A stretch of DNA of 52,778 bases from Myxococcales bacterium (GTDB lineage Bacteria; Myxococcota_A; Bradymonadia; REDH01). The notes beneath the pieces were generated by a model, which saw only the letters and a list, made by a program, of their open reading frames with translations, was not told where the DNA came from and did not search any database. Below are positions 1 through 52,778 of the stretch, one piece after another. Within the stretch, counting starts at the first letter, position 1. The number at the start of each line of letters is the position of its first letter. Both the position numbers and the translations under genes were made by a program. The stretch covers positions 1 through 52,778 of the forward strand of contig CANMDT010000008.1 in NCBI GenBank assembly GCA_947496715.1, in the 5' to 3' direction.

Positions 1-2880
1 GCCGCCGAAGGGCTGGCGATGGACGAGCGCCCCCGTGCAGCCGCGGTTGATGTAGAGGTTGCCCACCTCAAACTCAGCGCGCGCCCGGTCGAGGCTCTTC
101 GGCGACCGCGAGAAGATGGCCCCCGTCAGCGCATAGTCGGTGCTGTTGGCAACCTCTAGCGCCTCGCTCAGGTTGGCCACCCGCATGAGCCCCAGCACCG
201 GCCCGAAGATCTCCTCCTGCGCCAGCCGGTGGTCGCGTCGGATGTTCTCGAAAATGGCGAAGGGCGCATAGTTTCCATCCGCTTTCACCCGGCTGTCGCC
301 GCGCGCCGCAGCCTCGGCCACCCCGTCGCGTAGCACCAGCTGCTTCCCCTCCTGCTGGCCGATGCCCACATACCGCTGAACCCGCTCCACTGACTCGGCG
401 TCGATGACCGGCCCATGCCGAAAGGTCGGGTCGCCAGGCGGTCCGATAAGGAAGCTCTGCGCCGCAGCAGCGAGCCGCGTGCGGAAGGCCTCGTAGATGG
501 GCCCGACTACAATCGCCCGGCTGCAGGCCGAGCACTTCTGACCCTGGAAGCCGAAGGCGGAGTAGAGCACGCCGGCGACCGCCTCATCAAGGTCGGCATC
601 GTCATCCACGATGATGGCATTCTTGCCGCCCATCTCGCAGACCACCCGCTTCACGCCCGGCTGCCCGGCGCCCGTGTTGTAGGCGGTGCGGAGGATGGAG
701 AGGCCCACTTCGCGTGAGCCGGTGAAGGCCACAAAGCGGACCTGCGGATGGGCCACCAGGTGTGCGCCAACCACCTCGCCCAGGCCGGGAAGGTAGGAGA
801 CAACGCCCGCCGGGATGCCGGCCTCGATGCAGAGCTGCACAAACTGCGCCGCAATCACGGGCGACTGCTCGGCCGGCTTCACCACAACGCAGTTGCCCGT
901 CGCCAGCGCACCCACCGTCATGCCGCAGAGGATGGCGAGCGGGAAGTTCCACGGCGCGATCACCGCACCCACGCCCATCGGGTGATAGAAGAGCTGGTTG
1001 AGCTCTCCCGGCAGGTGACCGAGCCGGGTCGGCGCCGCCATCATCGAGGTCGCTCCCTGCGCATAGAAGTCGCAGAAGTCGATGGCCTCGGCCACGTCGG
1101 CGTCTGCCTCGCTCCAGCTCTTGCCAACCTCCAGCACCATCCAGGCCGAGAGTTCGTGGCGGCGCGCACGCATCAGCGCTGCAAGCTTCCGCAGATGGGC
1201 CGCGCGGATACCCACGCCTGCATCCCGCCAGGCAGGGAAGGCCGCGCGCGCAGCCTCGACCGCCGCATTGGCATCGGCGACGCTGGCAGACCCAGTCGTG
1301 CCGATGACCTCGGATGGGTCGGCAGGATTCAATGAGACAATCCGCTCCGCCGTCGCCACCTTCTTGCCGCCGATGAGCAGCGGATAGACGCCGCCAAGGC
1401 TCCCGCGCACCCGCGCCAGCGCCTGTTGCATCGCGCCCCGCTCGGGCGCCTCCGACCAGTCCACCAGCGCCTCGTTCGCAAAGAAGGGCGCGGCCGCCTG
1501 CGGAAGCGGAGGCAGAGCCCGCACCACCTCGGCCGGGTCGCGGAGCAGGGTCGCGCCATCCACATTGTCGGCAAACTTGGCCCGCAGGAACCCCTCGTTC
1601 GAGGTGTTCTCGAGTAGCCGCCGCACGAGGTAGGCCATGCCCGGAACCAGGTCGCCGACCGGCGTGTAGTCGCGCACCCGGTAGCCCATGCTCCGCACCG
1701 CCTGCTTGAGCGGCTCGGCCATGCCGTAGAGCATCTGAATCTCGATGTCTGACTTGGCCAATCCGAGCGACTCTGCCGTCGCCATCGCGTTGGCAATCGA
1801 CCGCACATTGTGGCTCCCGAAGGCCGGCCGCACCGCATCGAAGTTACGCAGAATCAGCCGTGTGCAGGCCTCGTAGTTCGCATCCGTCTCGGCCTTCCGC
1901 GCGTAGACAGGAGACTCCCAGCCCGAGGCCTCTGCGTGGGCCGTCTCGTAGTCCCAGTAGGCCCCCTTCACGAGCCGCACGGTGATGCGCCGCCGGTTGG
2001 CACGCGCCCAGTCGATCAGCGACTGCAGGTCGGTATGGCTGTCGCGCAGGTAGGCTTGGATGACGATACCTGCGCTGTCGTAGCCGTCGAGCTCCGGCTG
2101 CAGCAGCAGGTTGCGGAAGAGCGCCAGCGTGAGCCCCTTCAGCGAGGTGCTCTCCATGTCGAGGTTGAGGAAGACCCCGCGCTCCTTCGCCGCCACAAAA
2201 AGCGGCAGCAGCCGCGCCGTCAGCCGCGCGACCGAGCCGTCGGTGTCGATGGCGTTCACCTGGCTGTCGAGCGCCGAGACCTTGATGGAGATGTTCACGC
2301 GGGGGATCGCGCCCTGGCTGTCGTTGTCGAGCAGCGGATCCGACTTCCAGCCCGGCGCCGCCTGCGCCAGTGTCTTGATGAGGTCGAGATAACGGGCCGC
2401 GTAGGCCTCCGCCTCGCCATCCGACAGCGCGGCTTCGCCGAGCAGGTCGACCGTGAAGGTGATGCCCGACTTCCGCATCGACACCAGCTTCGGCAGCACA
2501 GCCTGCGGCGTCTCGCCCGCCACAAAGGTCTCCGCCATACCCCGCAGGCTCCGCTCGATCTGGCCGACCGCGGTGCGGGCAATCAGGCCCGTGCCGTCGC
2601 CCATCGTCTTGAGGCCCAGCTGCATCCAGGCGGGTGCCTCGTTGCCCGGCTGCGCGAAATACTCCTGCAGGTGCCGCGCGATCTGCTCGGCATTCTGCAG
2701 CACCGGGAAGACATCCACAAACCGGAACATCTGGATCTTGAAGGCCTCGTCCTTCATCGACCACTCCATCATCTTTCCCGACCAGAAGTCCTTGTTGAAG
2801 ACGGAGGGCGACTGCTTCTCCATGCCGGTAAAAATCTGGCGGCCGAGGCTTTCGATGCGGGCTTCGAGTGCGTCGCTCAT
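1..2880 (-). CDS. putA: Bifunctional proline dehydrogenase / L-glutamate gamma-semialdehyde dehydrogenase, 3' end cut by window edge
   Basis: This enzyme oxidises proline to glutamate in two steps: an FAD-dependent proline dehydrogenase makes P5C, and an NAD-dependent aldehyde dehydrogenase oxidises the semialdehyde. Translation from the ATG at 2880 is open for 960 residues to the window edge. The proline dehydrogenase barrel spans roughly residues 100-430, with RLVKGAYWD as a typical segment. The aldehyde dehydrogenase domain starts near 490 and shows FTGS near 718, the EMGGKN general-base region near 747 and the catalytic cysteine in GQKCSA near 780. The visible end is QPFGG, which normally precedes KxSG, so only about 40 residues should be missing. 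There is no N-terminal ribbon-helix-helix DNA-binding domain, so this is not an autoregulating E. coli-type PutA. It is divergent from the ABC gene at 3020. Identification is firm. Confidence 0.95.
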   Translation of the reverse strand, partial: MSDALEARIESLGRQIFTGMEKQSPSVFNKDFWSGKMMEWSMKDEAFKIQMFRFVDVFPVLQNAEQIARHLQEYFAQPGNEAPAWMQLGLKTMGDGTGLIARTAVGQIERSLRGMAETFVAGETPQAVLPKLVSMRKSGITFTVDLLGEAALSDGEAEAYAARYLDLIKTLAQAAPGWKSDPLLDNDSQGAIPRVNISIKVSALDSQVNAIDTDGSVARLTARLLPLFVAAKERGVFLNLDMESTSLKGLTLALFRNLLLQPELDGYDSAGIVIQAYLRDSHTDLQSLIDWARANRRRITVRLVKGAYWDYETAHAEASGWESPVYARKAETDANYEACTRLILRNFDAVRPAFGSHNVRSIANAMATAESLGLAKSDIEIQMLYGMAEPLKQAVRSMGYRVRDYTPVGDLVPGMAYLVRRLLENTSNEGFLRAKFADNVDGATLLRDPAEVVRALPPLPQAAAPFFANEALVDWSEAPERGAMQQALARVRGSLGGVYPLLIGGKKVATAERIVSLNPADPSEVIGTTGSASVADANAAVEAARAAFPAWRDAGVGIRAAHLRKLAALMRARRHELSAWMVLEVGKSWSEADADVAEAIDFCDFYAQGATSMMAAPTRLGHLPGELNQLFYHPMGVGAVIAPWNFPLAILCGMTVGALATGNCVVVKPAEQSPVIAAQFVQLCIEAGIPAGVVSYLPGLGEVVGAHLVAHPQVRFVAFTGSREVGLSILRTAYNTGAGQPGVKRVVCEMGGKNAIIVDDDADLDEAVAGVLYSAFGFQGQKCSACSRAIVVGPIYEAFRTRLAAAAQSFLIGPPGDPTFRHGPVIDAESVERVQRYVGIGQQEGKQLVLRDGVAEAAARGDSRVKADGNYAPFAIFENIRRDHRLAQEEIFGPVLGLMRVANLSEALEVANSTDYALTGAIFSRSPKSLDRARAEFEVGNLYINRGCTGALVHRQPFGG

Positions 2881-3019
2881 GGGCTCATGGGGGTGTGACG
2901 GTGGCCCTTCGCGAAGTGGCGCACACACCGTCGTTGGTCGGGGCGGGAAAGTGGCCCCGAGTCGCGCGGAGGGATACACAGCCCTTGGATCTCCTTCAAG
3001 CCGCCCCCTCTGACGCACC
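2881..3019. promoter_or_regulatory. Divergent intergenic region between putA and the ABC gene
   Basis: This 139-base gap separates the start codons of two divergent genes, so it should contain promoters for both. I see no convincing -35/-10 pair, operator palindrome or strong Shine-Dalgarno sequence. The region has the same high GC content as the flanking genes. Confidence 0.35.
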
Positions 3020-4567
3020 ATGTCGAGCCCTGAACCCCTCATCGAGGTCGAAGCAGCGACCAAGCGGTTCGGCGCCATCGAGGTCCTGCGCGGCCTGACG
3101 CTCTCCATCCCGGAGGGAAAGACCACGGTTGTGCTAGGCCGCACAGGCTCGGGCAAGTCGGTCTTCATCAAACTGCTCAACGCCCTCTATCTGCCCGACG
3201 AAGGCGCTGTCCGGCTCATGGGGCGCGACACTCGAACCGCAACGGCCGAGGAGCTCGCCGACCTCCGCGGTCGCGTCGGCACCATGTTTCAGAGTTACGC
3301 GCTCTTCGACGCCATGACCGTCGCAGACAACATCGCCTTTCCCCTCCGTGAAGCACGCCTGCTGAACGAGGCCGACATCGCCGCCCGCGTCGACGAACTC
3401 CTCTCCGAGCTCGGCCTCACCGATGCCCGCAACCTCCTCCCCGCCGAACTCTCCGGCGGCATGCGGAAGCGGGTGAGCCTGGCGCGTGCCCTTGCACGCA
3501 AGCCCTCCATCCTGCTCTGCGACGAACCGACCACCGGCCTCGACCCCATCCTCATCGAAGCCGTCGACGACATGCTGATCGAGGCCCGCCAGAAGTTCGG
3601 AGTCACCCAGGTCATCATCAGCCACGACATGGCTAGCGTCTTCCGCCTCGCCGACCAGGTCGCGCTCCTCTCCGAAGGTCGCATTGCCTTCGCAGGCACG
3701 CCCGACGAACTCCGGGCGAGCGACAACCCCGACGTCCGCGCCTTCCTCGCGCTCTCGACCAGCAGGCTCAGCGAGACCGCAACCGCCGCGCCGGGCGTCG
3801 ACGAGCAGCTGCAGGACGCCCCGCTCGCGGTCGAGGTCCGCGACCTGGTCAAATCCTTCGGCTCCCGCACCGTCCTGCGCAACGTGAACTTCACGGCGGA
3901 GCAGGGCCGAATCACCACCCTCATCGGCGGCTCCGGCTCCGGCAAGAGCGTGCTCATGAAGCACCTGCTCGGCCTCCTCCGTCCCGACGCCGGCGCGGTC
4001 TCCGTGCTTGGCAGCGATGTCCTCGTGCTGCCCGACACAGAGCTCCGGGCGCTCCGGCGCCGCATCGGCATGCTCTTTCAGGGCGCCGCCCTCTTCGACT
4101 CCCTCTCCGTCTTCGACAACTGCGCCTTCCCGCTACGGGAGGCCGGCGACCGGCTCTCGCTCCGCGACGCAACCCCCCTCGTGAGTGAGGTGCTCGAACG
4201 CCTCTCGCTCGGCGAACTCGCCAGCCGCATGCCCTCCGAACTCTCCGCCGGCCAACGCAAGCGGGTCGCGCTCGCCCGGGCGCTCGTTACCCGACCTGAG
4301 ATGCTCATCTACGACGAGCCCACCACCGGCCTCGACCCCGTGCTCACCGCCTCCGTCAACGAGATGATCGTCGAGGCCCAGGAGAACTTCGGCGTCACCT
4401 CCGTCGTCGTCAGCCACGACATGGCCAGCACCTTTCGCATCAGCCACTCCGTTGCGATGCTCTTCCAGGGCGAGTTGCTCCTCCAGGGTACCCCCGCAGA
4501 TTTCATGCAGTCGCCAGACGAGCGCATCCGCGCCTTCGTCTTCGCCGGCAGCGCAGCAGAGGCATAA
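3020..4567 (+). CDS. ABC transporter ATPase with two fused MlaF-like nucleotide-binding domains
   Basis: The 515-residue protein carries two complete ABC ATPase domains in tandem. Domain 1 has Walker A GRTGSGKS at 40-47, the MFQSYALFD Q-loop, signature LSGGMRKR near 144, Walker B ending DEPTTGLDP near 165 and an SHD H-loop. Domain 2 has GGSGSGKS near 303, signature LSAGQRKR near 407, DEPTTGLDP near 430 and a second SHD. The GxRKRV signature context and FQ(S/G)xALFDSxTVxDN segment are typical of MlaF/Ttg2A/Mkl ATPases of lipid-transport importers, which are normally single-domain proteins that dimerise. Both sites look catalytically intact. No MlaE permease or MCE-domain protein lies nearby, so the partner must be encoded elsewhere. 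The next gene starts two bases after this stop. The subfamily is inferred from motifs. Confidence 0.85.
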   Translation: MSSPEPLIEVEAATKRFGAIEVLRGLTLSIPEGKTTVVLGRTGSGKSVFIKLLNALYLPDEGAVRLMGRDTRTATAEELADLRGRVGTMFQSYALFDAMTVADNIAFPLREARLLNEADIAARVDELLSELGLTDARNLLPAELSGGMRKRVSLARALARKPSILLCDEPTTGLDPILIEAVDDMLIEARQKFGVTQVIISHDMASVFRLADQVALLSEGRIAFAGTPDELRASDNPDVRAFLALSTSRLSETATAAPGVDEQLQDAPLAVEVRDLVKSFGSRTVLRNVNFTAEQGRITTLIGGSGSGKSVLMKHLLGLLRPDAGAVSVLGSDVLVLPDTELRALRRRIGMLFQGAALFDSLSVFDNCAFPLREAGDRLSLRDATPLVSEVLERLSLGELASRMPSELSAGQRKRVALARALVTRPEMLIYDEPTTGLDPVLTASVNEMIVEAQENFGVTSVVVSHDMASTFRISHSVAMLFQGELLLQGTPADFMQSPDERIRAFVFAGSAAEA

Positions 4568-4568
4568 G

Positions 4569-5639
4569 ATGGCAACCATCAGCGACTACAAGTCCAACGC
4601 CAAAGGCCAACCCATCGGCCCCGCCGAAATCCGCACCGAGAGCGGCACCCGCATCTACCTGCTCCCCGTCCAGAGTTTCCCTGGCCACCTCAACAACCTC
4701 TACCTGGTCGACGACCCTGACCACCCCTTCCTCTTCGACTGCGGCACCCACCTCTCGCACGACCAGCTCGACGGCTGCATGGACTTCGTCCGCGCCGAGT
4801 TCGGCGTGAAGACCCGCCTGCAGGACCTTAGCGAGGTCATCGTCAGCCACGCCCACATCGACCACTTTGGCGGGGCAGGGCGCTTCCGCGATATGGGGCT
4901 CCCCATTGCCATCCACGAACTCGACGCCCGCGTCCTCGAGGGCTTCCGCGAGCGGCTTATCATCGCCTCCCGCGACGTCGCCGTCTTCCTCCGCCGCGCA
5001 GGCATGGAGCCCGCCGCGGTCGCCAACCTGGTCGACATCTACCAGACCGAGAAGGACTACTTCCAAGACCTCGAACCCGACCGCCGCCTCCGCAACGGCG
5101 ACCGCATCGCAGGCCGCTGGCCCATCCTACACGTGCCGGGCCACTGCCCCGGCATGATCTGCATCGCCATCGACGATGTCGTCCTGACCGCGGACCATCT
5201 GCTCAGCCGCATCACGCCTGCGCAGCGGCCACAGTCCATCACCCCCTTCACAGGCCTCGAAAACTACCTCCGCTCTCTCGACAAGCTCAAAGGCTGGGGC
5301 ACCTTCGCCCTCGGGCTCGGCGCCCACGAGGCGCCCATCCGACAAATCGGGCAGCGCATCTTCGAGACCCAGACCCACCACGCCAACCGGCTCCGTCTCG
5401 TGCTCGAGGCCTGCCGCGAACGGCCCCGCAACCTCACCGAGATCACCCTCCACCTCTTCCCCCAAATCGCCGGCTTCAGCTTGCTCCTGGCCCAGAGCGA
5501 AGTGGGGGCACATGTCGAGTATCTGCACGAACTCCGCTACCTGGCCATCGAGAATCTTGATGTCGTCGCCGCCGACTACGATGCTGCGGCCGACTATCGG
5601 ACGATTGTCCGTTCCACAGACCCGCTCGGACTCGCGTGA
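4569..5639 (+). CDS. Metallo-beta-lactamase-fold hydrolase
   Basis: The 356-residue protein has the binuclear-metal motif HAHIDH at about residues 94-99, followed by GG, the mark of the metallo-beta-lactamase superfamily (glyoxalase II-like and related hydrolases). Further metal ligands are plausible in HVPGHCPG and in TADH. I chose the ATG at 4569, one base after the preceding TAA, because an in-frame start at 4452 would add 39 residues of non-conserved, serine-rich sequence lying inside the ABC gene. The C-terminal 100 residues are helical and resemble the winged-helix-like tails of the LACTB2/BLH group. The substrate is unknown. The stop overlaps the GTG of the next gene, which suggests translational coupling. 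Confidence 0.85.
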   Translation: MATISDYKSNAKGQPIGPAEIRTESGTRIYLLPVQSFPGHLNNLYLVDDPDHPFLFDCGTHLSHDQLDGCMDFVRAEFGVKTRLQDLSEVIVSHAHIDHFGGAGRFRDMGLPIAIHELDARVLEGFRERLIIASRDVAVFLRRAGMEPAAVANLVDIYQTEKDYFQDLEPDRRLRNGDRIAGRWPILHVPGHCPGMICIAIDDVVLTADHLLSRITPAQRPQSITPFTGLENYLRSLDKLKGWGTFALGLGAHEAPIRQIGQRIFETQTHHANRLRLVLEACRERPRNLTEITLHLFPQIAGFSLLLAQSEVGAHVEYLHELRYLAIENLDVVAADYDAAADYRTIVRSTDPLGLA

Positions 5640-6025
5640 GATACCTCTCTCCCCAGAACTTCCTGCTCCTCGTCGCGGCGCTCGCGCTCATGCTGGGCGG
5701 CGGCCTCTGGTGGGCGAGCCGCCTTGTCGGAAACGGACAGTTCCGCACTGCGCAGCCCGCAAGGCCCGCGCGACAGCAGGTCACCCCCATTCGCCGCGCC
5801 CCACCGAGCGCACCTGCTGCAGCACCAGTGGAGCCCCTCCCGCTCGCTGCGATGGAAGTCGCCGCGACGGACGTCGCACCACCCGCGCTCCCGGACGACC
5901 AACACGAAGGCGCGAAAATCCTCCGCCGCAGCCGCGGCTTCTCATCCGCGAACCAGCCCGCGCTGCGCTCTGGCAGCCACGCCAGCCTCCACGTCGAAGC
6001 CAGGCGCCCGAAGCCGATCGCCTAG
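5636..6025 (+). CDS. Small single-pass membrane protein of unknown function
   Basis: The 129-residue reading frame starts at a GTG that overlaps the preceding TGA (GTGA). It has one hydrophobic segment at about residues 8-28, then a proline- and alanine-rich, low-complexity region that ends in basic residues. I recognise no domain. The precise GTGA overlap matches junctions at other real genes in this window, which supports it being translated. It may be a membrane-anchored accessory of the upstream hydrolase, but nothing in the sequence proves that. Its TAG stop shares the CTAG palindrome with the stop of the opposing lipoprotein gene. Confidence 0.55.
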   Translation: MRYLSPQNFLLLVAALALMLGGGLWWASRLVGNGQFRTAQPARPARQQVTPIRRAPPSAPAAAPVEPLPLAAMEVAATDVAPPALPDDQHEGAKILRRSRGFSSANQPALRSGSHASLHVEARRPKPIA

Positions 6026-6684
6026 GGCTTCACGGGCGAGATGGCGGTCAGGTTCTCCACACCGACCGTGTGGTCGTCGCCATCCATCACCTGCATCCGG
6101 CGCACGCAGACCCAGCCCTCCGCAGACAGCGACCAGACACTGTCGGTGGCGTAGCTCGTCTCACCGTCAGACTGCTCGAGCACCAGCGCCGACCGCATCG
6201 ACCGCCACACGCCGCCCTTGAGCGGTAGCTCGCCCACCCGGTCTGCATCTGCGGCATCCCAGGCGAAACGGTAGCGGCCCATCTTCAAACGCCCCGCGCG
6301 CCAGTCGCCCTCATACTCTCCGTAGCCCGCAGCCCGAGGCGCAATCAGCACCGGCGGCTCGAACGACACCGCCTGCCCACGCTCCGTGTGGCTCTCGAGC
6401 GCCAACCCCTTCGGCGTACAGGCAAATCGGCTCGAACTCCCGTCGCTCCGCCTTTCGGTCAGCCGACCCTCCTCGACCGTCCAGGTGAGGCCCGTCTCCA
6501 CAGCCGACTCAGGGTGGGTCATCTTCGCCGTCCGACCCTGCAGCGCGGGGAGCATGGCCTTGCAGGCCTCCGGAGGCAGCGCCACCGGCGCAGCTCTCCC
6601 GCAACTTGCCAGCAGCCACACAATCAGCGCAAAGGGCAGGGCAAAACGCAACGCTGCTCCACACCGAATGCGCAGGCGGCGCAT
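6022..6684 (-). CDS. Putative lipoprotein of unknown function
   Basis: The 220-residue product starts at MRRLRIRCG and has a hydrophobic signal ending in LLASC, a lipobox that predicts acylation of the cysteine near residue 27. Longer in-frame starts add a tail with no signal character and run antisense into the gene at 6710, so I chose the ATG at 6684. The mature part is beta-rich with a GEYEGDWRAG segment and three further cysteines. I do not recognise the family. It lies antisense inside an otherwise plus-strand gene series, and only 25 bases separate its start from the divergent GTG at 6710. Confidence 0.7.
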   Translation of the reverse strand: MRRLRIRCGAALRFALPFALIVWLLASCGRAAPVALPPEACKAMLPALQGRTAKMTHPESAVETGLTWTVEEGRLTERRSDGSSSRFACTPKGLALESHTERGQAVSFEPPVLIAPRAAGYGEYEGDWRAGRLKMGRYRFAWDAADADRVGELPLKGGVWRSMRSALVLEQSDGETSYATDSVWSLSAEGWVCVRRMQVMDGDDHTVGVENLTAISPVKP

Positions 6685-6709
6685 CTCTTCTGCACCCCGC
6701 GGAGAACTC

Positions 6710-7498
6710 GTGAATCTCGCCGACCAGACCATCTTTCTCAAGGCCTCCACGCCGCTCGAACTCCGTACCGACGGCATCTTTGGCCATCTTGCAGCACAGG
6801 TCGCCTCCACTCTGCATCTTGCGTGGGTCGAGGTCAACGATGTGACAGGAAGAAGCCTCGCCAAGGGGCCCGATTCCGTAGCGAGACTGCTATCGGGCCC
6901 GGCCTCCATGATTCCGGCACGCGCCCGGCTCATCGCTGCCAACGCCACGCTCGAGTGGCACTTCGGGCTCCACCCCTACACGGGCGAGGAGGCCTCCATC
7001 CTCGAACTCCGCGTCGCCCGCACCCACCTCGAACCTGCAGGCCGGCTCGCCGCCTGGACCGGACTCGCCACCGACTTGTGCCAGCAGCTCACCCCTTACT
7101 GGCTCGGCTCGCACGACACCGACCTCCACGCCGCCGACAACACCTCGCTGGCGCTCGCAGCATCGGGCTTCGGCATCGAGCGCACCGGGCTCGACGCAGA
7201 CGACCCGGCCGGCCTCGAAAACAACCGCGGCACCATGCGCTACTGCGCCAACTGGATCACCTACCACAGCGCGGCCCTCGCCGAACGACTCGAATCTGCC
7301 GGTCCGCTCCCCGATGAGGTGACCGCAACCGCGCTCGCCGCGGGCACGCTCTACCAACTCTACCCAACCCCTGCCGACGGCTTCACCCCCGAAGGCAGGC
7401 AGAGGCAGCGTGCCTTTCGCGATGCGATGGGCTATCTACCCGCCGCCCAGCGCGAACAGCCGCTCCTGGGCTACTGGCAAAAGCGAGGCCGACCGTGA
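6710..7498 (+). CDS. Conserved-looking protein of unknown function
   Basis: This 262-residue cytoplasmic protein starts at a GTG preceded by GGAG eight bases upstream. It has no signal peptide or membrane segment and I recognise no catalytic motif. Aromatic and acidic clusters such as WHFGLHPYTGEE and YCANWITYH suggest a folded globular domain. Further upstream in-frame codons overlap the opposing lipoprotein gene and read as non-conserved sequence, so I rejected them. Its TGA overlaps the GTG of the prenyl synthase gene, which suggests shared translation with the isoprenoid gene. No function is assigned. Confidence 0.65.
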   Translation: MNLADQTIFLKASTPLELRTDGIFGHLAAQVASTLHLAWVEVNDVTGRSLAKGPDSVARLLSGPASMIPARARLIAANATLEWHFGLHPYTGEEASILELRVARTHLEPAGRLAAWTGLATDLCQQLTPYWLGSHDTDLHAADNTSLALAASGFGIERTGLDADDPAGLENNRGTMRYCANWITYHSAALAERLESAGPLPDEVTATALAAGTLYQLYPTPADGFTPEGRQRQRAFRDAMGYLPAAQREQPLLGYWQKRGRP

Positions 7499-8391
7499 CC
7501 AAGACGCCATGGCAGACCCACATCGACCCCATCCGCCTTGCCGTCGACGCCCGCATCGACGACCTCATCGCCGGCTGGCAGGGACACCCGCTCCTCCTAG
7601 AGGCCATGGCCTACGCGGTCCGCGCGGGCGGCAAGCGCATGCGCCCGATTCTCGCCTCCGCAACCTGCCAGGCCTTCGGTGGACGCGCCTCCGACGCCCT
7701 CGACCTCGGCTGCGCTGTGGAGCTCATCCATGCCTACAGCCTCGTCCACGACGACCTGCCCAGCATGGACAACGACCTCCTCCGCCGCGGCCTGCCTACC
7801 GTCCATGTGAAGTATGGTGAGGCCATGGGCATCCTCGTCGGCGACGCCCTGCAGGCTGCCGCCTTTGAGCGCGCCGCCTCTGCCTCTGCGCCGGCCGACC
7901 CCGTCCGCAAGCTCCGCGCCGTGCTCGCCCTCGCAGACGCAGCTGGAGCTGCCGGCATGGTCGGAGGCCAAGCGCGCGACATCCGCGCCGAAGCCAACAC
8001 AGCCGAACAGGTCCTCCGCCTCCACGCCGAGAAGACGGGAGCACTCTTCCGCGTATCGGCCCTCATGGGCGCCCTCTGCGCCAACGCAGACGAGACCACC
8101 ATCGGCCGCGCCATCCGCTTCGGCGAGCTGCTCGGCCGCGCCTTCCAGGTGGGCGACGACCTTGAAGACGCGCTCGACGTCGGCGCAGCCGGCGGAGCCC
8201 ACGAGGCACTCGTGAACTACGCCCTCGCCCAGGGCATCGAGCCCGCCATCGAACTGGTCGCCTCCGACGTCGCCGCCTGTCGCGACCTGCTCGGCGGCCG
8301 CACCGAGACCTCCGAGGCCTGCCACCTGATCGTGGATTGGGTCGAGCAGCGAGCCGCCGCAGCCGCAGCCGCGCTGCGCGCCCGTCCGTGA
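7495..8391 (+). CDS. ispA: Short-chain polyprenyl diphosphate synthase (farnesyl/geranyl type)
   Basis: The 298-residue enzyme should condense isopentenyl diphosphate with allylic diphosphates. The first aspartate-rich motif, DDLPSMDND, lies near residue 85 and the second, DDLED, near residue 220. GGKRMRP and an HVKYGEA segment are also family hallmarks. The two-residue insert in the first motif (DDxxxxD) is typical of bacterial IspA-type farnesyl diphosphate synthases. The GTG start overlaps the preceding stop, and the stop overlaps the tlyA start. In many bacteria ispA lies beside dxs and tlyA; tlyA is present here but dxs is not in the window. The exact chain length of the product cannot be read from sequence. 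Confidence 0.92.
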   Translation: MTKTPWQTHIDPIRLAVDARIDDLIAGWQGHPLLLEAMAYAVRAGGKRMRPILASATCQAFGGRASDALDLGCAVELIHAYSLVHDDLPSMDNDLLRRGLPTVHVKYGEAMGILVGDALQAAAFERAASASAPADPVRKLRAVLALADAAGAAGMVGGQARDIRAEANTAEQVLRLHAEKTGALFRVSALMGALCANADETTIGRAIRFGELLGRAFQVGDDLEDALDVGAAGGAHEALVNYALAQGIEPAIELVASDVAACRDLLGGRTETSEACHLIVDWVEQRAAAAAAALRARP

Positions 8392-9170
8392 CCAAGAAGG
8401 CCGGCAAGCAGCGCATCGACCTCCTCCTCGTCGAACGCGAACTTGAAGTCTCCCGGGAGCGCGCCCGCGCCCGCATCCTCGCCGGCGAGGTCCGCGTCGG
8501 CACCACCGTCATCGACAAGCCCGGAACCATGGTCGCGCTCGACGCCGACCTCTCGCTCACCGGCGGCGGCCTCCGCTTCGTCTCCCGCGGCGGCCTCAAA
8601 CTGGAGCAGGCGCTCATCCACTTCGGCATCGATGTCACCGGCTGCACCGCCATCGACGTCGGCGCCTCCACCGGCGGCTTCACCGACTGCCTCCTGCAAC
8701 GAGGCGCCGCCCGCGTCTTCGCCGTCGATGTCGGCTACGGCCAACTCGCCTGGAAGCTCCGCAGCGACCCGCGCGTCGTCGTCCTCGAGCGCGCCAACAT
8801 CCGCACACTCGAAGCATCGCGCATCCCCGAACCGCCCTCGCTCGCCGTCATCGACTGCTCCTTTATCGGCCTCGGCAAGGTCCTTCCGCCCACCCTCCGC
8901 TTCCTCGCCGCAGAGGCCCAGCTGGTCGCACTGGTCAAACCCCAGTTCGAGGTCGGACCGGCCCTCCTCGGAAAGAACGGCGTCGTCCGAGACGCCGACG
9001 CTCGCTCGGAGGCCATCGCCCGCGTGACCGAAGAGGCCCGAGCTCTGGGCCTCGAAGTTCTCGGCGGCGTGGACTGTGAGACCATCGGCCCGATGGGCAA
9101 TGTGGAGTATCTGCTCTGGGCCCGCCTCACCGAGGCGGTCTCCCGTACGCAGACGAGCGACGCCGACTAG
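8388..9170 (+). CDS. tlyA: TlyA-family rRNA 2'-O-methyltransferase (hemolysin A family)
   Basis: The 260-residue protein has an N-terminal S4-like RNA-binding domain (about residues 5-65) and a C-terminal FtsJ-like Rossmann methyltransferase. SRGGLKLE links the two, followed by the AdoMet-binding DVGASTGGFTDCLL near residue 86, then AVDVGYGQL and LVKPQFE. These are standard for TlyA, which methylates 16S and 23S rRNA at C1409/C1920-type positions. I chose the GTG at 8388, which overlaps the ispA stop; a start at 8337 would add 17 arginine-rich residues from within ispA. The stop lies in a CTAG palindrome shared with the convergent gene. Confidence 0.93.
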   Translation: MTKKAGKQRIDLLLVERELEVSRERARARILAGEVRVGTTVIDKPGTMVALDADLSLTGGGLRFVSRGGLKLEQALIHFGIDVTGCTAIDVGASTGGFTDCLLQRGAARVFAVDVGYGQLAWKLRSDPRVVVLERANIRTLEASRIPEPPSLAVIDCSFIGLGKVLPPTLRFLAAEAQLVALVKPQFEVGPALLGKNGVVRDADARSEAIARVTEEARALGLEVLGGVDCETIGPMGNVEYLLWARLTEAVSRTQTSDAD

Positions 9171-11257
9171 CGGATGGGCGTGGCCTTCAGCGAGGCCTTG
9201 CCCTCCTTGATGATGGCCTCAAACGACACGTCCTTGCAGCCCGTCTTGGCAATGATCTCCTCGCGGTTCTTCAAGACACGCTCGAGGAACTTGGCGTGCG
9301 TGTGCTTGTCCGTCGCCTCGCCGCAGGCCTTGCGCGCCGCCTGGTAGCTGTCGAACAGTCCGCGGAACTCCGGATCGAGCGATGCACGCGACCCCATCAC
9401 AGACGGGTAGCTGCCCGACACGCCGGGGAAACTCCCGCTCACCGAGGCGAAGTTGCCGCTCATGAAGCCAACGGCCTGCGTCGACTGGAGTTTCGCATCG
9501 AGCGTGAGCGGCTTCGCCATCGGCGTCAGCGTCGCGTCGGCCGCCGCGGCCAACTCATCCGCCAAGACCTCGCGCGACACCTCGCCCTCTGCCGCAGTAT
9601 TCCCTTTCTGCTCGGGTGCGGGTTCGTGCGGAGAGGAGATGCTCGAATCGGCAGCGCCAACCAGCGCAGCCAGCAGCTCATCTGACAGCGGCTGGCTCAT
9701 CGTCCTCGTCGACAACGATACTTCGCTGGTGTCGATGACCGTCGCAGGACTTGCCTGCTGCGCCGTGGAGGCCACCGGGGGCTCCTTGTCCGGGCGAACC
9801 GCAGGATTCGGTGCAGAGGCAGCCACGGAAGCGAGAGGAAGGAAATCCTCCAGGTCAACCGGCGGCGGCAGCACCGCGGCCGAACCGCTCGGCCGTGCGC
9901 TCGACGGCGCGGGCAGAGCCGCCTCAACCTGAACCGTAGCAGCAGGGGGCGTCGCTGCGATCGCGGCGCTCGACGGCGGCGTCACCGGGTCTGGCTCCAC
10001 CAGCTCCAACTCCAGCTCGACGATCTGGACGGGCGCGACCGGCACGACGGGCGTCACCTGCGCGACCCTCTCCTGCTGAGCGGAGTCAGACTTGGACCGC
10101 TTGGTCGCCACGAAGGTCTTGCGGCTCTCGATGAACTCGTTGATCGACGACACCAACGACCGGAGGTGGTTGCCATACTTCGACGCATCGAGCGGCGCGG
10201 GTTGATTGGTCGTCATCAGACCGGACACATCCTTGGCCAGCCGACGAGCTGGGGCACGCTGCTCCACATCCAGCAGCAGCAACCCCAGAAAGAAGAACAT
10301 CAGCGATCCGGCCAAGGCAGCGCCCGCGATCGCAGGGAACTCGTCGAAACTCCCGCCATCGACCAGAATGGCTAGCAGGTTGCGATTCATCGCTGGCGCA
10401 TCGAACAGCAGCGCCACCCCCACGTCGCTCCGGAAAGCAGCGTCGGCCTCGTCGGTCGCCAGCGCTGCTGTGGCAGCAAAGATGCTCCGGCCATCCACGC
10501 TTCGCGTCGTCGCCTCACCCTTGCCGGCTGCTGGCCACTTTCCCCGCTCCAACTTCATGACCGCGCCGTTGGCAGTGCTGAAGAGCGTCGGGTCTGTCAG
10601 GTCGTGCACAACGATGTCGTGGTCCACATGGAAGGCGAGGGGGAAGCCCAGCTGAAGCCTACGCTCCGACACCAGCGCGTCGCCATACTCTTCGGCAACC
10701 AGCAGCACGGCGCTCACGACCCCCGTGTTGCTCCGCACCGCCACCGCAGCCACGCCGAAGATGCGCCCCGACACAGACACCAGCGCACCTAGCGGACGGC
10801 CGCCGCTCACCACTTCGCGCACACGCCCGGGCACAACAAAGTCTTCGCTCGCAACCGTCGTTACCACGGAGGTCGAGTCGATGCGCGCACCCTTCAGGTC
10901 GTATAACCCTACAAGGTCATAGCCCTGCTTCGTGTCGCTCAAGAAGGAGCGCGCCGCCTCGCGATAGCCCTGCGCGATGCTCTCACGCGTCGGCTGCGTC
11001 ACCGTCGCATCCGCAGCGGTGACCGGCGAGACAGCCAGCGTCAGCATGGGGGAGGTCGCGAACTCGGTCGCGAACCGGAGGCGCTCCTGGTTCGACTTCT
11101 CTTCAAGCGTCGCGGCCAGCTGCGTCGCCGTGCTCAGCCGCGCCTCAGCCGCCTCTGCCGTCCGGTCGTGGAAGGCGGCCGGAGCAATGGCCACCAGCCC
11201 GATGCAGGCGCCGGCTGCAAGGGCGAGCAACAAAAAGGCGATTCGAAACAATCCCAT
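9167..11257 (-). CDS. Membrane sensor-like protein with Cache-like periplasmic domain and MXAN_5187-like C-terminus
   Basis: The 696-residue protein has an N-terminal membrane segment (about 5-27), an extracytoplasmic region resembling a Cache sensor (about 30-300) and a second membrane segment (about 307-327). A long proline-, alanine- and valine-rich cytoplasmic linker follows. Near residues 600-640 is a run of SGSFPxVSGSYPxV-type units. The last 65 residues, ending EGKASLKATP, resemble the C-terminal domain I associate with myxobacterial MXAN_5187-type proteins. There is no kinase, HAMP-MCP or GGDEF output domain. It could couple an external signal to a myxobacterial regulatory partner, but that is inference. 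Confidence 0.7.
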   Translation of the reverse strand: MGLFRIAFLLLALAAGACIGLVAIAPAAFHDRTAEAAEARLSTATQLAATLEEKSNQERLRFATEFATSPMLTLAVSPVTAADATVTQPTRESIAQGYREAARSFLSDTKQGYDLVGLYDLKGARIDSTSVVTTVASEDFVVPGRVREVVSGGRPLGALVSVSGRIFGVAAVAVRSNTGVVSAVLLVAEEYGDALVSERRLQLGFPLAFHVDHDIVVHDLTDPTLFSTANGAVMKLERGKWPAAGKGEATTRSVDGRSIFAATAALATDEADAAFRSDVGVALLFDAPAMNRNLLAILVDGGSFDEFPAIAGAALAGSLMFFFLGLLLLDVEQRAPARRLAKDVSGLMTTNQPAPLDASKYGNHLRSLVSSINEFIESRKTFVATKRSKSDSAQQERVAQVTPVVPVAPVQIVELELELVEPDPVTPPSSAAIAATPPAATVQVEAALPAPSSARPSGSAAVLPPPVDLEDFLPLASVAASAPNPAVRPDKEPPVASTAQQASPATVIDTSEVSLSTRTMSQPLSDELLAALVGAADSSISSPHEPAPEQKGNTAAEGEVSREVLADELAAAADATLTPMAKPLTLDAKLQSTQAVGFMSGNFASVSGSFPGVSGSYPSVMGSRASLDPEFRGLFDSYQAARKACGEATDKHTHAKFLERVLKNREEIIAKTGCKDVSFEAIIKEGKASLKATPIR

Positions 11258-11346
11258 CGGAGGCTCGTGGCTGTCAGGTGTGGGCGCGTCCTAGCCTGGT
11301 GGGGCGCGAGACGACTTCGTTCCCCTGCATCAGGACGCGCGCCCTG

Positions 11347-12762
11347 TCAAACGCGATGTCGTCGCAACCAGGCGGTTATCCCCGCTGCAGCCCAAAGCAC
11401 CGGCGCCACCCAGACCGGCTCCTGCCACTGCCCACCGTCGATCACCCCCGCCGGCGTCAGAAGTGCCAGCGGAAGCAGACCGGCAAAGGCCAGCGCCGCG
11501 CCACCCGCCCAGCCTCGTCCACCGAGCAGCACCGCTGCCGGAACCAGCCAGAGCCCATACCACGGATAGACCGTGAACTGGCCCGCGTAGAAGGCCAGCA
11601 GGCAGACCGCCATCAGCTCACCCTCCCGCGCAAGCCGCCGGCGACCCAACGCCAGCACCGCAGCCAGCGCCAGCAGCCCCGCGCCCGTCGCCAGAAAGCG
11701 CGCTACCTCGTTCCGCCCCACAAAAAGCCTCTCCGTCGGAATGCCATCTACCACGCGGCGTGCAGGGTCGTGGAGCGAGGCCGGTAACGGCACCTCGAGA
11801 GACCTCTCCACGCCGACAGACTCCAGCCCTGCCTCCAGCCCGAGCGCCAGCCAGCGCACCGGCCCCCCGTTGAACTGCCAGGCGGAGGCGTAGGTCTTGA
11901 GCGACCCCGACGCTTTGCTCCCAATCCCTGCGATCGGCAGGTAGGCCGCTGTCAGCACTACCGCGGCCACCGCGCCCGCCACAACCCCGGATCGCAGCCG
12001 ACGACTGGCAGGTGCCGTCCAGAAGAGCACCGCGGGAAAAAGCTTCAGGCCCGCTCCAATCCCCACCCAGAAGCCCTGCCGCAGCGCGCTACGCTGCACC
12101 GCCGCCGACAGCAGCGCCACAGCCACCAGCAACCCCGTCACATCGAGCGCCCCCATCGAACCGGCCGATACCACCACCAGCGGCGCCGTCGCCAAGCCCC
12201 ACCCCCGCACCGCCCGCGCCGACGGCTCCTCCGCCTCCCGCGCAAAGAGCCATGACGAGCCCAGCGCCACCAGCACCAGCGCCAGCCGCCAGAGCCGGTC
12301 GCTGCCCGAAACCAGACCCAGCAGCGCAAACAGCCCCTGCCCGATCGGCGGGTAGATGGTCCGCATCTCCGGAAAGTTCATCTTCGCCACCAGCTCCGGT
12401 GCAACCCACGAGATCTTCGGGTTGGCCGGCGCATAGGAGAAGGGGTTGAGCCCCATCGCCGACACCCGTCCGTCAAAGAGGTAGCGCCAGAGGTCGTCCG
12501 AAAAGCAGGGAGGCGCCGCAAGCAGCGCTAGGTAACTCAGCGCGAGCCCCACGCTCAGCCCCCGCTGTGCCGCCTGCGTCGGCGCCCGCCCCGACACCGC
12601 CGCGGCCCAGACCAGGCCCGCAACCGTCCAGGCCACCACAGCGAGCCGACCGACCGGCTCCGCTGCCGATAGCCAGGTCAGCAGCGCCGCGCAGGGCAAC
12701 AGCACAGCGACGCTCCACCAGCCCCACTGCGCCCGCCCGAATCCCCGCTCGGGCTCAGACAC
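11347..12762 (-). CDS. Multi-pass GT-C-type glycosyltransferase (GT87/DUF2029-like)
   Basis: The 471-residue integral membrane protein has roughly 11-13 hydrophobic segments. It carries the GT-C signature region SDDLWRYLFDGRV followed by GLNPFSYAP and later YPPIGQ, as in polyprenyl-phosphate-dependent mannosyl- and arabinosyltransferases. The aspartate pair in SDD is the expected catalytic site on the first extracytoplasmic loop. Such enzymes use polyprenyl-phosphate sugars as donors outside the membrane. The GTG start overlaps the end of the upstream GT2 gene by eight bases, so the two are very probably co-expressed. Donor and acceptor are not readable from sequence. Confidence 0.8.
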   Translation of the reverse strand: MSEPERGFGRAQWGWWSVAVLLPCAALLTWLSAAEPVGRLAVVAWTVAGLVWAAAVSGRAPTQAAQRGLSVGLALSYLALLAAPPCFSDDLWRYLFDGRVSAMGLNPFSYAPANPKISWVAPELVAKMNFPEMRTIYPPIGQGLFALLGLVSGSDRLWRLALVLVALGSSWLFAREAEEPSARAVRGWGLATAPLVVVSAGSMGALDVTGLLVAVALLSAAVQRSALRQGFWVGIGAGLKLFPAVLFWTAPASRRLRSGVVAGAVAAVVLTAAYLPIAGIGSKASGSLKTYASAWQFNGGPVRWLALGLEAGLESVGVERSLEVPLPASLHDPARRVVDGIPTERLFVGRNEVARFLATGAGLLALAAVLALGRRRLAREGELMAVCLLAFYAGQFTVYPWYGLWLVPAAVLLGGRGWAGGAALAFAGLLPLALLTPAGVIDGGQWQEPVWVAPVLWAAAGITAWLRRHRV

Positions 12763-14215
12763 GCGCCCAGTCCAGCCGCCGAAGCCCCCGCTCCCGCTGC
12801 AGCGACGCTGCGCCCATCATGCCGAAGCCGAGCCCGAAGAAGAGCAGGAAGGGGAGGGCGGTCGATGCGCTACCACCCTCGACGATCGCCGCCACCGCCC
12901 CCGCTAGCAGCCAGAGGCTCAGCGCCAGCTCTCCGCCTCCGGCACGACGTCGCGGAAGCGCGTAGGCCTTCGCCGCAGCCGCCGACGCCGCCGAGAACTT
13001 CGGCGTCCGCACAAAGGCAGAGCGCCTGCCGGCCAGCGCCTCCATCACCGCCCGCGACTTCTGAATGCTCATCCCCACATCAAGCGCCATCGCCAGCGGA
13101 AGCTGCCACAGCAGCCCGGCGAGCGGCCTACCGGCCCGTCGCGCTGCCGTCCCGTAGTAGACCAGCAGCGAGCCGCCGCCCGCCGCCAGCAGCACCACAT
13201 CCAACATCCAGAGCCACTCCCAACCGCCCGTTCGCCGCAGCCAGACCGCCGGCGGCATCAGGAGCGCAAGCAGCACCGTCAGCAGGTAGCAGAGGTTCGA
13301 GGTCAGATGCACCAACGCCTCCCGCCAGACCACAAAGGGCAGCCGCGCCCGAACGATGGGCCGCCAGAGCTTGAGCAGCGTCTCCACGCTCCCCTTCGCC
13401 CAACGCTGCTGCTGCGACACAAACCCACCCAGGTCGGAGGGGACCTCTGCGGGAACCGTCACCCCATCGAGGTAGATGAACCGCCAGCCCTTCAGCTGCG
13501 CCCGATAGCTCAGGTCGAGGTCTTCCGTGAGCGTGTCGCCCTGCCAGCCACCCGCCTCCGCGATCGCCTCCCGCCGCCACATCCCCGCCGTTCCATTGAA
13601 GTTGAAGAATCGCCCCGTCGCCGATCGCGCCGCCTGCTCCACCGCAAAGTGGCCGTCCAGCAGCACACCCTGCAGCCGTGTCAGCCACGACTCCTCCAGG
13701 TTCAGGTGCTCCCAACGGGCCTGCACCATCCCCACGCGGTCGTCCTCAAACCCGCTCAGAACCTCGCGCAAGAAGCCGGGCTCGGGCACAAAGTCCGCAT
13801 CAAAAATTGCAATGAAGGCGCCCGTCGCAACCTCTGTGCCCTGCGCCAACGCGCCCGCCTTGTAGCCCGTCCGTGTGTCGCGGCGCAGCACCCGAATCTC
13901 CGTCCCCGCCGCCCGAAGTTCCGCCGACACCCGCTCCACGATCTCCGCCGTCGCGTCCGTCGAGTCGTCCAGAACCTGCACCTCGAACCGCTCCCGCGGG
14001 TAGTCGAGCGCCGCCACCGAGCGTAGCAGCCGCTCCGCCACGAACTGCTCGTTGTAGAGCGGGAGCTGCACCGTCACCCGCGGCAGTTCGCCCGTCCACT
14101 CCCTCCGACCAACGGCAGGCTTCCGCCCGACGAGCAGCAGACTCAGCCACAGCCGGTGCGCCGCATAGGCGACCAACAGCGTTAGCGTCACATAGTAGAG
14201 GGCCAGCACAATCAT
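12755..14215 (-). CDS. Processive-type family 2 glycosyltransferase (cellulose synthase/mannan synthase-like)
   Basis: The 486-residue protein has an N-terminal membrane segment, a cytoplasmic GT-A domain and several C-terminal membrane segments. Catalytic motifs are in order: VLDDSTD at 81-87, the DxD in FDADF at 138-142, TEDLD at 230-234 and QQQRW at 268-272. The D,D,D,QxxRW pattern is that of membrane-integrated family 2 synthases that build and extrude beta-linked polysaccharides. There is no PilZ domain, unlike BcsA. It is followed directly by the GT-C gene and lies opposite the UbiA-like gene across a shared intergenic region. The polymer made is unknown. Confidence 0.88.
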   Translation of the reverse strand: MIVLALYYVTLTLLVAYAAHRLWLSLLLVGRKPAVGRREWTGELPRVTVQLPLYNEQFVAERLLRSVAALDYPRERFEVQVLDDSTDATAEIVERVSAELRAAGTEIRVLRRDTRTGYKAGALAQGTEVATGAFIAIFDADFVPEPGFLREVLSGFEDDRVGMVQARWEHLNLEESWLTRLQGVLLDGHFAVEQAARSATGRFFNFNGTAGMWRREAIAEAGGWQGDTLTEDLDLSYRAQLKGWRFIYLDGVTVPAEVPSDLGGFVSQQQRWAKGSVETLLKLWRPIVRARLPFVVWREALVHLTSNLCYLLTVLLALLMPPAVWLRRTGGWEWLWMLDVVLLAAGGGSLLVYYGTAARRAGRPLAGLLWQLPLAMALDVGMSIQKSRAVMEALAGRRSAFVRTPKFSAASAAAAKAYALPRRRAGGGELALSLWLLAGAVAAIVEGGSASTALPFLLFFGLGFGMMGAASLQRERGLRRLDWARV

Positions 14216-14340
14216 CGGCAGGTCGCCAGGGCTGCAGGTCGAGGGCCGCTGCGTTACCGCACCCCTGCCGCGCGGGTCAATCCGAAGCCCTCACCCAGAC
14301 GCCTGTTGACACCGTACCTTCGACCCACCAATCCGCCCAA
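14216..14340. promoter_or_regulatory. Divergent promoter region between the GT2 and UbiA-like genes
   Basis: The 125 bases between these divergent starts should serve both directions. A TTGACA hexamer on the plus strand near 14307, about 35 bases before the ATG at 14341, is a candidate -35 box, but no convincing -10 follows. I see no clear operator. Confidence 0.35.
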
Positions 14341-15210
14341 ATGCTCCAGCCGCTCCTCAAAAGCCTCCGACCACATCAGTGGATCAAGAACGCCTTCGTT
14401 CTCGCGCCCCTCGTCTTTGGTCACAAACTCACCGACCCCGACCTCCTCGTCCGCGGCCTCGCCGCCGCCCTCTTCTTCTCACTCCTCTCCGGCTCCGTCT
14501 ATCTCCTCAACGACCTCGCAGACATCGACAAAGACCGCGCCCATCCTCTCAAGCGGCACCGTCCTATCCCCTCCGGGGCCCTCCCCGAACCCGTAGCCCG
14601 CCTGGCCAGCCGCATCATCGCCGTCGCCGCACTCACCGGAGCAGCCGCGCTCGACCTCCGCTTCGCACTCGTCGCTGCCCTCTACTGGCTCCTCAACGTC
14701 GCCTACTCCCGCGGCCTCAAGCACACCGCCTTCGTCGACGTCGGCATCATCGCGCTCGGCTTCCTCTTCCGCATCCTCGCCGGCGGATACGCCATCAACG
14801 TCCATGTCTCCATCTGGCTCGCCGGCTGCACCTTCCTGCTCGCCCTCTATCTCGGCCTCGGAAAGCGCCTCCACGAGCTCATCACCGCCGGAGAGGAGGG
14901 CGCAAAGCAGCGCGACTCCCTCAAACGCTACAACGAAGCGGCCACCAAGAAGGTCATGGCCATCGTCGCCCTCTGCACCGTCGCCGCCTACGCAGGCTAC
15001 TGCTTCTCACCTGCGACGGCCGAGATGTTCAAGACGGGACTCCTCCCCTGGACCATCCCCAGCTGCATCATCGGCGTGGCCCGCTTCTATGAACTCGCGA
15101 CCCGCGACGATCGGCTCGCCAGTCCCACCGAGCAGATTGTCCGAGACCTGCCCTTTGTCGCCAACTTCGCCCTCTGGAGCGGCCTCTTCCTCTGGATGAT
15201 TTACCGCTAA
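14341..15210 (+). CDS. UbiA-family prenyltransferase resembling decaprenyl-phosphate phosphoribosyltransferase
   Basis: The 289-residue membrane protein opens with LRPHQWIKNAFVLAPLVF and continues with NDLADIDKDRAHPLKRxRPI. This is the pattern of the DPPR-synthase branch of the UbiA superfamily, which attaches phosphoribose from PRPP to a polyprenyl phosphate. About eight or nine hydrophobic segments follow. I chose the ATG at 14341; an in-frame start at 13873 would add 156 residues antisense to the GT2 gene. In mycobacteria this step begins synthesis of the arabinofuranose donor. No DprE1/DprE2-type epimerase is in the window. The neighbouring GT-C and GT2 genes make a role in envelope glycan synthesis plausible. 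Confidence 0.85.
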   Translation: MLQPLLKSLRPHQWIKNAFVLAPLVFGHKLTDPDLLVRGLAAALFFSLLSGSVYLLNDLADIDKDRAHPLKRHRPIPSGALPEPVARLASRIIAVAALTGAAALDLRFALVAALYWLLNVAYSRGLKHTAFVDVGIIALGFLFRILAGGYAINVHVSIWLAGCTFLLALYLGLGKRLHELITAGEEGAKQRDSLKRYNEAATKKVMAIVALCTVAAYAGYCFSPATAEMFKTGLLPWTIPSCIIGVARFYELATRDDRLASPTEQIVRDLPFVANFALWSGLFLWMIYR

Positions 15211-15284
15211 ACGGGTGCCCATTTTTTGCCTCCGCGATCGGTTGGCGTAAGCAGTCGGAACTCCTCTCCGACAGAGCTTACCGC

Positions 15285-16355
15285 ATGACCCTCGCCTCCG
15301 AAGAATCCTGGCTCTCACGCGCGCGACGAAGCGCCCTCCGCCGCGCTGCCGATCGCGGTCCCCTCCGCAGCCTCGAGATGCTTCCGCCCCACGCCTCGCT
15401 CCGGCGATACGCTAGGGCCTCCTTCGACGGCCTCACCGAGGTCGTCATGCTGCTCCCACCGCCAGGCGCTGCTCCCGAAGAGGCCGGCTCGACCGCCGTC
15501 TCCAAGGCCTCCGACGAACCCTTCCTCGAACTCCAGCGCTGGTTCCTCGCGCTTGGCGTCCGCGTCCCCGCCCTCTATGATGTCGACGACGACGAGGGCG
15601 CCATCTGGCTCGAAGATGTCGGCCACACCGACTTCGACGCCCACCTCACCGCCACCGGCGACCTGCGCACCGGCTACCTCGCGGCGCTCGACACGCTGGC
15701 CCAGCTTCAACGCGCTACCGCCGCGGCCACCTCGCTCCCCAACCTCGTCAGCGGACGCTCCTTCGACGCAGCCCTCCTCCGCTGGGAGCTCGACCACTAC
15801 CGCGAGTGGCGACTCGAACAGGAGCTCGGCCTTACCCTCGAGCCAGAACTCCGCGCCCGGCTTGACGCCGCCTTCGACGACCTCGTCGCCAAGGTTGCAG
15901 CCATCCCCAGCGCCGTCATGCACCGCGACTTCCAGAGCCACAACCTCATGGTGCTCGGCGATGAGCTCGTCGTCCTCGACTTCCAGGACGCCATGACCGG
16001 CCCCGTCGTCTACGATGCCGTGGCGCTGCTGCGAGACAGCTATGTCGAGATCCCCTCCGACCTCCTCACCGAACTCGTCCGCCACTATGCCCACCAGGCC
16101 GCCTGCCTCCCCGCCCTCGCAGGCCACAATGCCGCAACCATCGAACGCTGGTTTTTCCTTCAAACAATACAGCGCAAACTCAAGGATTCAGGAAGGTTTG
16201 TCTTCATCGACCGCGTGAAGAAAAATCCCAACTTCCTCCCCTTCATCCCCTCCAGTCTCCGCTACGTGAAGGACGCACTCGCCCGGCTCCCCGAACTCGC
16301 CGAGCTGGCCGAACTCCTCGCACAGGTCGACCCGGCCCTCCGGACGGAGCCATGA
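15285..16355 (+). CDS. amgK: AmgK-like N-acetylmuramate/N-acetylglucosamine anomeric kinase
   Basis: The 356-residue protein belongs to the aminoglycoside phosphotransferase-like kinase fold. It has the catalytic loop HRDFQSHNLM and the metal-binding LDFQDA, with PSLRRY-like ASLRRYAR near the N-terminus. The short segment after the catalytic loop and the TIQRKLKDSGRF region are typical of AmgK, which phosphorylates recycled MurNAc at the anomeric carbon. The assignment rests mainly on the pairing with the next gene, a MurU-like nucleotidyltransferase reached through an ATGA overlap. A distant sugar or choline kinase is the alternative. Confidence 0.82.
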   Translation: MTLASEESWLSRARRSALRRAADRGPLRSLEMLPPHASLRRYARASFDGLTEVVMLLPPPGAAPEEAGSTAVSKASDEPFLELQRWFLALGVRVPALYDVDDDEGAIWLEDVGHTDFDAHLTATGDLRTGYLAALDTLAQLQRATAAATSLPNLVSGRSFDAALLRWELDHYREWRLEQELGLTLEPELRARLDAAFDDLVAKVAAIPSAVMHRDFQSHNLMVLGDELVVLDFQDAMTGPVVYDAVALLRDSYVEIPSDLLTELVRHYAHQAACLPALAGHNAATIERWFFLQTIQRKLKDSGRFVFIDRVKKNPNFLPFIPSSLRYVKDALARLPELAELAELLAQVDPALRTEP

Positions 16356-17377
16356 GCGCCCCCTTCTCCGGCATGGTCCTCTGCGCAGGACTCGGGAACC
16401 GGCTGCGCCCCCTCACCGACGCAGTCCCCAAACCCCTCATCCCGCTCCTCGATATCCCCCTCGCAGAGCAGGCCTTCGCAGCCCTCGGAGCCGCGGGCGT
16501 CAGCGCCATCGCTGTCAACACCCACCACCTCCCGGAGCAGATGGCCGAGGCCGCCCGCAGCTGGGCAGACCGCTATGGCAACATCCCGCTCACGCTCTCG
16601 CACGAGCCGATCCTCCTCGGCACGGGCGCCGGCGCAAAGCGCCTCTACGAGGCTCTCGGCCGACCCGACCATCCCATCCTGCTCCACAATGGCGACGTGG
16701 TCCTCAGCGCCCCCGTCACCGACCTCCTCCGCCATCATCGCGCCTCCGGCGCAGCAGCCACCCTCCTCACCGTGCCCGCCATCCCGGGCGAAGGCGAAGT
16801 ATGGGTCGATGCCGAGGGCGGCCGCATCACCACCCTCCCGGGCCGAAGCGGCGCTGTGGTCGGCCCCGACTCCCTCCCCGATCGTCGCGTCTCCTACGCC
16901 GGTGTCTGCCTGGTCGAACCCTGGGTCATCGACCTCCTTCCCGACGAACCCTCCTGCCTCATCCGCGAGGGCATCGCCATCGCGCTCGAGCGGGGCGCCA
17001 CCATCGCAGCCCTCCACCACGATGGCTTCTGGGCCGATGTCGGAACCCCCCTCCGCTTTCTCCAGGCCACATGGCAGCTCCTCAAACTCGGGCGCGCCGG
17101 CTGGCCGCTGCCTGCGAAGGCGCCGGACGGAGACTTCGTTGCTGCAGACAGCACGCTAGCCTGCCAAGGCGTGGCCGTCGCAGGCCCTGCCTTTATCTCC
17201 GCCGCAGCGACCCTCGATAGCACCGCTTCGGTGGGCCCCTACGCCGTCGTGGGCGCCGGCTGTAAGGTGCCAGCGGGCTCCCATGTCGCAGAGAGCGTCC
17301 TGGCCTACGGTGCCGTTGCCGAGCAGGAGCAGACCCGCCGTATCCTCATCGGCTCCACGCTGGTCCGTACCGGCTAG
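16352..17377 (+). CDS. murU: MurU-like sugar-phosphate nucleotidyltransferase with C-terminal hexapeptide-repeat extension
   Basis: The 341-residue enzyme starts with the nucleotide-binding signature GLGNRLRPLTDAVPKPLIP and keeps the HNGDVV and DVGTP metal/sugar-site motifs. In the AmgK-MurU peptidoglycan recycling route, MurU converts MurNAc-1-phosphate to UDP-MurNAc. MurU is normally about 220-240 residues. Here about 90 extra residues form hexapeptide-like turns (VAVAGPAFIS, SVGPYAVVGAG), suggesting a left-handed beta-helix as in mannose-1-phosphate guanylyltransferases. It overlaps amgK by ATGA. A GDP-mannose or other NDP-sugar role is the main alternative. Confidence 0.8.
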   Translation: MSAPFSGMVLCAGLGNRLRPLTDAVPKPLIPLLDIPLAEQAFAALGAAGVSAIAVNTHHLPEQMAEAARSWADRYGNIPLTLSHEPILLGTGAGAKRLYEALGRPDHPILLHNGDVVLSAPVTDLLRHHRASGAAATLLTVPAIPGEGEVWVDAEGGRITTLPGRSGAVVGPDSLPDRRVSYAGVCLVEPWVIDLLPDEPSCLIREGIAIALERGATIAALHHDGFWADVGTPLRFLQATWQLLKLGRAGWPLPAKAPDGDFVAADSTLACQGVAVAGPAFISAAATLDSTASVGPYAVVGAGCKVPAGSHVAESVLAYGAVAEQEQTRRILIGSTLVRTG

Positions 17378-17408
17378 CGCGGGCAGGGGCCTGGCTAGCG
17401 GCGCGACG

Positions 17409-18173
17409 TCACTTCCCGGCGATGAGCCGGATGATGACAGCGGTGATGTTGTCCACACCGCCGCCCCGGTTCGCCGCGGCGATGAGCTGGGCGCAGAGCC
17501 CCTCCACGTCGTCCTGATCGGTCGACAGGATCGCGGCCATCTCCGCATCCGTGACCATGCCCGAGAGGCCGTCGGAGCAGAGCAGGTAGAGGTCGCCCTC
17601 TTCGGGGACGTCGGTCCGCACATCGACCTGCACATTGTCCTTCATGCCCAAGGCACGAACGATGACATTCTTGTGCGGGAAGTTGGCTATCTCCTCGTCG
17701 GAGAGCTTCTTCACCTTCATGAAGTCGTTGAGCAGCGAGTGGTCCTCGGTCACCTGCGTCAGCTCGCCGCGCCGCCACCGATAGACGCGCGAGTCGCCCA
17801 CATGGCCAATCACAACGCCGCCATCGACCAGCACACAGGCCACCAGCGTGGTGCCCATGCCCTTCTTGCCTTCGGTGGCCGCCTCGTGGATGCGTCGGTT
17901 CGCCAGCATGATGCCCGATGCAAGCCGGTTTTCCTCATAGGAGATGCCCTTGTCCATCCGATAGGGCCAGGTGAGGTCCTCGTCGGCGTCCGAGTCGGCG
18001 AAAAATTTTGCGACCGTCTCCACTGCGATGCGCGACGCGACCTCGCCGGAGCTGTGGCCGCCCATGCCGTCCGCCACCATGTAGAGGTTCTGCTCCGCCA
18101 TGAGGAAGAAGCTGTCTTCGTTGTGGTCACGCTTGAGACCGACGTCGGTCGAACCGGAGAATTGAACCTTCAT
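17409..18173 (-). CDS. PP2C-family serine/threonine protein phosphatase (Stp/PrpC type)
   Basis: The 254-residue soluble phosphatase has the metal-binding motifs of bacterial PP2C enzymes: GLKRDHNED at 12-20, VADGMGGH at 33-40, GHVGDSRVYRW in the middle, CSDGLSGM and the final DNITAVII. All metal aspartates are present, so it should be active on phosphoserine/threonine, opposing Hanks-type kinases. No kinase lies in the window. The start at MKVQFSG is preceded by the end of the lipid kinase gene with a 12-base gap, so the two are probably co-transcribed. Confidence 0.93.
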   Translation of the reverse strand: MKVQFSGSTDVGLKRDHNEDSFFLMAEQNLYMVADGMGGHSSGEVASRIAVETVAKFFADSDADEDLTWPYRMDKGISYEENRLASGIMLANRRIHEAATEGKKGMGTTLVACVLVDGGVVIGHVGDSRVYRWRRGELTQVTEDHSLLNDFMKVKKLSDEEIANFPHKNVIVRALGMKDNVQVDVRTDVPEEGDLYLLCSDGLSGMVTDAEMAAILSTDQDDVEGLCAQLIAAANRGGGVDNITAVIIRLIAGK

Positions 18174-18185
18174 GGCGTGCTGCTC

Positions 18186-19127
18186 CTACGGAATATACAG
18201 CTCAAGGACGGGGCCCATGGAGAGGGAGATCCGTTCGGCGACATAAAGGTCGCCATCGATCGTATAGTCAAACTTTCTAGGCAGTTGGACTTCAAGCCGC
18301 TGCATGAGCCGCTCCTCGAAGCCGCGCATGGTCATCGGGGCGGCACGCCAGATGGCGGGCAGGGCCGTCACAATGGAGAGCATCGGACCTTCGAGCGCGA
18401 GCGCGCAAAACTGTTCGGGGTGGCGACCGGCGCTGGTGAACGGGGACAGACCGAGTCCGACCTGCTCGGTCGTCGCACACATTAAGCAGAACAATTCTTT
18501 GTCTAGCCAAAGTTCACCATCTGCATGAATGATATGGCGTTCTTTGTCAGATAGTTGCTCAAAGAGAGGCCCCTGAACCGCCACCGAGCTGCAGACCTTT
18601 GCCGCCATCCACGCCGCCGTCCACGGAGAGGTCTCGCCCGCCGCGTAGTAGGCCTTCAAGAAGTTCGCCATCAGACCCGTCCCGAAGATGAACCCTAGCC
18701 GCGCTGTCTCCCCATCCTCCACCCGCAGCATCGCGCGCCGCAGCACCTTCTGCTCCGACCCGGAGGCCACCGCCGCGCACAACTGGCCGAGGATGCTCAT
18801 CGGTGTGCCTCGAATCTCGAAGCTGTCTGTCACGTTGTTCATGGTGCCGCCGCGCAGCAGGCAGACCCGCGGCAGCGCCCGGCCCTCGCTCACCTCGCCA
18901 AAGGCCGTCAGCACCTGATGGTTTGTCCCGTCGCCACCGTTGATCGCGAGGTAGCGGTAGCCGCGCTCAAACACCGTGCGGGCCGCCTGCCGAAGCGCAA
19001 GCATGTCTTCCGGCTCGAAGAAGTCGGCCTGCTCGCCATAGGTCGACTTCAGCCCCGCGAGCAGCTGCGGACGGAGACGGTTCTGGCGTGACCGGCGGTT
19101 CGAAAAAACGGCGATCTGCTTGCTCAC
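18186..19127 (-). CDS. Diacylglycerol kinase-family lipid kinase
   Basis: The 313-residue protein has the DAGK catalytic domain (DgkB/YegS/sphingosine kinase superfamily). INGGDGTNH at 62-70 contains the ATP-binding GGDGT, and RGGTMNN is the second nucleotide-site motif. The C-terminal half is a beta-sandwich substrate domain ending with DYTIDGDLY. It would phosphorylate a lipid alcohol at the membrane surface; the lipid cannot be named. The N-terminus MSKQIAVFSNRRS is typical of the family. The upstream region to 19411 has a candidate structured RNA on the other strand. Confidence 0.87.
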   Translation of the reverse strand: MSKQIAVFSNRRSRQNRLRPQLLAGLKSTYGEQADFFEPEDMLALRQAARTVFERGYRYLAINGGDGTNHQVLTAFGEVSEGRALPRVCLLRGGTMNNVTDSFEIRGTPMSILGQLCAAVASGSEQKVLRRAMLRVEDGETARLGFIFGTGLMANFLKAYYAAGETSPWTAAWMAAKVCSSVAVQGPLFEQLSDKERHIIHADGELWLDKELFCLMCATTEQVGLGLSPFTSAGRHPEQFCALALEGPMLSIVTALPAIWRAAPMTMRGFEERLMQRLEVQLPRKFDYTIDGDLYVAERISLSMGPVLELYIP

Positions 19128-19258
19128 CGCGAACCTCTTTTTGTCTCCCGAATGCCGTCACAGGTCAACCGTCGAGCCCCCACGTGACGCCATGTGTCAG
19201 GGGTTCGGCGGGGCCATCCGACAACCGTTCCCCCTACCCAATTTTGTCCACCTCTGCC

Positions 19259-19287
19259 TTGATTTTGACACGGTGCCCCACTATCTG
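19259..19287 (+). promoter_or_regulatory. Candidate sigma-70-like promoter for the small RNA at 19294
   Basis: TTGATT at 19259-19264 and TATCTG at 19282-19287 are separated by 17 bases. The -35 matches TTGACA at four of six positions; the -10 matches only loosely. An alternative TTGACA at 19265 has poor spacing to this -10. It points at the folded segment that begins about ten bases downstream. Evidence is pattern only. Confidence 0.3.
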
Positions 19288-19293
19288 TTGCCC

Positions 19294-19385
19294 CGTTCCT
19301 CGCTGGACGGCCCACGTACAACCCCCCAGGCCGTTGATACGGTGTACGCGCTAGTATCAGGCGCTCCAGCGAGGGACCTTTTTTC
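19294..19385 (+). ncRNA. Candidate small structured RNA: three-way junction with U-tract
   Basis: In the 284-base gap between two minus-strand genes the plus strand can fold into a closed three-way junction. P1 pairs CCTCGCTGGA (19298-19307) with TCCAGCGAGG (19365-19374), ten perfect pairs. Inside, P2 pairs CGGCC (19308-19312) with GGCCG (19329-19333), and P3 pairs TGATAC (19335-19340) with GTATCA (19354-19359). P1 is followed by GACC and six T residues, so it looks like a transcript end. No plus-strand gene precedes it. It matches no RNA family I know. A bare terminator structure or chance inverted repeat is the alternative. Confidence 0.4.
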
Positions 19386-19411
19386 ACGCATTCCGTCATC
19401 TTGCCCCTAGG

Positions 19412-20008
19412 TCAGGATTGAGGGTTCTTGAGGTCCTGCAGGATCATCTTCACCACGCTCTTGAGCGTGTCGAAGACGCCAGGCCCCTCGGGGTGACCTG
19501 CCGCCGCTGCGAAGTCGGGGGCGCCCATGGGATTGAACTCCGCGCGAAGCTCCTCGACCGTATTGATGTTCGGCAAATCCCGCTTGTTGTACTGCACGAC
19601 GAAGGGGAGCTTGGAGATGTCGTAGCCGTAGGCTGCCAGGTTCTCTTTCAGGTCGTCCATCGAGATCTGGTTCGCCTCGAACCGCTCCCGCTGGCTGTCC
19701 GCAACAAAGACCACGCCGTCCGCTCCCTTCATGATCAGACGCCGCGAGGCCGAGTAGAAGAGCTGCCCAGGGACCGTGTAGAGGTGGAGCCGCGTCTTGA
19801 AGCCCCGGATGGGCGGCAGGCTCAGGGGCAGGAAGTCGAAGAAGAGCGTCCGCTCCGCCTTGGTTTCCAGGCTGATCAGCTTGCCGCGCGCATCGGGATT
19901 GGTCGAGCCGTAGATGAACTTGATGTTCGTCGTCTTCCCGCAGAGTCCCGGACCGTAGTAGACGATCTTCAGGATGATTTCTCGGCTCGAATAGTTGATG
20001 AAGGACAT
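19412..20008 (-). CDS. mglA: MglA-type small Ras-like GTPase
   Basis: The 198-residue GTPase closely follows the Myxococcus MglA pattern. It opens MSFINYSSRE, has the P-loop GPGLCGKTT at 19-27, switch-region ERTLFFDFLPL, the diagnostic TVPGQ at 78-82 (DxxG replaced by VPGQ) and NKRD at 141-144. MglA in its GTP form marks the leading cell pole and, in gliding species, drives motility complexes. It follows the roadblock gene by 53 bases, the classical mglB-mglA order. The C-terminus is shortened and divergent after residue 155. The identity is firm; a polarity role rather than motility is possible if the organism does not glide. Confidence 0.93.
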   Translation of the reverse strand: MSFINYSSREIILKIVYYGPGLCGKTTNIKFIYGSTNPDARGKLISLETKAERTLFFDFLPLSLPPIRGFKTRLHLYTVPGQLFYSASRRLIMKGADGVVFVADSQRERFEANQISMDDLKENLAAYGYDISKLPFVVQYNKRDLPNINTVEELRAEFNPMGAPDFAAAAGHPEGPGVFDTLKSVVKMILQDLKNPQS

Positions 20009-20061
20009 GGTTCCTCTTTCGTCGCTGCGGTCGGTTCAGGGGCGGGGCGCGGGCGGCCTGC

Positions 20062-20553
20062 TTAGAATCCGTCTCCGAAGAGGTTGTCGATATCGTCGTC
20101 GGTGATCTCGTCAAAGAGCCCGGCGCCCTGAGGGGCTGGCAACCGCCGACGCTCCTCCATCGCGATGAAGGCCTCCTGCAGCCGCTCCGTCGTCTTCTTC
20201 ACCCGAAGGCGCACCAGACCGAGGCTCGAGCGCTGGTCGAAGATGACCGTCAGGATGAACTCTTCGCCCGCCAGAGAGATGTGCAGGTGGTCCCGCTTTC
20301 CCTCGTGGAAGTGAACCGGGAACTCGGGCTCACCCAGGAGCTTCGCAAGGCTCGAGGTTGCGGCAGTTGTACCGGCCACGAGGCTGGCCAGGCTGGTTAC
20401 ATCGATCTCTGCGATCTCGCCGATGGAGACGATGACCTGACCGTTCCGGTCGAGCAGGAAGATGGCCTTGGCCAACGCCTCGCGGAGCAGGCGCTGGCAG
20501 ATCTCTGCGAGCTGCTTCTGCTCGTCTTCGTAGATGACACTCTGAGCGTTCAT
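20062..20553 (-). CDS. mglB: MglB-like roadblock/LC7-domain protein
   Basis: The 163-residue protein has a roadblock/LC7 fold at about residues 5-120: an N-terminal helix (QLAEICQRLLRE), the LLDRNGQVIVSIG strand pair, LASLVAGTTAATSSLAKLLGE and the FDQRSSLGLVRLR strand. Such proteins are GTPase-activating partners of MglA. The C-terminal 40 residues are an acidic tail ending DDDIDNLFGDGF. It directly precedes mglA on the same strand, which supports the pairing. Paralogous roadblock proteins exist in myxobacteria, so the MglB name is by context. Confidence 0.83.
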   Translation of the reverse strand: MNAQSVIYEDEQKQLAEICQRLLREALAKAIFLLDRNGQVIVSIGEIAEIDVTSLASLVAGTTAATSSLAKLLGEPEFPVHFHEGKRDHLHISLAGEEFILTVIFDQRSSLGLVRLRVKKTTERLQEAFIAMEERRRLPAPQGAGLFDEITDDDIDNLFGDGF

Positions 20554-20646
20554 GGGGTAGCTCGCGGCTGGAAGTCGGATCTCTTCAGACCTCTGTCTAG
20601 ACGACTCGGGAGCGAGGTTGCAACCGAGCAGCCGCCCGAATCGGTA

Positions 20647-21249
20647 TCAACTCATGGTCTGGCGGCCCGTGAGCGCCCGGCCCAGCGTTGCTCGGTCTGC
20701 ATACTCAAGCTCGCCGCCGATCGGGATGCCGCTGGCGATGCGCGAGACCTTCACACCTACCACGCCAAGGATGTTCCGAATGTAGACGGCGGTCGCCTCA
20801 CCCTCCACGCTCGGATTGGTCGCGACCACCACCTCTGTGATGGGCTCGGTGCCGATCCGGCGGACCAGACTGGCAAGGTTCAGCGCGTCGGGGCCCACCC
20901 CGTCGAGCGGCCGGAGCAGCCCGTTCAGCACATGATAGGTCCCTCGAAACTCGCCCGTCCGCTCCAGCGCCACCACATCCGATGGCCCCTCCACGACGCA
21001 GATCATGGAGCGGTCGCGGGTCGTCGATGCGCAGATGCGGCAGGGATCGGCCTCCGTCACATTGCCGCAGCAGCTGCAGCGCCGCACCTTGGTCTTGACC
21101 CTGATGAGCGCCTCGGCGAGCGCCTCGGGCAGATCAGGCGGACCCGACAGAAAGAAGAAGGCCAGACGCGTGGCGGTACGCTCCCCGATGCCGGGTAGGC
21201 GACTGAGCTGGGTGACCAGCGCGCCGATGGCGTCGCCGGCCTGGCTCAT
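20647..21249 (-). CDS. recR: Recombination mediator protein RecR
   Basis: The 200-residue protein has the full RecR layout: helix-hairpin-helix LSRLPGIGERTATRLAFF, a four-cysteine zinc finger (CSCCGNVTEADPCRIC) and a TOPRIM domain with CVVEGPSDV and TNPSVEGEATA, ending in the Walker B-like C-terminal region. RecR loads RecA at single-strand gaps with RecO/RecF. The ATG overlaps the ybaB stop as ATGA, and dnaX-ybaB-recR is a widespread operon. Confidence 0.97.
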   Translation of the reverse strand: MSQAGDAIGALVTQLSRLPGIGERTATRLAFFFLSGPPDLPEALAEALIRVKTKVRRCSCCGNVTEADPCRICASTTRDRSMICVVEGPSDVVALERTGEFRGTYHVLNGLLRPLDGVGPDALNLASLVRRIGTEPITEVVVATNPSVEGEATAVYIRNILGVVGVKVSRIASGIPIGGELEYADRATLGRALTGRQTMS

Positions 21250-21569
21250 CCGAAGAGGCCGCCAAGATTGAGACCGCCCGTCAACTTGCCGACCTCGGCC
21301 TCGACGATGGACTGCGAACTCTCCAGCGCCTGATTGATGGCGATCGTGACAAGATCCTGAAGCGAATCCACATCGTTCGGGTCAACGACCTCTTTGGCGA
21401 TGGTGATGCGAAGGAGCTGCTGCTTGCCGTTGACCACGGCGACCACAACGCCGCCGCCGGCAGAGGCCGAGAACTCTCGATCGTTCAGCTCCTCTTGGAG
21501 CTTGCCGATCTGCTGCTGGAGGCGCTGCGCCTGCTTCATCATTCCGCCGATTCCTGCCTGCTTGCTCAT
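21246..21569 (-). CDS. ybaB: YbaB/EbfC-family nucleoid-associated protein
   Basis: The 107-residue protein begins with a glycine- and glutamine-rich amphipathic helix (GIGGMMKQAQRLQQQIGKLQEEL), then the SAGGGVVVAVVNGKQQLLRI strand region typical of YbaB/EbfC. These dimeric proteins bind DNA and are usually encoded between dnaX and recR, as here. Both junctions are ATGA overlaps. Length is normal for the family. Confidence 0.95.
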   Translation of the reverse strand: MSKQAGIGGMMKQAQRLQQQIGKLQEELNDREFSASAGGGVVVAVVNGKQQLLRITIAKEVVDPNDVDSLQDLVTIAINQALESSQSIVEAEVGKLTGGLNLGGLFG

Positions 21570-23614
21570 GGTGTGTCCTGTTCCAGTCGATCTTGAATCC
21601 GAATCTCAAGTCGGCCCTGCGGCCAGGCCCCGAGAAGGAGTTGCGTGGATAGGTGATTGCGGACGTTGTCCGCAAGCATCGTCTTGCGAGAAAGCGCCTC
21701 GGCCTCTTCGAGCAGTATGACGGAGATGCCGCCCGTCCGCTCCTCGTCGCTGACCGCGGTTGTGACCTCCCAGCGGACGCTCACAGGCCCGCCCGCGAGG
21801 TCGATGCATGCCTGCTCAATGAGGGCCCGGTCCGCCGGCTTCAACACCGTCTGCATGTGGGGGGCGTAGGCCAGCCGGAGCTCTCCGGAAGGAGCCGGCA
21901 CGAAGAGGGCGAGCGCCATCATCTGGCCTAGGCGCGTATCACGCGCACGGACTGTGGCGACCCAGGCGCGCCACTGGTCCGCGTCCACTGCCGTGACTCC
22001 CGCGGGCTCATCCCCGGGCGCGTGGTCGGGTTCCGGGAAGGCGTCGTCCTGCGCATCCGACGGGGCATCCGCCTGTGCAGCAGCGGGCAGCGGTGGCGCC
22101 GCGGGGGGTGCCTCGATGAGCCGGCTGTGGAGGGCGACTGGCGCTGCCTCCTCCGCATCGGCAGGGGCCGTCGCAGCAGTGGAGGGCGCTGCAATCTCTG
22201 GCACGGGCAGCGGCGGCGCCTCGGCGGGGGGACGGATGAGGCGGCTATGGTCGGCGGCCTCCACGGTCGCTGCTGCTGCTACGACCGGGGCAGGGGGCGC
22301 AACCGGCATGGCTGTTGGGACGATGGCCGGAGCCATCGGCGGCGCAGGCGGCCGGATGACGGGCCCCTCCACATGCCGCGCGACCGGCCGCGGCGGTGGC
22401 TCTGGTGGTGCTACGGGTGCAGGAGCGCGCGTGGGCGGAGGACCGCTGGACCCGCCGGACGGCGGCGAGCGGTGGCCGCCGGCCAGCGCCTCGAAGCGGG
22501 CGATGAGCTCCTCTGCTCGCACGACCGGCTCCATCGCGCAGAGGCGGATGAGGGCCATCTCGAGGAGCAGCTTGGGAAAGAGCGACCGGGTGATGGCCTC
22601 GCTGCTCTGCACCAGCTCTTCGAACATCCGGTGCAGCAGTTCGGAGGAGCGCCCCTCTACCTGCTCGCGCGCTTCGGCAATCTCTGCGTCGGAGAGCGAG
22701 GTAAGCCGCTCAGGAGCCGTGCTGACCGCCACCACCGTGAGATCGCGGAAGTGACCGATGAGCTGCTCGGCAAAGTGGCCCATGTCGCCGCCATAGGCTG
22801 CGATCTCGTCGACCGTCTCCAGCGCAAGCTGCAGGTTCTTGTCGAGCAGGGCTCTGCTGATGGCAAAGAGGCGCGAGCGCTCCGCGGCGCCAAGGAGCGG
22901 AGCGACCTGTTCGACCGTAGCACTGGGGCCGGCGAAGGCGATGATCTGGTCGAGCTGGCTGAGTGCGTCGCGCATGCCGCCGGCGGCCTGACGGGCGACG
23001 AGATGGAGGACCTCAGCGGGGATCTCCAACTTCTCCTGCTCCACGATGTAAGAGAGGCGGGCGACGATGTCGGCGTGCGAAATGCGCCGGAAATCAAAGC
23101 GCTGGCAGCGGCTGAGAATGGTTACCGGGATCTTGTGGACCTCGGTGGTGGCGAAGATGAAGTGTACATTGGGCGGCGGCTCTTCGAGTGTCTTCAACAG
23201 TGCGTTGAAGGCCTCGGTGGTCAGCATGTGGACTTCGTCGATGATGTAGATTTTGTTGCGGTCGCGCTGCGGTGCGTAGCGGACGCCATCGCGGAGCTCA
23301 CGGATCTCGCCGATGCCACGGTTGGAGGCGCCGTCGATTTCGATGACGTCGACGGAGGAGCCGCGCTGGATCTCGGTGCAGGCGTCACAGCTGCCGCAGG
23401 GGCTCGGCGTGGGCCCCGAGACGCAGTTGAGCGCCATGGCGATGATGCGTGCCGATGAGGTCTTACCGACGCCGCGGGCACCTGTGAACAGCATGGCGTG
23501 GGGCACGCGCTGCAGGTGAATGGCGTTGGTAAGGGTCCGCGTCACATGGTCTTGGCCCGTGAGGTCGGCGAAGGTTTGAGGCCGCCATTTGCGGGCGAGG
23601 ACGATGTAGGACAT
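21566..23614 (-). CDS. dnaX: DNA polymerase III subunit gamma/tau
   Basis: The 682-residue clamp-loader ATPase starts MSYIVLARKWRPQTF. It has Walker A GARGVGKT at 45-52, four zinc-binding cysteines just after residue 64, the DEVHML Walker B and the SRCQRFDF sensor region. Residues 1-360 are the AAA+ and collar domains. A proline/alanine-rich linker (about 385-540) contains two copies of an HSRLI(R/E)xPPAxAPPLP motif. The C-terminal domain, absent from gamma, should bind DnaE. I see no slippery A/T run that would make a shorter gamma form. It lies directly downstream of the SRP RNA gene, a common arrangement. Confidence 0.97.
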   Translation of the reverse strand: MSYIVLARKWRPQTFADLTGQDHVTRTLTNAIHLQRVPHAMLFTGARGVGKTSSARIIAMALNCVSGPTPSPCGSCDACTEIQRGSSVDVIEIDGASNRGIGEIRELRDGVRYAPQRDRNKIYIIDEVHMLTTEAFNALLKTLEEPPPNVHFIFATTEVHKIPVTILSRCQRFDFRRISHADIVARLSYIVEQEKLEIPAEVLHLVARQAAGGMRDALSQLDQIIAFAGPSATVEQVAPLLGAAERSRLFAISRALLDKNLQLALETVDEIAAYGGDMGHFAEQLIGHFRDLTVVAVSTAPERLTSLSDAEIAEAREQVEGRSSELLHRMFEELVQSSEAITRSLFPKLLLEMALIRLCAMEPVVRAEELIARFEALAGGHRSPPSGGSSGPPPTRAPAPVAPPEPPPRPVARHVEGPVIRPPAPPMAPAIVPTAMPVAPPAPVVAAAATVEAADHSRLIRPPAEAPPLPVPEIAAPSTAATAPADAEEAAPVALHSRLIEAPPAAPPLPAAAQADAPSDAQDDAFPEPDHAPGDEPAGVTAVDADQWRAWVATVRARDTRLGQMMALALFVPAPSGELRLAYAPHMQTVLKPADRALIEQACIDLAGGPVSVRWEVTTAVSDEERTGGISVILLEEAEALSRKTMLADNVRNHLSTQLLLGAWPQGRLEIRIQDRLEQDTP

Positions 23615-23628
23615 CGCATCCAGAGGGG

Positions 23629-23634
23629 AAAAAA
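23629..23634 (-). terminator. U-tract after the SRP RNA
   Basis: Six A residues on the plus strand read as TTTTTT on the minus strand, four bases past the SRP RNA closing stem. This could end the SRP RNA transcript. Its position 15 bases before the dnaX start means dnaX expression would depend on read-through or on its own promoter. Confidence 0.45.
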
Positions 23635-23637
23635 GAG

Positions 23638-23724
23638 GTGCCGGACTTCACACACGCCGTATCACTACCGTTGCTCCCTTCCGGGCCTGGCGGGGTTTGC
23701 GATCGTGCGTCGTAAAGTCCGACA
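23638..23724 (-). ncRNA. ffs: Signal recognition particle RNA, small bacterial (4.5S) type
   Basis: The minus strand carries the conserved SRP helix-8 sequence GCCAGGCCCGGAAGGGAGCA, with the GGAA tetraloop region and the asymmetric AGCA bulge that binds Ffh. The ends close by pairing GTCGGACTT at the 5' side with AAGTCCGGC at the 3' side. Size (about 87 nt) and the single hairpin shape fit the small 4.5S type. It lies between tRNA-Ser(GGA) and dnaX, a linkage common in proteobacteria. Confidence 0.93.
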
Positions 23725-23765
23725 TAACTCAAGTTCGGCTTCGATGGGAAGCGCGAAGGTCAAAG

Positions 23766-23852
23766 CGGAGAGGGTGGGATTCGAACCCACGTTACGGTTG
23801 CCCGTAAACACGCGTTCCAGGCGTGCGCCTTCAACCACTCGGCCACCTATCC
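23766..23852 (-). tRNA. tRNA-Ser(GGA)
   Basis: The minus strand folds as a class II tRNA with anticodon arm CACGC-CTGGAAC-GCGTG (anticodon GGA, reading UCC/UCU), a long variable arm and T-arm GTGGG-TTCGAAT-CCCAC. The discriminator is G and CCA is not encoded. Acceptor pair 4-69 is U-C, a mismatch; the other six pairs are canonical. Confidence 0.93.
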
Positions 23853-23915
23853 TTAGGGTACGAAACGCAGCGGCTGGTTGTGGCCGCTGATGGGACTACC
23901 GTGTTCATGTCAAAG

Positions 23916-24002
23916 AGGAGAGGGTGGGATTTGAACCCACGGTCCTCGTGAAAGGACTCTTGATTTCGAATCAAGCGCGTTCGACCACTCCGCCACCTCT
24001 CC
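23916..24002 (-). tRNA. tRNA-Ser(CGA)
   Basis: Class II tRNA on the minus strand, anticodon arm CTTGA-TTCGAAA-TCAAG (anticodon CGA, reading UCG), long variable arm and T-arm GTGGG-TTCAAAT-CCCAC. The acceptor stem GGAGAGG/CCTCTCC pairs fully. The discriminator reads U rather than the G usual for bacterial tRNA-Ser. It starts nine bases after the tadA stop. Confidence 0.93.
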
Positions 24003-24011
24003 GGGTGTTTT

Positions 24012-24488
24012 TCAAGGTCTAGGTTTCCGCTTGGAGCGGAAGAACTCAGTAAGCAGGCTGGCGGACTCTTCTGCCAGGATGCCGTTTCGTACATCTACCC
24101 GATGATGGGTCCTCGGGTCGTCGCAGATCCGGAAAAGGGATCGAGCGGCGCCACCTCGGGCATCGGGAGTTCCATATGTCAAAGAACGGAGTCGGGATTG
24201 GACGATGGCTCCTGCGCACATGGGGCAGGGTTCAAGTGTTACAAAGAGTTCGGCCTCATCGAGTCGCCAGTGGCCGAGTTCGGCCGCCGCGGCTCGCAGC
24301 GCTACAATTTCTGCGTGGGCAAGGGGGTCACCGGTGAGCTCTCGCTCGTTCCGGCCGCGACCCACGATGCGGTCGCCGAGCACCACGATGGCTCCGACGG
24401 GGACATCGCCTGCCGCGCCTGCCGCTTCCGCCTCTCTCAAGGCTTCGCGCATGTACTTCAGGTCACGCTCGGTCACCTCGTCCCACAT
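24012..24488 (-). CDS. tadA: tRNA-specific adenosine-34 deaminase TadA
   Basis: The 158-residue zinc enzyme converts wobble A34 to inosine. HAE near 58-60 supplies the zinc ligand and catalytic glutamate, and PCPMC near 87-91 supplies the two cysteines; VPVGAIVV and the MRSLTYG-like SRLRSLTYGTPD segment are also TadA hallmarks. I chose the ATG at 24488 because GGAGAGG lies five bases upstream; the GTG two codons earlier overlaps that Shine-Dalgarno. The start lies 14 bases past the 3' end of tRNA-Arg(ACG), the enzyme's canonical substrate, on the same strand. A tRNA-Ser gene follows nine bases after the stop. Confidence 0.96.
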   Translation of the reverse strand: MWDEVTERDLKYMREALREAEAAGAAGDVPVGAIVVLGDRIVGRGRNERELTGDPLAHAEIVALRAAAAELGHWRLDEAELFVTLEPCPMCAGAIVQSRLRSLTYGTPDARGGAARSLFRICDDPRTHHRVDVRNGILAEESASLLTEFFRSKRKPRP

Positions 24489-24502
24489 CGCCACCTCTCC
24501 AG
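24489..24502 (-). promoter_or_regulatory. Shine-Dalgarno of tadA abutting the tRNA-Arg 3' end
   Basis: The short spacer between tRNA-Arg(ACG) and tadA holds GGAGAGG (24494-24500) with a five-base gap to the ATG at 24488. No terminator or promoter fits in the spacer, so tadA is most simply read from the tRNA transcript. Confidence 0.6.
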
Positions 24503-24576
<74 letters not shown>

Positions 24577-24647
24577 ATCTCCCGATTACGGGGGAGCGGC
24601 GACTAACGGCAATCCTGCCATGCGTCAACCGCGCCCGTCATCTTCAG

Positions 24648-24737
<90 letters not shown>

Positions 24738-24789
24738 AGATGCCTGTCATCCAATCCGACTTTTCAAAGAACCGTGGCACAAAGGCCAG

Positions 24790-24876
24790 CAGAGGAGGAG
24801 GGATTCGAACCCCCGGAAGGCTTTCACCTTCAACGGTTTTCAAGACCGCCGCCATCAACCGCTCGGCCACTCCTCC
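24790..24876 (-). tRNA. tRNA-Ser(UGA)
   Basis: Class II tRNA on the minus strand, anticodon arm GCGGT-CTTGAAA-ACCGT (anticodon UGA, reading UCA and neighbours). Long variable arm and T-arm GGGGG-TTCGAAT-CCCTC. The acceptor stem GGAGGAG pairs with CTCCTCT, leaving G1-U72; the discriminator is G. It is the most upstream tRNA of the cluster. Confidence 0.95.
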
Positions 24877-24972
24877 GAACGAGTGGGGCGGGCCCTCTAC
24901 CACAAGCGGACTGCCGCGAGCAAGCCTCTATGCGCATCCTTTCCACCTTTTCGATGATCACCGCGCTTCGCC

Positions 24973-26856
24973 TCAGACCGGCCGCGACCCTTGAAGCAGC
25001 TTCAGCGTCTCGGCGAGCGACACAGGGCGACCCCAGAGGTAGCCCTGGCCGTGCTGGCAGCCCATGGCGCGCAGCGCCGCCGCCTGGCTCTCGGTCTCCA
25101 CGCCCTCTGCCGTTACCTTCATGCCGAAGGCCGACGACATCGCCACCACGGCCTCGCAGAGCGCCCGTCCGCGCGGCGTCTCGTCGAGCTGCATCGTGAA
25201 GGAGCGGTCTATCTTCACATGGTCGAAGGGGATGTTCTGCAGGTGGCTCAGCGCCGCGTGGCGCGTCCCGAAGTCGTCCAGCGCCAGGCCGAAGCCGGCA
25301 CGCTTGAGCGCGACCAGAACATCGGGCGCGGGTGTGTCGCCGTCGAGCCACTCGCTCTCCGTCACCTCGAGCACCACCTGCTCGGGAGAGATGCCGAAGG
25401 ATGCGGCCATCGCAGTCGTCTCCTCCGCCATGCCGTCGCGCAAGAGCTGCCGGAAGGAGACATTCACGCTCAGCGTCATGCCCGAGAAGAGCGCCGCCTG
25501 CTCCGCGAGTGTCCGGAAGGCGATCCGGAGCACCCGGGTGCCGATGATGTCGATGAGGTTGCTCTGCTCCGCCACCGGGATGAAGATGGCAGGCATCAGC
25601 TCCGAACGCGCCGCGCCGCGAAGACGGGCCAGCAGCTCGAAGCCCTTGATGCTGGTGTCGCCGAGCCGGACGATGGGCTGGAAGTGGGCCTCGAGTGCAT
25701 CCTCGTCGAGCGCCTGCTTCAAAAGACGGGCCACGACGCCCCGTTGCCCAGCGCCTGAGGTGGCGCGCTCGCCGTGGACAACGCAGCGGTCGCGGCCAAG
25801 CCGCTTCGCAAGGTCGACAGCCTCCAGCGCCTGGGCAGCTGCGACGTCTACCGAGGATTCAGAGGGCACCCAACGGGCGAGCCCAGCAGACAGGGTGAGC
25901 GTACTCGCCAGCTCGCCATCGGGCTGACGGATTGCCTGAAGAATCTCGGCGGTGAGCTCGCGGGCCTCCGCTGCGGGCTGGGTCATCAGCACGGCGAACT
26001 GGTCGCCACCGTACCGCACCAGCGTGCCGTTTCCTGCCAACGCACCGGTGATCCGCTTGGCTGTCTCGCGGATGGGGTCATCGGCAGCATGCTGGCCCAC
26101 CAGATCATTGTGGAGGCGGAAGTGGTCGATGTCGAAGATGGCGACGGTATGCTCTTTGTCGCGCGCCAAAGCGTCTGCGGAGATGCGCTCACACAGGTCG
26201 CTCAGCCGCCGGCGGTTGCCGAATCCCGTCAGGAAGTCGGTCGAGGCGCGGCTGCTGCGCTCCATCTCGTTCCGGTCGCGCTCGATCGCGATCGCTGCGA
26301 GGTGTGCGACATGGTCGACCAACGTCAGGTCGTCCAATGAAGGCTCACGGCAGTCGCCATAATACATCCCGAACACGCCCAGTAGCCGACCCTCTCTATC
26401 GAGCAGCGGGGTGCTCCAGGCGGAGGAGATGCCGTGCGCTGCCGCGAAGGGACGGAAGGGCTCCCAGAGCGGGTCGGTGGTGACATCGAGGGAGACGACC
26501 CGCTTGGAGCGGAATGCCGCGGTGCCGCAGCTGCCGGCCTGGGGTCCGGGCAGCATCCCATCGATGGCCTCCTGGAAGTCAGGCCGGAGGTTGCGGCCGT
26601 AGCCGCCTTTGCGGAGCGACTGTCACTCGGGATCGAAGAGCAGCACCGAGGCCATCATCTCCGGCAGCGTCTCTTCGCCGAAACGAGCAATTGCACTCAG
26701 CGTCTCGTGGACTGTCGCGCCGCGCGCCACAAGCTCGAGCCGCCGCGGTTGCCCAGCGAGTAGCGTGGAGGGGTCGATGCCGTTGGCCGACGCTGCGCGG
26801 AACGACGAGCCAGCGGTATCAAGGGAGGGCGACGTCTCAGCTGCAAGTGAAATCAT
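24973..26856 (-). pseudogene. GAF-GGDEF-EAL cyclic-di-GMP protein interrupted by an in-frame TGA
   Basis: One frame is open from an ATG at 26856 (GGAGG six bases upstream) except for a single TGA at 26623-26625. The upstream part ends LPEMMASVLLFDPE and the downstream part continues QSLRKGGYGRN then AIDGMLPGPQAGSCGTAAF, together a normal GAF domain in which the TGA sits where a glycine is usual. Next comes a GGDEF domain with the degenerate active-site GGDQF, then an EAL domain with its expected residues: ELL, NVS, LEVTES, DDFGT, KID, AEGVE and QGYLWG. The phosphodiesterase half therefore looks functional and the cyclase half inactive. The downstream part could be translated alone from the ATG at 26556, which has AGGAGG eleven bases upstream. 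Sequencing error is possible. Confidence 0.8.
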
Positions 26857-26991
26857 GCAGTCCTCCATGTTGGTGCCCGAGCGGATGCTGGGACAGGGGA
26901 GGAGACTACGCCCTTGCCAGACCAAGTAGCAAGCCTACGTCAGACCCAGTTCTGTTCCGTTTGCGACCAAAGATATGCGCCGCGCCCCGCC

Positions 26992-28251
26992 TCAGCCGAT
27001 GCGGTCGAAGCCGGTGTAGGGCCGAAGTGCGTCGGGGATGGTGACGCTGCCGTCGGCGTTCTGGAAGTTCTCGAGGATCGCCACCAGCGTGCGGCCAACT
27101 GCCAGGCCACTGCCGTTGAGGGTGTGGGCAAACTGGGCCTTCCCGCTGCTGTCGCGAAAGCGGATGTTGGCACGGCGCGCCTGGAATGCCTCAAAGTTGG
27201 AGCAGGATGAGATCTCGCGGAAGGTGTTCTGCGAGGGGAGCCAGACCTCGAGGTCGTAGCACTTGGCCGCGCCGAAGCCGATATCGCCCGTGCAGAGGCC
27301 CATGACCCGATAGGGGAGTTCGAGGCGCTGCAAGATGGTGCAGGCGTCGTTCACCAGCTTCTCGAGTTCGTCATAGCTCTCTTCGGGCGGGGCGATCTTC
27401 ACCAGCTCGACCTTGTTGAACTGGTGCTGCCGGATGAGGCCGCGGGTGTCGCGCCCATGGCTGCCCGCTTCGCGGCGGAAGCAAGGCGTGTAGGCGACCA
27501 TCTTGAGCGTGCTGGGGAGGCTCTCGAGGAGGGTGTCGCGGTAGAGGTTGGTGACCGGGACCTCTGCCGTGGGGATGAGGTAGAGGTTGTCTGTCTTGAA
27601 GAGGTCTTCTTCAAACTTCGGCAACTGGCCCGTGCCGGTCATGGCGTCGGCATTGACCATGAGGGGCGGGAAGATCTCTTCGTAGCCGTGCTCGCGGGTG
27701 TGGATGTCGAGCATGAAGTTGATGAGGGATCGCTCGAGCCGGGCGGCCTGGCCGCGCAGGAAGCAGAAGCGTGCACCGGAGACCCTCCCCGCCTGCTCGA
27801 AGTCGAGGATGCCATGCTTTTCGCCGATGGCGACATGGTCCAGCGGGGCGAAGCCAAGCGGCTTGATCTCACCGTGGGAGCGGACGAGGTAGTTATCGTC
27901 GGCGCTCTCGCCGACGGGCACGGAGTCGTGGCAGAGGTTGGGGATGCGCAGGAGAAGCGGCGGGATGGCCTCTTCGATGATGCGCTTCTCCTCTTCGAGC
28001 GCCTTGCCGCGGTCTGCCATCTCTTTGAGGGTGGCGCGGAGGGTGTCGAACTCGGGGGAACCGGGCTTGAGGGCCTTCATGCCGTCGGAGGCCCGCTTCT
28101 GCTCTGCGCGGAGGGTCTCGTAGTCGCGGATGGCGCGCCGGCGTGCCTCTTCGAGCTGCTCAAGGGGAGCGAAGTCGAAGGCGACCTGGCGCTGCGCGGT
28201 CTTGGTCTTCACGATGTCGAGGTGTTCTGCGACGAAGCGGAGGTCGAGCAT
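26992..28251 (-). CDS. serS: Seryl-tRNA synthetase
   Basis: The 419-residue class II synthetase has the N-terminal two-helix coiled-coil arm (about 25-105) that grips the long variable arm of tRNA-Ser. [10 protein letters not shown], motif 2 [20 protein letters not shown], the [11 protein letters not shown] serine-site segment and motif 3 [17 protein letters not shown] are all intact. Length is normal. It lies just upstream of all four serine tRNA genes, separated only by the broken c-di-GMP gene. No T-box or other leader is visible before the start. Confidence 0.97.
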
Positions 28252-28283
28252 GGCCTGTCCGAGGGGCTGGGGCGGAAAATGGG

Positions 28284-28312
28284 AAAAAAAAACCCCGGTC
28301 CGAAGACCGGGG
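28284..28312 (-). terminator. Rho-independent terminator of tRNA-Leu(AAG)
   Basis: On the minus strand, CCCCGGTC-TTCG-GACCGGGG (28293-28312) forms eight perfect pairs closed by a UUCG tetraloop and is followed by nine T residues (28284-28292). It begins four bases after the tRNA-Leu 3' end, so the tRNA is insulated from serS. Confidence 0.93.
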
Positions 28313-28315
28313 TAG

Positions 28316-28399
28316 TGCGAGGGGCGGGAGTCGAACCCGCACGGCGTTTAAGCCACAGGATCCTTAGTCCTGCGTGTCTGCCAATTCCACCACTCTCGC
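28316..28399 (-). tRNA. tRNA-Leu(AAG), an A34 leucine tRNA
   Basis: Class II tRNA on the minus strand opening GCGAGAGTGGTGGAATTGG, with variable arm and T-arm GCGGG-TTCGACT-CCCGC, discriminator A. The anticodon arm is CAGGA-CTAAGGA-TCCTG, giving anticodon AAG with U33 and G37. Most bacteria use GAG for this box. The inner arm GGA-CTA-x-GGA-TCC is identical to that of tRNA-Arg(ACG) except at position 35. Acceptor pair 6-67 is A-C. Inosine at 34 by TadA would let it read CUU, CUC and CUA. Confidence 0.9.
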
Positions 28400-28489
28400 T
28401 TGCTTCGGTGCTACCCGATGCAGGGGCGCAGGTCTTACGCGTCCCAGAACAATATGTCAATACGGATTGAAGAGCCTCCTCGACAACCG

Positions 28490-28909
28490 TTACTTGGAGC
28501 CCGAGCCCGAACCAGTGGGAGCCGAGCCCGAACCAGTGGGAGCCGAGCCCGAGCCTGCAGCGGGGGCCACAGGAGCCTCGACCGTCTCTGCAGGGGCAGC
28601 CGAGCCAGCAGCAGGAGCGGTTGCGCCCGAGCCAGCTGCGATGGGGGCTTCTGCTCGCTTGAACTCGCCGTCGGCCGCCGAGTTCCGCGAAGAACCCATG
28701 TAGGCCAGAACCAGGTTGAGTACCAACCAGAGAGCAGCGGTACCCATCGTCAGGTTCTTCATGATGGGAGCTGCGCCACCACCACCGAAAGCCTGCTGCT
28801 GCGAACCGCCGCCCAGTGCCATGCCACCACCGCGGCCTGCCTGAAGCAGCACCACGAGGATGAGGAAGATGCAACAGAAAATGTAGACCGTGTAGAGAGC
28901 TGCGATCAT
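28490..28909 (-). CDS. secG: Preprotein translocase subunit SecG with long low-complexity tail
   Basis: The 139-residue protein has two membrane segments (about 2-22 and 50-68) flanking the SecG loop LLQAGRGGGMALGGGSQQQAFGG. SecG assists SecYE in protein export. I chose the ATG at 28909 over a GTG three codons earlier. Typical SecG has 75-110 residues; here the C-terminal 65 residues are an alanine/glycine/serine/proline tail with repeated GSGSAPT units. It closes the gap-pgk-tpiA-secG series, an order seen in many bacteria. Confidence 0.93.
   Translation of the reverse strand: MIAALYTVYIFCCIFLILVVLLQAGRGGGMALGGGSQQQAFGGGGAAPIMKNLTMGTAALWLVLNLVLAYMGSSRNSAADGEFKRAEAPIAAGSGATAPAAGSAAPAETVEAPVAPAAGSGSAPTGSGSAPTGSGSGSK
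28503..28544. repeat. Two tandem 21-bp repeats in the secG tail
   Basis: Two identical 21-base units starting GAGCCCGAACCAG encode GSGSAPT twice, followed by a partial third unit. Slippage of such units would change the length of the SecG tail without a frameshift. Confidence 0.85.
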
Positions 28910-29000
28910 GAAAACCACGCGTTGCTACGGGGCCGTAAATCGGCTCGGTAGTAGGGATTCGGGGGGCGAAGACTAGAGAGAATCGGCGGGTTGCGCAAGG

Positions 29001-29750
29001 TTAGAGAGCGCCCGCGGCGATGATGCTCCCGAAGGCGATGCCGTCGAGGCTCGCGCCGCCGACCAATGCCCCGTCCACATCGGACTCCGAGAGCAGCGAG
29101 GCCGCAGTCTCGGGCTTCACAGAGCCACCGTACTGGATGACAACCGCTGCCGCCTGGGCGCCGAAGCGGATGGCCAGCCGGCTCCGGATGGCGGCGTGCA
29201 CCTCCTGGGCCTGCGCTGCCGTGGCGTTGCGGCCGGTGCCGATCGCCCATACCGGCTCGTAGGCGATGGTGATGCCGTCGAGCGTGCCAATCTCTGCAAG
29301 GCCGGCGTCGACCTGGCGATTCACCACCTCGAGGGTTGTGCCGCCGTCGCGCTCGGCGAGCGTCTCGCCCACGCAGAGGATTACCTCCAGCCCCAGCGCG
29401 CGGGCGGCGGCTACCTTGGTCGCCACAATGGAATCTGTCTCGCCGAAGAGCTGGCGCCGCTCGGAGTGGCCGACGAGGACGCCGATGGCACCCGCCTCTT
29501 TGAGCATCCCGTAGGAGCTCTCGCCCGTGAAGGCGCCCGATGCTGCGGGGTGGCCGTTCTGCGCGAAGAGCGCGACCGAACTCCCTGCAATGGTGGCAGC
29601 GACGTCGCTCAGCCAGATGGCCGGCGGCGCGATGCCCACCCGCACCGAAGGGGTCTGGCGGCTCGCAGCGACGCAGGCCTCCGCCAGTGCGATCGCCGAC
29701 GACCGCGTAGTGTTCATCTTCCAGTTTCCGCAGACGAAGTTGGTGCGCAT
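29001..29750 (-). CDS. tpiA: Triosephosphate isomerase
   Basis: The 249-residue TIM barrel interconverts DHAP and glyceraldehyde-3-phosphate. All active-site features are present: the lysine in NWKMN, the histidine in GHSERR, the glutamate in the YEPVWAIGTG loop-6 region, and the phosphate-binding YGGSV and GALVGGASL. The ATG overlaps the pgk stop in TGATG, which suggests coupled translation. Confidence 0.97.
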   Translation of the reverse strand: MRTNFVCGNWKMNTTRSSAIALAEACVAASRQTPSVRVGIAPPAIWLSDVAATIAGSSVALFAQNGHPAASGAFTGESSYGMLKEAGAIGVLVGHSERRQLFGETDSIVATKVAAARALGLEVILCVGETLAERDGGTTLEVVNRQVDAGLAEIGTLDGITIAYEPVWAIGTGRNATAAQAQEVHAAIRSRLAIRFGAQAAAVVIQYGGSVKPETAASLLSESDVDGALVGGASLDGIAFGSIIAAGAL

Positions 29751-30961
29751 CAGTTCTCCTCGAACTTGTGGCCGGCCCGCAGGGCAGCAATGCCGGGGAG
29801 GTCGCGCCCCTCGACGAACTCCAGGCTGGCGCCGCCGCCCGTCGAGACGTGGCTCACATCCTTGGCGCGGCCGGTCGCTACGAGTGCGGCAACCGAGTCG
29901 CCGCCGCCGATAACGGAGACGCCATCGTTATCCGCCACGGCGCCAGCGATCGCGAAGGTGCCCTTGGAGAAGGGGGCCCGTTCAAACACGCCGAGCGGGC
30001 CATTCCAGAAGATGGTGTTGGCCTTTGCGATGTGGCTCTCGAAGATCGCTACAGTCTTGGGGCCGATGTCGAAGGCAGCAGTGCCAACCGGCACCTCGAC
30101 ACCTTCGGTTACGACGCCCTCTTCGGCCGTGATCGTGGGGGCGACGACATGGTCGACCGGGAGCACAAGGCGGGTCTTGCGGGCCTCGGCGCTCGACATA
30201 AGCGAGCGTGCGACATCGAGCTTGTCGGCCTCGACGAGGCTGTTGCCCGTGCCGATGCCCTTGGCGCGGAGAAAGGTGTAGGCCATCGCGCCGCCGATGA
30301 GCAGCGTGTCGATGCGGCCGATGAGGTTTTCGATGACCTTGATCTTGTCGGAGACCTTGGAGCCGCCGAGGATGGCGATGTAGGGCTTCTCCGCGCCCTG
30401 CATGAGGCCGCCGAGGAACTTGAGCTCCTTGGCAACGAGCAGGCCGGCGGCGCGGCGGCCGTCGGGGAAGTGGCGGACCATCGTGTAGGTCGATGCGTGC
30501 GCCCTGTGCGCGGTGCCAAAAGCGTCGTTCACATAGACCTCGGCCAGCGCGGCGAGGTCGGCAGCGAAGACCTGGTCTCCCTGCTCCTCTGCCTCGTGGA
30601 AGCGGAGGTTTTCGAGGAGGCAGATGCCGCCTTCGGGGAGGTCGCGGATGACCTTCTTGGGGCCGTCGCCGACACAGTCTTCGGGGAAGACGACCTCAGT
30701 GTTGAGCAGCTTGGCGAGGTGGGCTGCGATGGGCTCAAGGGAGAGCTTCGGGTCGTGGCCCTTGGGCCGGCCGAGGTGGCTGCCGAGGACGATACGGGCC
30801 CCCTTCTCGCGCAGGTAGTTGATGGTGGGGAGGGCCGCGGTGATGCGGGAGTCATCGGTGATGACGCCATCCTTCATCGGGACGTTGAAGTCGACCCGGA
30901 CGAAGACGATGCGGCGGTCGACATCAATCTGCTCGAGAGAGCGGATACCTGAGAGTTCCAT
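29750..30961 (-). CDS. pgk: Phosphoglycerate kinase
   Basis: The 403-residue kinase makes ATP from 1,3-bisphosphoglycerate. RVDFNVPMKDG, SHLGRPKG and LENLRFH lie in the N-lobe; AILGGSKVSDKI, GGAMAYTF and the C-terminal GGGDSVAAL nucleotide-binding region are intact. It lies 15 bases after gap and overlaps tpiA by one base, so these form an operon for lower glycolysis. Confidence 0.97.
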   Translation of the reverse strand: MELSGIRSLEQIDVDRRIVFVRVDFNVPMKDGVITDDSRITAALPTINYLREKGARIVLGSHLGRPKGHDPKLSLEPIAAHLAKLLNTEVVFPEDCVGDGPKKVIRDLPEGGICLLENLRFHEAEEQGDQVFAADLAALAEVYVNDAFGTAHRAHASTYTMVRHFPDGRRAAGLLVAKELKFLGGLMQGAEKPYIAILGGSKVSDKIKVIENLIGRIDTLLIGGAMAYTFLRAKGIGTGNSLVEADKLDVARSLMSSAEARKTRLVLPVDHVVAPTITAEEGVVTEGVEVPVGTAAFDIGPKTVAIFESHIAKANTIFWNGPLGVFERAPFSKGTFAIAGAVADNDGVSVIGGGDSVAALVATGRAKDVSHVSTGGGASLEFVEGRDLPGIAALRAGHKFEEN

Positions 30962-30976
30962 GGGGCCTCGAAAAGG

Positions 30977-31975
30977 TTAGCCCGCGAAGAGGACCGACAG
31001 GTCGCACATGCGGTTGGAGAAGCCGGACTCGTTGTCGTACCAGGAGAGAACCTTCACGAGGTTCCCTGTCTGCACGCGGGTCTGGCTGGGGTCGAAGACG
31101 GAGGAGTGGGTGTTGCCGTTGATGTCGATGCTGACAACGGGATCGACGAGGTACTCGACGATGCCGGCGAGCTCGCCGAGCGAGGCGGTGTGAATGAGTG
31201 CGTTGACCTCAGCGACCGTGGTGTCGCGCTTGGCGACAAAGGTGAAGTCGGTGAGCGAGACGTTGGGGGTGGGGACGCGGACAGCCATGCCGTCGAGCTT
31301 GCCCTTGAGCTGCGGGAGGACCTCGGCGACGGCGATGGCGGCGCCGGTGGAGGTGGGGATCATGGAGAGGGCGGCGCTGCGGGCGCGGCGCATGTCTTCA
31401 TGGGGCGCGTCGAGCAGGCGCTGGTCGGAGGTGTAGGAGTGGATGGTGGTCATGAGACCCTTCTCGATGCCAAGCGCGGCGTCGAAAATCTTGGCGAGCG
31501 GGGCCAGGCTGTTGGTGGTGCAGGAGCCGCAGGAGATGACCGTATGGTTCACCTTGTCGAGCATGTGCTGGTTGACGCCCATGACGATGGTGACGTCGAC
31601 GGCCTTGGCGGGGGCGGAGATGATGACCTTGCGGGCGCCGGCGGCGATGTGGGCGGAGGCGTCCTCCTTGCCCTTGAAACGGCCGGTGCACTCGAGGACG
31701 AGGTCGACGCCGAGCTCGGCCCAGGGGAGCTTGGATGCATCCTTTTCGGAGATGACCTTGAGCTCGCGGCCGTCGATCTCGATGGCGCCCTCCTTGGCTA
31801 CAACCGTGCCGTTGTAGCGGCCGTGAACAGAGTCATACTTGAAGAGGTGGGCGAGGGTCGCGACGTCGGTCAGGTCGTTGACGGCGACGATTTCAATGTC
31901 GGTGCGGCGGAGGGCAGCACGGGCGATCGTGCGGCCGATGCGGCCGTATCCGTTGATGGCGATGCGAACAGACAT
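30977..31975 (-). CDS. gap: Glyceraldehyde-3-phosphate dehydrogenase
   Basis: The 332-residue NAD-dependent enzyme starts with the Rossmann motif INGYGRIGR. The active site reads [10 protein letters not shown] with the catalytic cysteine near residue 152. [11 protein letters not shown], the WYDNE segment near the C-terminus and DLTD after the second strand (suggesting NAD preference) fit phosphorylating GAPDH. It is the first gene of the gap-pgk-tpiA-secG series. SCGSC replaces the more common SNASC, a tolerated variant. Confidence 0.97.
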
Positions 31976-32068
31976 GGGACTCCTCGGTTGGTTCGGTGTG
32001 AGCGAGAGCTGTGCTCAGATGGGGGCAGTCAGAGGCTGCGCGCTTCTAGGGCGGAGGCGGCGAGAGCG

Positions 32069-33265
32069 TCAAGGCGAACGGCGTCGCCGCTGTGCCTTTC
32101 GTTGCCGAAGGAACGGCGGTGTCAGTCTCGACAAGAAGTTCGGCAGGACAAGCCAGTCTTTCCACCAGAACATGCCCAGCTGGACGGTGGTGATAGAGGC
32201 GATAACCATGAGCACGCAGAAGTAGCCGTGCTGCCAGGCGAGTTCGGGCATGTGCTGAAAGTTCATGCCGTAGATACCGGCGATCAGCGTCGGCGGAATG
32301 AAGATGGCCGAGATGATGGTCAGCACCTGCATCACCTCGTTCATCTTGTGGCTCGCCATGGCCAGCGTGAGGTTCATGAGCTCCTTGGATTCGTCAGCCA
32401 GGTGGTTGAGCGTATCGACCGCCCGCTGCTGGTGGTCGAGTGCGTCTTTGAACTTCGCGCGGGCGGCGGGCTTGATCAGCGGGTCGTCGTTCGTGTTGGC
32501 GAGAACGGTCAGCACGGCTTCGAGGGGTCGAAGATCGCGGAGCAGATGGAGGGCTTCGATTCGGAAGTGGTGGAACTTGTGGACGAGGTCATCGGTCTTG
32601 GCGGTGCCGATCCTGTTGCCGAGCTGCTCGATGACGCTTTCGGGTCCGGGCAGATGGGCCATGTAGTCCATGACGGCGGCGTCGAGGATCTCTGCGACGA
32701 GCAGGCTCGCTGACAGTGTGCCTCGCTGCGCTGCGCCGCGTGCAACCGTGCGTGCGCGGCTCAAGCAGTCGCCGCCCGGCGACTCTTGGATGGTAACGAC
32801 GAGGTCTTCGCACAGGAAGATGCTGATCTGCTCGGTCTCGCCGGGGTCGCTCGCGTCCGGGATTCGGGCGACGATGAACAGATGAGGCACAGACGAGCCG
32901 TCATCAAATCGGTCCAGTTTTGCGCGCTGCTTGCGGTTGCAAACGTCTTCCATCGCAAGTGCGTGGAAGTTGAACATCTCCCCGATTGCTTGGAGCCAGG
33001 GCGATGGCTGCTCGAGGCCGTTCGCGTCGACAATGTGGCTGCCGTCGATGTTGAGCCAGAGCAGTCCGGGTTCGGCGTGGAGCCGGGCGAGGGTTTCCGC
33101 CGAGGGCTCCTGATGGACCTCACAGTGGCCGTCGCGGTAGACCTTCGCGGCTGCTGCCGGGGCCGCTTCAGAGCGCTTGCGGATCTTGGGTGGCGCCGTC
33201 TTCTTGTTGAAGAAAAGGCGGCCTTCGGTCGGTTCGGATGCGGGCGTTTTCGATGCCAAGTTCAT
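32069..33265 (-). CDS. corA: CorA-family magnesium/cobalt transporter
   Basis: The 398-residue protein has a large cytoplasmic funnel domain and two C-terminal membrane segments. The first ends in the selectivity motif YGMNF, followed by xHMPEL, as required for Mg2+ conduction. The first 45 residues, rich in lysine and alanine, extend beyond usual CorA. Its ATG overlaps the stop of the epimerase gene by ATGA, so it is the last gene of the chain that starts at 41579. Confidence 0.93.
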   Translation of the reverse strand: MNLASKTPASEPTEGRLFFNKKTAPPKIRKRSEAAPAAAAKVYRDGHCEVHQEPSAETLARLHAEPGLLWLNIDGSHIVDANGLEQPSPWLQAIGEMFNFHALAMEDVCNRKQRAKLDRFDDGSSVPHLFIVARIPDASDPGETEQISIFLCEDLVVTIQESPGGDCLSRARTVARGAAQRGTLSASLLVAEILDAAVMDYMAHLPGPESVIEQLGNRIGTAKTDDLVHKFHHFRIEALHLLRDLRPLEAVLTVLANTNDDPLIKPAARAKFKDALDHQQRAVDTLNHLADESKELMNLTLAMASHKMNEVMQVLTIISAIFIPPTLIAGIYGMNFQHMPELAWQHGYFCVLMVIASITTVQLGMFWWKDWLVLPNFLSRLTPPFLRQRKAQRRRRSP

Positions 33266-34161
33266 CTTTCCTCCAGGGCCCAGCGGGCGGCATCACGGAA
33301 GGTGGGGTGGTCAAAGGAAAAACCGCTGGCGAGCAGCCGCGCGGGGAGGGCGCGCTGGCCTGCGAGGAGGAGTTCGTCGGCCATCTCGCCCATCGCCAAT
33401 CGGAGCGCGAAGGAGGGGGCGGGCAGCCGGGTGGGGCGGTGGAGCAGCGCGCCAAGCTCGGCGGTGAGGTCGGCGTTGGTGCAGGGCGCGGGGCCGGTGA
33501 GGTTCACTGTGCCCGTGAGGCGGTGCGCGGCGGTCCAGCCGATGGCGCGGCAGAGGTCGTGGCGCGAGATCCAGCTCGTCCACGCCTCGCCCGTGCCCAG
33601 TCGCCCGCCGAGTCCGGCGCGGAAGATGGGGAGCATGCGGGAGAGGAAGCCGCCGCCAGGGCCGACCACCACGCCGATGCGGATGTGGGTCAAGGGCAGC
33701 GCCGCAGCTGCAGCGGTCGCACCCTCCCAGGCGCGGCAGACCTCTGCGAGGAAGCCGCTCCCCGAGAGGGCCGTTTCGTCGCACACCTGCGCGCCAGCGT
33801 TGCCATAGAAGCCGACGGCCGACGCCGAGATCAGGTGGAGGTTGGGGTTGCCCGCCGCGGCGGCCTCGCGGGCGATGAGCTCGGTTCCCACGACGCGGCT
33901 CCGTAGGATGAGCTGCTTGCGCGCGGCGGTCCAGCGGGCGTCCGCGATGCCCTCGCCGGCCAGATGCACGATGACGTCGGCGCCTGCGAGGGCGGCCCGG
34001 TCGAAGGCGCCGGTCGCTGGATCCCACTGGAACTCCTGTGCATCGGTCGGCGCTCGTCGGACGAGCCGGCGCACGGTGTGGCCCTCCGCGGAGAGGTGGG
34101 CGGCGAGCGCCTGGCCCAGCCATCCGGAGGCGCCGCTGATGAGGAAGGTACGGGAGGTCAT
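33262..34161 (-). CDS. TIGR01777-type NAD(P)-dependent epimerase/dehydratase (YfcH/SulA-like)
   Basis: The 299-residue extended short-chain dehydrogenase has the N-terminal nucleotide motif ISGASGWLGQAL, HLAGEGIADARW, SASAVGFYG (S-Y-like catalytic region) and the C-terminal DUF1731-type segment (LPAPSFALRLAMGEMADELLL). These are the features of TIGR01777 proteins, whose substrate is unknown. I chose the ATG at 34161 because it makes an ATGA overlap with the lipoprotein stop, as at neighbouring junctions; an ATG three codons earlier is possible. Confidence 0.92.
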   Translation of the reverse strand: MTSRTFLISGASGWLGQALAAHLSAEGHTVRRLVRRAPTDAQEFQWDPATGAFDRAALAGADVIVHLAGEGIADARWTAARKQLILRSRVVGTELIAREAAAAGNPNLHLISASAVGFYGNAGAQVCDETALSGSGFLAEVCRAWEGATAAAAALPLTHIRIGVVVGPGGGFLSRMLPIFRAGLGGRLGTGEAWTSWISRHDLCRAIGWTAAHRLTGTVNLTGPAPCTNADLTAELGALLHRPTRLPAPSFALRLAMGEMADELLLAGQRALPARLLASGFSFDHPTFRDAARWALEER

Positions 34162-34865
34162 TGGATGCATAGAAACCTACCGGTCGCCGTAGCGGAGACC
34201 GTGTCGACCGAAGCGCTGCGCACCGTAGCACGCAGGGTGACGGACTGTTCAGAAAGTGCGGGGAAGTCGATGCCAAAATCGAGGTAGAGGAACTGGCCAA
34301 AGATGTCGGCAGTTCCGTCGGGGTTGACGGTCCATTCGGAGTTGAGGGGCGTTGCCGAGCCTACGCCTACCCGGGTGCCGCCGATGTCGGCAAAGGTATC
34401 GACGCGGATGGACGACGGGTCGATGTTATGGAGTCGGATCGCCGCCCAGATGTGGTAGCTTCCCTGCGGTCCGAAGATGCAGCTCACCAAGCTGCTCTCG
34501 TCGACGCTGTCGAAGCCGCGTTCACCCTGTCCGATCTCGATCCAAGGGCCAACGGGTTCGGGCATCGGGTCTGTGTCGCCGGCGTCGCTGCCCTCCGCGT
34601 CGGCGGAGCCGTCCGGGGGGAGCAACGTGTCGGTCTGAACATCGACAAGGTCGGAGATATCTTCCACGCCATCGACGGTGCTGGCATCCGAAGCTGCATC
34701 GGTCACGCCCTCGCCGGAGGCGCCTGCATCTGGCGCACCGCCGGAGCCGCTGCCGTCTGCTGGAGCGTCTTCCGGCTCTTGCAGGGGCGCCGCGCTGCAT
34801 GCTGCGAGCGAGAGCAGAAGCGCGGAGAGGGCGACGAACCTGCAGTGTGGTGCCAGCCCCCTCAT
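34158..34865 (-). CDS. Acidic lipoprotein of unknown function
   Basis: The 235-residue product has a signal ending LLSLAACS, a clear lipobox with the acylated cysteine near residue 23. A disordered, aspartate/alanine/serine-rich linker (about 25-100) follows. A globular beta-rich domain (about 105-235) has the segments GPWIEIGQGERGF and IRLHNIDPSS and two cysteines that could form a disulfide. I do not know the family. It starts nine bases after the TPR gene ends, inside the six-gene chain, and probably sits on the outer membrane. Confidence 0.8.
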   Translation of the reverse strand: MRGLAPHCRFVALSALLLSLAACSAAPLQEPEDAPADGSGSGGAPDAGASGEGVTDAASDASTVDGVEDISDLVDVQTDTLLPPDGSADAEGSDAGDTDPMPEPVGPWIEIGQGERGFDSVDESSLVSCIFGPQGSYHIWAAIRLHNIDPSSIRVDTFADIGGTRVGVGSATPLNSEWTVNPDGTADIFGQFLYLDFGIDFPALSEQSVTLRATVRSASVDTVSATATGRFLCIQ

Positions 34866-34874
34866 GGTGTCGCC

Positions 34875-37800
34875 CTATCCCTTCGCGGAGCGCGGAGCAG
34901 CCTGCCGGAGCGCCGCCGCGAGCGAGGGAGAAGCCTCGCCCGCGAGCTCGAGTTGTTGACCGAAGTCGGGGGCGCGGTCGAGCTGTTCCAGCCGGAGCAT
35001 CAGCTTGACAATCCGCTCGGGCTCCACCGCCTGGGGCGTCTGCTTGAGGGCGTCGAAGAGGGAGCGGAGTTGCTCCGTCGCGCCCCGCGCATCGCGGCCG
35101 AGCGTGTAGGCGCGGAAGAGTTCGAACCGGGTCTCGGCGGAGCTGTCGTCAAGGATGAGCGCGCCGGTCAACGCGAGTGTGACGTCGCGGCCGAGTGTGC
35201 CTTCGTCGAGCAGCCAACGCCCCTTGCGGAGCAGGAGGCTCCGCCGGATGGCGCTGTCGCGGGAGGTGCGGGTGGCGCGGAGGAGTTCGTCGATCTGCTC
35301 GATGGCAGCGGCCCGTTGCCCCGCCTCCACCATGCGGTCGAGCTCGGCGATAGCGTTGGCGGGAGCACCCGTAGCAGTCGGTGCCGCTGCAGGCTTGCGC
35401 GCATAGGTTACACCTTCTGCGAGCTGTTCGAGGCGGGCCGAGGTGCGCGCAGCCGCGGCGGCCGGGTTCCGCTCCGGCGCGGTCGGCATCGGTGGCGGCT
35501 GCACCGGCTTGGGGGTCGTCTTGAGCTTGGGCTTGAGCTTGCGCTCGGCGAGCTCGGCTTCGGCAACGAGGCGCTCTGCCTCCGCCGGGTCGAGGAGCTC
35601 AGCTGCGAGGGCACGGAGGGCGGCTGCGAGCATGGCGTGGTCGCTCGTGGCCCTGCCGACGGCGATACGGGCTTGCGTGAGCGCGTTCTCGTAGGCCCCG
35701 AACCGCTCCGCCTGTGCGAGCCACTCGGCGCAGGCAGAATCCTTCATGCGGGCAGCGTAGCGAGCTGCCTGGGCGAGCGCGTCGGCAGCGAGCTCACGCG
35801 AGATATCGGCCGGCGGAACCTGCAGCGTTTTCCAGACCGCGAGCGGTGTGGTCGCGCTCTGTCCGAGCTGCTGGGCGGCGCGCGCGGTGGCCTCGTCTCG
35901 GAGCTCAGCGAAGCGGCCCGCCTGTTCGCGAGCCTTGAGGAGTAGCCGTTCGGAGGCTCCGTCGGCGGTGGTGGAGGCGCGCATGTCGAGCAGGATGGAG
36001 ATGGCCGCATCTGCATCGCCCGTCTGCATCAGCAGCTCTGCGGCCATGCGTGCATGGGGCGCCCGCTCGAGCGGCTCCGACTCTTCGATGGCAAGCGCCC
36101 GCCGGAGCGTCGCGATGGCATCTGCAAACTGGCCACGGGCCGATAGGATGCGAGCACGCATGGCGTAGGCGGAGAGCATGGTCGGTGCGGCCTGAAGCGC
36201 GTCGGCGGTCCAGCCGAGCAGTCGCGGGTCGTCGGGGCGGGCCTGGTAGAGCCAGTCGGCTGCCTGCGTGAGCTGCATGCCGCGGTTCACATCCTGCTCG
36301 GCGGTCCGCGCAAGCAGCGCGAGCGCCTCGGCGCCTCGGGCGAGTGCGCCACGCTGCGGCGCCTGCCGGCTCACGAGCATGAGGAGCGCAGGTGTGGCTT
36401 CGAGCGCCCGCTCATCGAGGTCGAGCGCCCGCATCACGGAGCTCCAGGCTGCGTCGTCGTCTTCGAGGACTTCGTCGTAGAGGGTTGCGATTTCGGTCCA
36501 GAGTCGGGCCTTGCCGGAGTCGAAGGGCTCCTGCTGCTCCGCCGCGAGGAGCAGTTCGATGGCCTTCTTTCCGTCGCCGGCCTCGCGGGCGAGCTGCGCT
36601 GCCTCTCGGGCGGAGGCTGGTGATTGCTGGGGGGCAGCGGTCTGCCGGACGGCCTCGGAAGCGCGCAGGTTCTGCGCTTGGTGGCGCATGGCGCGCGCCT
36701 CGTCTTCGCGGCCTCGGGCGGTCTCTAGTTCGGCCTTCAGATCGTACCACTCGGCGCGGGTGAGTTCGCCGTCGCGTGGCTCACCGAGTCCGACGAGTTC
36801 GTTGGTCGCAACATGGAGCCCGAGCGCCTCATCGAGTCGGGCTTCGGCGATGAGGATGCGGCTGAGGAGCCTGCAGGCCTCGGCGTTCCGAGGCTGAGAA
36901 AGCAGCGCCTTTCGAAGGTGACTTTCTGCAGTACGCGGATCGTTGAGTGAGCCCATCCAGAGCTCCGCTGCGCGGACCCGGTCGGCGGCGGACAGTTCGG
37001 GCTCTGTTGACTCGCTGAGCGCTGCCGCCCGCTCGAAGGCGCGGACCGCATCGAGCGGCCGCTCGAGTTTGGTGTCGATGTCGCCGCGCAGCCGCCAGGT
37101 GGTGGCAGAGGAGGGCGAGGTCTCGAGCACGCGGTCGAGGAGGACGCGCGCATGAGAGAGGTCGCCGAGTTCATAGGCAAAGAGCTCGGCGAGCTCCACG
37201 GTCCGGCCAATGCGGGTGTCGCGGTCTGTCGTTGAGGCAATCTCCGACTCGAGCGAGATGCGGAGCGCAATGGGGTCGCCTGCGCGACGGGCCAGTTCAC
37301 GGCGCAGGGCGTGGATGCAGCGGAGGCCGGGCGCGACGGTGCGCGCAGCGTCCACATGCTGCGCAGAGAGGGCGAGGTCGGAGCGCGAGAGGCTGCGGGC
37401 GATGGCGAGATGACAGCCGACCTCCAGCACGGTGTCTTGCTCGACTTGAGCGAGGTCGAGGAGCTTGGCGCGGAGCTGGGTGGCCGTGGTCCTGTCGCCG
37501 TCGCGATCGGCGAGCCGGAGCAGGGCGCTGATCGCAACGAGGTCGCTGGGGAGCCGAGCAAGCCGGTCGCGGGCCCGTTGCCGCGCCTCGGCGGTGGCAT
37601 CCGCGGTGTTCATGGCGCAGAGGAGGTCGAGCAGCCTGTCTTGCCAATGCGTCTGCGGACCCAGGCGGCGAATCTGGGTCTCGAAGAGCTGGCGGGCCTG
37701 CTCGTAGTCTCCGCCGATTGCCGCTTCGTCTGCCTGTGCTCCCAGCGCCCAGGCCTCCTGCCAACGGCCGGCGTCCTCTGTGAGCAGCGCATAGGTGTCG

Positions 37801-38537
37801 CGCTCATCATGCAGCGCCGGCACGCGTCCGTCGGATTGCGCGCCCCAGAGCACCTCGCGGCCGCGGAGATGAGCTGTGAAGCGCCGCAGCCCCTCTTCGC
37901 CGGGCAGCTTCCAGCCGCGCTGCGAGGCGACCTGTTCTGCGACGAGGCGCAGGGGCTCGAACCAGAGCAGATCGCGCTCCGACTGCGGGCCAAAGGGGGC
38001 GCGGTCCTCCGACGAGGTCCATGCTCTCCAAAGGTCGGCAAGCAGTACCGAAACAGGCGCCGCGGTGTTTCCGAGGGCAAAGGCGCGGAGCGGGGCGACA
38101 CGGACGCGATGGCGGCCGTCAACATCTTCGAGCGCGAAGCCGAGGCGGATGCAGAGTTCGACGGGGCCGTCGGTCGGTTCGAGTCGGAGCAGCAGGTCAA
38201 CATGCTGCTTGCCGAGGCTCAGCCAGGCGTCGGTTCCGGGAGAGACCTTGGCCAGCGCAGAGGTGAGGAAATGAGATGCGTCCTGCTCGGAGGTGAGGGC
38301 GCGGACGATGTCGATGCGGGTCCGTGCGGAGGCAAGCGGGTTGTCGCCATCACCGAGCGTGAACGGGAACTTGAGCGCCGGGATCTCGAGCCGCAGCTGC
38401 TCCAGGTCGCAGAGCGGATGGATCCTGCGGCTCTTGGCGAGGAGGTAGCCGCGGCCCCGTTCAATCTCCATGCTGAGCGGCAGCGCCTGTGCGCGGTTTG
38501 CCGAACCCTGGTTGTCGCGGAGTTGAACGGCGGCCAT
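34875..38537 (-). CDS. Very large tetratricopeptide-repeat protein
   Basis: The 1220-residue protein has no signal peptide or membrane segment. The first 290 residues form a globular region without a domain I recognise. From about residue 290 to 950 there are many TPR-like helix pairs, for example SSATTWRLRGDIDTKLERPL and TMLSAYAMRARILSARGQFA. A lysine/proline-rich linker (KPKLKTTPKPVQPPP) lies near 1045, and a second helical array ends the protein. Such proteins are scaffolds for complexes. It begins two bases after the 426-residue gene stops, so the two are co-translated or nearly so. Confidence 0.85.
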   Translation of the reverse strand: MAAVQLRDNQGSANRAQALPLSMEIERGRGYLLAKSRRIHPLCDLEQLRLEIPALKFPFTLGDGDNPLASARTRIDIVRALTSEQDASHFLTSALAKVSPGTDAWLSLGKQHVDLLLRLEPTDGPVELCIRLGFALEDVDGRHRVRVAPLRAFALGNTAAPVSVLLADLWRAWTSSEDRAPFGPQSERDLLWFEPLRLVAEQVASQRGWKLPGEEGLRRFTAHLRGREVLWGAQSDGRVPALHDERDTYALLTEDAGRWQEAWALGAQADEAAIGGDYEQARQLFETQIRRLGPQTHWQDRLLDLLCAMNTADATAEARQRARDRLARLPSDLVAISALLRLADRDGDRTTATQLRAKLLDLAQVEQDTVLEVGCHLAIARSLSRSDLALSAQHVDAARTVAPGLRCIHALRRELARRAGDPIALRISLESEIASTTDRDTRIGRTVELAELFAYELGDLSHARVLLDRVLETSPSSATTWRLRGDIDTKLERPLDAVRAFERAAALSESTEPELSAADRVRAAELWMGSLNDPRTAESHLRKALLSQPRNAEACRLLSRILIAEARLDEALGLHVATNELVGLGEPRDGELTRAEWYDLKAELETARGREDEARAMRHQAQNLRASEAVRQTAAPQQSPASAREAAQLAREAGDGKKAIELLLAAEQQEPFDSGKARLWTEIATLYDEVLEDDDAAWSSVMRALDLDERALEATPALLMLVSRQAPQRGALARGAEALALLARTAEQDVNRGMQLTQAADWLYQARPDDPRLLGWTADALQAAPTMLSAYAMRARILSARGQFADAIATLRRALAIEESEPLERAPHARMAAELLMQTGDADAAISILLDMRASTTADGASERLLLKAREQAGRFAELRDEATARAAQQLGQSATTPLAVWKTLQVPPADISRELAADALAQAARYAARMKDSACAEWLAQAERFGAYENALTQARIAVGRATSDHAMLAAALRALAAELLDPAEAERLVAEAELAERKLKPKLKTTPKPVQPPPMPTAPERNPAAAAARTSARLEQLAEGVTYARKPAAAPTATGAPANAIAELDRMVEAGQRAAAIEQIDELLRATRTSRDSAIRRSLLLRKGRWLLDEGTLGRDVTLALTGALILDDSSAETRFELFRAYTLGRDARGATEQLRSLFDALKQTPQAVEPERIVKLMLRLEQLDRAPDFGQQLELAGEASPSLAAALRQAAPRSAKG

Positions 38538-38539
38538 CG

Positions 38540-39820
38540 TTACACCAATCGATGGAGCTTAAGTTGGTCTGTCATGTCGGCGCGTCTGAAGCCGAGAAGT
38601 TCGTCGAGGATGAGGCCGCCGAGGTCGTATTCACCCTCAGCAAGGTTGGCGATCTGCACCTGTGCGAGGCGGCGGTGGACGGCGGCGCAGGCGTCTCGGA
38701 TCTGCGTCTCGGAGAAGGCGGACGGCAGCGCCCCATCGGGGATGAACTCGCGCAAAACGAGGTTGGTCGCGTCGACGAGGCCCTCGTCATTGACCGAACA
38801 GCGCCGATGCATCTCGGAGAGAATCCGATTGGCTTCCGGCGCTACGGAGCCGCGCAACCAACGCAGGGTCTCTGCGATGAGCGGCTCCTGTCCCGTTCTG
38901 CCCGTCGCTAGTGCGACGAAGTAGCAGGCCATGACAAGCTGACGGAGGTGGTTTTCGGTGCCTGTGAAGAGGGTCATGCCAACGAGGTGTGCCGTGAGGT
39001 CTGCCGCGGCGAGGTCGTCGATCGGGCGGAAGCGCCAGCCGGGAACGGTCTGCAGGAACTCGAGGCGATGTTGCGGCGACAAACGGGCCGTCGCGGTGGT
39101 CCAGCGTTCCACCTGTTGCATGTCTTGCGAGAGGAGATGGAAGCGGGCGCCGGCATGGTCGGCGAGTGCTGCGAGCGCTGCGGGCAGCCCTTCGCCCGGA
39201 CGCTTGAGGGAGTCCGAGAGCGCGGCCTGCCAGGGCTCCACGCGCGGCGGAGAACTCTTGGGGCGCGTGCTCAGCAGCTTCTTGTTGCAACGCTCAAAGA
39301 AGATGTTCCGCTCGTTGTTGCGCTGAGTGATGGCCTCGGTCTCGAAGAGCCGAAGCAGAATCTCCACCTGCGCGTAGCCGCCTGCACCGAACTGGGCCTC
39401 GACATACCGGAGCATGATCTGCGCCTCGCGGGCGAGCGTCGACTGGTCCCCGAAGTAGGCGAGCAGCAGGTTGCGGGGCATGTGGATGGAGGCCTCGGGA
39501 ATCTGCAGACTCTCGGGGAGGCGAGCGTTTTCGGCGAGCAGCGCGCACCAGGCGTCGGCAAACCGGTCAAAGCCGGCCTCGTCGAGCCCCTGTGCAGAGG
39601 CGCCGTCCGCCAACTCCGTGCGGATAGCGTAACGGTAGAGGAGGGGCAGCGGCGCGAGGCTGCTCTTCGGCAGCTCGGCCAACCACGGCTCGCGCGCCCC
39701 CTCGAGCATGGCGTCGAGGCGATTCCGTCGAGGGGCCTCGCCGGCCGGTTTTTCAAAAGTTTTGAGGAGTCGCCGTAGCATTTGAACCATCCGTTCCAGC
39801 CTCTGCGAGATGCTACTCAA
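38540..39820 (-). CDS. Uncharacterised 426-residue soluble helical protein
   Basis: The protein starts within the end of the AgmX-like gene (eight-base overlap) and ends two bases before the TPR gene. It has no signal or membrane segment and is mostly helical, with a basic N-terminal 35 residues and segments such as NIFFERCNKKLL and HLRQLVMACYFVALATG. I recognise no domain. The tight packing between a zinc-ribbon membrane protein and a TPR scaffold suggests it works in the same complex, but that is inference. Confidence 0.78.
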   Translation of the reverse strand: MSSISQRLERMVQMLRRLLKTFEKPAGEAPRRNRLDAMLEGAREPWLAELPKSSLAPLPLLYRYAIRTELADGASAQGLDEAGFDRFADAWCALLAENARLPESLQIPEASIHMPRNLLLAYFGDQSTLAREAQIMLRYVEAQFGAGGYAQVEILLRLFETEAITQRNNERNIFFERCNKKLLSTRPKSSPPRVEPWQAALSDSLKRPGEGLPAALAALADHAGARFHLLSQDMQQVERWTTATARLSPQHRLEFLQTVPGWRFRPIDDLAAADLTAHLVGMTLFTGTENHLRQLVMACYFVALATGRTGQEPLIAETLRWLRGSVAPEANRILSEMHRRCSVNDEGLVDATNLVLREFIPDGALPSAFSETQIRDACAAVHRRLAQVQIANLAEGEYDLGGLILDELLGFRRADMTDQLKLHRLV

Positions 39821-41579
39821 CGATGTAGGTTTTGGCGATCTGCAGGGGCTCGCCCTCGAATGGGGCGAACAGCCACCGCTCCTTCCTGCCGCGCATACAG
39901 CCCGCGAAGGTTGTGGCGCCGACCTCGTTGTTGAAGTCCACAGTACTGACCTTTCCCGAGGGCAGGATGCTGAACTTCAGTTCGACGCGGGGCTTGCGCA
40001 GGCGGCCTTCGGCGGAGAGCTGTCGCTGGTTGCAGTACTGAATCGACTCTTCGACCTTGCGCAGTCCAGCCGCAAAGTAACTTGCGGGCAGCGCGGCAGG
40101 GCTGCTTACGCGACCGAGTTTGGGTGCAGCGATGGCGACGCCAATGCCACGGGCCCGCGAGGCGGCGGAGGCAACCGGCGGCTGCTCAGGAGCGTTGATG
40201 TCTGCCTCGGCGATGGCGCCAGTCGCTTCGTTGAACACGATCTTGGTCGTGCGCGCCACTGTGGCCAGCCCCCGCTTCTTGCGTGCCGCATCCTCGGTCA
40301 TGCGCTTCTTCATAATGGCGGTCACCGCGGAGGATGCCCCTTCGCGGAGCGCGCTGCGCATCTGGTCTTTTGCTGCGGTCAGTGCGTTGTCGGTACGGGC
40401 GGCCTTGAGCGCCGCCTGCTCAGGCGTAAGCGTCAGAGCGGGCTCAATCGTGTTGCGCACCGGAGCGGTGGGAGCGGCCGCGGGCTTGTCGGCCCGGCTG
40501 CCCAGGCCAAAGATAGCGCCGCCCACCACGAGTGCGACGACGCCGCCACCGAAGAGCATGCGTGTGCGGTTTGCAGACTTGGTATGCTCAATCTGCAGCA
40601 TCAGCGAGGCGGTGGGCGCGCCGCCCAGCGCACTTGCCATGGCGCCGCTTGCAGGCCCCTGACCTTGGGGAAGCAGCGCGGCGTCTGCGAGTACCGGGAG
40701 TCTCGGGATCGAGGAGCCACCCGAAGGCGCCGGCCATCCGGAGGGTACCGCTGCCTGTTCTGCAGCAGGCTCTGGAGGGGTCGCCTCCTCCGCGCCTGCA
40801 ACTGCGACCTCGACCGGAAGCGCCTCTGCCGACGACGAGGGTTCGGGTTCGACCGGGGCCGGTTCGGGTTCTGCCGGGAGCGGCGTCGGCGCAGCCTGGG
40901 CCTTTGCGATGAGGCTCGCGGTCGCGTCGGCGATGCTGCCGTCGAGCAGATCCGACATCTCGAAGCTGGTGTCGGCGGTAAGGCCGGACGAGGAGACGGG
41001 GCCCTGCGTCTGCGCCTTGATGCTCGTACCGCTCTCTGCGCCACGGCTCTTTCGCAGGCCGTCGCGAAGTGCCGTGAGCCGCGCCGCTGCCTCTGCGTCG
41101 CGGACGGGCGGCGTGGCTGCTGGCGTTGTTCTCGCGGGGGCGGCCGGCGCAAGATTCAATGCGCCGATGTCGATGGCCTGCGTCAGCTGACGGCCCGGAC
41201 GAGCCTGCTGAATCGCCGCTGCAAACGCTTCGACTTCACCGGCCGGAAGCCATGTGTCGAAGCCCTGCTTCCAGACATGGACCTCTTCTGCGATGCGCCC
41301 CGTTTCGAAGCGCCGCAGCAGCTCGCCTTTCGCGTAGGGGCCATAGGTCTGTCCGGCCGCGGCGTAAAACCAGATGCTATCGGCCGTGGGCTGCAGCTGC
41401 TCCCGAGGCACCATAGATGCAAGGTCGGGCCCGCTTCCCTGCTCGGAAAGTGTCGTCTCGCCGTCGCCGACGGTCATGACATTGCCACACTTCTTGCAGC
41501 GGATACGGAGCGTCTTGTGACGCACCTTGTCGTCGTCCATGTAGTAGCGCGCCGCGCAGGCCTCGCAGGAAAACTTCAT
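39813..41579 (-). CDS. AgmX/GltJ-like protein: zinc ribbon, GYF domain, one membrane segment, TonB-like C-terminus
   Basis: The 588-residue protein starts MKFSCEACAARYYMDDDKV and has a second CKKCG, a MJ0042-type zinc ribbon (residues 1-40). A GYF_2-like domain follows (about 68-122; WFYAAAGQTYGPY, WKQGFDTWLPA). A long proline/alanine/glutamate-rich cytoplasmic linker leads to one membrane segment (about 357-377). The periplasmic part ends in an AgmX/PglI-type TonB-like domain (about 490-588: QYCNQRQLSAEGRLRKPRVE, FNNEVGATTFAGCMRGRKE). The order matches Myxococcus GltJ (AgmX), reported to contact MglA through its cytoplasmic domains. It is first in the six-gene chain down to corA. Confidence 0.85.
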   Translation of the reverse strand: MKFSCEACAARYYMDDDKVRHKTLRIRCKKCGNVMTVGDGETTLSEQGSGPDLASMVPREQLQPTADSIWFYAAAGQTYGPYAKGELLRRFETGRIAEEVHVWKQGFDTWLPAGEVEAFAAAIQQARPGRQLTQAIDIGALNLAPAAPARTTPAATPPVRDAEAAARLTALRDGLRKSRGAESGTSIKAQTQGPVSSSGLTADTSFEMSDLLDGSIADATASLIAKAQAAPTPLPAEPEPAPVEPEPSSSAEALPVEVAVAGAEEATPPEPAAEQAAVPSGWPAPSGGSSIPRLPVLADAALLPQGQGPASGAMASALGGAPTASLMLQIEHTKSANRTRMLFGGGVVALVVGGAIFGLGSRADKPAAAPTAPVRNTIEPALTLTPEQAALKAARTDNALTAAKDQMRSALREGASSAVTAIMKKRMTEDAARKKRGLATVARTTKIVFNEATGAIAEADINAPEQPPVASAASRARGIGVAIAAPKLGRVSSPAALPASYFAAGLRKVEESIQYCNQRQLSAEGRLRKPRVELKFSILPSGKVSTVDFNNEVGATTFAGCMRGRKERWLFAPFEGEPLQIAKTYIVE

Positions 41580-41776
41580 CAGAACTCCAATCTCAGCATC
41601 GTCCTAGCGCAACGCAGGCCAGCTCCGATTCACGCATCCGAACGGTCCAACGAGTGTGTCTTCTAGCAACGAGCATGCAAGGGCAGAAGTCTAGCACTCC
41701 GCGGGGCAGGGATGCAAGCCGATCGCCCCTCCGAAGCGTTGTTGCCCTCCTCGGCTTGCTGGGTTAGGCGGGGCCC
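41580..41776. promoter_or_regulatory. Divergent intergenic region upstream of the AgmX-like operon and gene 41777
   Basis: These 197 bases separate two divergent starts and are the only plausible promoter region for the six-gene minus-strand chain. I see no clear promoter hexamers, operator palindrome or structured leader. Confidence 0.3.
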
Positions 41777-42301
41777 ATGACACGGCCGACCACCCAACGG
41801 ATGGCAGCGCTTCCGCCGCCACAGCCAGCGCTGAGCGGGCGCTGGAGCGAAATGTTCGGCGGCTACGCGGGGCTTGAACGGCTGAGGAGGCTCGTACTCG
41901 GAGCCTACGCCGTCGCTGCGGTCGTATCGCTCGTCTGGTCGGCCTCGTTCTGGGGCGCGCAGCGGGTACAGCGGCTGCTCTTCGATGTTGGTCAGACCGA
42001 GCAGGGCTCTGTCTTTCTCACAGTCCACAACGACACAGCGAAGGCGTGGACAAACGTCCTCGTCGACGCCGACGACCTCTATCTTCTCCGCGTTGCGAAG
42101 GTCCCAGCCTACGGGACTGTTGAGTGCCAGATGTCTGACTTTACGCCGCGTTTTGGCATTCCGAGGCAGCCGGGCCTGTCGCTTTGGGAGGGGGCCTCCA
42201 CCGCGAGATTCCCCGGCGCAACGGCGCCTAGCGACCATCGCCCTGCCAACCTTCGCATCGAGTCGGATCAGGGAATCTTCTCGGCGCGGGTCGAGCCGTA
42301 G
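41777..42301 (+). CDS. Single-pass membrane protein of unknown function
   Basis: The 174-residue protein has a proline-rich cytoplasmic N-terminus, one membrane segment at about residues 40-60 and a beta-rich outer domain with FLTVHNDTAKAWTNVLVDAD and two or three buried hydrophobic strands. I recognise no family. The next gene, hemW, starts seven bases after the stop. The outer domain resembles small immunoglobulin-like modules only in strand pattern; no function is proposed. Confidence 0.7.
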   Translation: MTRPTTQRMAALPPPQPALSGRWSEMFGGYAGLERLRRLVLGAYAVAAVVSLVWSASFWGAQRVQRLLFDVGQTEQGSVFLTVHNDTAKAWTNVLVDADDLYLLRVAKVPAYGTVECQMSDFTPRFGIPRQPGLSLWEGASTARFPGATAPSDHRPANLRIESDQGIFSARVEP

Positions 42302-42308
42302 GAGCGAG

Positions 42309-43469
42309 ATGGATCAGTTTGCGCCAACGGGCCGCCTGGGGGTCTATCTCCATGTGCCCTTCTGCCTTCGCCGCTGCCCCTATTGCGACTTCACGGTGGC
42401 GGTCATGCGCACCGTGCCGGAAGCAGACTTTGTGGAGGCGATGCTTCGCGAGTTGGAACAGCGCCGCAACGAGCTCGTGGGGCGCCAGCTGACGACCATC
42501 TACTTTGGCGGCGGCACCCCCTCGCTGCTCTCCGTAGCATCGCTCGGGCGGCTGCTCGACGGGGTGAAGGCGGCCGCAGGCGAGCGGGCGCCGGATGCGG
42601 AGGTTACGTTGGAGGTCAACCCAGAGTCTGTCGTCGAGGGCTGGGCCGAGCTGGTCGCCGAAGCCGGCTTTACTCGGGTGAGTTTGGGAGCGCAGAGCCT
42701 GAACGACGAGGTGTTACGGACGCTCGGGCGCAACCATACCGGCTCGGATGTCCGGCGCGCGGTGGAGCGGCTGCATGGGGCCGGCATCCGACACATCTCT
42801 GTCGACCTCATCTATGGCGCACCAGGCGCGACGATGGCCGGCTTTTTAGAAGAGGTCTCCGCCGTCGCCACCTGGCCCGAGGTCGACCACATCTCAGCCT
42901 ATGAGTTGACCTTCGAGCCCCGAACGGCCTTCTCCGTAGCCAAGCAGCAGGGGCGGCTGACGCCGTGGGACGATGACCTGCTCGCCTCCTGCTTCGACGA
43001 GGTCGAGCTGCGGCTCAATGCGGCGGGCTTCTCGAGGTACGAAATCAGCAACTTCGCGCGGCCGGGGGGCGTCTCGCTCCACAACAGCAGCTACTGGGTC
43101 GGCGACGAGTATGTGGGACTGGGGCCCGGCGCCCATTCGCTCCGCGTCGACGGCGCCGGCGGAACGGTTATGCGGCGCGCCAATGAGCGCTCCACGCGCC
43201 GCTATCTAGTCGAGGAGCAGGCCTCGTTCTCGTCCGAGGAGCTGACGAGCGAGACGCATCTGCGCGAACTACTCATGCTCGCCTGCCGCCGCGTTGCGCC
43301 ACTGTCGCTTGCGGAGCTGAGGGCAAGGAGCGGACAGGTTGACCGTGTGCTGGGACCCCACCTGGACGCTTGGGTTGAAAGGGGGCTCTGCCGCGTGGTA
43401 GGGGGCTCGGTGCAGTTCACCCCCGAGGCCCGCCGGCTGGCAGACTCGCTCGCTGCGGAGATTTTCTAG
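42309..43469 (+). CDS. hemW: HemW-type radical SAM protein (heme chaperone, HemN-like)
   Basis: The 386-residue protein has the radical SAM cluster CxxxCxxC at C19, C23 and C26 (VPFCLRRCPYC), then YFGGGTPSLL and the HISAYELTFEP substrate region. HemN proper has a longer N-terminus before this motif and an extra cysteine after it (CxxxCxxCxC). Here phenylalanine follows (CDF), which marks HemW, a heme-trafficking protein, rather than a coproporphyrinogen oxidase. I chose the ATG at 42309 with GGAG five bases upstream. The widespread linkage of hemW with grpE/dnaK genes is repeated here. Confidence 0.93.
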   Translation: MDQFAPTGRLGVYLHVPFCLRRCPYCDFTVAVMRTVPEADFVEAMLRELEQRRNELVGRQLTTIYFGGGTPSLLSVASLGRLLDGVKAAAGERAPDAEVTLEVNPESVVEGWAELVAEAGFTRVSLGAQSLNDEVLRTLGRNHTGSDVRRAVERLHGAGIRHISVDLIYGAPGATMAGFLEEVSAVATWPEVDHISAYELTFEPRTAFSVAKQQGRLTPWDDDLLASCFDEVELRLNAAGFSRYEISNFARPGGVSLHNSSYWVGDEYVGLGPGAHSLRVDGAGGTVMRRANERSTRRYLVEEQASFSSEELTSETHLRELLMLACRRVAPLSLAELRARSGQVDRVLGPHLDAWVERGLCRVVGGSVQFTPEARRLADSLAAEIF

Positions 43470-43548
43470 CGTGTGGATCTGGCGCATCTGGATTGCGTGC
43501 CGAAAGTGGTGTGCCGACTTTTTTCAACCTCTGCTGCCGAGTGCTGCC

Positions 43549-44277
43549 ATGAGCCAAGAGACCGAGAAGCCTACTGACGACGACATCTTTCTCCCCGCTG
43601 ACGAGGAGGAGAGTTCGAGCGAAGTCGCAGCCCTCGAAGCAGAGCTGGCCGTGGCGCGCCAAGAGGCCGAGCAGTTCAAGCTCCTCGCGCAGCGAAAGGC
43701 GGCCGACCTCGAGAACCAGCGGAAGCGCCACCTGAAAGAGCGGACCGACGACCAGCAGTATGCGACCGAGGGTGTCATCAAAGACATGGTCGGCGTTCTC
43801 GACGACCTTCATCGTGCAGTCGAGCATCTTCCCGCCGATGCCACCGGCATCGCGGAGGTGGACAACATGGTGCAGGGCGTACGGCTCGTTCACCGCAAGT
43901 TCGTGACGACGATGGAGCGCCGCGGCGTGACCTCGGAGAGCGCTGTTGGCACCCTGTTCGACCCCCAGATGCACGAGGCGCTGCAGCAGCTCGTCGATGA
44001 CTCGGTCCCCGAAGGCACGGTTATCCGGGAGTTCCAGCGAGCCTACAAACTCCACGACCGCCTCCTGCGGCCGGCGATGGTTGTCGTAGCGACGGGCGGT
44101 CCCTCGCCGACGGCTGCTCCGGCCATCGAAATGGAAGAGGCTCCGACGATCGAAGTGGAAGAGACTCCGGCCATCGAAGTGGAAGAGGCTCCGGCCATCG
44201 AAGTGGAAGAGGTTCGTGCGACGCTCGGCGAGGTCATCGAGGTTGCCGAAGAGAGTGCAGACGAGGCCAAAGGGTAG
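43549..44277 (+). CDS. grpE: Nucleotide exchange factor GrpE with acidic tandem-repeat tail
   Basis: The 242-residue protein has a charged N-terminus, the long dimerising helix (about 25-75), and the beta-wing with GTLFDPQMHEAL and EFQRAYKLHDRLLRPAMVVVA, the GrpE signature. GrpE releases ADP from DnaK. I chose the ATG at 43549 because the first 26 residues of the longer in-frame reading are hydrophobic/basic and unlike GrpE. After the core, four 8-residue repeats of the type APAIEVEE form an unusual acidic tail. dnaK follows after a 104-base structured gap. Confidence 0.93.
   Translation: MSQETEKPTDDDIFLPADEEESSSEVAALEAELAVARQEAEQFKLLAQRKAADLENQRKRHLKERTDDQQYATEGVIKDMVGVLDDLHRAVEHLPADATGIAEVDNMVQGVRLVHRKFVTTMERRGVTSESAVGTLFDPQMHEALQQLVDDSVPEGTVIREFQRAYKLHDRLLRPAMVVVATGGPSPTAAPAIEMEEAPTIEVEETPAIEVEEAPAIEVEEVRATLGEVIEVAEESADEAKG
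44116..44211 (+). repeat. Four tandem 24-bp repeats in the grpE tail
   Basis: Four 24-base units beginning (G/A)CTCCG and ending GAAGAG encode (A/T)P(A/T)IE(M/V)EE. The last two differ at one base, suggesting recent expansion by slippage, and the period keeps the reading frame. Confidence 0.92.
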
Positions 44278-44381
44278 GGCGCTTGGGCGTAGTTTTGGTT
44301 CGTTGCGCGAGGTAAAACTTGTGCAACAGCGCTCGGTCGCTTACCCAAGCCAACGATATTCCCTACTTGAGGTGAGCTGGA
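44278..44381 (+). promoter_or_regulatory. Structured grpE-dnaK spacer with nested hairpins
   Basis: Outer arms GCTTGGG (44281-44287) and CCCAAGC (44344-44350) enclose a hairpin of GTTGCGC (44302-44308) with GTGCAAC (44321-44327, one G-U) and a small GCG/CGC hairpin (44329-44340). The dnaK ribosome site GAGGTGAG lies outside, 8-9 bases before the ATG at 44382. No CIRCE or sigma-32 box is evident. It could be an RNA control element or processing site; promoter content is unclear. Confidence 0.4.
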
Positions 44382-46202
44382 ATGGGCCGAGTCATTGGCA
44401 TTGACCTAGGGACCACGAACTCGTGCGTTGCTGTATTCGTAGACGGTGAGATCCTTGTCCTCGCCAACAGCGAGGGCGGGCGAACAACGCCGTCGGTTGT
44501 CGCCTTCACCGAGAGTGGAGAGCGGCTGGTAGGGCAGATCGCAAAGCGACAGGCTATTACCAACTGGGAGCACACTGCGGTTGCCGTCAAGCGGCTGATC
44601 GGGCAGCGGTTTGATGCGCCGGCTGTGGTCGATACGCGGTCCCACGTCTCGTATGAAATCGTGCCGTCGCCCACCGGCGATGCTTGGATCCGGCTGCGCG
44701 GACGCGACTACAGCCCCCCTGAGATCAGCGCCTGGGTGCTCAAGAAGATGAAGCAGACCGCCGAGGACTACCTCGGTGAGGAGTGCAACGACGCCATTGT
44801 CACGGTGCCCGCCCACTTCAACGATGCGCAGCGTCAGGCCACCAAGGATGCTGGCCGCATTGCCGGTCTCAATGTCTTACGTATCATCAATGAGCCCACG
44901 GCCGCCGCGCTCGCCTACGGCACCAGCCATGGCCGAGACGGACTTTACGCGGTCTACGATCTGGGCGGCGGCACCTTCGATATCACGCTCTTGCAGATGT
45001 CGGACGGCGTGTTCGAGGTTCGGTCAACCAGCGGTGACACCTTCCTCGGCGGCGAGGACTTCGACCGACTGCTCGTGGACATGCTCTCCAAAGAATTCCT
45101 CGAGGCCAAGGGCATCGAACTGCGTGAGGACCGCATGGCGCTTCAGCGGCTCAAGGAGGCTGCAGAGAAGGCCAAGCAGGAGCTCTCAAGCGCGACGGGA
45201 ACGGAGATCAATCTCCCCTTCATCACCTCCGGTCCGCAGGGGCCGCTCCACCTCATACGCTCGATCTCGCGGTCGGAGTATGAGGGAATTGTAGAGGAAC
45301 TTGTCGAGAAGACGCTTGGCCCCTGTCGCGACGCGCTCAAGGCGGCTGGCGCGAAGACCAACGATATCGACGAGGTCATCCTCGTGGGCGGCATGACGCG
45401 CATGCCGCTGGTGCAGGCACGGGTCGGCGAGTTCTTCGGCCGCGCTCCCAACCGGGAGGTCAACCCAGACGAGGTCGTCGCCATCGGAGCCGCCACGCAG
45501 GGTGGCGTTATGCGCGGCGAGGTGGCCGATGTACTTCTTCTCGACGTGACGCCGCTGACGCTCGGTGTCGAGACACAGGGCGGCATCTTCACCCCGCTGA
45601 TTCCGCGCAACTCGACCATCCCGATCACGGTGTCCGAGATCTTCACGACGGCGGTCGACAACCAGCCCTTCGTCGAGGTGCATGTGCTGCAGGGCGAGCG
45701 CGCTCTTGTGCGCGACAATGTCAGCCTGGCTCGCTTCCAGCTCACCGGGATTGCTCCCGCGCCTCGGGGTCTGCCGCAGATTGATGTCTCCTTCCACATT
45801 GACCCCAACGGTCTGGTGGAGGTTACGGCTCGCGACCTCGGCACGGGGCGAGAGACCGCCGTGCAGGTGAATGCCGCGAGTGGACTCTCGGAGGCCGATA
45901 TCTACCGGATCGTGGAAGAGGCCGACGCTCGCCGCATCGACGACGAGTCGCAGCGCGAGTTGGTTGAGCTCCGCAACAAGGCCGAAGGGCTCATGTATAC
46001 CTCGGAGCGGAGCCTGCAGGAGTATGCCAGCGTGCTGCCGGCATCCGACCAGGAGGCGGTGCTCTCCGCGCTCGCCTACTGCCGTCAGGTGCTCGACCAG
46101 CACATGGGCGTCGAAGAGGTGCGCGGGGCCCTCTCGGCTCTCGAAGATGCGGCCTATCGGCTTGCCGATGCGATGTATGCCAATCTGGGCGGCCAAGGCT
46201 AA
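44382..46202 (+). CDS. dnaK: Hsp70 chaperone DnaK
   Basis: The 606-residue chaperone has the nucleotide-binding domain motifs GIDLGTTNS (5-13), [37 protein letters not shown] and VGGMTRMP, then the substrate-binding domain with [14 protein letters not shown]. It is about 30 residues shorter than E. coli DnaK and lacks the EEV-like conserved tail, ending [17 protein letters not shown]-like spacing in lobe Ib is normal. Its neighbours are grpE upstream and a zinc-finger-less J-protein downstream. It may be a second, specialised Hsp70 rather than the housekeeping one. Confidence 0.95.
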
Positions 46203-46210
46203 GGCAACCC

Positions 46211-47005
46211 ATGCCGCAGCGTGACCCTTACGAGATTCTGGGGCTCGCGCGCGGCGCGACACTGGCGCAGGTCAAACGGGCCTTTCGGCAGCGTGCTCGT
46301 CAGACCCACCCGGACGGGCGCGGTGACGGTGCCTCGGAGGCTGCCTTCGACGAGGCGCGCTCCGCCTACATCCGCCTGCTCGACGAGCTCGCCATGGCGG
46401 CTGCGACAACGGGCAGCGACGGTAGTTCGCTCGACCTCGTTACCCGGCTCCACTTCACGCCGCGGGAGCTCGTCTTGGGCACGGAGCGGCGGCTCGCCTA
46501 TCCCGTCCATCCGCGCAGCGACGGCGCGACGCTGCCGGCCGGAGGCCGGACGCTCGAGTTCACCTTCCCGCCCATGACGGCGGTGGGCGCGCGTCTGCGT
46601 TGGGCCGGACACGGCTGGCAGCGGGGCCGTGCGCGCGGCGCGCTGGTGGTCGAGGTGGCGAGCTCGGAGATGCCGGCAGCGGCCGTGAAGGGCGACGACC
46701 TGCGTATCCTGCAGCCAATCTCGATGTTGGAGTGGTTGCGCGGCGGCGACGTCTCCATCTCAGCTCCGGAAGGGCGGGTGCTCGTAACGCTGGAGCCGCG
46801 CCACCCGCCTGCAACCAAACTCCGGCTCTCGGCGCGAGGGCTGCCCCGAGGCAAAGGCGGTCGCGGCGACCTCATCGTGACGCTACAGCCGCGCTGGCCA
46901 CTGCCCGAAGATGCGGCGTGGTTGCCCTTGCTGGAGGAGCACCAGGCACTTCATTCCGGGCTACTCGACCTCTTCTCGATGCGCGCCGACGCGGAGGAGC
47001 GGTGA
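46211..47005 (+). CDS. J-domain co-chaperone lacking zinc finger and G/F region
   Basis: The 264-residue protein starts with a J-domain (residues 5-60) carrying the essential HPD at 33-35 and a DPYEILGLARGA first helix. There is no glycine/phenylalanine linker and no CxxCxGxG zinc modules. The rest resembles the two C-terminal substrate-binding barrels of DnaJ/CbpA: LVLGTERRLAYP and RGDLIVTLQPRWP near the end. It lies eight bases after dnaK, so it is most likely that Hsp70's dedicated partner. The TGA overlaps the next GTG. Confidence 0.88.
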   Translation: MPQRDPYEILGLARGATLAQVKRAFRQRARQTHPDGRGDGASEAAFDEARSAYIRLLDELAMAAATTGSDGSSLDLVTRLHFTPRELVLGTERRLAYPVHPRSDGATLPAGGRTLEFTFPPMTAVGARLRWAGHGWQRGRARGALVVEVASSEMPAAAVKGDDLRILQPISMLEWLRGGDVSISAPEGRVLVTLEPRHPPATKLRLSARGLPRGKGGRGDLIVTLQPRWPLPEDAAWLPLLEEHQALHSGLLDLFSMRADAEER

Positions 47006-48192
47006 GGCGGGCTGCAGCGCTTACCGCATTGCTGCTCGCGGCGCTGCCCGCCCAAGGAGCTGAGCTTCCCGGCCCTGCGGTCCCGGTGCTGGCGCTGTTG
47101 GCACCGACCACAGGTAAGCAGGCGGCGATTGGAAAGCGGGTTGTCTCGCTGGTCTCGCTGGCACTCGCTGGCAGCCGTATCAGGGTGGTAGTCTTCGACA
47201 CAGCGCCCTCTGCGCGTGCGGCGGCGGAGCGGGCGGTGGAAGCGGGGGCTTCACTCGTGCTGGGGCCCGTTGGTGCGCTGGAGACGGAGGAGGTGGCGCG
47301 CACGCTCGCACCGACACGGCTGTCGATGCTCTCGCTCTCTGGCGTCGATGGCGACGGCAGGGCGCCCAAACGGATGCGCGGCCGCACCGCACCCGCCGAC
47401 GAACTCCGCGCGATCTGCGAGCGCGTTGCTCCCATAGAAGGCGTGCGCATCGCCCTGATCGCGCCCGAGGGCGCCGCGGGCGACGAGGCGGTGGCGGCCT
47501 TCGCTGGCTGTCTCACGGAGCGGGGCGTTGCGCTCTCGCGCCTCGTCCGGTTCCCGTCCGCACAGCGCGACTTTGGCCGCACGGTCGCCGCGCTGGAGCA
47601 GGGGGGACCGCGGCTGCAGGCTCCTGAACACGGGCAGGCAGGCTGGCCAGAGGCGCCCCGCGCTGCGGAGGGCATGGCTGCTGCGAGCGGCCGCCCGACG
47701 GTTCTCGTCGCGCTGGCGACCGCAGGCCAGGGGGCGGCGCTGCTGCCAGCGCTGGGCGTGAAGGGCTGGTTCGATGAGCCAACGCCGCTGCGACTCTTCG
47801 GAACGGGGTCGTGGGAGGGACCGGAGCTCGCTACGGCAGCCTCTTTCCTGGCCCATGTGAGTGTGGTGGAGAGCTGCCCGTGGAACGATCAGCGCGACGC
47901 CGCCCGCGAGTTTGTCGACCGGTTCGAGGGCGCCTTTGCGGAGCTTCCAACCCGCTTCGATGCCGAGGTCTACGACGCCGCGACCATGGCCGATCGGGGC
48001 AGAGCGGCGCTCCCAGCCGGCGTGGCTTCGCCCGAGGCCTGGGCCGCGGCAATCCTCGCGCAGCGAGAGGTAGATGGCGTCTGCGGAAGGCTCTCTTGGT
48101 CGCCCGCAGGGGTGCTGTCGCATCCGCTACAGCTCTGGAGCCTAGATGCCGATGGCGAGATGTTTCCGCGGGCCTCGTCGTGGGATGATTGA
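47002..48192 (+). CDS. Exported periplasmic-binding-like protein (type I fold)
   Basis: The 396-residue protein starts at a GTG in a GTGA overlap. It has a signal peptide (about 1-20, cleavage after AQGA) and the type 1 periplasmic-binding fold: LALLAPTTGKQAAIGKRV, LVLGPVGALETEEVA, VRIALIAPEGAAGDEA and RFDAEVYDA. This matches branched-chain amino-acid receptor-like proteins and penicillin-binding protein activators (LpoA-like). Because a PBP1A gene lies 1.8 kb downstream on the same strand, an activator-like role is tempting but unproven. Ligand unknown. Confidence 0.75.
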   Translation: MRRAAALTALLLAALPAQGAELPGPAVPVLALLAPTTGKQAAIGKRVVSLVSLALAGSRIRVVVFDTAPSARAAAERAVEAGASLVLGPVGALETEEVARTLAPTRLSMLSLSGVDGDGRAPKRMRGRTAPADELRAICERVAPIEGVRIALIAPEGAAGDEAVAAFAGCLTERGVALSRLVRFPSAQRDFGRTVAALEQGGPRLQAPEHGQAGWPEAPRAAEGMAAASGRPTVLVALATAGQGAALLPALGVKGWFDEPTPLRLFGTGSWEGPELATAASFLAHVSVVESCPWNDQRDAAREFVDRFEGAFAELPTRFDAEVYDAATMADRGRAALPAGVASPEAWAAAILAQREVDGVCGRLSWSPAGVLSHPLQLWSLDADGEMFPRASSWDD

Positions 48193-48240
48193 TTCGCGCG
48201 CCGGAGTTCGCCACCGTGCGGACGAGCGCTGGAGAGCAGC

Positions 48241-48978
48241 ATGCAGATTCGATGCGAACATTGTGGTCACGAGGGCGAAGCCGCTGATGCGCGCAGCGTA
48301 GAGGGGGCCATCTGGGTGGTTTGCGGAAGCTGCGGCGAGGCCTCGCCGCTGATCAGGCCGCCGAAGCCCGATGCTCCCGCGCCGCCCGTCGAGAGCACCC
48401 GCTACGCAACGACGGGCGTCTCGGTTGCTGTCGAGCGGGTCGCGGTTGGTCCGCCGCCCAAGCCCGCTTCGCCCGCGGCCGGTCTACCCCCCCACAAGTG
48501 CCCCAAGTGTGGCCATCGGCAGGACGACGCCCTTGCCTGCCACAAGTGCGGGCTGGTCTTTGCCAACGCCCAGAAGCGGAGGCCATGGGAGGAGATTCCG
48601 CCCAACCGAAAGGTCGCATTCGGTCGCGTAGAGAGCGCCTTTCGCAGGCTTGTCGCAGAAGACTCTGACGCGGCGGCACACGCCGAGTTCGAGGCCTTTG
48701 CAGTAAAAGAGCAGGCGGCGGACCATGCCATCCGGCTCTACCGTCATCACCTCGCAGACTACCCCAGCGACGAAGTTTCGCAGATGGCGCTGAACGGTCT
48801 GGTGCAGCGTGCGCAGATGGTGGCGCAGTCGCTTGCGCGCGAGCAGATCAAGACGACGGTCAGCGACGCGAGCCGAGCGCTGAAGTGGGGATTGGCCGCC
48901 GTGGTTGTGCTGCTGCTGGCTGCTGCCGGCTTCTGGGTCATCCGCCTCATGAAGGCGCAACAGCACCTGCTTCCGTGA
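48241..48978 (+). CDS. Double zinc-ribbon, tail-anchored membrane protein
   Basis: The 245-residue protein has a zinc ribbon at residues 1-35 (CEHCGHEG, then CGSCGE) and a second at about 82-106 (CPKCGHRQ, CHKCGLVF). A helical segment follows (115-205) with a TPR-like stretch (YRHHLADYPSDEVSQMALNGL), and one membrane segment lies at about 218-237 near the C-terminus. It resembles small zinc-ribbon proteins common in myxobacteria; the function is unknown. Its TGA overlaps the thiL GTG. Confidence 0.75.
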   Translation: MQIRCEHCGHEGEAADARSVEGAIWVVCGSCGEASPLIRPPKPDAPAPPVESTRYATTGVSVAVERVAVGPPPKPASPAAGLPPHKCPKCGHRQDDALACHKCGLVFANAQKRRPWEEIPPNRKVAFGRVESAFRRLVAEDSDAAAHAEFEAFAVKEQAADHAIRLYRHHLADYPSDEVSQMALNGLVQRAQMVAQSLAREQIKTTVSDASRALKWGLAAVVVLLLAAAGFWVIRLMKAQQHLLP

Positions 48979-49910
48979 GCCGGCTTGACGAGCTCGCGGT
49001 CATAGAGCGCCTGACGCGCAGCCTGTCGCTCGGGCGGTCAGGGCTTTGGAGTGTGGGTGACGACGGGGCGCTGCTTGCCGCGCAGGATCGGCTGGTCGTT
49101 ACCGATGCCATGGTGGAGGGCCGCCACTTCGACCTCCGCTGGAGCAGCTGGTCGGATGTGGGCTTCAAACTTCTCGCACGAAATGTGAGCGACATCTTCG
49201 CGATGGGCGGTCGCCCGACCGCGATGTTGCTCACGCTCGCACTCCCCGGCGACCTCTCCGCGGCGGCACTCGACGCCTTCGCCGAGGGGCTTGAGGCGGC
49301 CGCGGCGCACTGGGGCAATCCCGTGCTGATTGGCGGCGACACCACATCGGTCGATGGGCCGGCCGTGCTGACGCTCACGCTCTTCGGTAAACGGGGGTCG
49401 CGTCTGCTTGCACGCAGCGGCGGTCGCGCGGGCGACCGGCTCTGGGTTGATGGCCCACTTGGGCTTGCTGCGGCAGGCCTAGCGCTGCTGGAGAGCGGCG
49501 AGTTGCACCGCAGCGAGGTCGCTGTCGCGGCACATCGACGCCCCTCTCCCAAGCCACTGCTCCCTGGTGCCATGCGTGCTGCCCACGCCTGCATCGACAT
49601 CAGCGATGGCCTCCTCCTCGACGCTTCGCGACTCGCCCGCGCTTCCGGTTGCGGGTTCGTAGTGAGCGACCAGCTACCTGGCCGCGAGCAGCTCCTCCAC
49701 CTCGTATCCGACAGCGCAGCGCTGAGCGCCTGGCAGCTCACCGGGGGCGACGACTATGTGCGCCTGGTTGCCGCGCCAGCCAGCCCGGGTCGCGGCTGGA
49801 TGCCAGTCGGACGGCTCACGGCCGATGCAGGCTGCTTCATCGAGCGAGAGGACGGGACGCTGCGCGCGGTTGTGCCTGCCGGATATCTCCATCGCTTCGG
49901 TCGCGCATGA
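48975..49910 (+). CDS. thiL: Thiamine-monophosphate kinase
   Basis: The 311-residue kinase makes thiamine diphosphate from the monophosphate. Motifs are GDDGALL, VVTDAMVEGRHF, GFKLLARNVSDIFAMGG (Mg/ATP site), LIGGDTTSVDGPAVLTLTLFG, DISDGLLLD and TGGDDYVRL. I chose the GTG at 48975 in the GTGA overlap; a start 30 codons earlier reads through the previous gene's membrane segment in another frame. Its TGA overlaps the ATG of a 27-codon frame. Confidence 0.93.
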   Translation: MSRLDELAVIERLTRSLSLGRSGLWSVGDDGALLAAQDRLVVTDAMVEGRHFDLRWSSWSDVGFKLLARNVSDIFAMGGRPTAMLLTLALPGDLSAAALDAFAEGLEAAAAHWGNPVLIGGDTTSVDGPAVLTLTLFGKRGSRLLARSGGRAGDRLWVDGPLGLAAAGLALLESGELHRSEVAVAAHRRPSPKPLLPGAMRAAHACIDISDGLLLDASRLARASGCGFVVSDQLPGREQLLHLVSDSAALSAWQLTGGDDYVRLVAAPASPGRGWMPVGRLTADAGCFIEREDGTLRAVVPAGYLHRFGRA

Positions 49911-49990
49911 CAAAGTTGCGCGACAACGCGGCGGTCGTGGTAAGAGGCGGCCATGGTGGGGTGGTTCGAAGGACGGTGAGGGCGGCGTGA
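49907..49990 (+). CDS. Candidate 27-codon linking peptide between thiL and PBP1A
   Basis: An ATG at 49907 overlaps the thiL stop as ATGA, and the frame ends in a TGA (49988-49990) that overlaps the GTG of the PBP1A gene as GTGA. The 27-residue product is basic and glycine/valine-rich with no recognisable domain. Exact tiling at both ends suggests ribosomes could pass from thiL to PBP1A through it. No clear Shine-Dalgarno precedes it, and in high-GC DNA a chance frame is possible. Confidence 0.35.
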   Translation: MTKLRDNAAVVVRGGHGGVVRRTVRAA

Positions 49991-52461
49991 GCAGCGAACG
50001 GACAAATCGTGGTGTCAGCGTGAAGCCGGCCGCAAAACAGGCGAAGAAGCCCGCCAAGCCGTCGGGCGGCTCTGGCTGGGGCCGCAAGATAGCGCTCTGG
50101 GGCCTTGGCTCGCTCCTCGTTGCGGGGGCCGTTGGAGCTGGCGGCGTCGCAGGCCTCTTCTGGTACTGGGGGCAAGACCTGCCAGACATTCGCACCCTGC
50201 AGGACTACCGACCTGCGCAGACCACCCGCATCTACGCCGCCGACGGAGAGGTTATCGCCACCATCGTGGGCGACGACCTCATTCGGCGCACGGTGCTACC
50301 CTTCGACGAAATCCCCATGGTGATGCGCAAGGCGCTGCTCGCCGCCGAGGATGCCAATTTCTACGAGCACGAGGGCGTAGACTACATGGGCCTCGTCCGT
50401 GCGGTAGTCCGGAACTTCCAGCGCGGAAAGTTGGGGCAGGGCGCCAGCACCATCACGCAGCAGGTGGTGAAGAACCTCATCCTGACGCCTGAGCGCACCA
50501 TCAAACGGAAGATTCAGGAGGCGCAACTCGCCGTCAAACTCGACCGCTATCTGCGCAAAGACGACATCCTCGCCATCTATCTCAACGAGGTCTTCTTCGG
50601 CGCGCAGGCCTACGGCGTGGAGGAGGCGAGCCGCTTCTACTTCGGCCACGGTGCCTCTGCGTTGACGCTCGACGAGGCCGCGTTGCTCGCCGGTCTGGTG
50701 CAGTCCCCCAACCGCTACAACCCCTTCAAGAACCTCGAGGCAGCGCTCGGCCGCCGTCGCTATGTGCTCGGACAGATGAAGGAGAAGGGCTTTATCACCG
50801 CCGCCGAGTGGACCCAGGCCTCCGAAGCCAAGGTGACCCTTGTCGATCCCGCCAAGCGCGATGGCGCCGAGGGGGCCGCCCCTGACTATGTGGTCGCCGT
50901 GCGCGAATGGCTCGACCGGGAGCTCGGCAAAGACAAGCTGCTTGGCGCAGGCTGGAGCATCTACACCCCGCTCGATCTCGACCTGCAGCGCGCCGCCGTC
51001 GCCTCGCTCCGCAAGGGACTCAGCAAGCACGACGCCGAGCACGGACTCGTCACCCCCAAGCGCACGCTGGTGAAGCAGACCGACCGCGACAAGTGGCTCA
51101 AGGCCGCCAAGGCAGAGCACCTGAACGGCGACCTCAAACCGGGCAAGCCGGCCGTCGGTATGGTCGACGCCATCGAAGGCGAGAAGGTCTGGATGCGATT
51201 CGGCCCCGAGGTCCGGCTTGAACTCAAGCTCGACCCGCTCATCCGATTCGCCAAGGACGAGGCCGGCCTCAAGGAGCGTTTCCCAGTCGGAGGTCTCTTC
51301 ACGGTCGTCCGCCCGGTCGGAGGGCCAGCTGGCGACGACGCCCCCGTCCGACTCGCGGGCGAGGCCGAAGGCGCCATCGTTGCCATCGATCCTGCGACGC
51401 GGGCCGTGCGCGCCATCGTCGGCGGCTACCAGGTCTCGGGCTCGGGCTTTCAGCGGGCGATCTCCGCGCAGCGCCAGATGGGCAGCAGCTTCAAGGTCCT
51501 CGTCTACGCGCAGCTCCTTGCATCGCGCACTGCGACCGCCGCCACCATCTACGCCGATCAGCCTGCCAGCTTCGTCATCGACGGCAGTACGACCTGGCGC
51601 CCCAAGAACTACGACGGCTCCTTCAAAGGGCTGATGTCTGTCCGGACCGCGCTCGCCCAGTCCCGCAATGTCATCGCGGTGCGCGCACTCGAGCAGGCAA
51701 CCATCCCGGCTGTGATCAGCCTGGCCAAGAGCATCGGGTTTACCTCCGGCCTCACCAACAACCTGACGCTGTCGCTCGGCTCGGCAGAGGCCTCACCCCT
51801 CGTGGCAACCAACGCCTTCGCTACCTTTGCCGCCGGCGGTAGCTACGAACCCCCCGTCTTCGTGACGGAGATTCGCGGGCCACGCCAGCTCGGAGATGAT
51901 GGTGCCTCTACCGTCTACCAACATGCCGCCGCGCCCGTTCGGGCCATCGACCCGGCCGTTGCCTGGCTCACCACCTCACTTATGCGCTCGGTCGTGGAGG
52001 AGGGCACTGCGGCCCATGCGAAACGGCTCAAGGTGGAGATCGCGGGCAAGACGGGAACCACGAACGACGCCCGCGACGCCTGGTTCATCGGTTTCACCAG
52101 CGACCTTGTGATGGGCGTCTGGCTGGGTCGTGACGACAATGGCCCGCTTGGCCACGGCGCAACGGGCGGCGGCAGCGCCGTTCCGATCTGGACAGAGGTG
52201 ATGCGGGCAGCCATTGAGCAGCGTCGGCCGCCAGCGTTTGCCGCGGCCCCTGAGGGCATCGTCTCTGTTGTGGTCGATACTGCGACAGGCATGCTGGTCA
52301 GCGCAGAGACGAAGCGGAAGCGCACCGAGTTCTTCCTCGCGGGCACTGAGCCGACGGAGGCCGGCTCCACTGCTGGCGACCCCTCCGTGAACGATCTCAT
52401 CCTGCAGGGTGGCGCCGTGCAGGGCAGCGGCGAGCAGGTCGAACCCGACGACGGCTTCTAG
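49987..52461 (+). CDS. Bifunctional penicillin-binding protein 1A
   Basis: The 824-residue class A PBP has a basic proline/lysine N-terminus, a membrane anchor (about 35-58), and a GT51 glycosyltransferase domain with EDANFYEHEGVD, GASTITQQVVKN and RKIQEAQLAVKLDR. The transpeptidase domain has the active-site serine in GSSFK near residue 500, SRN about 60 residues later and KTGTT near 687. It polymerises and cross-links peptidoglycan. I chose the GTG at 49987 with GAGGG about six bases upstream; upstream in-frame codons have no start with a better context. The tail after 740 is acidic and probably disordered. Confidence 0.95.
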   Translation: MSSERTNRGVSVKPAAKQAKKPAKPSGGSGWGRKIALWGLGSLLVAGAVGAGGVAGLFWYWGQDLPDIRTLQDYRPAQTTRIYAADGEVIATIVGDDLIRRTVLPFDEIPMVMRKALLAAEDANFYEHEGVDYMGLVRAVVRNFQRGKLGQGASTITQQVVKNLILTPERTIKRKIQEAQLAVKLDRYLRKDDILAIYLNEVFFGAQAYGVEEASRFYFGHGASALTLDEAALLAGLVQSPNRYNPFKNLEAALGRRRYVLGQMKEKGFITAAEWTQASEAKVTLVDPAKRDGAEGAAPDYVVAVREWLDRELGKDKLLGAGWSIYTPLDLDLQRAAVASLRKGLSKHDAEHGLVTPKRTLVKQTDRDKWLKAAKAEHLNGDLKPGKPAVGMVDAIEGEKVWMRFGPEVRLELKLDPLIRFAKDEAGLKERFPVGGLFTVVRPVGGPAGDDAPVRLAGEAEGAIVAIDPATRAVRAIVGGYQVSGSGFQRAISAQRQMGSSFKVLVYAQLLASRTATAATIYADQPASFVIDGSTTWRPKNYDGSFKGLMSVRTALAQSRNVIAVRALEQATIPAVISLAKSIGFTSGLTNNLTLSLGSAEASPLVATNAFATFAAGGSYEPPVFVTEIRGPRQLGDDGASTVYQHAAAPVRAIDPAVAWLTTSLMRSVVEEGTAAHAKRLKVEIAGKTGTTNDARDAWFIGFTSDLVMGVWLGRDDNGPLGHGATGGGSAVPIWTEVMRAAIEQRRPPAFAAAPEGIVSVVVDTATGMLVSAETKRKRTEFFLAGTEPTEAGSTAGDPSVNDLILQGGAVQGSGEQVEPDDGF

Positions 52462-52740
52462 GCAGGCCGACGAGGGCAGCGGCGGGCTATTCGCTCAGCG
52501 GTGCATGCGCGGCAGCCTGCAACCGCTCATCAGCCCCTGCTTGGGCAGCTTAGGGCGGTGCATCAGGGTCGCCGAAGGAGGAACTCCCTGACAGCCCGCC
52601 CAAGCGGCGCACTCCTACGCATGTTCAGACAGAGGAAGCACCGACGGCAGCGGAGCCGGAAACGTCAACGCCGGGGGCCAAAAACGGCGAAGGCCCGCAG
52701 AGCGGGCCAACGAACGCGCAGGCTGTGAGGCCCGAGCGGC
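52462..52740. other. Intergenic region after PBP1A, with a long imperfect hairpin
   Basis: No credible gene is visible in these 279 bases. GCTTGGGC (52539-52546) pairs with GCCCAAGC (52598-52605), and inside it TCAGGG (52563-52568) pairs with CCCTGA (52586-52591). It may be a small RNA or part of a terminator system. I could not match it to 6S RNA, RNase P, tmRNA or a known riboswitch. Confidence 0.4.
52680..52708 (-). terminator. Possible weak terminator of the minus-strand gene at the window end
   Basis: On the minus strand GGCCCGC-TCT-GCGGGCC (52692-52708) is followed seven bases later by TTTTT (52680-52684), just past the stop of the partial gene. The gap between stem and T-run is long for a classical terminator. 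Confidence 0.4.
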
Positions 52741-52778
52741 TTAGAAGTCGATGCCGGGCATGAAGACGTTGAGGCCCT
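52741..52778 (-). CDS. C-terminal end of an unidentified gene
   Basis: The minus strand reads in from the window edge as GLNVFMPGIDF and stops at a TAA (52741-52743). Only eleven complete codons are visible, so the product cannot be named. Its position, convergent with PBP1A and followed by a possible terminator, supports a real gene end. Confidence 0.5.
   Translation of the reverse strand, partial: GLNVFMPGIDF

Follow-up and report, generated by a model that had tools for sequence, protein, structure and literature searches.

A leucine tRNA with the anticodon AAG is encoded in the window, the whole stretch of 52,778 nucleotides analysed here. It raises the question of how such a tRNA arose in this bacterium and whether its wobble adenosine, A34, is converted to inosine (I34) for the reading of CUU and CUC. 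The initial annotation had regarded its anticodon arm as a copy of that of tRNA-Arg(ACG) and had suggested that the leucine tRNA gained recognition by the deaminase TadA. The features concerned are the following:

24012..24494, minus strand: tadA, tRNA adenosine-34 deaminase, the presumed editor (NF008113, 152.6 bits, above cut-off)
24502..24576, minus strand: tRNA-Arg(ACG), the standard TadA substrate, loop CTACGGA (ARAGORN; pattern match)
26992..28251, minus strand: serS, downstream neighbour (Pfam seryl-tRNA synthetase domains)
28284..28312, minus strand: strong intrinsic terminator (CCCCGGTCTTCGGACCGGGG plus a T run), directly after tRNA-Leu(AAG) (from sequence)
28315..28399, minus strand: tRNA-Leu(AAG) gene, gene proper 28316-28399 (ARAGORN; RF00005; kept in 6/6 family genomes)
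28356..28372, minus strand: anticodon arm CAGGA-CTAAGGA-TCCTG, with wobble A34 at 28365, C32 at 28367 and A38 at 28361 (from sequence)
28490..28918, minus strand: secG, directly upstream of tRNA-Leu(AAG), marking the putative ancestral tRNA-Leu(GAG) locus (Pfam SecG, 1.4e-16)
29001..29750, minus strand: tpiA, syntenic neighbour (Pfam TIM, 1.5e-84)
29750..30961, minus strand: pgk, syntenic neighbour (Pfam PGK, 1e-144)

The gene is a well-formed leucine tRNA gene with the anticodon AAG and the arm first described. It was detected by ARAGORN and by the Rfam model RF00005 (49 bits against a cut-off of 29); the sequence gives a full cloverleaf whose variable arm is long and whose discriminator is A73, at 28316, and CCA is not encoded. 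A sequencing slip at position 34 is ruled out, as three other sampled genomes of the genus share this arm as far as the anticodon, and the anticodon is AAG in all six genomes (three genera) of the family, f1. A single mismatch, A6.C67, occurs in the acceptor stem in the genus; the corresponding pair is A-U in the relative G005 and G-U in G004. Elsewhere in the window, at 24973-26925, a GAF-GGDEF-EAL gene seems to be interrupted, its ORF starting part-way into the GAF domain (profile position 52), with a stop codon just upstream near 26623.

The genome of the window (3.56 Mb in 244 contigs, 93% complete) yielded 38 tRNAs, among which those for leucine have the anticodons AAG, CAG, TAG, CAA and TAA. 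A genome-wide search did not find tRNA-Leu(GAG) among these 38, an undetected copy in the unassembled parts of the genome being possible, and tRNA-Leu(AAG) is the only CUU/CUC reader found. The only other A34 tRNA among the 38 is tRNA-Arg(ACG), and the purine-34 tRNAs found in other boxes are of the GNN type (Ser GGA, Pro GGG, Ala GGC, Val GAC). A relative of the same class assembled in one contig, G013 (99% complete, 54 Rfam hits), has typed leucine tRNAs that include AAG, CAG, TAG and CAA, and GAG was not found among its typeable tRNAs. Replacement of tRNA-Leu(GAG) was seen, among the tRNAs found or typed, in the genome of the window, in this relative and in all but one of the 48 matched named AAG genomes. 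The tRNA-Leu(UAA) of G013 was likewise not found among its typeable tRNAs; its gene may contain an intron.

Codon usage was taken from 26 genes that a simple codon score predicted in the window, with 11,223 codons in all. The 1252 leucine codons comprised 692 CUC, 365 CUG, 112 CUU, 57 UUG, 23 CUA and 3 UUA. CUC leads the leucine codons of these genes with 55%, ahead of CUG; in GC-rich bacteria CUG is usually the dominant one. Since CUC and CUU together dominate, tRNA-Leu(AAG) carries most of the leucine decoding. Most of this load falls on a C-ending codon, which A34 is expected to read poorly and I34 well. In RpoB, CUY codons make up 0.60 of leucine codons where the genome has AAG and 0.50 where it has GAG (p 0.011 by the Mann-Whitney test, kinship ignored), and higher CUY use with tRNA-Leu(AAG), in the same direction, has been published for Lactobacillales (PMC13249217).

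The position of the gene bears on its origin. In family f3 (G042, G057 and G154) a tRNA-Leu(GAG) adjoins secG-tpiA, and in f1, to which the window belongs, the same place is taken by tRNA-Leu(AAG), in the order pgk-tpiA-secG-tRNA-Leu. In family f19 the tRNA beside secG is GAG in G034 and AAG in G327. These locus matches indicate at least two conversions in place. The ancestor was probably a tRNA-Leu(GAG) of the usual bacterial kind that stood at the secG locus and was modified there: G34 would have become A, and U32 with G38 or U38 would have become C32 with A38, the order of these mutations being presumed. The full tRNAs of a balanced Myxococcota set (35 AAG and 33 GAG) show the two end states. 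The AAG loops are CTAAGGA in 34 cases and TTAAGGA in one, with A38 in 35/35, and the GAG loops are TTGAGGG (22) or TTGAGGT (11); there is zero overlap between the classes at position 38, and at position 32 T occurs in one AAG tRNA only.

The distribution of AAG and GAG over 379 Myxococcota genomes is mosaic: f1 and f2 carry AAG, f3-f7 of the same class carry GAG, other AAG groups occur elsewhere, and f19 is mixed. The GAG/AAG state changes seven times on a tree built from the RpoB proteins of 55 genomes (reading frames chosen by BLAST), and at least five of these changes fall on well-supported (starred) branches. A38 accompanies A34 in five of five independent pairs (sign test p 0.0625, the lowest value possible with five). 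The conversion can be followed in G305, which lies among GAG genera of f32 and has kept the stem CTAGC/GCTAG of its sisters, with three changes in the loop from TTGAGGT to CTAAGGA. As far as the tRNA and RpoB sequences tell, the switch from GAG to AAG arose several times independently in Myxococcota, with repeated remodelling of the loop.

The arm could instead have been copied from tRNA-Arg(ACG) through gene conversion or recombination. The arginine arm reads TCGGA-CTACGGA-TCCGA and therefore, as first described, only position 35 separates the two loops; moreover, GGA-CTA...GGA-TCC is common to tRNA-Leu(AAG) and to the arginine gene 3.8 kb away. However, the stem ends are unlike, CAG/CTG in the leucine tRNA and TCG/CGA in the arginine tRNA, and the stem CAGGA/TCCTG recurs unchanged in the tRNA-Leu(CAG) of the genome. 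The same loop stands on different stems in other AAG tRNAs; in G004 and G005 the arginine arm is CGGT-CTACGGA-ACCG, and the leucine tRNA has CAGA or AAGA before CTAAGGA. The A31-U39 pair common to tRNA-Leu(AAG) and tRNA-Arg is dispensable in AAG tRNAs (C31-G39 in G305, T31 in Prochlorococcus). Stem and loop were thus not found to be common by descent with tRNA-Arg(ACG): with a leucine-type stem, the secG locus of GAG and no need of A31-U39, the description of the arm as a copy had to be given up, and such a transfer is highly improbable. Only the loop positions, C32 and A38, appear to have converged on the TadA motif, the stem having stayed leucine-type.

Another source to be weighed is a duplicated tRNA-Leu(UAG) or tRNA-Leu(CAG) that became AAG by a change at position 34, GAG being lost afterwards. 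The loop of the genome's own tRNA-Leu(TAG), CTTAGGA, differs by one base, and the identity of the whole gene is 0.86 to its own tRNA-Leu(CAG) compared with 0.71-0.77 to the GAG tRNAs of relatives. Against this, the site beside secG-tpiA is the GAG site in f3, the UAG loop in G004 and in f2 is TTTAGGT rather than one with C32/A38, and G305 retains the GAG stem of its sisters. We regard this origin as unlikely. The likeness of 0.86 to tRNA-Leu(CAG) may be due to a conversion that took place later, inside the genus, and it gives no support to tRNA-Arg as a donor.

Conversion of tRNA-Leu(GAG) in place is therefore the preferred origin. The resulting loop, CTAAGGA, fits the streptococcal editing motif YUAMGRA (PMC11472039). 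In Streptococcus, TadA edits tRNA-Leu(AAG), with complete conversion to I34 in vivo (PMC11472039, PMC13249217), tRNA-Leu(IAG) has been shown in S. mutans, and S. pneumoniae TadA is active in vitro (PMC13249217); many Streptococcus loci, L251, L267 and L273 among them, carry exactly the 17-nt arm seen in the window. The loss of GAG, the dominance of CUC, the YUAMGRA loop and this identity with an edited arm all argue for the suggested gain of TadA recognition and, on the same grounds, for I34 decoding of CUU and CUC. The new loop would fit TadA, TadA would deaminate A34 to inosine, and the C32-A38 pair may have been selected for TadA binding. With TadA-made I34 the tRNA would read CUU and CUC and could read CUA. 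As regards decoding, the parallel with eukaryotes drawn at the outset is a fair one, but tRNA-Leu(UAG) is also present and would make the reading of CUA redundant. We put at roughly 0.85 the probability that tRNA-Leu(AAG) is the sole CUU/CUC tRNA, that it descends in place from tRNA-Leu(GAG) at the secG locus, and that its loop was remodelled to fit TadA, with A34 becoming inosine.

It might be supposed that A34 stays unmodified, CUU being read well and CUC via A.C wobble with the help of superwobbling by tRNA-Leu(UAG). Unmodified A34 tRNAs discriminate variably between U and C (PMC11066159), Mollicutes survive with an unmodified A34 tRNA-Arg (PMC3711424), and a Mycoplasmopsis has the CTAAGGA loop with tadA not detected. 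But CUC, at 55% of leucine codons, would place a heavy load on weak pairing, a TadA is present in the window, the loop fits its motif, and the identical arm is edited in Streptococcus, which makes an unmodified A34 quite unlikely here. The Mycoplasmopsis case is locus L306 of M. agalactiae (G417), in which A34 is likely to be unmodified.

The TadA of the window was then considered as the presumed editor. It matches the chain 2b3j_A of the S. aureus TadA-RNA structure at 4.6e-37, and its catalytic residues are intact (HAE and PCxxC; H57, E59, C87 and C90 in E. coli numbers). Its gene, at 24012-24494, does lie about 4 kb from tRNA-Leu(AAG), as initially stated, but this nearness fails as a functional hint: the distance is 2-4 kb in the family and 2.2 Mb in G013 of the next family, and the nearness is therefore no evidence of function. 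S. pyogenes tRNA-Leu(AAG) is edited by its own TadA and not by that of E. coli (PMC11472039); therefore a nearby TadA is no proof. In the S. aureus structure C32-A38 contacts Lys106 and Asn123, and A31-U39 contacts nothing (PMC3711424). The strictness of E. coli TadA for C35 has been ascribed, as likely, to R26 and R152 (PMC10586758). Relative to E. coli, the window TadA has R26 replaced by G, R152 by K, K110 by R and N127 by H. K110R and N127H, at the C32-A38 contacts, count against editing. R and H at these positions (S. aureus Lys106/Asn123) also occur in G002 and G003, and position 127 is T or P in the relatives G004 and G005. Position 152 is not decisive: R was found in 6/28 GAG and 1/26 AAG cases, and G005 combines R152 with AAG. 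The TadA column EPC-P-MC is suggestive as a marker of AAG lineages (22/24 versus 6/25) but differs in only two to four of five independent pairs, which is not significant.

A pattern scan with one genome per species extended the comparison beyond Myxococcota. It gave at least 119 loci, of which 118 are tRNA-Leu(AAG) by ARAGORN among the matches listed; these come from at least about 19 phyla, single hits in metagenome-assembled genomes possibly including contamination. A34 outside tRNA-Arg is less rare in bacteria than was assumed in the initial annotation, which had it normally confined to tRNA-Arg(ACG). Of 50 of these genomes, 48 gave a match to the full pattern, and GAG was also present in only one of the 48 among the matches listed. 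This is locus L321 of G420 (Myxococcales RS415), the only named genome among these matches with both AAG and GAG leucine tRNAs; its GAG gene is at the edge of a contig and may be contamination.

A38 is present in 109 of the 118 tRNAs among the matches listed. As a control, the GAG tRNAs listed for the sample of Bacillota, the phylum of Streptococcus, were read by eye and all have TTGAGGG. The other nine AAG tRNAs among these matches, in Caldisericota, Cryosericota, some Clostridia and one Patescibacteria, retain TTAAGG followed by G or T (L258, L262, L310, L311, L323, L332, L339, L352 and L354). In seven of these nine genomes TadA is without the conserved Lys110, and in most of them without Asn127 as well. 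Among the matches listed, TadA is basic at 110 in 2/9 genomes lacking A38 versus 63/64 AAG genomes with A38 (Fisher p 1.7e-7, kinship ignored), and Asn127 is found in 2/9 versus 56/64 (p 1e-4); the lineages lacking A38 are not all independent, and these p values therefore overstate the case. Loss of tadA from these genomes was rejected, a match being found in 9/9, as was loss of A38 from their tRNA-Arg(ACG), CTACGGA being kept in the four found. Their TadA must therefore still handle C32-A38 somehow, and it is either differently specific or decaying. It seems reasonably probable that C32-A38 recognition is a gate passed many times: a GAG tRNA turning into a TadA substrate would rebuild its loop to C/U32-A38, and the old U32-G38 loop would go with loss of the TadA lysine and asparagine.

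I34 in bacterial tRNA-Leu is already known. It has been shown in Oenococcus oeni, as cited in PMC8266599, and in Streptococcus; "almost all" bacterial tRNA-Leu(IAG) genes have been placed in Bacilli, with Mycoplasma and Prochlorococcus added (PMC13249217), and Leuconostocaceae and some Firmicutes have been mentioned (PMC8007984). Like the tRNA-Leu(AAG/IAG) of Streptococcus/Lactobacillales and O. oeni, that of the window is the sole CUY reader replacing GAG, with a CTAAGGA loop and tadA present; the arm is shared with Streptococcus and the higher CUY use with Lactobacillales. It differs from them in its GC-rich Myxococcota host, in serving CUC as the main codon, in independent origins and in a divergent TadA, and its editing is predicted. 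With tRNA-Arg(ACG) it has in common C32-U33-A34 and G36-G37-A38 and presumably the enzyme, and it differs in A35 instead of C35, the leucine body, the long variable arm and the secG locus. As in the eukaryotic tRNA-Leu(IAG) made by ADAT2/3, I34 would replace G34 in the CUN box; bacterial TadA, in contrast, is homodimeric with one or two substrates, and evolved this use independently. As far as we found, the occurrence in Myxococcota, the repeated conversion in place with loop remodelling and the co-variation of TadA are new; no paper on tRNA-Leu(IAG) in Myxococcota was found, and an earlier mention may exist.

Taken together, the case that tRNA-Leu(AAG) of the window is edited is strong, as judged from comparative sequence data. 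It bears on the path from a single-substrate bacterial deaminase to the eight-substrate eukaryotic one. With at least five switches, closely related GAG and AAG sisters, a signature visible in the loop and candidate residues in TadA, substrate expansion becomes testable in vitro, within reach of a swap of a few nucleotides or two amino acids. If the gate reading is true, the leucine box with I34, as in eukaryotes, would be common in bacteria, having evolved repeatedly in many phyla, and not a speciality of Bacilli.
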